Source: Opitutales bacterium
GTDB taxonomy: Bacteria > Verrucomicrobiota > Verrucomicrobiia > Opitutales > Opitutaceae
NCBI GenBank assembly: GCA_018700525.1
Contig: JABITN010000106.1
Location: 1 to 45,531, forward strand
DNA length: 45,531 bases
Reading direction: 5' to 3'
Translations under genes and position numbers: made by a program
Notes under the pieces: generated by a model
Databases searched by the model: none
Seen by the model: only the letters and a program-made list of their open reading frames with translations
Told to the model about the DNA's origin: nothing
Shown: in pieces, positions 1-45,531 of the stretch
Layout: each line of letters opens with the position of its first letter
How positions within the stretch are numbered: position 1 is the first letter of the stretch

Positions 1-73
1 ATCCATGGCCAAACCCGAAGTGAGATAAAGAAAACACGGCGCAGAAAGAAATGAGAGAAAATCGGAACATCAT
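1..73 (-). CDS. 5' end of a secreted protein (signal peptide only, cut by window edge)
   Basis: Reading leftward from an ATG at 73, the frame stays open to the window edge and gives about 24 residues: Met-Met-Phe-Arg, then a hydrophobic run (FSLISFCAVFSLSHFGFG). This is a convincing Sec signal peptide or membrane anchor. An AGGAAG ribosome-binding site at 83-88 lies nine bases upstream of the ATG, which supports the start. A TTGACA -35 hexamer lies further upstream at 146-151. The gene diverges from the 287-5570 operon and shares its control region, so the product may be an exported or outer-membrane member of the same pathway. Its function cannot be told from the part present. Confidence 0.55.
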   Translation of the reverse strand, partial: MMFRFSLISFCAVFSLSHFGFGHG

Positions 74-124
74 CACGACACGCTTCCTGCCCTGATTCCC
101 CCACTTCGTTAATTCATTGCATTC

Positions 125-151
125 AATAATAATCATATCAGTTTTTGTCAA
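125..151 (-). promoter_or_regulatory. Promoter and candidate operator of the divergent left-end gene
   Basis: On the minus strand a perfect TTGACA (151 to 146) is followed after five bases by TGATATGAT (140 to 132) and an AT-rich stretch suitable for a -10 box. The same TTGACA plus TGATATGAT arrangement, with seven bases between, precedes the GntR/LacI-type regulator gene at 7269-7290. I infer a shared operator for that regulator. The plus-strand operon starting at 287 uses the same intergenic region, but I see no clear plus-strand promoter. Confidence 0.4.
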
Positions 152-286
152 AACCGGCACCTTATATCTTGCGTCCATCAACCCCGTGCGGATGTATAGC
201 AGGAGACAGTCGAAACCTGAGCGTTCTCCATTCAGAGCGCCTCCGCTGGATCGATTCTTACAACCGATACATCGCACTTCTCTATC

Positions 287-1333
287 ATGAAAAACACACC
301 GCTCCGCACATCCGTAATCGGCAGCTACCCATTTCCCGGCTGGTTGGAATTCGCCTCTCAGAACCTCGATCAATTCGGGGTAAACGACATAAGCGAAATG
401 CAAGAGGATGCCGTCGTCGCCGCCATCCACGACCAAGTATCGGCCGGCCTCGACGTCATCACCGACGGCGAACAAACTCGATTCGATTTCAATCTCTCCT
501 TCTACGGCTACATTAAAGGTATCGAACTCGAAAGCGCCTCACCCCGCCGCTTTGGGCCGCCAGCCCACGATCAACGCGGCAAGCACGCGATCACTGCCGA
601 ACTAGAAGCTCCCAATGGCCTCGGGGCCGTCGAAGAATTCGAACGCCTGAAACGCCTCGCCCCTGAAGGCCCAAGTCTCAAGGCCAGCATCCCCGGACCC
701 TTCACCATGAGCGGTCGCCTCCTACCCAACGATCGATATCCGGATCGCCTAGCGATCACCGAAGCCCTGCTTCCGTTGGTGCGCAGTGAAATCGAAAGCC
801 TCGTCGAGGCGGGATGCAACGAAATCTGCGTCGATGAACCGTCCATGAGCTGCTACGCCTACAAGGCCGACACGAGCTCCTTCGTTGACCTCTTCAATCG
901 CACCGTCGAACCCGCAGTCGGTAAAGCTCGCATCTGCTCTCACTTATGCTTCGGCAACTATAAAGGACGAGCAGTCGGCAAACGCACCCCGCGCGAAATG
1001 TTTCCCGATTTTCTCAATATGCACGTAGACGAAATGCATATTGAAATGTGTACGACCCATTTCGACTATCTCGACCTGATCGAAGAGATCAGCAAACATA
1101 TGGATGCCGCTATCGGCATCATCGATGTCAAAAGCTACTACATTGAAACGCCCGAGGACGTCGCTGCCATCATACGAAAATGCCTCGAATACGCTCCCGC
1201 AGACCGACTCGTTTTCGCGCCTGACTGCGGCCTCTCCCAAACCGCTCGCTGGGCTGCCCGCCAGAAGCTCGCCAATATGGTCGCCGGCGCGAACATCGTC
1301 CGAAACGAACTCGGACTTCCCAACGCTAAATGA
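287..1333 (+). CDS. MetE-like (cobalamin-independent methionine synthase II family) protein
   Basis: This 348-residue protein matches the catalytic C-terminal barrel of cobalamin-independent methionine synthase, without the N-terminal half of full MetE (about 750 residues). Visible landmarks are GSYP (12-15), DGEQ (60-63), PGPFT (136-140) and DEPS (183-186). The zinc and thiol-binding set is complete: His219-x-Cys221, Glu253 and Cys314. A zinc-dependent methyl or alkyl-thiol transfer is therefore plausible. The setting, with a lactonase-like hydrolase, a SIS protein and dehydrogenases, does not point to methionine synthesis, so the substrate is unknown. It is the first gene of a plus-strand operon. 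Its stop overlaps the next start as ATGA (1330-1333), indicating translational coupling. No strong ribosome-binding site precedes the ATG. Confidence 0.85.
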   Translation: MKNTPLRTSVIGSYPFPGWLEFASQNLDQFGVNDISEMQEDAVVAAIHDQVSAGLDVITDGEQTRFDFNLSFYGYIKGIELESASPRRFGPPAHDQRGKHAITAELEAPNGLGAVEEFERLKRLAPEGPSLKASIPGPFTMSGRLLPNDRYPDRLAITEALLPLVRSEIESLVEAGCNEICVDEPSMSCYAYKADTSSFVDLFNRTVEPAVGKARICSHLCFGNYKGRAVGKRTPREMFPDFLNMHVDEMHIEMCTTHFDYLDLIEEISKHMDAAIGIIDVKSYYIETPEDVAAIIRKCLEYAPADRLVFAPDCGLSQTARWAARQKLANMVAGANIVRNELGLPNAK

Positions 1334-2175
1334 AACCCGCGTTTCTCAAAGACGACGATCTTATTGCCGACATCGAATCCGCTCGTAAGAATAATACTGA
1401 CACGCTTCACACGTGGTGGTTGGGGCAAAGCGGGTTCCTCGTCATGTCTGCAGGCAAGACTGTCCTCTTCGATCCCTACCTCTCGGACTCCCTGACGCGA
1501 AAATACGCCACTACCGATAAGCCACACACGCGCATCACCGAACAGGTAATCGATCCCAGCAAACTCGAAGGTATCGATATCGTTACTTCCAGTCACAACC
1601 ACACCGATCACCTAGACAAGGAAACATTGACAGCCCTCTTTCGCGCAAACCCGGAGCTATCATTCATCATCCCCGAGGCCAATCGAGCATTCATAGCCGA
1701 CCGCCTCGAAAGCGATCCAGCCCAACCGATAGGCCTCAACGACGGATTGAACGCATCGGTCAAAGGGGTACAGTTCCACGGCATTGCATCCGCCCACGAC
1801 GAACTCAAGACCAACGAGAAAGGCGAACACCACTTCATGGGATTTATTATCGAACTCGGCCCCTGGAAAATCTACCACAGCGGCGATACTCGCCTCTACG
1901 GTGGACTCGCCTCCAGCCTCAAACGATTCAATCTCGACTTAGCCTTTCTTCCAATAAACGGATACAAACTCGAACGCCGGGTAGCCGGTAACCTAAGCTC
2001 CCAAGAGGCTGCGCAACTGGCCGACGAGTGCTCCATTAAAACAGTGGTCCCCCACCACTACGACTTATTCGAATTCAACACCGCCGACCCCGCCGATTTC
2101 GAAAACGCCTGCCAATCCAGAAACGTTTCTTTTCACATCCTGCGAAACGGCCAGCGCCTTTCGGTCGAACGCTAG
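1330..2175 (+). CDS. Metallo-beta-lactamase-fold hydrolase, UlaG-like
   Basis: A 281-residue metallo-beta-lactamase-fold hydrolase. The dinuclear metal motif HxHxDH is present as H89, H91, D93 and H94. A bridging Asp lies in HSGDT (D186), and a C-terminal PHH pair sits at 242-243. The general layout resembles UlaG, which opens L-ascorbate-6-phosphate lactone, so lactone or phosphoester hydrolysis on a sugar acid is a reasonable inference. The exact substrate is not readable. Its start overlaps the stop of the MetE-like gene by four bases, and the SIS-domain gene follows after 28 bases. No signal peptide is seen, so it is probably cytoplasmic. Confidence 0.8.
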   Translation: MKPAFLKDDDLIADIESARKNNTDTLHTWWLGQSGFLVMSAGKTVLFDPYLSDSLTRKYATTDKPHTRITEQVIDPSKLEGIDIVTSSHNHTDHLDKETLTALFRANPELSFIIPEANRAFIADRLESDPAQPIGLNDGLNASVKGVQFHGIASAHDELKTNEKGEHHFMGFIIELGPWKIYHSGDTRLYGGLASSLKRFNLDLAFLPINGYKLERRVAGNLSSQEAAQLADECSIKTVVPHHYDLFEFNTADPADFENACQSRNVSFHILRNGQRLSVER

Positions 2176-2203
2176 ATACAACCATTTTCATTTCCTCTAA
2201 ATT

Positions 2204-2983
2204 ATGTCTCTCACACAAACCTATCTCCAGAAGTCACGCGAACTGATCGAAATCGTCTCGGCCCAGGAAGACAATATCGCCAAAGCCGCCGACTTGTTCG
2301 CCGAAACGATTCTAGCCGACCGCATGGTCCATGTTTTCGGCTCCGGTCATAGTCGCATGATGACCGAAGAAATGTGGCCTCGCTACGGATCCTTTCCCGG
2401 ATTCAACCCGATCGTCGAGCTATCGCTCAGCTTCCACAATCTCGTAGTTGGCTGCAATGGACAACGACAAGCGATGTTCCTTGAAAACGCTAGCGGCCTA
2501 GCTGAACAAATTCTGCGAAATTTCGAGCTCAGCGAGAAAGACACAGCCCTCGTAATCTCCTCCAGCGGCTGTAATCGCGTGCCCATAGAAATGGCCGAAC
2601 TCTTCCAAAAACAGGGAATCAAAGTAGTCGCTCTTGTCAGCAAACTCCACTCGAACGCCTCCAAAACCAAAGATACTAGAGGCAAGAAACTCTCCGATTT
2701 CGCCGACCTCATCCTCGACACCGGCGCGCCCGTTGGCGATGCGATGATCGACATCCAAGGACTGGATACGCCCGTTTCTCCTGGCTCAACCCTCGGAGGA
2801 TGCTTGGTCATCAACTCCATTAAAGCGGAAGTCGCCCAACGTCTAACCGACGCCGGCCAGCCCCCAAAAGTACTGACAGCCGGAGCCGTCATCGGAGCCG
2901 AACGAGCTACCGAAATTTTCCAGGCGGCTTACGACGAACACGGCCGTCGCCTATCGCGATACTACGCGACCCTCGGCATATAG
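2204..2983 (+). CDS. SIS-domain sugar-phosphate binding/isomerase protein (UPF0309-like)
   Basis: A 259-residue SIS-domain protein. The phosphosugar-binding loops are visible as FGSGHSR (about 45-51) and as a second Ser-rich loop, ISSSGCNR (about 118-125). The arrangement, with a conserved EEMWPRYG segment after the first loop, resembles the UPF0309 group of single-SIS proteins rather than GlmS or AgaS. SIS domains bind or isomerise phosphorylated sugars or amino sugars. In this operon it would handle the sugar-phosphate intermediate, but the reaction is inferred. It lies 28 bases after the UlaG-like gene and 10 bases before a decayed FAD oxidoreductase remnant. Confidence 0.8.
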   Translation: MSLTQTYLQKSRELIEIVSAQEDNIAKAADLFAETILADRMVHVFGSGHSRMMTEEMWPRYGSFPGFNPIVELSLSFHNLVVGCNGQRQAMFLENASGLAEQILRNFELSEKDTALVISSSGCNRVPIEMAELFQKQGIKVVALVSKLHSNASKTKDTRGKKLSDFADLILDTGAPVGDAMIDIQGLDTPVSPGSTLGGCLVINSIKAEVAQRLTDAGQPPKVLTAGAVIGAERATEIFQAAYDEHGRRLSRYYATLGI

Positions 2984-2993
2984 AAGACATGCC

Positions 2994-3359
2994 ATGAGCC
3001 TTCGGATCATCAATCGCTCCATCGTTCCGACCCTAGCCGAAGTAGACATACTCGTTGTCAGGGCCGGTTCCGCCCGCTGCGTCGTAGCCCTCGCAGCGCG
3101 AAAGGCGAACATTCACTCGGTAATCCTCCTCGAACGCTATGGCTTTGCAGGCGGCACCAGCACCCAAATACTGGATACTTTCTACGGATTCTTCACGCTA
3201 GGCGACCAACCGAGAAAAAACATCGGGGCTCGTAATATCGAATCAACTACACTAAGACCGCTCCTTGAAAAATGGGGTTCTATCATGGAAACGCCGGATA
3301 ACATAGCTAACACCTCAGAAGCCGGCTGGAAGACGAATCCGCAACGCCTATCCCAATGA
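2994..3359 (+). pseudogene. Remnant of an FAD-dependent oxidoreductase (N-terminal part only)
   Basis: The 121-residue product matches only the N-terminal dinucleotide-binding region of the FAD-dependent oxidoreductase family that normally carries a GGGSAG loop followed by LLERYGFLGGT and LDTFYGFF. Here the loop reads RAGSAR (23-28), so three glycines are lost. LLERYGFAGGTST (45-57) and LDTFYGFF (60-67) remain. Family members are usually 400-500 residues; this frame stops soon after a WKTNP segment that corresponds to the family's early region, and the rest is missing. Its stop overlaps the next gene's ATG (3356), so the reading frame may persist only to couple translation. I treat it as nonfunctional, although a short expressed peptide is possible. 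Confidence 0.7.
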
Positions 3360-4432
3360 ATACTCGAGATAAAGACTGGAAAATAGTCGGAATCAATTTC
3401 GACCACATGCACATGGGCGATCTCCTTCGCCAAACGCACGAACACCCTTCAGCGACCATCGCCGGTATCTGCGACGCTGATCCGACTCGCATGGAGGAAG
3501 CTATCGCCAATTTCTCGATCCCCGAAAACCGCGTTTTCACCGATATCGATGTCTGCATGAAAACAATAGACCCAGACCTCGTCATCATCTGCGCTGCAAC
3601 CGCGCGGCACGCCGAGTACGTCGAAAAAATTGCCCCTTACGGAAAGCACCTCTTCATAGAAAAACCTTTTGCCGACAGCCTTGCCTCCGCCGACCGTATG
3701 GCAGCCGCTATGGTTCCAGGACAGCAATTGATTATCAACTGGCCCCTACGCTGGTACCCTTCCCACGCGACCGCTTACCGTCTCATCAACGAAGGTCTCA
3801 TTGGAACCGTACGCGAAGTTCACTACTACGACGGAAACCGAGGCCCCCTCGCTCACGGAGCTGACAAAATCGTCAAAGACGTCACTCCTAAACTCAAAGC
3901 CGAAAGCTGGTTTTACAAAAAAAGCGAGGGAGGTGGTGCCCTCCTCGATTACCTCGGATACGGAACGACTCTTGGAGCTTGGTTCAACGGAGGCAAATCG
4001 CCAGTCGATGTCACTACCGTCATTGGAGGCGATCCTAGCCTTGAAGTCGATGAACACAGCATAACGATCTGCCGATACGCCGACGGCACTCTTTCCAAAT
4101 TCGAAACCAAATGGGGCACCTTCACCGACCCATGGACCCACCAACCCCAACCCAAATGCGGCTTCAACATCATCGGAAGCGAAGGCACCATCGCATCCTA
4201 TGACTTGGAGCCAACCATTCGAATCCAAACGCAGGAAAAGCCTGAAGGCGAAACCATTCCCTGCGACGAACTCGTCCATCCCTTTCACGCTCCCATCCCC
4301 TACGTCCTCCACCGCATCGAAAACGGTCTCGAAATCGATGGCCCCCTAAGCCCTGAGGTAGCTCGCATTGGACAACAGATCGTCGACGCAGCCGTCCTTA
4401 GCGCATCAGAACGAAGTACAGTTTCCCTCTAA
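3356..4432 (+). CDS. Gfo/Idh/MocA-family oxidoreductase (first of two)
   Basis: A 358-residue NAD(P)-dependent dehydrogenase of the Gfo/Idh/MocA family, which oxidises or isomerises sugars, inositols and related polyols. The N-terminal nucleotide-binding turn is atypical (VGINFDHMHMGD, 11-22) rather than GxGxxG, followed by the CDAD strand end (39-42). The family EKP motif is intact (102-104, Lys103 as catalytic base). A C-terminal alpha/beta domain follows. The start overlaps the stop of the FAD remnant as ATGA. A second family member begins five bases downstream. The two are divergent in sequence, suggesting successive or opposing oxidation steps rather than a recent duplication. Confidence 0.85.
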   Translation: MNTRDKDWKIVGINFDHMHMGDLLRQTHEHPSATIAGICDADPTRMEEAIANFSIPENRVFTDIDVCMKTIDPDLVIICAATARHAEYVEKIAPYGKHLFIEKPFADSLASADRMAAAMVPGQQLIINWPLRWYPSHATAYRLINEGLIGTVREVHYYDGNRGPLAHGADKIVKDVTPKLKAESWFYKKSEGGGALLDYLGYGTTLGAWFNGGKSPVDVTTVIGGDPSLEVDEHSITICRYADGTLSKFETKWGTFTDPWTHQPQPKCGFNIIGSEGTIASYDLEPTIRIQTQEKPEGETIPCDELVHPFHAPIPYVLHRIENGLEIDGPLSPEVARIGQQIVDAAVLSASERSTVSL

Positions 4433-4436
4433 CACC

Positions 4437-5570
4437 ATGAGCCCAGAAACCAACTACATCCTCCAAAGCGATCAAGAAATCAAACAGCTCGAAGCGCCGA
4501 GTCTCGACTACGAACCCCAGCTACCTAAAAGCTATCGTCCCAAAATCGGCTTAATCGGATGCGGTGGAATAACAAACCACCATCTCAACGCCTACAAAGC
4601 AGCCGGACTAGAGGTGATCGGCCTGTGCGATTTGAATGAACCCAAAACGCACGAGAGACGAGATTCACACTATCCCGACGCAACCTGTTACCAAGACTAC
4701 CATCAACTACTCGCTAATCCCGAAATTGATGTAGTAGATATAGCCCTACACCCAGCGCCTCGCGTCGCCGCAATAGAAGCCTCCCTCAATGCAGGCAAAC
4801 ACGTCCTTAGCCAAAAACCATTTGCCCTCGATCTCGACGTAGCCGAACGCCTTTCCGATCTCGCTCAATCCAAAAACCTAAAACTCGCCGTCAATCAAAA
4901 CGGACGCTGGGCTCCCTATGTCCGCTATATACAGCAGGCAATAAATGCAGGCCTGATAGGCGAAACGAACACGGTAAACATATATCTAAACTGGGACCAC
5001 ACCTGGATCCATGGCACTCCCTTCGAAACGATTCACCACATCATTCTCTACGACTTCGCCGTGCACTGGATTGATATGGCAGTCAATTTCTTCCATTCAC
5101 AATCAGCCGAACGCGCATTCGGAACCGTCCGCAAAGCAAAGAATCAACTCCTCGAATCCCCACTACTAGGCGGTGCCACGATACAGTTCAGCAACGGTGT
5201 AGCGAATCTTGCCTTCGACGGACAATGCACTCAAGGCGCCCAAGAACGCATAGTCATTACCGGCGACAAAGGTGTACTTACAGCCTCAGGTGAAGTTACC
5301 AAAATATCCGAAGTCACTCTTGAAACGAACGAGGGCATCGCCACAGCCCAACTCGATGGCTCGTGGTTCGACGACGGATTCAAAGGAGCAATGCTGGAAT
5401 TACTCTGCTCCATCGAAGAAGATCGCGAACCATTCAATTCAGCTCAAAACAATCTCGCCACTCTAGCCAGCGTCTACGCGATCATAAAGTCAGCCGACAA
5501 TGGGAATTCAGTCGAAGTTGGAGAAAATCGCCAACTAGGCGAAAACTGCCAACCCCGCGCCTCGGAATAG
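4437..5570 (+). CDS. Gfo/Idh/MocA-family oxidoreductase (second of two)
   Basis: I place the start at the ATG at 4437, just after the preceding stop, giving 377 residues; an earlier in-frame ATG at 4368 lies inside the upstream gene. The Rossmann turn GCGGIT (41-46) is followed by a Gfo/Idh/MocA C-terminal domain. The usual EKP motif is QKP here (126-128), with Lys127 retained. HWID (near 220) lies where catalytic His and Asp usually occur. The protein begins with about 30 extra residues before the Rossmann fold and ends with a polar tail (VEVGENRQLGEN). The last 36 bases overlap the convergent phosphotriesterase-like gene, which is itself shortened there. Confidence 0.85.
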   Translation: MSPETNYILQSDQEIKQLEAPSLDYEPQLPKSYRPKIGLIGCGGITNHHLNAYKAAGLEVIGLCDLNEPKTHERRDSHYPDATCYQDYHQLLANPEIDVVDIALHPAPRVAAIEASLNAGKHVLSQKPFALDLDVAERLSDLAQSKNLKLAVNQNGRWAPYVRYIQQAINAGLIGETNTVNIYLNWDHTWIHGTPFETIHHIILYDFAVHWIDMAVNFFHSQSAERAFGTVRKAKNQLLESPLLGGATIQFSNGVANLAFDGQCTQGAQERIVITGDKGVLTASGEVTKISEVTLETNEGIATAQLDGSWFDDGFKGAMLELLCSIEEDREPFNSAQNNLATLASVYAIIKSADNGNSVEVGENRQLGENCQPRASE

Positions 5571-6257
5571 CTTTTCCAATACGAGCGCCGCGTCCATCCC
5601 CAGCATAACTAGCCCCAACAATCCGCCCTCTTTCAATCCGATCATTAGATCCAAAGTCGGATTACCTGCGTCGCCACTCCAGCGAAATGCCGAATCGTAT
5701 TCTACGCACACACCACTGGAGAGAACATCCTTATGATACCCTAAATCCGGTTTTCGATCCGTGTGCGAAATCACTACATGCCCTAGACTCACCCCTAACC
5801 GATTTAGCAAATCCACTTGTTTATCCGCCGCAGTTCCCTGCTCCGTATGAGTCAGAATAGGGGCTCCCGTAATGCAATGCGCTTCCGCCGCCGTAACGAA
5901 CAATCGAGCTAACTCATCGGAACTCATCCGACCGCCCCAATGGCCATCCGGATAATACTTCGCCAAATGAAGCCCGGTAGGACAAAGGATCTGCACCCCG
6001 CTTAACCGAGAAACCTCAGCCAGCTTAACTGCATTACGCCACACAGCGCAGGGCATGGAATCCACCATAGAGCATCCGCCCAGCTTCTTGAATTCCAGCA
6101 AATCAGCCGCCGCCTTCGCTACAGAATCAAATCTAAACTCAAGATACCGCGTAGTTGTATAACTACTATCCAATATAATATGCTCGTGAGCATAGCATAC
6201 TCCAAGATTCCTCGCGGGGAGATCCCCCAGCACGGATCGAACAAACGCTCCCTTCAT
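5535..6257 (-). CDS. Phosphotriesterase-family (PTE/PHP) hydrolase, C-terminally shortened
   Basis: A 240-residue member of the amidohydrolase superfamily, phosphotriesterase-related branch, many of whose members are sugar-lactone hydrolases. Metal ligands visible are the AHEH pair (H24, H26), THTE (H137), SHTD (H165) and GMDAA (D222). In normal members about 60 further residues, including an RRxYW-like segment and NPARxF, follow the last Asp. Here only 18 unrelated residues remain before the stop, inside the 3' end of the convergent dehydrogenase gene. The start at 6257 overlaps the regulator's stop (ATGA), so the two are coupled; longer in-frame starts run into the regulator gene. It may be partly or fully inactive. 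Confidence 0.75.
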   Translation of the reverse strand: MKGAFVRSVLGDLPARNLGVCYAHEHIILDSSYTTTRYLEFRFDSVAKAAADLLEFKKLGGCSMVDSMPCAVWRNAVKLAEVSRLSGVQILCPTGLHLAKYYPDGHWGGRMSSDELARLFVTAAEAHCITGAPILTHTEQGTAADKQVDLLNRLGVSLGHVVISHTDRKPDLGYHKDVLSSGVCVEYDSAFRWSGDAGNPTLDLMIGLKEGGLLGLVMLGMDAALVLEKLFRGAGLAVFA

Positions 6258-7252
6258 GACAAGCTTCCGCGTACAACCGGACGCGGCGCCAAAATCCGCG
6301 TAATTGCAGTAGACGTGTCTCCCGAAATTCTCTTCTGAGCAACCTCTACAACATTCTTTGCCAACTCGTCCCAAGGTATCGAGATCGTCGTCAAATCCAA
6401 CTGTTCCGCTACCGGCGCGTCATCGAAACCGATCACCCGCAACCCCGCCGGTCGCCCATCCTCGCCAGCCGCATCCAATAAAGCCTGAGCCAATCGATCA
6501 TTCGCGCAAAACACCACATCGGGCTTTTTCTCCAACAAGGGTCCAGCCGCCAAAAGTCCGTCGTCATAGAACCAGGAATCCGCGAAATAGATCTCGGCCC
6601 GAGGAATCACTTCCTGAAACCCATGGACGCGATCCAAACAACGTTGATCCGCTCTCGGCCCACCGAGAATCATAACGGCTGCATCCCGAGCAACCGCCCT
6701 CACCAATTCACCCGCCGCAATACCGCCCGAACGATCGTCCACACTCACCGCATCGCAGTACACCGCCGACAAACCTTTCGGAGGAGCTTGATTGATCAAT
6801 AAACAATATCTCTCCGCCTGACGGATCAATTCCTGAGCCTCCAAGCACTCCCAAAAAATCGGAAAACTCGATGTCCCAACTCGATTGACAGAACCACCCC
6901 ATCGAATTCGAGCTTGTATTCCCGCCTTTTCAAATCCGTCTTTCAAGCGAGCCAACAAAAGCGCTCCAAAGCTGTCCTTCACACGGGCCCGTTCATTGAA
7001 AATCAATTCCACGCCACGCCACTGGGGCGTCTCCCCGCGAAGGAATGTCCCGCTTCCCGGCTTTCGAGTAAGGTAACCCTCCGCCACCAATTCGCGCACC
7101 AACGTGTCCGCGGTCTGATAGCTTATATTAAACCGTAAGCCCAACGCTCTATTTGAAAGGAAACGACTACCCGGCAAATAGTAGCCATACTCGATTCGAC
7201 GAATAAGCTTCTCCTTGACTTCGATAACTTTTTGCGAACGCGGGCGGGCCAT
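6254..7252 (-). CDS. GntR-type HTH regulator with LacI-like sugar-binding domain
   Basis: A 332-residue transcription factor. The N-terminal winged helix (about 1-70) ends in the GntR signature GYLTRKPGSGTFL. It is followed by a periplasmic-binding-protein-like effector domain of the LacI type, with CANDRLAQALL and GFDDAPVAEQLDLTTI as typical landmarks. I prefer the ATG at 7252 (MARPRSQ), preceded by GAGAA, over the ATG at 7273. The promoter TTGACA (7285-7290) with a 17-base spacer predicts transcription starting close to 7255, below the upstream ATG. The gene is coupled to the phosphotriesterase-like gene and probably controls itself and the operon at 287-5570. The effector is presumably a sugar or sugar acid. 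Confidence 0.85.
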   Translation of the reverse strand: MARPRSQKVIEVKEKLIRRIEYGYYLPGSRFLSNRALGLRFNISYQTADTLVRELVAEGYLTRKPGSGTFLRGETPQWRGVELIFNERARVKDSFGALLLARLKDGFEKAGIQARIRWGGSVNRVGTSSFPIFWECLEAQELIRQAERYCLLINQAPPKGLSAVYCDAVSVDDRSGGIAAGELVRAVARDAAVMILGGPRADQRCLDRVHGFQEVIPRAEIYFADSWFYDDGLLAAGPLLEKKPDVVFCANDRLAQALLDAAGEDGRPAGLRVIGFDDAPVAEQLDLTTISIPWDELAKNVVEVAQKRISGDTSTAITRILAPRPVVRGSLS

Positions 7253-7261
7253 ATCGTTCTC

Positions 7262-7304
7262 ATTTATTATCATATCAATTTTAATGTCAACTGATTTGTA
7301 ATAA
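7262..7304 (-). promoter_or_regulatory. Promoter and autoregulatory operator of the GntR/LacI-type gene
   Basis: Minus strand: TTGACA (7290 to 7285), a 17-base spacer, then ATAAAT (7267 to 7262) as a possible -10. An imperfect inverted repeat surrounds it. The left arm is TTATTATCATATCA (7264-7277) and the right arm TGATTTGTAATAA (7292-7304); they match except for one missing base and one substitution. The left arm contains the TGATATGAT block also found at 132-140. The position over the promoter suits autorepression. Confidence 0.5.
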
Positions 7305-7586
7305 GGTTTCCCCTACAATAATACGCTCCACTCCGACCGACGAAAAACAAATCGCACACAGGCTCGACAAAGTAATCTCAAACAGAAGATGAGCCACTTT
7401 TTTACAGAGGCGGCGCCTGCGCCCTACCGCGTCTACTCAATTCTAACGGTACGGCACGATTACCGCTCCTACTCTGATGTCTCAAACCACACAATCAAGT
7501 ATGCCCTACGCCAACCCTTACGCGCCGTATTCTATTGACCCAGCCCGAGAGACGATTACCGAAGAACTTCGCTCTATTTAGGATGC
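7305..7586. other. Intergenic region with a GC-rich palindromic element
   Basis: No gene is visible between the regulator promoter and the icd promoter. A GC-rich self-complementary stretch (GGCGGCGCCTGCGCC, 7409-7423) follows a T-run and resembles a REP-type intergenic element. It has no clear terminator geometry in either direction. Confidence 0.3.
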
Positions 7587-9870
<2,284 letters not shown>

Positions 9871-9970
9871 ATTCCTTTGGCAATATCGTAACGCGAAACA
9901 GGAGGCACCCAATCGGGCGTGTGCGCTAAGCAGGGACCCACCCTAGATTTAAGTAGATCAAAAACACTCG

Positions 9971-12900
9971 CTAAGGAAGCTCGTGCACCTCGACCAACGC
10001 GATTCCGGAGTCGTCTGCGACATCATTCACAATCACCGTATACAATCCTGGTTGGAGCTCGCACACCATTGCCGCATCCTTGCTGCCTTCGTCCAGAATT
10101 GACGTATTCACTTGCCTCGAAGCCTCTGTAATAAGAAAGCCGTTTTGGTCTTCCCAATCATCGTTAGTCGCGATCACATCCTGTCCCTGATAAAGAATCA
10201 TACGAGGGTCTGGCAGTACTCCGGAAACATTTCGCTTAAGTAAATCCGGCCCCAGGGCACGAATAAGAACCCGTTTGGGGTCCTGACCCGTAATCACGAA
10301 TCCAGCAATTGCTACTTCTTGTCCAATCGAAGCTCGTACGCGGGTCGAGATATTGGCAAGGCGAGTCTCTATGCTTTCACTAGACGCATCGAACACTTCG
10401 ATCAAACCCAGTCCCGTTCCTCCATCAGCCCCAGATAACGCAACCGTATACAATCCGGGATCGAGCGTAGTCAGAATAGCCGACTCGCCAGAATCCACAG
10501 GAGGCACAGCTCCAACGCTGAGGCCAACCGATTCAACTGTTGCCCAATTCGGTTCTTCAAGCCAGTTATCTTGCGACACAATTAGCTGCCCCTTCCAGTC
10601 ACGAAGCGTCAACTTCGGATCCGCAAGCACAGCTTCGATATTCGATTCAGGAGATTCCATTGACTTGCCAAGTCCACGGATGAGTACCTGTCGAGGCTGA
10701 GAACCCGCAATAATAAACCCTGCAATCATCACCTCCGCGTCAAGCCCCACGTAACCTCGAGTCGAGATATTCACGAGCGCTTCTCGAATCATCCGTACCC
10801 GAGTAGAGCCCACCAATATCGTGCCATTGGAATTAGCCACTTCAACCGAATAGGAACCTTCGGCCACCGAATTCATTGACTCGATTAGCAAGGAGCTGGA
10901 ATCGAAACCTAAAAGAGCACTTCCGTCCTTGAACCACTGATACGAAATGTCCGTTTCGTCCTCAACCTGAATACTCAGCTCCATTCGCGTTCCTTCGACT
11001 GCTTTCTTCTCGATAGGTAAAGGCGAAGCAATCGGCGCCCCCGGTCGGGGTTCGATATCCAAAACATGCAAATACAGCCCTATACCGGCTTCGTTGGTAG
11101 CCTCGATCAATACCTCGAAACGACCCGACTGCAATGGCGTCCCCGAAACAACGCCAGTGCTCTCATCGAGCGATAGGCCCGCAGGCAGTCCGTTCGCCGC
11201 GAACAATGTCGGATTGCGGGTAGCCGCAATAGTGAACTCAATAGTGTCTCCCGCAATCGCTTCGAATGTACCCGGATCGGCAATCACCGGCGTTAACCAA
11301 CTCGGGTCCTCTTCGACCGAAATCGTCAATCGCGCCAGGCCATAGCTGCGGTCGGCTCGAAAGTCGTTTCCATCGACCGCAATATAATAAACCTCGCCAA
11401 CTTCCACGTCAAAAGCCACGCGGCTCGAAAGGGCCCCGCCACTATCGTCGTTTTCCACCAGGACGTTTAGCCCCCCAATCGATTGACCGTCATACACCGC
11501 CAATACAGTATCGAAGTCGCTCCCGAAAGTAGCGATTTCCGCATGTCCGGAACGAGTCGCCTTCCAACGCCACCACAAAGATTGTCCACTAGCGCTACCG
11601 CCATGATTCGGTTCACCGCTTTCCTTAGTCGCTTGATTCGTAAAAGACACATCCTCAAACGTATCCGATACTACATTACGGGCGTCTTCCAGGTCGTCAC
11701 TCTCAGCCATAGCAACCGTCAACCCGATTTCGCCAAACCCTCCATTCCATCCGTCGACCGCAATCTTATACGTTTCCCCTTCTTGAGCGTAGAGCGTAAG
11801 GGCACTCGTCCAAACCCCAGTACGATCGTCATCGTCATTCGAAGCGATCAATTGAAGCTCGTCTAGACGTCCTCCAGTATAGACCGCCAACAGTGTATCG
11901 AAACTATTGCTAGCCGAGGTCGAGATAGTGACATTGCCGCTCAGAGGGGCCTTCCAGCTCCACCAGACCGACTTCGATCCAAATGTATTCGCCACATGAT
12001 CCGGTTCGCCAGACTCGCGAGTCGCAGCGATATTCTCGCTGGACGTCTTAACGTTGATCCCCTCGATCTCCAATGCATTTGCAAAATCGTCATTAACGAC
12101 CGTTTGGCCAAGACTGAGGCTTATGTTACCCGTAGCTCCGAGCAACCCATCAACCGCAATTCGATAAATCTGGCCCGCCTCCGCATTGAATCCTAACAAA
12201 GCCCCATTATGGCCTGGCGACACATCGCGGTCCTTCGCAACCAATTGAAGCGCATCCAATGTCTCCCCCTGATACACTGCTACCATCGTATTAAAGTCGC
12301 TTCCTGTCGACGATAGTTCCGCAAATCCGTCCGTATCCGCAGTCCAACTCCACCAAACGGATCGACCCGTACCTTCAGGATCATGAGGGCCTTCGCTTGC
12401 TTCCAAGGTCGCGGTCGAATTGAATCCAGATACTACCAAAGGTGAATTCTGAACCAATGTCGCGTTCGAAAAATCATCATTGAGAGGCTTGGGCATTTCC
12501 AATTCCAAGGCCCGCGAAATATTCAGGCGTCCCCCGACTCGGCAACGCCTCGCCAAACTTTCCAACGTATCCGTCGATGAATACAAGCGATTCAAAATCG
12601 TCGCCATCGATTCATCCGGAAAACGTGTTACGAGCAATGCAATCGCACCACTGACAAACGGTGTCGCCATCGATGTTCCGCTCAGAGCTCGATAATCGCT
12701 ATCCGAATTGAAATAGGTCGAATTAATCCCTACTCCCGGTGCAGCGAGCTCAACTTCTGATTCTCCATAATTCGCAAAGCTCGCGAACCCATCACGCTTA
12801 TCCGTTGCCGTGACGCTAACCACGTTGGGGTAAGCATAGGAGGACGGATAGTTTGGCTGATCATCATTGTTGCTACTCCCATTACCCGCGGATGCGATAA

Positions 12901-13858
12901 AGTAAATCCCCGCTTCGTTTGCCTGCTCGATAGCGTCGCCCAACAAAGGATTAAAATCCAAACCGCCCCAACTGCTATTGATAATACGAGCTCCCTGCTC
13001 ACGAGCGTAATTAATACATTCGATCGCATCCGCATCCGAACCCTCCCCTTCTGAGTCGAGAAACTTCAAAGCCATCAACTTCACATTCCAAGCAATCCCT
13101 GTGACTCCTACTCCGTTATTGCCGACCGCTCCGACGATCCCCGCCACATGAGTGCCGTGACCCAAATCATCCATCGGATCGCCCTCAGTTTCCGGAGTCC
13201 GATCGCCATTCGCTCCAACCGTATTAATCCCATGAACGTCATCGATGAACCCGTTGCCATCGTCATCCAATCCATTGCCCGCAACCTCACCGGAATTGAC
13301 CCACATGTTAGCAGCCAGGTCTTCGTGCGTGTATCGAATGCCCGAATCGAGAATAGCCACTACGACATCCGGCGCCTCGCTAACGACATCCCAAGCCTCG
13401 CTTGCGCTCACATCCGCTCCTACAATGCCGCCCAGTTGCCCAGAATTATTCATTCCCCACTGCTTTCCATCCTGAAGTAAGGCATCATTCGGTAAAACGG
13501 ACGCTTTTCGGATGTAATTGTAGGATACGGCCTCCAATAACCCCGAACGCTTATAAGCTGCTATCGCTTCTTCGAGAGATTGCTCATGCTCCAACTCGAC
13601 CAGCGCCAATCGCGGCAAAGTCGAAAATCTGCGTTTGATTCGTCCTTTGGCCTCTTTATGAGTTCTGAGCAAAGGAGCGAATCGACTTCCTGTCGACTGC
13701 GGTAAAATGAGATCGCCCCGCATTTTAATCAGCAATTCGCCAGCGACGACTTTGCGGCCGTAAGGATCAGTCGCTGTTTTATCCGCTCCAATGGCCAAGC
13801 TCGACCATACCGCAAAGAGCCAAAGGGCTCTCAAACTTTTTCTCCTCAATAAACTCAC
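9971..13858 (-). CDS. Secreted S8 subtilisin-like protease with PPC-like, Ig-like and C-terminal repeats
   Basis: A 1295-residue exported protease. A signal peptide (about 1-25) and a propeptide-like region (to about 125) precede the S8 domain, whose triad is D171 (LDSG), H234 (GHGTHVAG) and S396 (GTSMATP), with oxyanion Asn326. A DDDGNG loop (198-203) looks calcium-binding. Three similar beta domains follow, each with a WWSW or WWRW core and FDTLLAVY-type strands (PPC-like). Then come a putative-Ig/cadherin-like domain, an Ig-like domain (YQWFKDG), and two copies of a module reading NISTR...AGF.I.G...VLIR.LG. The start is GTG at 13858. The gene lies 19 bases after xerC. A role in degrading extracellular protein is likely. 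Confidence 0.9.
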   Translation of the reverse strand: MSLLRRKSLRALWLFAVWSSLAIGADKTATDPYGRKVVAGELLIKMRGDLILPQSTGSRFAPLLRTHKEAKGRIKRRFSTLPRLALVELEHEQSLEEAIAAYKRSGLLEAVSYNYIRKASVLPNDALLQDGKQWGMNNSGQLGGIVGADVSASEAWDVVSEAPDVVVAILDSGIRYTHEDLAANMWVNSGEVAGNGLDDDGNGFIDDVHGINTVGANGDRTPETEGDPMDDLGHGTHVAGIVGAVGNNGVGVTGIAWNVKLMALKFLDSEGEGSDADAIECINYAREQGARIINSSWGGLDFNPLLGDAIEQANEAGIYFIASAGNGSSNNDDQPNYPSSYAYPNVVSVTATDKRDGFASFANYGESEVELAAPGVGINSTYFNSDSDYRALSGTSMATPFVSGAIALLVTRFPDESMATILNRLYSSTDTLESLARRCRVGGRLNISRALELEMPKPLNDDFSNATLVQNSPLVVSGFNSTATLEASEGPHDPEGTGRSVWWSWTADTDGFAELSSTGSDFNTMVAVYQGETLDALQLVAKDRDVSPGHNGALLGFNAEAGQIYRIAVDGLLGATGNISLSLGQTVVNDDFANALEIEGINVKTSSENIAATRESGEPDHVANTFGSKSVWWSWKAPLSGNVTISTSASNSFDTLLAVYTGGRLDELQLIASNDDDDRTGVWTSALTLYAQEGETYKIAVDGWNGGFGEIGLTVAMAESDDLEDARNVVSDTFEDVSFTNQATKESGEPNHGGSASGQSLWWRWKATRSGHAEIATFGSDFDTVLAVYDGQSIGGLNVLVENDDSGGALSSRVAFDVEVGEVYYIAVDGNDFRADRSYGLARLTISVEEDPSWLTPVIADPGTFEAIAGDTIEFTIAATRNPTLFAANGLPAGLSLDESTGVVSGTPLQSGRFEVLIEATNEAGIGLYLHVLDIEPRPGAPIASPLPIEKKAVEGTRMELSIQVEDETDISYQWFKDGSALLGFDSSSLLIESMNSVAEGSYSVEVANSNGTILVGSTRVRMIREALVNISTRGYVGLDAEVMIAGFIIAGSQPRQVLIRGLGKSMESPESNIEAVLADPKLTLRDWKGQLIVSQDNWLEEPNWATVESVGLSVGAVPPVDSGESAILTTLDPGLYTVALSGADGGTGLGLIEVFDASSESIETRLANISTRVRASIGQEVAIAGFVITGQDPKRVLIRALGPDLLKRNVSGVLPDPRMILYQGQDVIATNDDWEDQNGFLITEASRQVNTSILDEGSKDAAMVCELQPGLYTVIVNDVADDSGIALVEVHELP

Positions 13859-13877
13859 AGTCAGCAGCTTATGATCA

Positions 13878-14855
13878 TTAAGCCCGTGGGTGAGCCTGGT
13901 TATAAACCGCCTTCAAGCGCCCCAAATTGACATGGGTGTAGATCTGAGTCGTCGAAAGCTTAGAATGTCCTAGGAGTTCCTGCACGAGTCTTAGATCGGC
14001 GCCATTATCTAAAAGATGAGTAGCATAAGAATGCCGTATTTTATGGGGAGTAATATCCATCGGAAGCTCTGCCAGCCTCAAGTACCGCTTCAGCATCAAT
14101 TGAACCTGCCGAGCCGACTGTTTTCGACCTTGTTTTCCGATGATCACGATGTCCCTAAAACCAGAGGCCGGTGCAAACTCGGTTTTCCACTTTCCAAGAA
14201 CCGCAAGCGCCATCTGACCAAGCGGACAGGTCCGGGATTTTCCGCCCTTTCCGACGATCCGAGCCACGCCCTCGTCAAAGCTAATATCACCATAGCTAAG
14301 TCCGACCAATTCGGACACTCGAAATCCCGCACCGTAGAGCAACTCCAGAATCAAGCGATCTCGCCAAGCGTCGAATGCCTCCAGTTCCTCAGCTTCAAGC
14401 AATTTCATTGGTCCATCCAGCAAGCTCAAAACCTGCTTCTCCGTTAGGAAAATCGGCAACTTTTTGGCCGGTTTTGGCAGGATCAACCCATCCAGCGGAT
14501 TCCGATCCAGCACGCCCTGGCGAATCCAATACTTAAAAAACGTCTTCAGCCCTGACGCGTAATTGCGCAAGGTCACCCGCCCTATCCTACTCTGCTCCTC
14601 GATCACGAAATCCCGAACGTCACGCAAAACAATCGATCCTAGCTCGCCATCCCAAGAGCCGCCCCTTTCCAAGTGACCGAAAAATCGTGCGATCGCTGTC
14701 GAGTAATTACGCGTCGTATATTCCGACAACTGACGCTCATGTACCAGATGCCTCAAAAACGACGACAGCCACTCCGCTTTCCAGCGGGCTGTCCCCTCCT
14801 CTTTTTCTAAATTCGTCGCTTTAATCGTTGCCGACACTGAAAGCGAGCGTCTCAA
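13878..14855 (-). CDS. xerC: Tyrosine recombinase XerC/XerD family
   Basis: A 325-residue tyrosine recombinase. The N-terminal SAM-like core-binding domain (about 24-115) and catalytic domain are complete: R179 in GFRVSE, K203 in GKGGK, H271 and R274 in HKIRHS, H297 in LGHS, and nucleophile Y306 in IYTH. Xer proteins resolve chromosome dimers at dif. Whether this is XerC or XerD cannot be settled from one copy. The likely start is TTG at 14855, whose bases overlap the mazG stop; a GTG at 14837 is the alternative. It is a housekeeping-type gene in a mazG-xerC-protease run, with no neighbouring integration site, so an integrase role is less likely. Confidence 0.85.
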   Translation of the reverse strand: MRRSLSVSATIKATNLEKEEGTARWKAEWLSSFLRHLVHERQLSEYTTRNYSTAIARFFGHLERGGSWDGELGSIVLRDVRDFVIEEQSRIGRVTLRNYASGLKTFFKYWIRQGVLDRNPLDGLILPKPAKKLPIFLTEKQVLSLLDGPMKLLEAEELEAFDAWRDRLILELLYGAGFRVSELVGLSYGDISFDEGVARIVGKGGKSRTCPLGQMALAVLGKWKTEFAPASGFRDIVIIGKQGRKQSARQVQLMLKRYLRLAELPMDITPHKIRHSYATHLLDNGADLRLVQELLGHSKLSTTQIYTHVNLGRLKAVYNQAHPRA

Positions 14856-15520
14856 CTTACCGTCTCAGATGCAAGGGCTTCCGTTTCGTCCTGAACGCGA
14901 CGCGCATAACGCCTCACCGCCGATTCCGGATCGATCCCCTTAGTCCGACACGCAGCCGCTATCTCGAACAACAACGCTCCTGTCGTTTCCTCGTCCAAGC
15001 TCTCAGCCATCTCAGCGATCGAATCCCGTTCGACCAATTCACCTGTCGGCAAATCCTTCTTTTCAATCTGCTTGAAAATATCCACCGCGAACATCAATGC
15101 GGGCAACGAAGGCGGCAAATCCTTAAAAACCGATTCCGAGACCGGCTTGTTTTTCTTTTCCTGAGCCTTGATCTCGTCCCACTGATGCAGCACCTGATCC
15201 GACGAATAGAGCGACTTGTCCCCAAACACATGAGGATGTCGGCGAATCAACTTATCATTCACCTCCTTTGCCACCGCTTCGAAATCGAAATGCTTCGACT
15301 CCTTCGCAAGCTGGGAATGAAAAACGACCTGAAGCAACACATCCCCAAGCTCCTCTCGCATGTGGTCCATATCGAGCGTGTCGATTGTCTCCAAGAGCTC
15401 GCTACATTCGTCCACCAAACATTCAGCGATCGATTGATGATCTTGCTCTAAGTCCCAAGGGCAACCGTCAGGGGCTCTCAATCGAGCCATCGTCGTCAGT
15501 AAATCGTCTATTGAACTCAC
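14852..15520 (-). CDS. mazG: Nucleoside triphosphate pyrophosphohydrolase MazG
   Basis: A MazG-family enzyme that hydrolyses NTPs and dNTPs to monophosphate and pyrophosphate, cleaning the nucleotide pool. The conserved opening LLTTMARLRAPDGCPWDLEQ and the metal-binding EECSE-like segment (DECSELLE), with EELGDVLLQVVFH after it, mark the first MazG domain. RRHPHVFGD leads into the second half. I place the start at the GTG at 15520 (222 residues), because homology begins there. An in-frame TTG at 15592 would add a Cys-rich extension and leave only 24 bases before divergent trpC. The stop overlaps the xerC start. Confidence 0.9.
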   Translation of the reverse strand: MSSIDDLLTTMARLRAPDGCPWDLEQDHQSIAECLVDECSELLETIDTLDMDHMREELGDVLLQVVFHSQLAKESKHFDFEAVAKEVNDKLIRRHPHVFGDKSLYSSDQVLHQWDEIKAQEKKNKPVSESVFKDLPPSLPALMFAVDIFKQIEKKDLPTGELVERDSIAEMAESLDEETTGALLFEIAAACRTKGIDPESAVRRYARRVQDETEALASETVS

Positions 15521-15616
15521 GCCGATACATGTACGAAACACCCCACCACAAGCGCAAATACAATCCTCGACAGCTCGAATGCTTCCTACCAATGTGGCCG
15601 CTTCAAAACGCCTGAC

Positions 15617-16408
15617 ATGGATAAATTAAGCGAAATAATGGATTGGAAACGCCGCGAAATCGCGGAGCGCATTCGCGTAGTCCATGACTCCGAATTAGCA
15701 CCCTTCGGAACGTCCCTCCCGCAAGGCCGTTTCCTCCAGGCCCTCCAAGCGCCTTCCGGCTTAGCCGTAATCTCCGAGATTAAACGCCGCTCGCCATCCG
15801 CCGGACAAATCAAAGCCCTAGGCCCCTCTACCGAACAAGCCGACACCTACCTCGCCTCCGGCGCCGACTGCCTTTCCATCCTCACCGACCAAAAATACTT
15901 CGGCGGAGAACTCGCAGATCTCGAAAGCGTCACTCAAAAATTCACTGAGGAAAACCGAGGAATTCCCTGCCTTCGCAAAGACTTCATGGTTCACCCTATA
16001 CAAGTCCTCGAAGCCGCCCAAGCCGGAGCATCGGCTATTCTAATCATCGTTCGTGCCTTGAGCGACGATGAGATGAAATCCCTACGCGCCGCAGCCGACC
16101 TCGCCGGACTAGATGCTCTATATGAAATTCATAGCGAACCGGAACTCGGACGAGCAGTCGCCCATGACGCCCGCATCATCGGCGTCAACAATCGCGACCT
16201 TGCCATTTTTAAAACAGACTTGGCGTTCTCCGAACGACTTATTCCCCTCTTTCCCCAAGACGTAATCGCCGTCTCGGAAAGCGGCATCTGGAACGGCAAA
16301 GACGCACGACGTGTCCGCGCTGCAGGAGCAAAAGCCATCCTTGTCGGAGAAGCGCTCATGAAAGCCGACTCGACAAGCGATCTCATTAGCGACTTTCACC
16401 AAGCCTAG
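15617..16408 (+). CDS. trpC: Indole-3-glycerol phosphate synthase
   Basis: A 263-residue TIM barrel that converts 1-(2-carboxyphenylamino)-1-deoxyribulose-5-phosphate to indole-3-glycerol phosphate in tryptophan synthesis. The family motifs are intact: SEIKRRSPS (53-61; Glu54, Lys56), LRKDFM (119-124; Lys121), YEIHSE (169-174; Glu170), NNRDL (191-195) and SESGIW (220-225). It is a stand-alone trpC without a fused TrpF. No other trp gene is nearby. The rsmA gene starts only two bases after its stop, so the two are cotranscribed. Confidence 0.95.
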   Translation: MDKLSEIMDWKRREIAERIRVVHDSELAPFGTSLPQGRFLQALQAPSGLAVISEIKRRSPSAGQIKALGPSTEQADTYLASGADCLSILTDQKYFGGELADLESVTQKFTEENRGIPCLRKDFMVHPIQVLEAAQAGASAILIIVRALSDDEMKSLRAAADLAGLDALYEIHSEPELGRAVAHDARIIGVNNRDLAIFKTDLAFSERLIPLFPQDVIAVSESGIWNGKDARRVRAAGAKAILVGEALMKADSTSDLISDFHQA

Positions 16409-16410
16409 AG

Positions 16411-17238
16411 ATGAGCTCGCCGCTGTCGCCCTCGGAAACGCGAGCTTTGCTCGAACGGATCGAGCATCGCCCAATCCGCAAGCTCGGGCAAAACTTCCTC
16501 ATCGACGGCAATATCGTGCGTAAGTCGCTGGAGCTCGCCAAAATTCAAACCGGCGACACCGTCATCGAAATTGGCCCCGGCCTCGGCACTCTCACCCGAG
16601 CACTGCTAAATGCAGGCGCTACGGTCTATGCGATCGAAAAAGACAAACGACTCGCAGCGCACATACTCTCCATGGAAGCCGAATTTGAAAACCGCCTTCA
16701 CCTTCTCGAAGGAGACGCAATGGATGAGCCGCGCGCGGGGTTACCTGAAAATTCCGATCCCTTCAAAATCGTCGCCAACCTACCCTACGCCATTTCCACG
16801 CCTTGGATGGAAGCCATCATAAACGGCCCTGCTCCTCAAAGCATGACCCTCATGCTGCAAAAAGAAGCGGCCCAACGCTTCGTAGCCCAATCCGGCAGCA
16901 AACAACTCGGAGCTATAAGCATCTTCCTGCAAGCAGCCTTCGAAACTCCTACCTCGCACGATGTCGCCGCGAGCTGCTTCTACCCCAAACCAGACGTCGG
17001 TTCTCGCCTGCTAAACCTTGAAGCTAAACCAACCCCCTTCTACTTTACCAAAGAAGACCGGATCCTCATACGCGACCTATTCAATCAACGCCGCAAACAA
17101 ATCAGCTCCCTCCTAAAAAAACACCCCGCTCCCAGAGCCGCCCTTTGGCTGACTCAACTCGACTTGCTAAACATTGACCTCCAATCCCGGCCCGAACAAA
17201 TCGCCCTAGAAATCTGGATACAACTCGGGCAAACTTGA
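16411..17238 (+). CDS. rsmA: 16S rRNA (adenine(1518)/(1519)-N6) dimethyltransferase
   Basis: A 275-residue RsmA/KsgA enzyme. It dimethylates two adjacent adenines in the 3' hairpin of 16S rRNA with S-adenosylmethionine. The diagnostic GQNFL (26-30), SAM loop VIEIGPGLGTLT (51-62) and catalytic NLPYA (123-127) are all present, followed by the helical C-terminal domain. Length is normal. It follows trpC by two bases. Downstream is a 260-base gene-poor region with repeats and hairpins, where its transcript probably ends. Confidence 0.95.
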   Translation: MSSPLSPSETRALLERIEHRPIRKLGQNFLIDGNIVRKSLELAKIQTGDTVIEIGPGLGTLTRALLNAGATVYAIEKDKRLAAHILSMEAEFENRLHLLEGDAMDEPRAGLPENSDPFKIVANLPYAISTPWMEAIINGPAPQSMTLMLQKEAAQRFVAQSGSKQLGAISIFLQAAFETPTSHDVAASCFYPKPDVGSRLLNLEAKPTPFYFTKEDRILIRDLFNQRRKQISSLLKKHPAPRAALWLTQLDLLNIDLQSRPEQIALEIWIQLGQT

Positions 17239-17248
17239 TTGCAGGCTC

Positions 17249-17433
17249 TTAGAAAGTGTCTAATATTTCGTTATTAACCCTATTCGCGTATCTTTCATTA
17301 GAGTTTTCTATTTTAAGCCGTCTCGCTGAGGCGACTTTACCATCATCGGCGGGTCAGCGACCCGCCCGACAGTTCGATTCACGCGAGAAATAATTTATCG
17401 GCCCCTCTTTTAGAAGCTGTCTAATAAACGTTT
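17249..17433. repeat. Pair of about 20-base semi-palindromic direct repeats
   Basis: TTAGAAAGTGTCTAATA (17249-17265) recurs as TTAGAAGCTGTCTAATA (17410-17426) in the same orientation, with two mismatches; similarity continues one to three bases upstream. Each copy is itself an inverted repeat, TTAGA-N5-TCTAA. They bracket about 145 bases without a gene. They could be ends of a degenerate mobile element, a miniature element or protein-binding sites. Confidence 0.5.
17348..17366. terminator. GC-rich hairpin between rsmA and the lexA operon
   Basis: GGCGGGTC (17348-17355) pairs perfectly with GACCCGCC (17359-17366) around a three-base loop. A smaller hairpin (TCGC/GCGA, near 17322-17333) lies just upstream. 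There is no T-run on either side. It may be a REP-type element or a bidirectional end point for the converging rsmA and lexA transcripts. Confidence 0.4.
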
Positions 17434-17504
17434 TCGATGTAACCACGCGAAGAACTCGCCTAGTCAAAAAACTCACCAATTCGTAAAACCGCTCCGAACC
17501 GTAA

Positions 17505-17681
17505 TCAAGCGGAATTAGCAGATCCAAGCTCTGTTTTCCCTCTTAGCAACCAGCCACCATTGGCAAAAAGCATCCAACGCTGCCGACGGCTACGATCTCG
17601 GTCCGACACGTCCAATAAGCGACGTAACATGTTTTCGCTACGGCTATCCTCCATTATTATTTCCTTATATTGCTTGTTCAT
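17505..17681 (-). CDS. Small basic protein, third gene of the lexA operon
   Basis: This 58-residue frame starts at the ATG at 17681 and has a strong GGAGGAG ribosome-binding site at 17686-17692, four bases upstream. Only one base separates it from the stop of the preceding 89-residue gene. The sequence is unrecognised. It opens with Lys, Glu and Ile residues and continues with an Arg-rich centre (RDRSRRQRW, 28-36), an aromatic patch (WMLFANGGWLL, 36-46) and a polar end. It has no signal peptide or convincing membrane helix. Its position downstream of lexA suggests SOS-controlled expression. The main evidence is the ribosome-binding site and the tight spacing, so function is unknown. Confidence 0.5.
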   Translation of the reverse strand: MNKQYKEIIMEDSRSENMLRRLLDVSDRDRSRRQRWMLFANGGWLLRGKTELGSANSA

Positions 17682-17682
17682 A

Positions 17683-17952
17683 TCACTCCTCCGTCAATTT
17701 GTATTTCTGTTCCAGATAAACTATTAATTCTTCAATTCTCGAGACACGTTCACTTTGAGAGCCAACTCTCTCTCCATAAGCGGTCCCCGGTTCCATCGCG
17801 ACAATTTGGCGCCCCAGCACTTCCTGATATGCTTCCCTCGAACGCCGACGGCTATCGACAGCAACTGTCTCGCGAGAGACAGGCCGTTGCCGATAAACCA
17901 TTGCTTCCCCTCTATGAGGTGCGACCGAGATTTCCGACCCAACCCCAAGCAT
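17683..17952 (-). CDS. Small hypothetical protein coupled to lexA
   Basis: An 89-residue protein whose ATG at 17952 shares a base with the lexA stop (TGATG), a typical reinitiation arrangement. The product is unrecognised. It has an Arg-rich middle (DSRRRSREAY, 33-42) and a C-terminal stretch with heptad-like hydrophobics (VSRIEELIVYLEQKYKL, about 70-86) that could form a short coiled coil. No signal peptide or known domain is seen. It is followed at once by another small gene. As part of a lexA transcript it would rise after DNA damage; a role as a damage-response modulator, for instance of division or polymerase activity, is only a guess. Confidence 0.6.
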   Translation of the reverse strand: MLGVGSEISVAPHRGEAMVYRQRPVSRETVAVDSRRRSREAYQEVLGRQIVAMEPGTAYGERVGSQSERVSRIEELIVYLEQKYKLTEE

Positions 17953-18557
17953 CAAAACGCCCTCCGTATTAATGCTACCATGACTCCTTGCACGACGAGT
18001 TCCATCGCCGGAATCAAATCAGGATAGGCCGAGTTCTCTGCCTTCAAAAAAGGCCGCCCCTCCCTCATGATAAAACACTTCAACGTCGTCTCCCCGTCAA
18101 TCAAAGCCGCAACCACATCCCCATCACGCGGCTCCTTATATTCGAGAATGACGACATCTCCTTCTTGGATATGAGCGTCTATCATAGAATCCCCACGAAC
18201 CGTTAGAGCGAACGTCCGAGCCGAATCGGAAACTCCGATCGACGCCAAATCCACCCCAACTCCACCTTCTGCGACCGCATCGCCATAAGTTGGCATCCCA
18301 GCCGGAATACTCCCCAAAAGCGGAATTGAACTAAAGCTATCCGTATTTACAGGAAGTAAATCCCCAGGCAAGCGACGCAGAAATCCCTTTCGCTCCAAAG
18401 CCTTCAAATGATTAACCGCAGCCGTCTGGCTAGCGAAACCAAAGAAACGTTGAATCTCGCGCGTCGACGGCATGCGACCCAACTCGGAGCGACGCCTTTG
18501 GACGAAATCCATAATCTCCCGCTGCCGTTTTGTGAGCAAATCCTTAAATGTGTTCAT
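17952..18557 (-). CDS. lexA: LexA SOS repressor
   Basis: A LexA repressor of about 201 residues, numbered here from the longer start at 18566 (204 residues). A winged-helix DNA-binding domain (about 8-70, LTKRQREIMDFVQ at its start) is followed by the self-cleaving S24 domain. The cleavage site Ala89-Gly90 (SIPAGMP), nucleophile Ser127 (GDSM) and general base Lys163 are all present. RecA-stimulated autocleavage is therefore expected to be normal. I prefer the fourth codon (18557) as start, because the predicted promoter would begin transcription near 18561. It leads a three-gene set with two small ORFs and has a palindrome over its start that probably binds LexA. Confidence 0.9.
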   Translation of the reverse strand: MNTFKDLLTKRQREIMDFVQRRRSELGRMPSTREIQRFFGFASQTAAVNHLKALERKGFLRRLPGDLLPVNTDSFSSIPLLGSIPAGMPTYGDAVAEGGVGVDLASIGVSDSARTFALTVRGDSMIDAHIQEGDVVILEYKEPRDGDVVAALIDGETTLKCFIMREGRPFLKAENSAYPDLIPAMELVVQGVMVALIRRAF

Positions 18558-18594
18558 GAACACCATTAAGATAGGTTGAATCGCCGCCTGTCAA
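18550..18594 (-). promoter_or_regulatory. lexA promoter with palindromic LexA-box candidate
   Basis: Minus strand: TTGACA (18594 to 18589), a 15-base spacer, then TATCTT (18573 to 18568). The predicted start point falls on a perfect 14-base palindrome, GTGTTCATGAACAC (18550-18563), which also contains the preferred start codon. From memory, verrucomicrobial LexA boxes are inverted TGTTC/GAACA half-sites. Here those halves are two bases apart, closer than the spacing I recall. The position fits autorepression. Confidence 0.5.
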
Positions 18595-18646
18595 AACCCA
18601 AAAACCTAAAAAAATTCTTTTTAGAAACGCTTATAACCAGGAAGCC

Positions 18647-18808
18647 ATGACCTTAGGAAAACTAAAACCTGCCGAAAAAAGAGCCCTCCGACCGTATTTG
18701 TCTGAACCTACGCGTTTCCATATTGATAAATTATGGCGGATTCGTCCAAAGGATAAATACGTATATGCGCTTATCCTAAAACATTCTCATTATATAATAC
18801 CCAAATAG
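18647..18808 (+). CDS. Possible small basic protein divergent from lexA
   Basis: A 53-residue frame from the ATG at 18647 to TAG at 18808, with AGGAAG at 18639-18644 as a ribosome-binding site, though placed close to the start. The product is strongly basic (about ten Lys and five Arg) with no recognised domain. It is divergent from lexA. A second inverted repeat, TTCT-TTTT-AGAA (18615-18626), lies between the two, and the gene could share SOS control. The evidence is limited to an open frame and a ribosome-binding site, so it may be spurious. Confidence 0.35.
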   Translation: MTLGKLKPAEKRALRPYLSEPTRFHIDKLWRIRPKDKYVYALILKHSHYIIPK

Positions 18809-18963
18809 AACTAGGTCTTAACCCTATGTTTTTAAATCAGAAATCACTTAAATATTACACTCTCGCAATTGATAACCCTCGCAAATCAGGAAGAGCTTGA
18901 AATCCCCTGTGTTGAACGTAATGTCACCTTCATATCATAATTTCCCTCCCAACACCCACACCT

Positions 18964-18998
18964 GCCAGGTCGTTTGCAAAAGCGGCCTGGCCTTTTTT
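18964..18998 (+). terminator. Intrinsic terminator, plus-strand orientation
   Basis: GCCAGG (18964-18969) pairs with CCTGGC (18986-18991), with further inner pairing (TTTGC/GCAAA), and is followed by a run of six T. No plus-strand gene other than the 53-residue frame lies upstream. It may therefore end that transcript or an unrecognised small RNA within 18809-18990. The neighbouring minus-strand peptidase gene lies on the wrong side to use it. Confidence 0.65.
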
Positions 18999-19067
18999 AC
19001 GCCTAGTGAAAAGCGACAATCCTACTTCTTGATTTCAATCCGAAACGGACCGATAGCGAATTTCCAC

Positions 19068-21644
19068 CTATTCAATGGCACCAACCACGAGCTCTACGCG
19101 ATCTTCTTTCTTGAAATAAGTCTTGGCGAACACTGCAAGAGATTCGATGTTAACCGCGTCAATTCGCGCATCAAAGTTACGCCAATCATTCGCAGGCAAA
19201 CCATAGGCGAGGTTCATCGCCGCCTGACTAGCGCACGAGGAATTCGTCTGCTGACCCATACGACGCGATGCCTTTAGACGGGTTTTACAGCGATTCAATT
19301 CAGCTTCGGTCACACCGCCATTGGCCACACGGTCGACTTCCTTTAACAGTTCCTCGATGACCTGGGCATACCCTTCCGGCGAAGTCCCAGCGAAAAAGTA
19401 AAAGAGTGCAGTATCCAATCCGACCATACGGCTCGATCGCACGAAATAGGCCAAGCCCAATTCTTCACGAACCTGTTCAAAGAGATTGCTGGACATACCG
19501 CTAAATATCTCGTCCGCCACTTCGGAAACATAGAAATCTTCTGACAAAAGCCCCGGTCCCGGATAGCCATGAAAGACGATCGCTTGCTGACGATCCATCT
19601 TGCGACGGTGAATCCCTGGCTCGAATGGTTTTTCAAATGTAACGCTAGAACTTGGTTTTTCGCCCTTGGCCACTTTCGTCAACAAAGCTTCGAGACGGGG
19701 TTTCAAGCTTTCAGAATCAAAATGCCCGGAAACGGCAACAGTTAGATTTCCAGCCGTCAGAAGCTTCGCTAGTAGTATTTTCAGATCGCTCGTCTCTATC
19801 GACTCAACCGTCTGGAGAGAACCTGATCCTCCAAGTCGAAATGGATGTTCCCCAAAGAAGAGCTCTCGTAAGGCGCGTCTCCCCGCTGTTACGATATCGT
19901 CTTGATCCTCCTTAATGGCCGCGATATGCGCCGATTTCTCCAGCTCAAACGTCTCTTTATTGAATACTGGGAAAAACAGCGATTGCTCCAAGACATCCAA
20001 AGCGAGATCCAGATCGGACGGTAGAACCTCCAACGCAAGGCCTAGACTATTGTTGCCGGAAAATTCATAAAAACTACCACCTGCATTTTCGACCACTGCC
20101 GCAACCTCCAGCGATGTTCGTTTCTCGGTATCCTTAGTCAGCATAGTCGCCAACAACGACGTTGATCCCTGCCTTCCTGGTTCCTCGTATAGGGCGCCCC
20201 CGTTCATCACCACGCGAATATGCAGATTCGGCAAACGATGGTTTTCTCGCAACAGTAAGACGCTGCCATTGGGTTGCTTGAATTCAGAAAAATCGTTTAG
20301 CGAACGCTCCACCGATGCCGTATTCAAATCGACCAACTCCGAGTCCTTTGGATTAAGCGTCACCGTCGTCATTCGATCTTTTCGCAACCATTTTTTAGAT
20401 ACGCGAATGAGCTCCTCGGCAGTTGTCTCCGAAACGCGCCTTAAATAATTACCTGCATAACCAATATCGCCCACCACGACTTCCGCCGCGCCCAGGCGCG
20501 ACGCCTGACCGCTTACCGTCTTTCTAGTATTCACTTCAGCTATCAGCAACTGGCGAACCGCTTTATCGACAAGTTCGCTCGGAAAGTCTTCAACCGTTAG
20601 TTTCGACACACGCTCATGCAAAGCAGCTATCGCTTCGTCTCGCTTGTCCGGATCGCAAACCAGGGCCAAATAAAACACTCCAACCGTTCCCGGTGTCCAG
20701 TTAGAAGCATCCACCGCATGTACAAGCTTTAGCTCCTCTCTCAACTTCGTCGAAAGCAATGAGCTATTACCGCTCCCCAAAATCAAAGAAAGCGCATCTA
20801 AAACTGGTGTATCCGCATGCGTGAGGCCGGGCGTTTGAAACCCAATACCTACTCGTGAAATTTGCACGTCTTCGTAAATATGCATTTCTCGCTCAGCCAA
20901 CTGAATTGGCTCCTGGGGAATATAGACATTCGGCAATGCTTTCCGCTCGTAACCGCCGAATATTTTCTTAGCCCGAGCTTTCATTTCTACTACGTCGAAA
21001 TCCCCAGAAACGATCAAAACCGCGTTATTCGGAACATACCGCGTTTGGTAATACTCCACCAACTCCTCACGTGTTATCTTAGAAAAAATTTCTTTGTACC
21101 CAATAACCGGATATCGATATGGATGCTCGCGAAACGCCGTTTCGAACAAAGCTCGGGAGAGCTTCTGATCCGGGTCGTCCTCACCCATATCAATCTCGCG
21201 CAAAATCACATCACGCTCCTTCTCAACTTCATCCGCCGGCAAGGTCGAACAAAAAACTGCGTCGCCGAGCACATCCAAGGCGGTTATCACATTCTCCGAC
21301 GGGATATCTATGTAATAGACCGTGCGATCGAAAGTCGTGTAGGCATTAATATATCCGCCGCCTGCCTGAACGCTTTCGGAAATAGCCCGTCCTTCGCGCT
21401 TTTCCGTCCCCTTGAAAAGCATGTGTTCGACGTAGTGCGACAGACCGGCGCCCATTTGGTCGCCTTCGTGAATGCTCCCAGTTTTCACCCAAACTTGGAC
21501 CGAGCAAATCGTATTGGAGCGTTCCTGCTTCAAAACAACCGTCAAACCATTATCGAGAACGAAACGTTCAACAGGTTCTTTTAGCAAAGGAGCAATTAGC
21601 GATTGGCTCGCTTCAAGCGAACGGGAGAGCGAAGATTCAGGCAT
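19068..21644 (-). CDS. M16 (pitrilysin/insulinase) family zinc peptidase
   Basis: An 858-residue fused M16 peptidase. The N-terminal half carries the inverted zinc motif HxxEH at H70, E73 and H74 (SHYVEHMLFKGT), with the third ligand Glu in LREIDMGEDDPD (near 150). The C-terminal half repeats the fold without the zinc site, as expected for the clamp half. No obvious signal peptide is present at the N-terminus, so it may act in the cytoplasm on peptides; some family members are exported by other means. The minus-strand Minf_1886-family gene lies 96 bases upstream, so cotranscription is possible. Confidence 0.9.
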   Translation of the reverse strand: MPESSLSRSLEASQSLIAPLLKEPVERFVLDNGLTVVLKQERSNTICSVQVWVKTGSIHEGDQMGAGLSHYVEHMLFKGTEKREGRAISESVQAGGGYINAYTTFDRTVYYIDIPSENVITALDVLGDAVFCSTLPADEVEKERDVILREIDMGEDDPDQKLSRALFETAFREHPYRYPVIGYKEIFSKITREELVEYYQTRYVPNNAVLIVSGDFDVVEMKARAKKIFGGYERKALPNVYIPQEPIQLAEREMHIYEDVQISRVGIGFQTPGLTHADTPVLDALSLILGSGNSSLLSTKLREELKLVHAVDASNWTPGTVGVFYLALVCDPDKRDEAIAALHERVSKLTVEDFPSELVDKAVRQLLIAEVNTRKTVSGQASRLGAAEVVVGDIGYAGNYLRRVSETTAEELIRVSKKWLRKDRMTTVTLNPKDSELVDLNTASVERSLNDFSEFKQPNGSVLLLRENHRLPNLHIRVVMNGGALYEEPGRQGSTSLLATMLTKDTEKRTSLEVAAVVENAGGSFYEFSGNNSLGLALEVLPSDLDLALDVLEQSLFFPVFNKETFELEKSAHIAAIKEDQDDIVTAGRRALRELFFGEHPFRLGGSGSLQTVESIETSDLKILLAKLLTAGNLTVAVSGHFDSESLKPRLEALLTKVAKGEKPSSSVTFEKPFEPGIHRRKMDRQQAIVFHGYPGPGLLSEDFYVSEVADEIFSGMSSNLFEQVREELGLAYFVRSSRMVGLDTALFYFFAGTSPEGYAQVIEELLKEVDRVANGGVTEAELNRCKTRLKASRRMGQQTNSSCASQAAMNLAYGLPANDWRNFDARIDAVNIESLAVFAKTYFKKEDRVELVVGAIE

Positions 21645-21740
21645 GATTGGAAATCGGTTTGACGTCGGTCATCTAATGACCGCGAAAGAAAGTCGATAAA
21701 AACGCCCAGGGCAAGCTCCGAGGCGAAGGAAGAAAGAAAA

Positions 21741-22181
21741 CTATAAGGTCTCGATTGAGCGATAGCGCGGTCGTTTCAGGCGGCGTTTTTCAGGCTGAAA
21801 AGGCTTCTGAAACGCTTTCGCGAAACTGTAGATCGAACTGAAGTCTTCCTTGGAGTCGTCTTCGTTTCGACTGAAAACCCCGTACTCGATTAGATTGAAA
21901 ACCATCTCGCCGATATCCTCGCACTTGTTTAACCCCCAGGATGTCAAAACCGTATAGGCCATCGGACCGTACTGATTCAAAGCGAACTCTCGAGCTCCCT
22001 CCAGTAATTCTTGCCCACTGACGTGGCGTTGGTTTTTGGTCACGATCTTACCTTTGCGTTTCCGCTCCTTGTCCATCGTGAAATCCAAAGCCTCCTTTAA
22101 GAACGAGTAGGCCTCTTTCGTATACCGATCATCTTCCTTGATGATCAAATTCACCATTTCTGTGAAATTCTGCTTCTTCAT
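21741..22181 (-). CDS. Minf_1886-family protein of unknown function
   Basis: A 146-residue protein of the Minf_1886 family, found mainly in Verrucomicrobia and Planctomycetes. It shows the family pattern: an N-terminal helix (FTEMVNLIIKEDDRYTKEAYSFL), a GQELLEGAREFALNQYG centre and a TSWGLNKCEDIGEMVFNLI C-terminal core. A basic tail follows (PEKRRLKRPRYR). The family has no established function. It lies just upstream of the M16 peptidase on the same strand and divergent from mogA. Confidence 0.8.
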   Translation of the reverse strand: MKKQNFTEMVNLIIKEDDRYTKEAYSFLKEALDFTMDKERKRKGKIVTKNQRHVSGQELLEGAREFALNQYGPMAYTVLTSWGLNKCEDIGEMVFNLIEYGVFSRNEDDSKEDFSSIYSFAKAFQKPFQPEKRRLKRPRYRSIETL

Positions 22182-22317
22182 CGCGAACGGGCCAAATTAG
22201 GCTCATGCATCTGCCAAACCATTCAGCTCCTGCAAAACTGTCAATCCCACAAAAACAAAGTTGAGCCGGACTCAATAGCGTCCATTTTCAAAATCATCTC
22301 TCTTCAAATTCGACCCT

Positions 22318-22854
22318 ATGACCTCCCAATCCACCACAATAGGCGTGATCAATATCTCAGATCGCGCATCTCAAGGAATCTACGAAGACATTCCAGGCAA
22401 AGCCTGTCTCGAATTGCTCAAAGAATGGCTGATCACGCCCTTTGAAATCGCCTACGCCGTCGTGCCCGACGAAAAGGATCAGATCGAAGCGAAACTCAAG
22501 GAATTCGCCGACCAAAAAGGGTGCAGCCTCGTCGTCACCACCGGAGGTACCGGACCCGCAACCCGCGACATTACCCCGGAGGCAACCGAAGCGGTTTGCG
22601 AAAAAATATTGCCCGGATTTGGTGAACAAATGCGGACTACTTCCCTCAAATACGTCCCTACAGCGATTCTCTCTCGCCAGACCGCGGGGACACGCGGCTC
22701 CTGCCTATTCGTCAATCTCCCCGGCAAGCCCAAGGCCATCCGCGAAAACCTAGAAGCCGTTTTTCCTGCCATCCCTTATTGTATCGACCTCATTGGCGGC
22801 GCCTACCTGGAAACAGATGAAGCCGTCATGAAAGTCTTTCGCCCCAAGCGCTAA
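22318..22854 (+). CDS. mogA: Molybdopterin adenylyltransferase MogA
   Basis: A 178-residue MogA-type protein. It adenylates molybdopterin ahead of molybdate insertion during molybdenum cofactor synthesis. VINISDRASQG (10-20), the TTGGTGP loop (74-80), RDITPEAT (83-90) and the late LPGKPKA segment match the family. No other moa, moe or mob gene is present, so the pathway must be completed elsewhere. It is convergent with the histidine kinase gene, 18 bases apart. Confidence 0.9.
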   Translation: MTSQSTTIGVINISDRASQGIYEDIPGKACLELLKEWLITPFEIAYAVVPDEKDQIEAKLKEFADQKGCSLVVTTGGTGPATRDITPEATEAVCEKILPGFGEQMRTTSLKYVPTAILSRQTAGTRGSCLFVNLPGKPKAIRENLEAVFPAIPYCIDLIGGAYLETDEAVMKVFRPKR

Positions 22855-22872
22855 CCAATTGTCAACGCACGC

Positions 22873-25764
22873 TCACCGCGCCGTTTCCCAGGCGGCGAAA
22901 TTCGCCTTAAGGCTCTCTACCAAGGCGAAGCAATCATCGCGTCGATCCTCAGCCGCTTTCTGCAAAGCCTTGCTATCGATATAAAGCGATTCAATCCCGA
23001 TCGCCATAGCCGTATTCGAAAGGTAATGGGCCGTTTCTTTGACGAAGTCGAAATCACCACGTCCTTCCGCGCTTTCCATCTTATCGCAAAGTTCGTGAAC
23101 TTCGGCCAAAGCAGTAGCGATCATCTCATCCGAAAAGACGCCCATCCCATGGCCCGCGAATGCAGTCGAAGATTCGGGGTCGGGCCCCGTTTCCTCGAAG
23201 GCCTCTTCGGCCGACGCCTCTTCCTCAGCAACATTATTTCCACTCTTCGCCAATTGCTCCAACCAAGGAATTCTTCGAATTCGCTCCTCCAAATCGCCGG
23301 CGAAAAACGGCTTTCCGATAAAATCATTAATTCCCGACCGCATCGCTCGAGCGATCTCGTCCTCCGCTAACGTCGCCGATACTCCGATAATCCACGGCTG
23401 ATCCGCCAAACCGGAATTTCTCCGAATAATCGTCGCCGCCTCAGGCCCGGTCATGCCTGGCATCCGCAAATCAGTCACGATCAAATCATAGGCCGCTCCT
23501 TTCTCCGAAGCTGGCTTTCCATCCTCAAATTGATCCGGCGAATATCCCAGCGACTCAAAATACTGAGCAATCAAGCCGCGCACCATCGGATTGTCATCCA
23601 CAACCAAAACTTCCAAAGGATATTTTTCGCCAAGCGAGAGCGATTCCTCCAACTCCACATCACCCCGATTCGCCTCGAGTTCGACGAGCTCTTCCTGCTC
23701 CAAAACGGTAAAATCGAACGAAACCGTAAACTCCGATCCTTCCCCATGGACGCTTTTCACCGAAATCGAACCACCCATCAACTCGACGATCCGCTTCACA
23801 ATCGCCAATCCCAGACCAGCTCCTTCGCGCGGCGAAGTCCCCACATGCTCCAACTGAATAAATGGTTCGAACAAACGCTCCAAATCCACACCCTTGATCC
23901 CAACACCAGAATCCGAAATCACGAAATCCAGCTTCCCGGAATCCCTCGAAGCGCTACTTCTTCGAATCGCGAAACGAATGTTTCCTGTGTCCGTATACTT
24001 CACTGAGTTCCCCACTAGATTCAGCAAAACTTGCCTCAAACGGACCCCATCTGTCTGTACTACCGCCGGTATGGCATCAGCGACATCCAATTCCGCCACC
24101 AAACCCTTTCGCTCCGCCATAGGTCGGATCGTCCGAAACGTCTCGTCGATCAGACGCCTCAACGGGACCGCCTCTTCTTTCAGCTCCGAACTGGCTTTGC
24201 GCAGATTACTAAAATCCAAAATGTCCTGCACGATGCGCAGCAGGATCTTACCCTCGGACTGAATCGTATCCAGACAGGACATTTGCTTTTCGTCCAATCG
24301 CGTCCCACGCAGAAGATTACTATAGCCCAATACGCTCTGCAGCGGCGTACAAATCTCGTGACTAATAACCGCAAGAAACTCGCTTTTCGCCCGATCCATC
24401 GCTTCCGCTCGCTCCTTTGCCAAAGCCAAATCCGCCTCGGACTCGTTCTCGATCTGATAATAGAGAAAGAAAATCAGCAGTGCCAAAACTAGCCCCGCGA
24501 TCACGATAGTCTGTAAACGAGCCAACGAAATATCCTTCATCCACGACTTAGCGCCCACATCTATGCCCAGCCAAACTAGCACTGATTCCTCGTCAAGGCC
24601 CCGAATTGGCGAACTGACATTCAAAACAAGATTCGACCCGATCCTTGCCGGCCCCACCACAAACGGCTGCCTCTTCTTGAAATTCTGAGCCTCTTTCACG
24701 AAATGGTCATTCCCAACGATCACCGTCCCCCCGTTATCGTTAGCCCCGTCGAAAAGAACCTCCAAACCGGCATCCGTATCCCGCCACAAATATACACGTG
24801 ACACCGACTCTCCGATTCCCCGAATCGATCGGAGACTCGACTCCAAAGAATCGCGACCAGCCGAATGCTCCCCTTCAACCAAAGCCCGATCAATCGATAA
24901 AGCCGCAGTCTCCGAACGTGAAAGGAATCCTGATTCCATCTCCTCGCGCTCACTCCGTCCATTCCAAATCGTAACCAAATAACTGGCCAGAATGACTGCC
25001 ACCATTGAACCCGGCAAAACCCGAAATCCCAAAAACTTCAAACGCTCCTGAGCTCCAGGTCCCACATCCTCAACCCGAGCCTGCAAACGATAATACCAAA
25101 ACCCGCCCAAGATCAGCCACGCTGAAACAATACGGAGAAATAAAAGCAAAAAGCCGTAAAACGGAAATTCGTCAAACGAAACCAAAGTCTCGTTCCGCAC
25201 GAACGCCAAATGGTCCGGGTGAAGAACCCAAGCAGGAATTAACGTCAAAACCCCTGCCAGAATAACGTAAAGCTCCTTGCAACCTTGCTCGCGAGCGATC
25301 CTCCCGAGCGTGGACACGAACCAAAGACAAGCCACCGTCGAAACCATAAACGCCACGATCAACGAATAAAGCATCGAGCTCACCTCGATCGCGAAACCAA
25401 GCAACGCGCAGGCAATCGCCGCCATCGGTGGAAATCGCTTGCCCTTGTAACGATTCAGTCGCCGCAATGACAATTCGATCAAACACCCTAGCCCCAACAT
25501 TTCCAACGGCGTTTCGATGCTGAACGTGCGAAAAAACGGATCCGAAAACGAAAGGGCCCTTATAAAATCCGCCATCGCCTCAGCAAATGCGAAATAACCG
25601 AACCAAACCCAGTATCGTTCGCCATTCTGCCGATCGCACAACGGCTTCGTCCAAGCGAGTAAACCGACCAACATCCATCCGAAAAACGAGAGGAATACCA
25701 AATAGTCCTGCTCGAAGAGCGATTCTGGGAAAAGCAGAGCTGAAGGATCGACGCTAGAAACCAT
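22873..25764 (-). CDS. Membrane hybrid sensor histidine kinase with REC and HPt domains
   Basis: A 963-residue hybrid kinase. Residues 20-270 hold about seven to eight hydrophobic segments (a MASE-like membrane sensor). An extracytoplasmic region to about 410 and a further helix (417-436) follow. HisKA has phospho-acceptor His469 in SHEICTPLQ, where the usual Arg after HEI is Cys. The ATPase has N586 (NLVGNSVKYT), DSGVGI (618-623) and GAGLGLAI (648-655). The receiver has D765 (VTDLRMPG) and K818. A C-terminal HPt-like domain has His913 in TAHYLSN, lacking the usual Lys-Gly after the His. It is a solitary gene with no adjacent response regulator, so the phosphorelay partner is elsewhere. Confidence 0.9.
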   Translation of the reverse strand: MVSSVDPSALLFPESLFEQDYLVFLSFFGWMLVGLLAWTKPLCDRQNGERYWVWFGYFAFAEAMADFIRALSFSDPFFRTFSIETPLEMLGLGCLIELSLRRLNRYKGKRFPPMAAIACALLGFAIEVSSMLYSLIVAFMVSTVACLWFVSTLGRIAREQGCKELYVILAGVLTLIPAWVLHPDHLAFVRNETLVSFDEFPFYGFLLLFLRIVSAWLILGGFWYYRLQARVEDVGPGAQERLKFLGFRVLPGSMVAVILASYLVTIWNGRSEREEMESGFLSRSETAALSIDRALVEGEHSAGRDSLESSLRSIRGIGESVSRVYLWRDTDAGLEVLFDGANDNGGTVIVGNDHFVKEAQNFKKRQPFVVGPARIGSNLVLNVSSPIRGLDEESVLVWLGIDVGAKSWMKDISLARLQTIVIAGLVLALLIFFLYYQIENESEADLALAKERAEAMDRAKSEFLAVISHEICTPLQSVLGYSNLLRGTRLDEKQMSCLDTIQSEGKILLRIVQDILDFSNLRKASSELKEEAVPLRRLIDETFRTIRPMAERKGLVAELDVADAIPAVVQTDGVRLRQVLLNLVGNSVKYTDTGNIRFAIRRSSASRDSGKLDFVISDSGVGIKGVDLERLFEPFIQLEHVGTSPREGAGLGLAIVKRIVELMGGSISVKSVHGEGSEFTVSFDFTVLEQEELVELEANRGDVELEESLSLGEKYPLEVLVVDDNPMVRGLIAQYFESLGYSPDQFEDGKPASEKGAAYDLIVTDLRMPGMTGPEAATIIRRNSGLADQPWIIGVSATLAEDEIARAMRSGINDFIGKPFFAGDLEERIRRIPWLEQLAKSGNNVAEEEASAEEAFEETGPDPESSTAFAGHGMGVFSDEMIATALAEVHELCDKMESAEGRGDFDFVKETAHYLSNTAMAIGIESLYIDSKALQKAAEDRRDDCFALVESLKANFAAWETAR

Positions 25765-25962
25765 ACGGAAAACGAACTCCCATGCAAAGCCGGACTCTAG
25801 ACAGTCACAAGGTCAAAAAGCCAAACCGCCGCTAATGTAGATGCGGGAGAAACTCGCTTGGTTTTCGAAAAGCCCTCCAAAAGGCAACTCGAAGCCGCCC
25901 GAATCGATTTCAACTCCACCCAATCTCTGCATTATTTTAATTCTCCAATTGGTATATTCCTA

Positions 25963-25984
25963 TTGACGTATATAGATATATCGA
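25963..25984 (+). promoter_or_regulatory. Candidate arsR promoter/operator
   Basis: TTGACG (25963-25968) is followed by an AT-rich inverted repeat, TATAT-AG-ATATA, at 25969-25980. The GTG start of arsR is 17 bases further on. The repeat is placed as an ArsR operator would be; no good -10 can be assigned. Confidence 0.4.
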
Positions 25985-25997
25985 GAAATTCCACCAC

Positions 25998-26330
25998 GTG
26001 GACCTATCCTCCTTCTACAAATGCCTGAGCGATCCTACGAGGCTTCGCATCGTGAACCTTCTCCTGAAGGGACCGCTCTGCGTTTGCCAGATCCAAGAAA
26101 TTCTTCAAGAAGCCCAAGTAAAAACGTCCAAACACCTTGGATACATGAAAAGCCGAGAGCTCCTAATCGTTAAACGAAAGGCCAATTGGAATTTCTACGA
26201 ATTCGCCCCTTCGCTTCACCCAATCGCTCTATCCAGCTTGCAAGCGATCGAAACTTACGCAGTTGACGACGCCGTTCTTACAGTCGACCTGAATCGACTC
26301 CAAGATTCGCTAACCAACGACTGCTGCTAA
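25998..26330 (+). CDS. arsR: ArsR-family arsenic-responsive repressor
   Basis: A 110-residue ArsR/SmtB winged-helix repressor. The metalloid-sensing Cys pair is visible in the DNA-binding helix region, LCVC (Cys28 and Cys30). A further Cys pair ends the protein (NDCC, 109-110) and may complete the thiol site. It would repress the arsR-arsC-aquaporin operon and release DNA on binding As(III) or Sb(III). The start is GTG at 25998. The next gene begins 19 bases after the stop, and all three genes run in the same direction. Confidence 0.9.
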
Positions 26331-26349
26331 TACACTCTATCCGACAACC

Positions 26350-26787
26350 ATGAACAAACCACGTATTCTTATCCTCTGTACTGGAAACTCATGCCGAAGC
26401 CACATGGCTGAAGGCATCCTCCGAGCCGCTGGCAACGACCTATTCGAAGTGCATTCCGCCGGTTCAGACCCAGCCGGATACGTCCACCCGAAAGCGATCG
26501 AGGCCCTCGACGAAATCGGAATCGACATTTCGAAGCACGATTCGAAGCACATGAATACCTTTCTCGATCGCGATATTCACACCGTCATCACCGTATGCGG
26601 AAATGCCGACCAAGCTTGCCCTGTATTTCCGGGCCAAGTCGAACGTCACCACTGGGGATTCTTCGATCCAGCAAAAGCAAGCGGAACCGACGAAGAGGTC
26701 ATGGACTGCTTCCGCGAAGTCCGCGATCAGATCAAACTCGTCTTTAAAGCCTACGCAACAGGCTACCGTTCAGGCAAATCAGCCTAG
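26350..26787 (+). CDS. arsC: Arsenate reductase, thioredoxin-coupled (LMW-phosphatase fold)
   Basis: A 145-residue ArsC of the low-molecular-weight phosphatase fold. It reduces arsenate to arsenite through a cascade of three cysteines. The P-loop is CTGNSCRS with Cys10, Cys15 and Arg16. The two resolving cysteines are Cys83 and Cys90 ([11 protein letters not shown]), and the catalytic Asp is probably D106 (FFDPAKA). All parts of the thioredoxin-coupled type are intact. It lies between arsR and an aquaglyceroporin gene, 25 bases before the latter. Confidence 0.9.
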
Positions 26788-26812
26788 TCGTTAAATATCC
26801 AATCCAACCATC

Positions 26813-27619
26813 ATGACCCCTAAAACATGGATTGCCGGCGAATTTCTCGGCACTTTCCTTCTCGTCCTTTTCGGCTGCGGCAGCGTCGCGACCGCTGTCG
26901 CCTGCGGAGCTCAAGTCGGAATCTTTCAAGTCGCTATCGTGTGGGGCTTCGGACTAACCGTAGCGATTATCCTCACCGGACCGCTCAGTGGAGCTCACCT
27001 GAATCCCGCGATCACGCTTGCAATGGTCGTCTTCCGATCCTTCCCCAAGCGCCAAGCGGCCGCCTACATTCTAATTCAATTCCTAGGAGCCTTCGCAGCT
27101 GCTTCGCTCATCTATCTCGTTTACGGCGGAGTCATCGAACTCTTCGAACAAACCAACGGCATCGTTCGAGGACAAGCGGGTAGCGAAGCCAGCGCCATGA
27201 TCTTCGGCGAATACTATCCCAACCCAAGCGGTGAAACGATCAATGAAGCCGCTCGCGGCTCAGTCACCGCCTTCCACGGATTCCTCGCAGAATTCATCGG
27301 CACCGCTTTGCTATCATTGGTCATCTTCGGGATCACCGACAAACGCCGCAAAACCCTGCCCGGACCCGCCATTCCCTTCGTAATCGGCATGACTCTAACC
27401 GTTCTCATTTCGCTATTGGCACCGATTTCCATGGGTGGCTTCAATCCCGCGCGAGACCTCGCTCCCCGAATATTCTCGAGCCTAGCCGGCTGGGGTGATC
27501 TACCATTCACGCTTAACGGCAGCGGCTGGTTCATCGTTTACGTATTCGCTCCGATTGCGGGAGCCATCTGCGGCGGATTTACCAATCAACTCCTCCCCGC
27601 CAACTATTTAAAAGCGTAA
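26813..27619 (+). CDS. aqpS: Aquaglyceroporin (MIP family), arsenite channel of the ars operon
   Basis: A 268-residue MIP-family channel with the expected hydrophobic segments and both pore motifs: NPA at 64-66 and NPAR at 211-214. The Asp215 after the second motif (NPARD) marks the glycerol-conducting subgroup, whose members pass As(OH)3. As the third gene after arsR and arsC, it most likely lets arsenite formed by ArsC leave by facilitated diffusion, as AqpS does in Sinorhizobium, replacing ArsB or Acr3. No efflux pump gene for arsenite occurs in the window. The gene symbol is assigned by this analogy. Confidence 0.8.
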   Translation: MTPKTWIAGEFLGTFLLVLFGCGSVATAVACGAQVGIFQVAIVWGFGLTVAIILTGPLSGAHLNPAITLAMVVFRSFPKRQAAAYILIQFLGAFAAASLIYLVYGGVIELFEQTNGIVRGQAGSEASAMIFGEYYPNPSGETINEAARGSVTAFHGFLAEFIGTALLSLVIFGITDKRRKTLPGPAIPFVIGMTLTVLISLLAPISMGGFNPARDLAPRIFSSLAGWGDLPFTLNGSGWFIVYVFAPIAGAICGGFTNQLLPANYLKA

Positions 27620-27756
27620 TATCCCAATCGTTTTTTTGCCCACAGATTACACAAATAAATACGCTACGAAAATTAATATCTCCATTCATCCGAATCTCAT
27701 TACTAAATTTCAAAACCAATTGACAGGATGCTCGTCGCCTCCGATTGCTCTCCTAA

Positions 27757-27987
27757 TACAATCTCGTTTCCATCGGCCTCGAAGCTCAAACTGGAAAATT
27801 ATGGAACGATTTTGCAAACGACCTGGATACAATCCATCTAGAGGATCCCTACCTCGGTTTCGCCAAGGGCGTTTACCGTTGGAATACCGGCCAACGCGAC
27901 CAAGCAGTCAGGGCCTGGAAACTCAATTTCGAAAAACATGGCTGGAACGCAGCGTCATCCCTAGCGGCTCTCATTCACACCCACTAA
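27757..27987 (+). pseudogene. Start-less gene fragment (C-terminal remnant)
   Basis: An open frame of 76 residues begins directly after an in-frame TAA (27754-27756) and has no usable start codon. It reads like real protein: GLEAQTGKLWNDFANDLDTI, then DPYLGFAKGVYRWNTGQRDQ and AVRAWKLNFEKHGW. This has the feel of a helical repeat (TPR-like) C-terminus. I do not recognise the family. The upstream part seems lost. The rest of 27620-28182 holds no gene that I can support. Confidence 0.45.
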
Positions 27988-28182
27988 ACCTTGCCCAGGC
28001 GATACCACCGTACCCTCAAGGCTCCAGTAAAGCGGATCCGCTACTCGTTTTCACACTCAACTGAGCTTAATGTTCAGCTCTCAAGCAGAAAATCGGCTTC
28101 CCCTTTCAAGGCTCACCCGAATTTTACAAGTCCATAGCACACAGCCTTAACCGAGCTCTTCCAGAGAGCCAATACAGAGAAA

Positions 28183-29073
28183 CTACCCCTGATTGCCTTC
28201 GAAGTAATAACGGAACAGAGCATGCGTTCCATCATCCGCTCCACCATCTGCAGCGACACTATCGTAAAGCGATTTCGCGAGTTTCAAACCTGGCATAACC
28301 AAACCCAATTCTTCAGCCGATTCGATGGCAATACCCATGTCCTTGATAAAATGCTTAACTGCGAATCCAGGATCGTAGTTTCCATCCAACGCTCTTGGGG
28401 CTAGGTTGCTCAGAGACCAACTTCCTGCAGCCCCCGACTCAATGCTCTTTAATACCCGTTTCGGATCAAGCCCCGAGGCTTTTGCATAAGCCAACGATTC
28501 GGCGATCGAAACCATCCCAGCCGCTATCGCAATCTGATTGCTCATCTTCGTGTGCTGCCCTGATCCAGCCGGACCCTGCAAATGGATATTCTTACCCATA
28601 ATCTCGAAAAGCGGCTTCGCTCGCTCGAAATCGGCTTCTTCGCCACCAACCATTATAGAAAGTCGAGCTTCCCGCGCACCCATATCGCCTCCGGATACCG
28701 GAGCATCCAAGGACCCAATTTCGCGCTTAGACGCTTCTTCGGCAATTCGCTTGGCCAAAAGCGGACTTGAAGTGGTCATATCGATAACCAACGCGCCCGA
28801 CTCCAATGTTTGAAAAATTCCCTGAGCTCCAAAGTAAGTTTCCTCTACATCCTGAGGAAAACCGACAATCGTTATCACCACATCGGCATCGGCTGCCGCA
28901 TCCGCCGGAGCCTCCCGCCACTCCGCTCCTCGAGCGACCAAATCATCTGTTTTCGATTTAGTCCGATTGTAAACCGAGACCGGATAACCAGCGTTCAACA
29001 AATGGCCCGCCATACTCTTTCCCATTACTCCAGTACCGATAAAAGCGATTCTTTCCTTTGACATGCCACCCAT
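28183..29073 (-). CDS. 3-hydroxyisobutyrate dehydrogenase-family beta-hydroxyacid dehydrogenase
   Basis: A 296-residue NAD(P)-dependent beta-hydroxyacid dehydrogenase (HIBADH/GarR/GlxR group). The Rossmann loop is FIGTGVMGKSMAGHL, the substrate-binding segment DAPVSGGDMGA, and the catalytic Lys lies in GQHTKMSNQ. Candidate substrates are tartronate semialdehyde, 3-hydroxyisobutyrate and succinic semialdehyde, and sequence alone does not choose. Three in-frame starts exist: GTG at 29088, ATG at 29073 and ATG at 29064. I prefer 29073 because GAGGGG lies about six bases upstream. It diverges from the phospholipase-D-like gene, with about 80 bases between. Confidence 0.85.
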   Translation of the reverse strand: MGGMSKERIAFIGTGVMGKSMAGHLLNAGYPVSVYNRTKSKTDDLVARGAEWREAPADAAADADVVITIVGFPQDVEETYFGAQGIFQTLESGALVIDMTTSSPLLAKRIAEEASKREIGSLDAPVSGGDMGAREARLSIMVGGEEADFERAKPLFEIMGKNIHLQGPAGSGQHTKMSNQIAIAAGMVSIAESLAYAKASGLDPKRVLKSIESGAAGSWSLSNLAPRALDGNYDPGFAVKHFIKDMGIAIESAEELGLVMPGLKLAKSLYDSVAADGGADDGTHALFRYYFEGNQG

Positions 29074-29153
29074 CAGAAAGCCCCTCACTCCAAATGGCTA
29101 CTTCTTTTTCTCGACCCCTTCACTATTCCCCCTTCACCATTCACTTTTTAATT

Positions 29154-29681
29154 ATGCCCACCCAAGTCATCAACGATAGCGAGATCTATCAGCGCGTCAC
29201 TCTAGAAGCCGTTCCCCAGGCCCAGACTTTCATCTGGATAGCCACCGCCGATATCAAAGACATGTACGTCAAGCAGGGGCCACGCATGATTCCATTTCTT
29301 CAGATGCTCTCAAACCTTATCGACACCGGAGTATCCATTCGAATAATACATGCAAAAGAACCTGGCCCCGCATTCCGAAAAGACTTCGATCGATTCCCCA
29401 ACCTCATCGACGGACTAGAGATGATTCTCTGTCCGAGGACTCATTTCAAAACCGTCATCGTTGACGGGAAAACAGCCTACACCGGCAGTGCCAATCTAAC
29501 CGGAGCCGGAATGGGAGCCAAATCCGAAAACCGGCGAAACTTCGAATCGGGAATCTTTTCCGACGATCCAGAGATCATCCACCCCCTAATGGAGCAATTC
29601 GACAAACTCTGGATCGGCGGTCACTGCAAGCCCTGTCAACGCAAAGCTTACTGCGTAACCTACCACGAACTCATTGGGTAA
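29154..29681 (+). CDS. Single-HKD phospholipase D-like protein with C-terminal Cys/His cluster
   Basis: A 175-residue PLD-superfamily protein with one HKD motif: His97, Lys99 and Asp104, then GSANLTG (111-117). Single-HKD proteins act as dimers; relatives include Nuc-type endonucleases and some phosphodiesterases. There is no signal peptide when the ATG at 29154 is used. The C-terminus holds a compact Cys/His group, His157-Cys158, Cys161, Cys167 and His171 (GGHCKPCQRKAYC), which could bind a metal. It lies 69 bases upstream of the XRE-cyclase gene on the same strand, so the two may be cotranscribed. Substrate, nucleic acid or lipid, is not determinable. Confidence 0.8.
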   Translation: MPTQVINDSEIYQRVTLEAVPQAQTFIWIATADIKDMYVKQGPRMIPFLQMLSNLIDTGVSIRIIHAKEPGPAFRKDFDRFPNLIDGLEMILCPRTHFKTVIVDGKTAYTGSANLTGAGMGAKSENRRNFESGIFSDDPEIIHPLMEQFDKLWIGGHCKPCQRKAYCVTYHELIG

Positions 29682-29750
29682 TTCCTGCAAAAAGTCAGAT
29701 TCCGCTTTCAACTCGGCCCAGTTTGCCTTTAATCTGCAAGCAGAACGATT

Positions 29751-30485
29751 ATGAACCTTCAAGACCTAGGAGACCGCATCCGCCACCGCCGCAAGAAGTC
29801 TGGACTGACGCAGACCGACATAGCCAATGCCGTGCAAGTGAGCCCTCAAGCTGTCTCCAAATGGGAACGTGGCGAAAACGCCCCTGACATTAGTCTGCTA
29901 CCAGACCTGGCCCAATTGCTTGGAGTATCCATTGAATGGCTACTGGGCTGCCAGAGTATCGATAAAGACGTTATCGAAGCCACAATCGTCGATATTCGAG
30001 CTAGAGCTGCACGCGAAAAATCCGAGCAACTCGAACCCCGCGACTTCGCAAACTGGACCAATAGCGTCTGCTACCAAGTCACCGAATCTACCCTGAGGTT
30101 CGGAGGCATACCCATCAAAACTCGAGGCGCAGGCATCCTCTGCCTATTCTCCGGCAGCTATCACCAAGACCGAGCCATCGACGCGGCTCTAAACGCGATT
30201 CAACTTTTCAATGAACCCCTCAAAGTCGGCATGAGTTCGGGTATGATCTATTTCGGCTCGATCGGTCACCCCGACTATGCACGCCCTGACATTATAGGCG
30301 AAGCGGTCAGCATAGCCCTCCTCAATTCCGAATGGGCTGATGACAACACTCATACTGCAACCGCGATCGACGACAAAACCATCGCCGGCTCCAAGCTCAA
30401 GGATAGTCCAAGTCTAATCAAACGCCAAGTCAGCTTCCCAGGAATCAGTCATCAAGTGACTGCCGTCGAACTACCCATAGATTAG
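29751..30485 (+). CDS. XRE-type HTH regulator fused to a degenerate class III nucleotide-cyclase domain
   Basis: A 244-residue protein with two parts. Residues 5-66 form a clear XRE/Cro helix-turn-helix (TQTDIANAVQVSPQAVSKWERG). Residues about 76-240 follow the class III adenylate/guanylate cyclase pattern: VDIRA (first metal Asp as D81), GGIPIKTRGAG (118-128) in place of GG-x-x-K-x-x-GDG, then GMSSGMIYFGSIG (160-172) and IIGEAVSIA (181-189). The second metal Asp is Ala127, so two-metal catalysis is unlikely. The domain probably senses a nucleotide or mediates dimerisation. I infer a one-component transcription factor. It follows the PLD-like gene and is convergent with fba. Confidence 0.75.
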   Translation: MNLQDLGDRIRHRRKKSGLTQTDIANAVQVSPQAVSKWERGENAPDISLLPDLAQLLGVSIEWLLGCQSIDKDVIEATIVDIRARAAREKSEQLEPRDFANWTNSVCYQVTESTLRFGGIPIKTRGAGILCLFSGSYHQDRAIDAALNAIQLFNEPLKVGMSSGMIYFGSIGHPDYARPDIIGEAVSIALLNSEWADDNTHTATAIDDKTIAGSKLKDSPSLIKRQVSFPGISHQVTAVELPID

Positions 30486-30544
30486 CCAGACAGGGACCTA
30501 TCCCCGAGAGGTCCGCCACAGCAAAAACCACTAGCGCTTTTTGC

Positions 30545-30676
30545 CACAAAGAGGCACGAGACAGCAAAAAGACTCAAGATACCCCTTTTCAATGTAACAC
30601 GAGAGCTACGCCACGTCAGCGGAGATTCACCCCAAATGACAAATCAAATCTTTGTGCTTCTTCGTGCCTCCTCGCG
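30545..30676. repeat. Inverted pair of GAGGCACGA-type intergenic repeats
   Basis: The 27 bases at 30545-30571 match the reverse complement of 30650-30676 at 20 of 27 positions, around a shared GAGGCACGA core. Both lie between genes. They resemble the purine-rich CACAAAGAGGCACGA-type interspersed repeats common in such genomes. No gene is visible in 30486-30713. Confidence 0.45.
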
Positions 30677-30713
30677 GCCATTTCCCCTCGCAATCTCTAA
30701 GTCCCTCAATCCC

Positions 30714-30742
30714 AAAAAAACCGGCTCCCTTGCAGGAACCGG
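30714..30742 (-). terminator. Intrinsic terminator of fba
   Basis: On the minus strand ACCGGTTCC and GGAGCCGGT form a nine-pair stem (one G-U) with a six-base loop, followed by seven T. It lies 36 bases after the fba stop, a textbook Rho-independent terminator. Confidence 0.9.
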
Positions 30743-30778
30743 TCTTGTAAATTCAATTGGAAAGCACGAAGCGGCCTA

Positions 30779-31810
30779 TTACACCGTTCCGAAGATCGTT
30801 TGCCCATCAGAGCGCAAATCCTTGGCGGCCTCGATCAAACGATCCGCCATGTTCTTCTCGGCCTTCTTCAAGTATCCGCGTGGATCGTAAGTCTTCTTGT
30901 TGCCTACTTCTCCATCGATCTTGAGTACGCCTTCAATATTCTCGCAGATGTGAGTCACAACTGGGCGAGTAAACGCGTACTGGGTATCGGTATCGATATT
31001 CATCTTAACCACTCCATAGTCGAGCGTTTCGCGGATATCGGATAGCTCCGAACCGGAACCGCCATGGAAAACGAGATCCATTTCAGCTTCCGCGCCATGC
31101 TTGTCCGTAACCGCCTTTTGCCCGTCGCGAAGAATGGTCGGAGTCAATTTAACCGAACCTGGCTTATACGCACCGTGAACGTTTCCGAATGTAGCTGCGA
31201 ATAAAAAGCGGCCGATCGGCTGAAGTGCTTCGTAAACTTCGAGCATATCTTCAGGAGTCGTGTAAAGCTTTTCTGCAGGAAGGCCGGAAGTATCGTGTCC
31301 GTCTTCTTCGCCACCTACGCAGCCAGCTTCAACTTCGAGGATAATATCGAGCTCCGAGCACTCCTTGAGAAGTTCCTTCGAAATCGTAAGGTTCTCTTTA
31401 AGATCCACCACCGAACCGTCGAACATGTGCGACTGGAACAGAGGTCCTTTACCTTCGGCAACACGCTTGCGTGATGCCTCGAGGAGAGGACGGAGGAATC
31501 CGTCAACCTTCGCCGGGTGGCAATGGTCAGTGTGAAGAGCGACCAATACGTCATACTTCTCGGCCAAAAGATGAGTTGCCTCAGCCAAAACGATCGCGCC
31601 AAAGGCTGCGTCCGCCACATTAAGACCGGATGCGAATTGACCGCCTCCCGTTGAAACTTGAATGATGCCATCGGTCTTCGCGTCGGCGAAGGCCTTTAGA
31701 GCGGCATTAATGGTCACGATGGACGTGATGTTAACCGCTGGATATGCGTAGCCGCCTTTTTGAGCGGCGTCTAGCATGGCTTCGTATTGCTTAGGTGTTG
31801 CGACTGGCAT
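30779..31810 (-). CDS. fba: Class II fructose-bisphosphate aldolase
   Basis: A 343-residue class IIA zinc aldolase, which cleaves fructose-1,6-bisphosphate to dihydroxyacetone phosphate and glyceraldehyde-3-phosphate in glycolysis and gluconeogenesis. Catalytic Asp95 and zinc ligand His96 lie in LHTDHCHP. Other zinc and substrate residues are in EVEAGCVGGEEDG (159-171), GNVHGAYKPG (209-218; His212) and FHGGSGS (248-254; His249). The length is typical of class IIA. It is monocistronic as far as can be seen, with a strong terminator downstream. Confidence 0.95.
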   Translation of the reverse strand: MPVATPKQYEAMLDAAQKGGYAYPAVNITSIVTINAALKAFADAKTDGIIQVSTGGGQFASGLNVADAAFGAIVLAEATHLLAEKYDVLVALHTDHCHPAKVDGFLRPLLEASRKRVAEGKGPLFQSHMFDGSVVDLKENLTISKELLKECSELDIILEVEAGCVGGEEDGHDTSGLPAEKLYTTPEDMLEVYEALQPIGRFLFAATFGNVHGAYKPGSVKLTPTILRDGQKAVTDKHGAEAEMDLVFHGGSGSELSDIRETLDYGVVKMNIDTDTQYAFTRPVVTHICENIEGVLKIDGEVGNKKTYDPRGYLKKAEKNMADRLIEAAKDLRSDGQTIFGTV

Positions 31811-31981
31811 TTTACTTAGCGCTGAATCGTTCTAGTTGTTGTTGTGAAATCCCGCCATTTCAGTGCCAGAACCGGCCCGAAAATCAACGGAGTCCAATCT
31901 TGAAGCGCAAAGCTCTAAGCCTGTCCAGAGAATCATCGAAACAATTGGACAGCTCCTGCCCCATCGCCAACATGCCTGCTC

Positions 31982-32335
31982 ATGTCTCAGATAACGATCT
32001 ACCACAACCCTCGCTGTAGCAAAAGCCGTGTAACCCTCGGGATTCTCCAAGATAAAGACGCCGATCTCGAAATCGTTGAATACCTCAAAAATCCGCCCAG
32101 CCCCAGCGAGCTTACCGACATTTGCCAAAAACTAGATGTCGCCCCTACAGCAATCATTCGATCCAAAGAAGCACTTTTCAAAGATCTCGACCTATCCCTC
32201 AAAGACGATCGGTCGCCTGCAGACTGGGTCCGAATTCTAGCCGACAACCCAAAACTTATCGAACGCCCCATCATCGTAAAAGGTTCCCGAGCTACAATCG
32301 GTCGCCCACCGGAAAATGTTCTAGAGCTCCTTTAG
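31982..32335 (+). CDS. ArsC/Spx-fold (glutaredoxin-type) arsenate reductase-like protein
   Basis: A 117-residue protein of the ArsC family with thioredoxin fold. The redox Cys12 lies in NPRCSKSR, and IERPIIVKG (about 91-99) carries the conserved Arg-Pro. It resembles the YfgD/ArsC group, which accepts glutathione/glutaredoxin electrons, rather than Spx, since Cys12 is not part of CxxC. It is not linked to the ars operon at 26 kb, so a role in arsenate reduction is uncertain; a general thiol-redox role is possible. It is divergent from fba, with about 170 bases between. Confidence 0.85.
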   Translation: MSQITIYHNPRCSKSRVTLGILQDKDADLEIVEYLKNPPSPSELTDICQKLDVAPTAIIRSKEALFKDLDLSLKDDRSPADWVRILADNPKLIERPIIVKGSRATIGRPPENVLELL

Positions 32336-32535
32336 ACGAACTAGGCCAATATTCGCTATTCACATTTTTAACGAGTACCGATCCCCCTGAGCCCAAACGT
32401 GGGGATCTATCCTAGGTTCTTCCTGATTTAGGGCGGTTCCACGCCGCATTGCGTTGTCGCTACGCGATGGACTCTCGTGGCTTTCCACCCAACTGCCGCC
32501 AATGCTCCCAACGGTATCCGGGCCGCGATTGAAGG

Positions 32536-32778
32536 TCATACTCCATCCCTCAACCGCTGCCGATGCTTCCCTTCCATAACCAAAACAAGGTTCGCCCACT
32601 TAATATCCAAAACGGATACGCGCTTTCTGGCTTTCGAACTCGTTCCCGACGACCGTGCATCAATTTTAGAACTTCGCCCGTAAACCCGCTCGGCAGTGGA
32701 ACTTCTCCACTGATTCATTGAACAAACGAACAAAACCCTCAACCTATCGTTTTCCTCCTGAACTTTTCGACCAGCCAT
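32536..32778 (-). pseudogene. Truncated low-molecular-weight phosphatase-like gene
   Basis: An 80-residue frame beginning MAGRKVQEEN. It carries the phosphatase P-loop CSMNQWRSSTAER (Cys19, Arg25) and the following SSGTSSKARKRVS and WANLVLVMEGKHR segments of a small LMW-phosphatase-like family whose members run to about 105-110 residues. The C-terminal part with the catalytic Asp (usually near DIPDxY) is missing: the frame stops at RLRDGV, and I find no continuation in the other frames downstream. It is probably inactivated. The rest of 32336-32895 shows no other gene. Confidence 0.6.
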
Positions 32779-32895
32779 AATATCGAACCTATCAACGCAA
32801 AACAGCTCGACCTTGCAAGGCCGAGCTGCGCTTAAGAAGTTTAAAATGAAGCGTATCCGATCTTGGGATACAGGAAGGTAGGACTATTTATCCCA

Positions 32896-34521
32896 TCATT
32901 CAGGAATCGATTCGTGCAAGTGCACGATATTGCCATTGGCATCGCGTACAATTGGAGCACTACTAGGACGACCGCCGCCGTATCGCGACCAACCGGCTCC
33001 ACCAACTCGTGGACCTGCGGCAACTTGATCGCCACCACCAGGACCTCCCGCAGCTACAGCATTACCGCCGCGACCACCAGGACCGCCTGGCCTGCCACCA
33101 AGTCTACCGCCTGCCCTTACTCCACCTCTTGCTCCTCGAGGAGCGCGAAAAGGAGCATTGCCGATCATTTCTGCCATAAAGCGATTCTTGGCAAGCATCG
33201 CATTCACCACGTCTGGGTTCGCCTTCGACACATCTTTGGTCTCATTTGGATCATCGTATATCTTAAAAAGTTCAATCGTTTCCGCAGGGGCATCGGGGGT
33301 GTTTTTATTTACATTCGAGTGGACGAGTTTGTATTCGCCGGAATGCACGGAATAGGCAGTGCTATTCCCAATCAATATATCCGTTTTTCGACTACGAGTC
33401 TTACCAGATTGAAGCGTATCCCAAACGCTTTCACCATCGAATGGCATATTCAGTTTCGTCGGAATACCCAATGCCTCTACGAATGTCGGGAAGATATCGT
33501 AAACCACCACCGACTGCTCGCTTCTCACTCCTGCGGGAATCACACCAGGCCAACGAAAAATAGCAGGCAAGCGAGTACCTCCCTCGTATACCTGACCTTT
33601 GCGCCCGCGAAAATCTCCGTTGTCCGCTCCAGCGCTACCTCCGTTATCAGAGAAAAACAAAACCAGCGTATTATCGCGAATTCCTTCATCATCGACTGCC
33701 TGAAGGATATTGCCGATCGCCACGTCCAAAACTTCCACCATCGCGCAATAGATGCGACGATCCTCGTCCTCAATGTGGGCGTATTTGTCGACGTATTCTT
33801 GGGGAGCTTGTAGCGGCGTATGAGGCGCGGTGAATGCCACGTATGAAAAGAAGGGCTTAGAAGGATCGCGATCCCGAATCAAACGACTGATTTCGTTTCC
33901 AAACAAATCCGTCGCGTAGCCATTTTCGTGAACCGTCCTTCCATCGCGGCCCCAATCTTTCACTTCGCCTCGACCATGCGTCCAATAATCCGGCCCCGCG
34001 TTCAGCGAACCGTACGTGTGGTCGAATCCACGGTTAATCGGAAAATCTCGTTGGGTATCTCTCCCTAGATGCCATTTGCCGGCAGTCATCGTCATATAAC
34101 CAGCGTTTTTGAACGCTTGGTTCATCAATTGCGGATCGTGTCCCAAGTTTTGACTAGGAGCGAAAATATCGTGCCGCATCGAAATGTGTCCGGTTAGCAA
34201 GGACGTACGCGTCGGCGTGCAAATCGGATAGGCATAAAAACGATTCATCTCAAGCCCCTCCTCTACAAGCTTATCGATATTCGGCGTAGCCATCTCACCA
34301 CCGTGGTACCCCACATCTCCCCAACCTTGGTCATCGGAAACGAGGATCAAAACATTCGGCTTCGTATTCGCAGCCGACGCCGATGGAGCGGTAAGAAATA
34401 TACCACCTATCGCCGCAACTAAAAAGACCGCCGTAATCCCTCTACAGATTCGACTTTCTACAAATTGAAACGCCCTGAGAGCGTTTTGCGACGAGGCACA
34501 GTTAGGCGAGGAATCATTCAT
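32896..34521 (-). CDS. Secreted sulfatase (formylglycine type) with Gly/Arg-rich tail
   Basis: A 541-residue S1-type sulfatase. An uncleaved anchor or signal segment lies at about 27-50 (ITAVFLVAAIGGIFLTAPSA). Metal-binding Asp63 and Asp64 (SDDQGWGD) and the sulfatase signature CTPTRTSLLTG (101-111; Cys101 to be converted to formylglycine) are intact, as are GKWHLGR and TAPHTPLQAP. It would cut sulfate esters from polysaccharides or small sulfated compounds. The last 80 residues are unusual: from about 461 to 518 Gly and Arg dominate (GGRLGGRPGGPGGRGG), then a short conserved-looking end follows. It is divergent from the DUF1592 gene. No maturase (anSME or FGE) gene is adjacent. Confidence 0.9.
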   Translation of the reverse strand: MNDSSPNCASSQNALRAFQFVESRICRGITAVFLVAAIGGIFLTAPSASAANTKPNVLILVSDDQGWGDVGYHGGEMATPNIDKLVEEGLEMNRFYAYPICTPTRTSLLTGHISMRHDIFAPSQNLGHDPQLMNQAFKNAGYMTMTAGKWHLGRDTQRDFPINRGFDHTYGSLNAGPDYWTHGRGEVKDWGRDGRTVHENGYATDLFGNEISRLIRDRDPSKPFFSYVAFTAPHTPLQAPQEYVDKYAHIEDEDRRIYCAMVEVLDVAIGNILQAVDDEGIRDNTLVLFFSDNGGSAGADNGDFRGRKGQVYEGGTRLPAIFRWPGVIPAGVRSEQSVVVYDIFPTFVEALGIPTKLNMPFDGESVWDTLQSGKTRSRKTDILIGNSTAYSVHSGEYKLVHSNVNKNTPDAPAETIELFKIYDDPNETKDVSKANPDVVNAMLAKNRFMAEMIGNAPFRAPRGARGGVRAGGRLGGRPGGPGGRGGNAVAAGGPGGGDQVAAGPRVGGAGWSRYGGGRPSSAPIVRDANGNIVHLHESIPE

Positions 34522-34789
34522 AGAGCATTAATGCGGTTATAGGTTCGTGGGGTGGGATAAATGGGGAGCTGAGACTTCGTAAAATGCAAACTACCGGTAG
34601 AATTTCAAGAGCAGAATGAGAATGAGAGCGAAGCTGATCAATCAAGACTCACCCGACAACCGTCACCAAACCTTCAAAAGTTGCATCTTACTTTTTTTAA
34701 CCATAATCGCTTTATTCAACAAAGAACCAATTCATTGGTCCAAAAATCCGGCAAACCAGCGAAATATCTGAGTACACCTCCCCTTGAGC

Positions 34790-36877
34790 ATGCCACCCCG
34801 CCCAATATCCTTCATTTTAAACGCTGCTACATTCGCTCTAGCCTTCGCAACAGTCTGCCCGAAAGCTTCCAGCGAAACCCTATTCACCGACTTCCTAAAA
34901 CCCGTCTTCGAAGAAAATTGCATCCAATGCCACGGCAAAGACGACAAAGAGGAAGGTGACCTAAACCTATTGAAGATCGAAAGCCTTGACGATTTGACGG
35001 GTGACCTGGAGCGCCTACAAACGATTTTCGACGTACTGGATTTCAAAGAGATGCCTCCAGAAGAAGAACCGCCTCTCAGCAATGAAACATACGAACGCGT
35101 TTTATCCGAACTAAAGCTCCTGCTCGAAAAATCAATCGCTTCGCAAACCACCTTCCCACAAACACCCATTCGGCGAATGAACCGCTTCCAGTACAGCAAT
35201 GCCGTACAGGATCTCTTCAAGCTCAAGGTCGAAGTTTTCACCTTACCGGAACGCATGCTGCGAGAGCACGGTAACTACTTCGAACCAGCCGCCGGCATCA
35301 TGCCGGAAACGCTCAAAGCAGGCAGTCGCCCGCTTGGCAAATCGCAACTAATCGAACCTCGCCTCGCCGGAGTCGCTTCCTTTCCCCAAGACCTCCGAGC
35401 CGAACACGGCTTCGACAATCGAGGCGACCACCTTTCTCTCTCGCCGCTGCTCATGGAATCCTTCCTAAAACTCAGCCGTTCAATCGTCGAGAGTAACGAT
35501 TTCAATGAAAAGAGCTGCGGTATTTGGGACTCCTTTTTCGCACAGCCGAATCGAGAAGAGAACATCGAACTCGCAATCGAGAAACGCATACAGGCATTCC
35601 TAACTCGAGCATTCAGGCGACCCGCCGAAACCTCGACTGTCAACCGCTACCTCAAGCACGCTCTCGCCAACATCGAATCAGGCGAGAGTTTCACCGACAG
35701 CATGAAATCCGTCGCAGCGGCAGCAATAGCATCGCCTCGTTTTCTCTACCTCTACGATCGAGCCATGGAAGCGGATACCTCGACCGACTTTGCTCTCGCG
35801 TCGAGACTCTCCTTTTTCCTCTGGGGCAGCATTCCGGACGAACGTCTAATCGAACTCGCAGAAAAAGGCGAACTCCACAATTCGAATACGCTTTCAAAAG
35901 AGGTCGATCGAATGCTCAGCGACGAACGGCTTAAACGTTTTTGCGATTCCTTTCCCTCCCAATGGCTTCAACTCGAGCGCATCATCTCCTCCGTACCCGA
36001 CCCGGATCTACATCCAAATTTCTACTTCGCCAAATACCGAGCCAGCATGCACATGATGCTGGAACCGCTTCTCGTCTTCGAAACCATTCTCATCGAAAAC
36101 CGTTCCATTCTAGAGCTCATCGACTCAAATTTCAGCTATCGCAGTCCGCTCCTTGACTCCTGGTACTTAGATGGAGGCCAATCCAATCGGCGCCATGCCA
36201 CATCTATCCCTTTCGATCGAGTTGTATTAGAAGATCGGAGACAAGGCGGCGTCATTACAACTGCGGCGGTTATGACGATGACCTCCAAACCGACTCGCAC
36301 TCAACCCATTACTCGCGGAGCGTGGATAGCCTCGGTCATCTTCAATAACCCACCTGAACCGCCGCCAGCCGACGTACCTCCATTGCCCGAAAAAGAAAGC
36401 GGAGAAGTCGACGAAAACCTTACCCTGCGCGAACGCTTCGAAGCCCACCGAGACAAACCCGAATGCGCCGGCTGTCACATAAACATCGATCCGCTCGGCT
36501 TCGCATTCGAGAACTACGGCCCTACCGGGCTCTGGCGCGAGACTTACGAAAACGGACGCGAGGTCGATTCTGCCGGAACGCTCCTTCGCGATTACCCGTT
36601 TCAAAATATCCTAGAATTCAAAGACGCCATTCTCGCCGAAAAAGACCGCTTCACTCGAGCCTTCGCAGGTCACCTACTCACCTTCGCACTTGGACGAGAA
36701 ACCGAAATCGCCGATGAGCCCGCCCTCGATCTCATCGCCAGCGAAACCGCATCAAATGCCTACAGCATGCAAAGCATAATAAAACAGGTCATCCTAAGCA
36801 ATCCATTCCGAAGAAAACCAACCGATTCCAATCTCGCAATGGCAAGTGAAGAAACCGAGCCGATGCCGAACCCGTAG
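34790..36877 (+). CDS. DUF1592/1588/1585-type planctomycete-verrucomicrobial cytochrome protein
   Basis: A 695-residue protein of the DUF1587-DUF1592-DUF1588-DUF1585 set, with a c-type haem motif near each end. An N-terminal signal peptide (about 1-29) precedes CIQCHG (Cys44, Cys47, His48) in a PSCyt1-like domain with MPPEEEPP following. The central region has IRRMNRFQYSNAVQDLF, RLSFFLWGSIPDERL and an RQGGVITTAAVMTMTSKPTRT-like segment. CAGCH (559-563) leads HINIDPLGFAFENYG, and a C-terminal FTRAFAGHLLTFALGRE follows. I use the ATG at 34790; a TTG lies six bases earlier. The family is exported and of unknown biochemical role, commonly encoded beside DUF1552 genes. Here an RND pump lies between the two. 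Confidence 0.9.
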   Translation: MPPRPISFILNAATFALAFATVCPKASSETLFTDFLKPVFEENCIQCHGKDDKEEGDLNLLKIESLDDLTGDLERLQTIFDVLDFKEMPPEEEPPLSNETYERVLSELKLLLEKSIASQTTFPQTPIRRMNRFQYSNAVQDLFKLKVEVFTLPERMLREHGNYFEPAAGIMPETLKAGSRPLGKSQLIEPRLAGVASFPQDLRAEHGFDNRGDHLSLSPLLMESFLKLSRSIVESNDFNEKSCGIWDSFFAQPNREENIELAIEKRIQAFLTRAFRRPAETSTVNRYLKHALANIESGESFTDSMKSVAAAAIASPRFLYLYDRAMEADTSTDFALASRLSFFLWGSIPDERLIELAEKGELHNSNTLSKEVDRMLSDERLKRFCDSFPSQWLQLERIISSVPDPDLHPNFYFAKYRASMHMMLEPLLVFETILIENRSILELIDSNFSYRSPLLDSWYLDGGQSNRRHATSIPFDRVVLEDRRQGGVITTAAVMTMTSKPTRTQPITRGAWIASVIFNNPPEPPPADVPPLPEKESGEVDENLTLRERFEAHRDKPECAGCHINIDPLGFAFENYGPTGLWRETYENGREVDSAGTLLRDYPFQNILEFKDAILAEKDRFTRAFAGHLLTFALGRETEIADEPALDLIASETASNAYSMQSIIKQVILSNPFRRKPTDSNLAMASEETEPMPNP

Positions 36878-36889
36878 GGCCGGCCCTAC
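36874..36889. terminator. Perfect 16-base palindrome at the end of the DUF1592 gene
   Basis: GTAGGGCCGGCCCTAC overlaps the TAG stop and is followed by AATTTTGATTT. It could fold as a weak transcription end or attenuator before the RND genes. No loop or T-run typical of a strong terminator is present. Confidence 0.35.
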
Positions 36890-36965
36890 TAATTTTGATT
36901 TACTAAACATTCTCTGAAGGAATACGTTCGCCTCGTGAGCGATTTCGATTTATCCCAAACATCGC

Positions 36966-36982
36966 ATCATATCGTATATGAT
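36966..36982. promoter_or_regulatory. Inverted repeat upstream of the RND operon
   Basis: ATCATAT-CGT-ATATGAT is a perfect 17-base inverted repeat with a three-base centre, 68 bases before the membrane-fusion gene. It has the size and symmetry of an operator. The bound regulator is unknown. The TGATATGAT block of region 1 shares ATCATATC with one arm, which may be chance in AT-rich DNA. Confidence 0.35.
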
Positions 36983-37050
36983 CCCTCCTGAAGCTTCGAA
37001 CCCCGTAATCATCTCTTGCTCACGAACCTCTCTCTCGGAACACCCTGTAC

Positions 37051-38403
37051 ATGCCCTCGCCAGAAAGTAACTCTCAACCGAAAGATACCTCGCCACCAAG
37101 CGAGAAGGGTTACCAAGCATCCGCTCCCTCGAATCCCAGGAACCTTGTCTCCATTCTGATACGCCTCCTTCCGCCCGTCTTGATCTTGGCGATCGGTTGG
37201 TTCGGCTACGTAACGCTTTCCGTCGAACCTGAGGAGACCAAAAAAGGAAAGGGCAAACCGCGCCCGATTAGAACGCAAGTGGTTGAACTTATCCCCCGGG
37301 ATTATGCATCCAAGATCATAACCCAGGGCAACGTACGTCCCCATGACCAAATCACTCTGAATTCCGAAGTGACGGGAAAAGTCGTCCGCATCAGCGAAAA
37401 CTTCGAAGACGGCGCCTTCTTCGAAGCAGGCGAAATACTCGTGGAATTGGACACCGCCGATTTCGAAGCAGCCGTCGCCAATGCCGAGGCTCAAGTAGCC
37501 CGCACCACCTCGTCCTACGCACTTGAAAAAGCCCAATCGGATCAGGCGCGAGCCAACTGGGAAAAGTTAAGTCCGGATCAGAACGAGAACCCCGATCCGC
37601 TCGTGCTGCGAATCCCTCAGTTAAAACAAGCTGAGGCCAATGTGAAATCCGCCGATGCTCTACTAGGCCGAGCCCAGCGCGACTTAGAAAGAGCCCGCAT
37701 CCGAGCGCCCTTCGATGGTCGCGTCCGTCAACGGTCCGTCGGCTTGGGGCAAGCCATTCGCACCAACTCTCCCTTGGGCACTATTTTCGCATCCGATTAC
37801 GCGGAGATTCGCTTACCCATTTCCGGCGAAGATCTACCACTACTCGATTTACCGGAACGAGTCGGAGATCCGCCATTGGCCGTTGAGCTTAGCGACACCT
37901 TGAATCCGGAGAACAACCTCGTCTGGCAAGCGCAGATCATTCGAACAGAAGGCACCCTCGACGCCAATTCGCTCGAGCTCTTCGCCATCGCGAAAGTAAA
38001 TGATCCATTCGGGCTGCTTTCCGGCAAAACCCCTCTTCGTATTGAACAACCGGTTACAGCGTCAATCTCGGGCAAAATCCTGGAAAACGTCATGGTTTTG
38101 CCGCGTCTCGGCGTTAAACGCCTGAACCAAGTCTATCTCGTCGACCCCAATCAGTTGACTCTGAGCACACGGACCATCGAAGCGGTCTGGTCCGACGCGA
38201 ACAACATCCTCATTCGCGATCCCAATATCCCAGTCGGCACGCTTCTAGCGACCACCAAACTGTCCTACGCCCCCGAGGGAGCTCAAGTCGAAGTCATGCC
38301 TACCATCAATCCAGAGGACATCACTAGGACTGATTGGGATCACAAGAAGGGTAAAATCGAAAAAGGCCTCGGTGGAGGCGGAAAGAAATCGGGAAGCCTC
38401 TGA
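37051..38403 (+). CDS. RND efflux periplasmic adaptor (HlyD/MFP family)
   Basis: A 450-residue membrane-fusion protein. One N-terminal anchor helix (about 32-56, VSILIRLLPPVLILAIGWFGYV) is followed by a beta-barrel and lipoyl half (VTGKVVRISENFEDGAFFEAGEILVELD). An alpha-hairpin (about 140-215) and the returning lipoyl half with the family line RIRAPFDGRVRQRSV come next. The last 25 residues are Lys- and Gly-rich (KKGKIEKGLGGGGKK). It links the inner-membrane RND pump to an outer-membrane channel, but no TolC-like gene occurs nearby. It begins 173 bases after the DUF1592 gene, and the RND gene follows three bases after its stop. Confidence 0.9.
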   Translation: MPSPESNSQPKDTSPPSEKGYQASAPSNPRNLVSILIRLLPPVLILAIGWFGYVTLSVEPEETKKGKGKPRPIRTQVVELIPRDYASKIITQGNVRPHDQITLNSEVTGKVVRISENFEDGAFFEAGEILVELDTADFEAAVANAEAQVARTTSSYALEKAQSDQARANWEKLSPDQNENPDPLVLRIPQLKQAEANVKSADALLGRAQRDLERARIRAPFDGRVRQRSVGLGQAIRTNSPLGTIFASDYAEIRLPISGEDLPLLDLPERVGDPPLAVELSDTLNPENNLVWQAQIIRTEGTLDANSLELFAIAKVNDPFGLLSGKTPLRIEQPVTASISGKILENVMVLPRLGVKRLNQVYLVDPNQLTLSTRTIEAVWSDANNILIRDPNIPVGTLLATTKLSYAPEGAQVEVMPTINPEDITRTDWDHKKGKIEKGLGGGGKKSGSL

Positions 38404-38406
38404 TCA

Positions 38407-41400
38407 ATGATTCGCTGGTTTACCAAAAATGGCATCGCTGCCAATTTCCTCATGATCGGCATCCTGCTGGCTGGATTCTACACCGCGTTCTTCAAGATTC
38501 CTTTGGAAGTGACCCCCGCGCTCAGCTGGAATACCGTCATGATGGACATGCGGTATCGCGGCGGAACGCCCAAGGATATCGAAAAAGCCATCCTAATTCC
38601 CGTCGAAGCCGCATTGGAAAGCGTCCAGGGTATTAAGAGCCTCAACGCAGATGGCAGCAACGGCCGGGCTCGCTTCTACTTACGAGCCAAAGACGGAGTC
38701 GATCTGCGGGCACTGATGGACGACGTCAAAGCCCAGGTCGATACGATCAACACATTCCCCGCCGAAACGGATCCGCCACGCATTTTTATTCCCGAATCCG
38801 CCAACTCCCGAGAGGTGCTCACCATCGCGATATGCGGCAATTTGAGCGACCACGACCTATTGAAAGCCGCACGACAAGTCAGAGACGATTTGCTCGAAGT
38901 TCCCGGCATCAGTCGCACGAATATCCAAGGCGATCGGAATCGGGAAATTTCGATCGAGGCCAACGAGTCTCTACTCCGCTCCTACAAGCTCTCATTCCAG
39001 CAGATCGCCGATGCCGTTCGTCGCAACTCTGTAGATATGCCAGCCGGCTCGATTCGAAGCGAAAGCGGTCGGATGACGATTCGAACGCAAGGGCAGGCTT
39101 ATACCGAAGAAGATTTTTCGAAAATCCCCATCCGATCATCCAACGGCGCAGATGTTCTGATCGGAGAAGTCGCCACCATTATTGACGGTTTCGAAGGCGG
39201 CACGAAGTATGTCGAATTCAACGAAAAACCAGCCCTCTACGTCGAAGTCATGCGCGTCGGCCAGGAAAGTGCCATCGATATATCCGACAAAGTTCACGAT
39301 TACGTAAACAATGCCCACAATCGTTTTCCGAACGGCGTGGAGCTACATATTTGGAAAGACGAGTCTCGAAGCATTCGCGGCCGTCTCGACACTTTGGTTA
39401 CATCTCTCTTTCAAGGCAGCATCATGGTCATGATTATCCTAGGAATATTCCTACGACCGCAAGTTGCGTTTTGGGTTGTACTGGGAATCCCCGTCTCCTT
39501 CGCGGGCGGCGTTTTACTCATGCCATTCTTCGGTGTCACCGCGAACATAATGAGCCTCTTTGGCTACATCCTCGTCCTCGGCGTGGTAGTGGACGATGCC
39601 ATCATCACCGGCGAAAACGTGTACTCTCGACTCAAGACCGGAATGGACCCGACCGAAGCCAGCATTCTCGGGACCAAGGAAGTCGCGGTTCCTGTCACTT
39701 TTGGAGTCATCACCACCGCAGTCGCTTTTCTACCTCTACTCTACTTCGATGGCGTGTGGGGCGACTTCGCTAAACAGATTCCACCGATTGTTGCGCCCGT
39801 ATTGCTTTTTTCATTACTCGAATCCAAGCTCATCCTTCCTGCCCACTTGAAGCACGTTCGAATAAATCGCAAGCCCAACGCCTTCGTCCGATTTCAGTCG
39901 AGCATCGCCAGCGCCCTGGAACGCTTTATAGAGAAAATCTATCAACCGTCTCTTAGATTCGCGATCGCTAATCGACTATCCGTCCTGGCGGTTTTCCTGA
40001 CCATGGGCTTGCTCATGGCAGGCTACTGCGTTGGTGGACGGATTGGGTTCCAATCGTTCCCCGCTGTCGATACCTTACGACTCACGGCAACGCTTGCTCT
40101 CCCTGGCGATGTTCCCGTAGAAGTCACCGATCGCTATATTCGTCGGATCGTCGGCGCCGTCGATCAGCTCAAAGAGGAATTCGTCGACCCCGGTACGGGC
40201 GAACCGCTCGTCAGGAATGTTTCTTTAGTCTCCGGAGCCAAATTCCCCGGACGAGGATACAGTCAATCGCAAGGATTCGTCCAAGTCGAAGTTCTCCTGC
40301 CCGAAGACAGAAGCGAGCCGGGACCTCGCAACAGCATCTTAGCCGCCCGCTGGGCGGAAATCGTCGGTCCAATCCCGGAAGCCCGCCGATTTCGCGTGTA
40401 TTCAGAATCTTCACTCCAGCAAAGCGGCGAATACAATGAAGAGCACCTCTACCTCGAATTGCGAGGACCAAGCTCGGAATCAAAGGCTGAAATCGCAGAA
40501 AAAATCCGAGATCTGCTAACGAACTACGAAGGAATCAGCACCGCTTGGGCGGACATCAATCTGAAAGCCGAGGAACTGGTCGTTTCACTCAAGCCAAGAG
40601 CCGTCGAACTGGGGCTAACCCAACAATCCCTAGCCCGGCAAATCCGACAGGCCTTCTACGGCGAGCAGGCCCAACGCGTTCTCCAAGACGTCGACGATAT
40701 TCGAGTCATGGTCCGCCTACCCGATGCCGAACGCGAATCGCTCTACACATTCGAACGCATAAAAATCCGCACCCCGCGTGGAGCTGAGGTTCCGCTCACC
40801 ACCGTGGCCGACGTTTCCTTCACCACCGCACCTACTTTCGTAGAGCGTAACGATCGGGCTGAAGTCATCCGGATCGGTGCCCAACCCATCGACGAAACGG
40901 TGGACATTATAGGCATATCTCAAGAAATAACTCCGCTCCTTCAAGAGTTATGCAATGAAGTTGAGGGCATCTCCTTCAAATGGATGGGCTATGTGGCTGA
41001 AGCCGAGGAATCAAAACGCCGAACGATAATCGGAACCATCGCTCTCATCTTCGTTTTGTACGCCCTGCTCGCTATTCCTTTCAAATCGATGGTCCAGCCC
41101 TTCTTCGTCTTGATCGCTCTGCCTTTCGGCGTCATCGGCGCCCTCCTAGGGCACATGATTATGGGACTCACTCCATCCTACCTATCCGTCTTCGGAATGC
41201 TCGCTTTAGCTGGTGTCGTCGTGAACGACTCGCTGGTTATGGTCGACTATATCAATCGACGACTGGGCGAGGGAATGTCCTTGCGAGATGCTTGCCAAGA
41301 AGCCGGCGGCAAGCGCTTCCGTCCCATCATGCTAACTTCAGTTACGACGTTTGTGGGGCTTCTGCCGCTAATGCTGGAAACCTCCAGGCACGCTCAATTC

Positions 41401-41607
41401 CTCATTCCCATGGCCGTGTCGCTCGGTTTCGGGGTCGCCTTCGCGACGGTCATCACTCTATACCTCATCCCCTGCTCCCTGCTCGTTTCCGAAGATTGCG
41501 GTCGCATATTAAGCGTCCTTCGGCATTGGTATTTCAAACCTTTCCGAACCCCAACAGCAGGAGCCCCGGCCAGTCGGAGCAATCGGGACAAGCAAATCGC
41601 TGGCTAA
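38407..41607 (+). CDS. RND-family efflux transporter, inner-membrane permease (AcrB-like)
   Basis: A 1066-residue AcrB-type RND permease with the usual twofold layout: a helix near residues 13-31, a large periplasmic loop, six helices, then a second such half. The proton-relay Asp pair is conserved in transmembrane segment 4 (GVVVDDAIITGENVYSRL, Asp396 and Asp397). In segment 10 the position of AcrB Lys940 falls in GVVVNDSLVMVDYINRR, so the relay partner differs, as in several other RND subgroups. The substrate is not predictable. It lies three bases after the adaptor gene and 30 bases before a DUF1552 gene. Confidence 0.95.
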   Translation: MIRWFTKNGIAANFLMIGILLAGFYTAFFKIPLEVTPALSWNTVMMDMRYRGGTPKDIEKAILIPVEAALESVQGIKSLNADGSNGRARFYLRAKDGVDLRALMDDVKAQVDTINTFPAETDPPRIFIPESANSREVLTIAICGNLSDHDLLKAARQVRDDLLEVPGISRTNIQGDRNREISIEANESLLRSYKLSFQQIADAVRRNSVDMPAGSIRSESGRMTIRTQGQAYTEEDFSKIPIRSSNGADVLIGEVATIIDGFEGGTKYVEFNEKPALYVEVMRVGQESAIDISDKVHDYVNNAHNRFPNGVELHIWKDESRSIRGRLDTLVTSLFQGSIMVMIILGIFLRPQVAFWVVLGIPVSFAGGVLLMPFFGVTANIMSLFGYILVLGVVVDDAIITGENVYSRLKTGMDPTEASILGTKEVAVPVTFGVITTAVAFLPLLYFDGVWGDFAKQIPPIVAPVLLFSLLESKLILPAHLKHVRINRKPNAFVRFQSSIASALERFIEKIYQPSLRFAIANRLSVLAVFLTMGLLMAGYCVGGRIGFQSFPAVDTLRLTATLALPGDVPVEVTDRYIRRIVGAVDQLKEEFVDPGTGEPLVRNVSLVSGAKFPGRGYSQSQGFVQVEVLLPEDRSEPGPRNSILAARWAEIVGPIPEARRFRVYSESSLQQSGEYNEEHLYLELRGPSSESKAEIAEKIRDLLTNYEGISTAWADINLKAEELVVSLKPRAVELGLTQQSLARQIRQAFYGEQAQRVLQDVDDIRVMVRLPDAERESLYTFERIKIRTPRGAEVPLTTVADVSFTTAPTFVERNDRAEVIRIGAQPIDETVDIIGISQEITPLLQELCNEVEGISFKWMGYVAEAEESKRRTIIGTIALIFVLYALLAIPFKSMVQPFFVLIALPFGVIGALLGHMIMGLTPSYLSVFGMLALAGVVVNDSLVMVDYINRRLGEGMSLRDACQEAGGKRFRPIMLTSVTTFVGLLPLMLETSRHAQFLIPMAVSLGFGVAFATVITLYLIPCSLLVSEDCGRILSVLRHWYFKPFRTPTAGAPASRSNRDKQIAG

Positions 41608-41637
41608 ACGCCCTTCGACAATCTTACCTTCAATTCC

Positions 41638-42984
<1,347 letters not shown>

Positions 42985-43839
42985 ATGAAACGGATTAGAA
43001 TTCCAATGTTTATTAGAACGACCGCTCTCCTCTTTCTCGGATTCGCCTCCGCAACTCTAACCACTGCGGCACCTCGCTCCATCCACCCAGTCAAGCCCCT
43101 GGCCAAAGCCCATGCCCACAACGACTACGAACATGAGCGTCCATTGCACGATGCGCTTTCGCAAGGCTTCACCAGTGTCGAAGCGGACGTTCATCTATTT
43201 GGAAATCAACTGCTGGTCGCTCACAACGCGCGCGACGCGCACTCGAGCAAAACCTTGCAATCGCTCTACCTTGAACCGTTGCAAAATATAATACGTGAAA
43301 ATAAAGGAAGCGTGTATTCAGAAAACTCTCGGTTCACTTTATTCATCGATATCAAAACCGAGGGAGAAAAAACTTACCAAGCGATCGAGGCCGCTCTTGA
43401 GCAGTATAAAGAAATCCTAACATCCTCCACCCGCGAAACGAGCGTAGAAGGTCCAGTGACCGTAATAATCTCAGGAAATCGCCCTCGAGAAACGATGAGA
43501 GCCCAGAATATTCGCCATACATTCTACGATGGTCGGCTTGCCGATTTGGATACAAACAGCGATGCCCGTTTTATCCCGATCATTAGTGATAATTGGGAGA
43601 AGACCTTCAGTTGGAAAGGCGACGGCGATATGCCCTCGAACGAACGCACCAAACTAATCGAAATCGTAACGAAGGCGCATCGCAACCACCAACGCGTACG
43701 CTTTTGGGCGACCCCCGACGAACCCTCGACCGAACGTGCAGCAGTGTGGCTAGAACTTCTTCATGCTGGAGTTGATTTGATCAATACAGATGACTTAGCT
43801 AGCCTAAAAGACTTTCTAATTGAAAACGATCGGCGATGA
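42985..43839 (+). CDS. Exported PI-PLC/GDPD-superfamily phosphodiesterase-like protein
   Basis: A 284-residue protein with a signal peptide (about 1-29) and the TIM-barrel phosphodiesterase pattern of the PI-PLC/GDPD superfamily. HAHNDYEHERPL (43-54) and SVEADVHL (64-71) supply the metal-binding His/Asp/Glu residues. VAHNARD (81-87) holds the second His, and FIDIKTEGE (114-122) follows. The C-terminus has a FWATPDEP and VDLINTDDL arrangement typical of glycerophosphodiesterase-like members. It resembles a subgroup often annotated as PI-PLC domain-containing. It follows DUF1552 without a gap and closes the five-gene set. The substrate is unknown; a lipid-derived or glycerophosphodiester compound is plausible. 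Confidence 0.8.
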   Translation: MKRIRIPMFIRTTALLFLGFASATLTTAAPRSIHPVKPLAKAHAHNDYEHERPLHDALSQGFTSVEADVHLFGNQLLVAHNARDAHSSKTLQSLYLEPLQNIIRENKGSVYSENSRFTLFIDIKTEGEKTYQAIEAALEQYKEILTSSTRETSVEGPVTVIISGNRPRETMRAQNIRHTFYDGRLADLDTNSDARFIPIISDNWEKTFSWKGDGDMPSNERTKLIEIVTKAHRNHQRVRFWATPDEPSTERAAVWLELLHAGVDLINTDDLASLKDFLIENDRR

Positions 43840-43852
43840 CTCATAACGTCCC

Positions 43853-44818
43853 CTACTTATTCGGCGAATAGCGAAAGACCATCAATTTCAACTGCCGGTC
43901 GAGGTCCACATCAGGGAAGTCCGGACTCGACGCCAAGCGCTCGACAAATTCGCATTCCGGGCACATTTCGACAAACGCCTGACGCAGGAAACCCTCTCCC
44001 ATTTCAGGTGCGTTCAAACACGCCAACACCTCACTCCCAGGTTTCAAGAGTTCCGGAATCCGCCGAACCACCCGCAAATAATCCTTCTTGGCAACAAAAC
44101 TCCCCGGCTGATACGAAGGCGGGTCGATCACCGCCAGATCATAAGGACCTGGCCGCTTAATCCGCCCCCATGATTTCAATACATTTGCAGCCAAATACTT
44201 GCTCCCTTCCGCCGGCAGTCCATTCAGGCGGTGATTCTCCCGTCCCTGGCTCAAAGCCCCTCGGCTCATATCCACATTCACCACATGCTTCGCTCCTACT
44301 CCGAGAGCCACCACTGAAAATGCACATGTATAGGAAAACAGATTAAGCACCCTCTTACCCGTGCAGCGCTCCTCTAGCCACTTGCGCCCCGGTTCCATGT
44401 CGAGAAAGAAACCGCTGTTCTGGTGCTGACCCAATCTTAAGTAAAACCGCTGATTTCCTCGCCGAGCAAACACCTCCTCGGGAATCGTCCCGCAAACCAC
44501 CTCCGCAGGCGCTCTCGCCAAATAGCGCCGCTGCAACAGAGCCCCCTCCAAAGGCGTATCCTCGATCAGGACACTCAATCGACTGACAAACTCACGCTCC
44601 CAATCTTTTGGCGCTTCATCGAAAAAAACGACGCTCAAAACTGGATAATAAAGATCGACCGTCAGAAACTCCAAACCCGGAAAACTCCGTCCGCGACCAT
44701 GAAAGACCCGCCGACTATCAACCCGCCCCGCTTTCAAATCCCTCAAAACCAAATCCAAACTCTCAAACACGCAATCCATCCAGAACTCGATCCCTAGCGA
44801 CGACTCCCCAGCAGTCAC
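43853..44818 (-). CDS. Class I SAM-dependent rRNA methyltransferase, RlmI/RlmK-like
   Basis: A 321-residue SAM methyltransferase similar to the catalytic part of RlmI and the RlmK half of RlmKL (Methyltrans_SAM). SAM motif I is VLNLFSYTCAFSVVAL, the acidic motif NVDMS, and the catalytic-type loop DPPSYQPGSF. GQHQNSGFFLDME upstream is typical of the family. It lacks a PUA domain, which RlmI proteins carry at the N-terminus. The probable function is methylation of a 23S rRNA base; the exact position is uncertain. The start is GTG at 44818. It is convergent with the GDPD-like gene, 13 bases apart. Confidence 0.85.
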   Translation of the reverse strand: MTAGESSLGIEFWMDCVFESLDLVLRDLKAGRVDSRRVFHGRGRSFPGLEFLTVDLYYPVLSVVFFDEAPKDWEREFVSRLSVLIEDTPLEGALLQRRYLARAPAEVVCGTIPEEVFARRGNQRFYLRLGQHQNSGFFLDMEPGRKWLEERCTGKRVLNLFSYTCAFSVVALGVGAKHVVNVDMSRGALSQGRENHRLNGLPAEGSKYLAANVLKSWGRIKRPGPYDLAVIDPPSYQPGSFVAKKDYLRVVRRIPELLKPGSEVLACLNAPEMGEGFLRQAFVEMCPECEFVERLASSPDFPDVDLDRQLKLMVFRYSPNK

Positions 44819-45138
44819 TTAAAAAAACGCTCCCATCAGGCCCTCTATCCACTATCTCGCACCCATATCTCACGCAAAACCGCAAAGAAAGAATACGAAC
44901 GCCACTGCGGGGAAACAATATTTCCCTTACTTTATTTCGAATTTTAAGCGAGCGTGTCTAACAGGCTCATCTAGCTTCACCCAATGACTTAATCCATATC
45001 CTACGCTGAAATGCTAGGACTCGAAAAACTTTGTGAGGTGGATTCAGTCTACATGGACAACTTAACTCGAGGGGCACTGGTTAAAGTATCCTGCCCAAGT
45101 ACGGAATAGGATTGCACTTAGACTGCTACCGAAGAAGT
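44819..45138. other. Gene-free interval with a short hairpin
   Basis: I see no gene in this 320-base interval. GGGAAA (44910-44915) pairs with TTTCCC (44921-44926) around a five-base loop and is followed by TTACTTTATTT on the plus strand. This resembles a weak terminator, but no plus-strand gene ends before it. Confidence 0.4.
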
Positions 45139-45531
45139 TCAGCTGTATAAATGCGGGAAGTAGAAATTACTACCAAATCGTGCGCAGAGGACAATAATCA
45201 ATAAGATGCCAAAGATAGTTCGGCTGGGTTTAACGCTTAACGCAAACGTAATCGGATCATTATCCAACACGCCAACCTCAACTGCTCTCCAACATCGCAA
45301 TTGCCAATACAAGATTAATGGCACGCACAAAAACAACATCTGCTGTCCTTTGAAAGCTGATGACGTTTCATTAAATCTAAAGTACATAACCAAAATAACT
45401 CCAGATGCGAATGCTGAGCAAATACCGGCAATAGTTAAAACATTTGTGTCTATCATGTTGTAAGCTCGTCGCCTTAAATTCCCGCTTCCTCCCCCCTTCC
45501 TCAGCTCGGCAACTCGCTTCATCATCGCGAG
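45139..45531 (-). CDS. UbiA-family prenyltransferase-like protein, 3' part (cut by window edge)
   Basis: At least 128 residues are visible; the frame stays open to the window edge, so the true start lies outside. The sequence aligns with the C-terminal third of UbiA-type polyprenyl-phosphate phosphoribosyltransferases and related proteins: RRRAYNMID, then two hydrophobic segments, LYWQLRCWRAVEVGVLDNDP and ITFALS, ending in a further helix (about 105-120). Related enzymes transfer a sugar or aromatic group to a polyprenyl carrier in the membrane. The catalytic Asp-rich motifs would lie in the missing N-terminal part. Assignment is by overall pattern only. Confidence 0.65.
   Translation of the reverse strand, partial: LAMMKRVAELRKGGGSGNLRRRAYNMIDTNVLTIAGICSAFASGVILVMYFRFNETSSAFKGQQMLFLCVPLILYWQLRCWRAVEVGVLDNDPITFALSVKPSRTIFGILLIIVLCARFGSNFYFPHLYS

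Follow-up and report, generated by a model that had tools for sequence, protein, structure and literature searches.

The gene at positions 29751-30485 on the forward strand of the window (the whole 45,531-nucleotide stretch of DNA analysed here) encodes what we conclude to be a real, conserved and lineage-restricted pseudocyclase regulator. In this protein, an XRE helix-turn-helix is connected, via a short linker, with a cyclase homology domain of class III that has lost its catalytic residues. The gene and its two domains are located as follows.

29751..30485, forward strand: XRE-pseudocyclase regulator gene, intact from ATG to TAG, 244 amino acids (244 codons plus stop)
29751..29948, forward strand: XRE/HTH_3 DNA-binding domain, residues 1-66, with the Pfam match at residues 10-64
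29955..30482, forward strand: degenerate class III cyclase homology domain, about residues 69-244, delineated by profile, hhalign, alignment and model

The HTH_3 family of Pfam matches residues 10-64 with 60 bits against a cut-off of 23, which places the N-terminal part among the XRE/HTH_3 proteins, and among solved structures the first 66 residues match 434- and P22-type repressor domains best. This N-terminal HTH is all that Pfam lists for the 244-residue protein. Guanylate_cyc gave no match in the regulator at E values up to 10, let alone one reaching its gathering score.

Homology and fold of the C-terminal domain

A cyclase-domain profile built without any regulator orthologue scored 37.5 bits against the whole regulator and 38.9 bits against residues 67-244 alone, for which the best of 2000 shuffles reached 8.6 bits. 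Four of the 34 loci behind this profile (L014-L016 and L027) had first been found using the regulator itself. The single-pair hhalign comparison gave a probability of 97.8 and an E value of 4.2e-12. When the orthologue profile was run against PDB sequences, cyclases made up 12 of the 13 sequences listed at E values up to 10 and were headed by ADCY10 (E 0.0013) and Cya2 (E 0.0022). The NCBIfam LipJ lipase/adenylate cyclase model also matched residues 70-198, weakly (E 0.0079). Judged from these sequence comparisons, the C-terminal part is homologous to class III cyclases despite the missing Guanylate_cyc report, and the fusion of an XRE helix-turn-helix to a class III cyclase-type domain, as read in the original prediction, holds with 60 bits for one half and 38.9 bits for the other. 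The resemblance is selective. There are 20 columns in which at least 85% of the cyclases share one residue; the regulator keeps 11 of them (K123 and mostly glycines) and has lost nine, and the lost set includes all four catalytic positions.

The predicted fold depends on the alignment that is supplied. AlphaFold2 run from 11 orthologues alone (A2) returned a confident HTH and an unreliable remainder (mean pLDDT 54.6), in which most of the cyclase part had a pLDDT below 50 and a helix replaced the first strand. The model made with cyclases in the alignment (A7; 28 rows, including L027 and 16 cyclase domains from viral contigs) had a pLDDT of 87.4 and a pTM of 0.71. In both models, the block-mean pLDDT of residues 1-60 was 77-93. 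The viral-contig cyclases for A7 came from 32 of 80 loci tried, of which 17 were kept at less than 88% similarity and 16 were used. The larger pool is an observation in its own right: 378 of 441 pattern-matched stretches of IMG/VR viral contigs code for relatives of class III cyclases, and 80 of these (L084-L163) were kept.

The top Foldseek match of the A7 model in the PDB was Cya2 (E 2.9e-11), and its VIA-align superposition on CyaC with an ATP analogue (1wc1) gave a Z-score of 23.1 and an rmsd of 1.6 Å over 170 residues. The original prediction stood or fell with the fold of residues 76-240. The model with cyclases in its alignment shows the class III fold there, and the orthologue-only model is too poor to decide. 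Because cyclases were present in its alignment, the A7 model supports the fold but is not an independent proof of it. The profile statistics stand apart from this model, as they have no dependence on predicted structure.

Active-site residues

The roles of the metal, substrate and transition-state residues of class III cyclases are well established. We compared them in a joint alignment of 12 of the 13 orthologues with 33 cyclases, in which three MAFFT modes were identical at the six active-site columns. The alignment took 33 of the 34 cyclase loci, L015 having been dropped by a length filter; the orthologue outside it (G196/L004) has the same six residues on reading its sequence.

29997..29999, forward strand: R83, in the column of the first metal aspartate; Arg in 12/12 orthologues, Asp in 33/33 cyclases
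30117..30119, forward strand: K123, adenine-recognition lysine, retained; 12/12 orthologues, 31/33 cyclases
30129..30131, forward strand: A127, in the column of the second metal aspartate; Ala in 12/12 orthologues, Asp in 33/33 cyclases
30288..30290, forward strand: D180, adenine-recognition aspartate, retained; 12/12 orthologues, in cyclases D 23, T 9 and A 1
30309..30311, forward strand: S187, in place of the transition-state Asn; 12/12 orthologues, in cyclases N 31 and H 2
30321..30323, forward strand: L191, in place of the transition-state Arg; 12/12 orthologues, R in 32/33 cyclases

In addition, P179 replaces the conserved Tyr just before D180 (Y in 31/33 cyclases). The His variant of the transition-state Asn position occurs in L014, L015 and L016, which read VHLAARL there and contribute two such rows to the joint alignment.

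D81 had originally been taken as a retained metal aspartate. This assignment fails, as hhalign, all three MAFFT modes and the viral-contig alignment place the metal column at R83, and D81 sits two residues ahead of it. The column of D81 is Phe in 31/33 cyclases, and D81 itself is Ala in one of the 12 aligned orthologues (L033). The spacing between R83 and A127 is 44, the same as that between the aspartates D15 and D59 of L027, and the spacing between D81 and A127 is 46. The other two assignments, K123 as the substrate-type Lys and Ala127 in place of the second metal Asp, were correct. Since the first metal aspartate column is R83 and not D81, the degeneracy is greater than the original prediction claimed and extends to four positions (R83, A127, S187 and L191).

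Neither the metal aspartate pair nor the transition-state Asn/Arg pair of a class III enzyme was found in any of the 12 aligned orthologues. With both metal aspartates and both transition-state residues replaced, the regulator should not function as a cyclase. The substrate-specifying combination of Lys with Asp or Thr is present in all 12 as K123/D180. Across these orthologues, 89 of the 177 columns of the cyclase-like domain are invariant, and so K123 and D180 would both be invariant by chance in about one case in four. We regard the retention of this pair as suggestive only of ligand binding.

Distribution and selection

Residues 76-244 were used as the query against 252 genomes of the same family. 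There were matches in 16 genomes, of which 13 carry orthologues and three carry remote relatives with longer N-termini and 'GDG' motifs. The orthologues come from 10 of the 11 genomes of the genus (81-100% identity) and from three genomes of two other, related genera (61-70%). In G204, where the regulator was not found, the contig stops about 125 bases past the aldolase gene that flanks it elsewhere, at the expected regulator position. A genome-contig scan recovered one Flavobacterium response-regulator cyclase and 10 orthologues, the latter from records titled Opitutaceae, Opitutales or Verrucomicrobiia. In a sample of the phylum, five of 387 genomes matched; the match in G811 (L080) scored 26.8 bits, and the Pfam scan of one stretch was empty. 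An order-wide search was run at an E value of 1e-25, at which it is able to show close orthologues only. No XRE-cyclase architecture was confirmed in viral contigs, 927 plasmid records matched with no place covering 80% of the query, and a similar HTH was found in none of the 123 cyclase ORFs in 116 fetched loci, as judged with a narrow HTH profile.

The dN/dS ratio could be computed for eight of the 11 pairs of the window copy with an orthologue, the other three being synonymous-saturated. It was 0.008-0.035 for the HTH part and 0.020-0.091 for the C-terminal part; these values are rough because most pairs approach saturation at synonymous sites. By this measure, the gene is under purifying selection and thus constrained rather than decaying. 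In a tree, for which the five XRE rows were cut to 130 residues and L015 was not included, the XRE group forms one clade that joins L014 and L016 at 90/79. This join lies between long branches and may be false.

Genomic neighbourhood

In 12 of the 13 orthologue genomes (the exception is G200), the regulator is flanked by a 3-hydroxyisobutyrate-dehydrogenase-like gene on one side and a class II fructose-bisphosphate aldolase gene on the other, the gaps to the flanking genes being longer in G129 and G130. In two genomes of genus g42 (L188 in G191 and L189 in G189), the dehydrogenase and aldolase genes are adjacent with no regulator between them, which points to an insertion or a loss of the regulator at that point. 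Two features lie immediately upstream in the window.

29154..29681, forward strand: PLDc_2 (PLD-like) gene, upstream of the regulator; its product has one HKD motif and a tail that contains cysteine
29698..29714, forward strand: conserved block of the GATTC-C-CTTTC type, roughly 45 bases ahead of the start codon

The block is kept in most orthologues and is weaker in L025, L026 and L033. The block also occurs in G200, which lacks the PLD gene upstream of the regulator; this suggests that the regulator has its own promoter, and the block is possibly a part of it. A simple scan reported no promoter consensus at the regulator gene. We also considered the block as a regulon motif. Allowing one mismatch, its 16-base pattern occurs at 71 places in the 11 genus genomes, G000 and G196-G205, compared to 16 for the reversed pattern, an excess that is some sign of a real signal even though the control does not preserve dinucleotides; seven of the 71 places are the regulator's own upstream region. 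When 20 of these loci were fetched, two turned out to be the regulator's own, 17 fell within open frames of 110 codons or more, and the remaining one (L173) did not. With 17 of these 18 non-self copies in open frames, we do not take the block for a regulon motif. There is no inverted repeat in 29680-29760, and the searches with the upstream block, for inverted repeats and in the genus genome sequences found no operator or regulon.

Genes of an arsenic-locus type (ArsC, aquaporin, ArsR-like, LMW phosphatase) occur near some copies, and an arsenic locus was dismissed since they are not consistent between genomes. In the window, an aquaporin-family gene (26813-27619) and an ArsC-family gene (31982-32335) lie near the regulator; an ArsR-type HTH lies near the G128 copy (L033:3057-3410) and an LMW phosphatase near the G200 copy (L034:5682-6125).

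Possible function

The reading that we prefer, and to which we give an even chance of being right, is that the protein acts as a one-component regulator and that its inactive cyclase domain binds an adenine nucleotide in a metal-free manner. We favour it because K123 and D180 are retained, the gene is under purifying selection, and no class III or class I cyclase was detected in the genome. According to this mechanism, the protein would form a homodimer, a common state of both XRE regulators and class III domains, and an adenine nucleotide would occupy the former substrate pockets where the two subunits meet, R83 standing in for the metal charge near the phosphates. If R83 replaces that charge, binding would need no metal and no cyclization would follow. 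Ligand occupancy would then alter the dimer geometry, shift the paired HTHs and switch operator binding. ATP, ADP or AMP would be likelier ligands than cAMP, because the organism's own genome is without a detectable class III or class I cyclase. In its most specific form, the proposal describes a metal-independent adenine-nucleotide receptor in which an Arg has replaced the first metal ion, serving as a one-component energy/adenylate sensor, wired directly to DNA, in bacteria without an adenylate cyclase of their own; this we put forward tentatively, as doubtful.

The main rival is a ligand-free dimerization domain, in which the class III dimer merely holds two HTHs together and regulation is exerted via the expression level or a partner. 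We consider it quite possible, if short of probable. None of the four catalytic residues survives, the Tyr that precedes the aspartate has given way to P179, and K123 and D180 could be leftovers in a domain with half of its columns invariant. However, we judge the dN/dS ratio of 0.02-0.09 to be tighter than a passive dimerizer needs, and the two active-site residues that are retained are precisely the adenine-recognising ones.

Alternatively, the regulator could sense cAMP or another cyclic nucleotide, i.e. the product and not a nucleoside phosphate, and act like an alternative CRP. Class III pockets are able to hold the product as well as the substrate, and there is one cNMP_binding protein in the organism's own genome, which is one of three of the 11 genus genomes with this family. 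The cyclases that would supply such a ligand are scarce. Guanylate_cyc has no match in the organism's own genome; it is above the cut-off in only one of the 11 genus genomes, with two more matched below it, and class I cyclases are found in none of the 11, whereas the regulator is present in 10. For comparison, Guanylate_cyc is found in 90 of 141 genomes in a sample of the class. These counts come from class I and class III searches in genomes that are 85-97% complete, with a model (PF00211) that misses degenerate class III members, the regulator included. A cyclic-nucleotide sensor is improbable.

A slightly poorer candidate still is a regulator or antitoxin that is paired with the upstream PLD-like protein in a two-gene module of a defence or toxin-antitoxin-like kind. 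In 11 of the 13 orthologue genomes, the PLDc_2 gene precedes the regulator on the same strand, and a PLD copy exists somewhere in all 13. There are also weak domain-level matches to defence proteins, of the PLD to DrmC/DpdK and of the HTH to RmrA/CapH; in PADLOC, the RmrA model (48 bits, residues 8-113) and CapH models match the regulator. We took the RmrA/CapH matches as similarity at the level of the HTH and rejected a defence regulator. The constant linkage to a toxin gene that characterizes an antitoxin is not observed, as the PLD is on other contigs in two of the 13 genomes (G128 and G200). Furthermore, the PLD gene has four internal stops in G197 (C16:42351-42872) and one in G198 beside an intact regulator, six g42 genomes have the PLD without the regulator, and at the ten loci measured the two genes are 69-274 bases apart with no overlap. 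The unlinked copies and internal stops led us to reject the PLD as an obligate partner, and we take it to be a frequent neighbour and not a required one.

Least probable by a clear step is a protein that is still an enzyme, either through a non-canonical metal-free activity or in a mixed dimer with a catalytic cyclase like mammalian C1/C2, for although the C2-type substrate residues K123 and D180 are kept, the C2-type Asn and Arg are also gone (S187 and L191), and 10 of the 11 genus genomes have no partner cyclase above the cut-off.

Relation to known systems

Inactive class III cyclase domains are known mostly as halves of mixed dimers or as suspected relics, and degenerate GGDEF/EAL domains serve as c-di-GMP receptors. 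The proposed sensor resembles the latter in being a dead nucleotide enzyme kept as a receptor, and differs from them in domain family and ligand. In comparison to CyaC, Cya2, CyaB and OaPAC, the regulator has the same fold, with 15-21% identity in structural alignments, and the same adenine-recognition Lys and Asp, a comparison made here on the 33 aligned cyclases; unlike them, it has four catalytic residues replaced and an N-terminal DNA-binding domain. The only other matches to its C-terminal domain within the family are the response-regulator cyclases L014, L015 and L016, which have a longer, receiver-like N-terminal part and, on a reading of their sequences, both metal aspartates.

The closest described proteins are the Mclx proteins of Mycobacterium tuberculosis (Rv0386, Rv1358 and Rv2488c), in which a cyclase homology domain is followed by an AAA/NB-ARC module and a LuxR HTH (PMC4452763). 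Mclx2 and Mclx3 are reported to be without some catalytic residues, to seem to be without the selectivity residues, and are proposed to bind ATP and/or cAMP allosterically (PMC4452763). A 2016 survey describes architectures with a cyclase domain and an HTH motif and has PF01381 among the families of partner proteins (PMC4886424). The regulator is like Mclx in combining a class III cyclase homology domain with an HTH in one protein. It differs in having the HTH first, of the XRE and not the LuxR type, and in its lineage; the 244-residue protein contains neither a C-terminal LuxR HTH nor a middle AAA/NB-ARC module. It has also lost both metal and both transition-state residues and kept the adenine pair.

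Given the Mclx paper and the 2016 survey, the general idea of a cyclase-HTH protein is already in print. The rarity expected in the original prediction therefore stands for the distribution (13 of 252 family genomes and five of 387 in the phylum sample) and not for cyclase-HTH fusions as such. No XRE-cyclase regulator is described in the literature searched, at the level of titles and the beginnings of abstracts. Within that literature, the features that are new are the XRE type, the domain order, the missing AAA module, the lineage, and the combination of four lost catalytic residues with a retained adenine pair. The regulator is a small (244 amino acids) conserved protein in which a cyclase domain that has the adenine-recognition pair, and none of the catalytic residues, is attached to a DNA-binding domain. 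The use of a cyclase pocket as a direct transcriptional sensor of nucleotides, as suggested for Mclx2/3, could thus be addressed with one protein.

Two further proteins were noted in passing. In G189, a 214-residue protein (L189:3618-4262) adjoins a DUF3307 gene and looks cyclase-like by eye, with 'TGDIVGSR' at its start and 'RGDS' later; it has no Pfam match at 0.001 and is reminiscent of the SatD family. In the window, a LexA-type repressor with Peptidase_S24 and LexA_DNA_bind domains is encoded on the reverse strand at 17952-18566.
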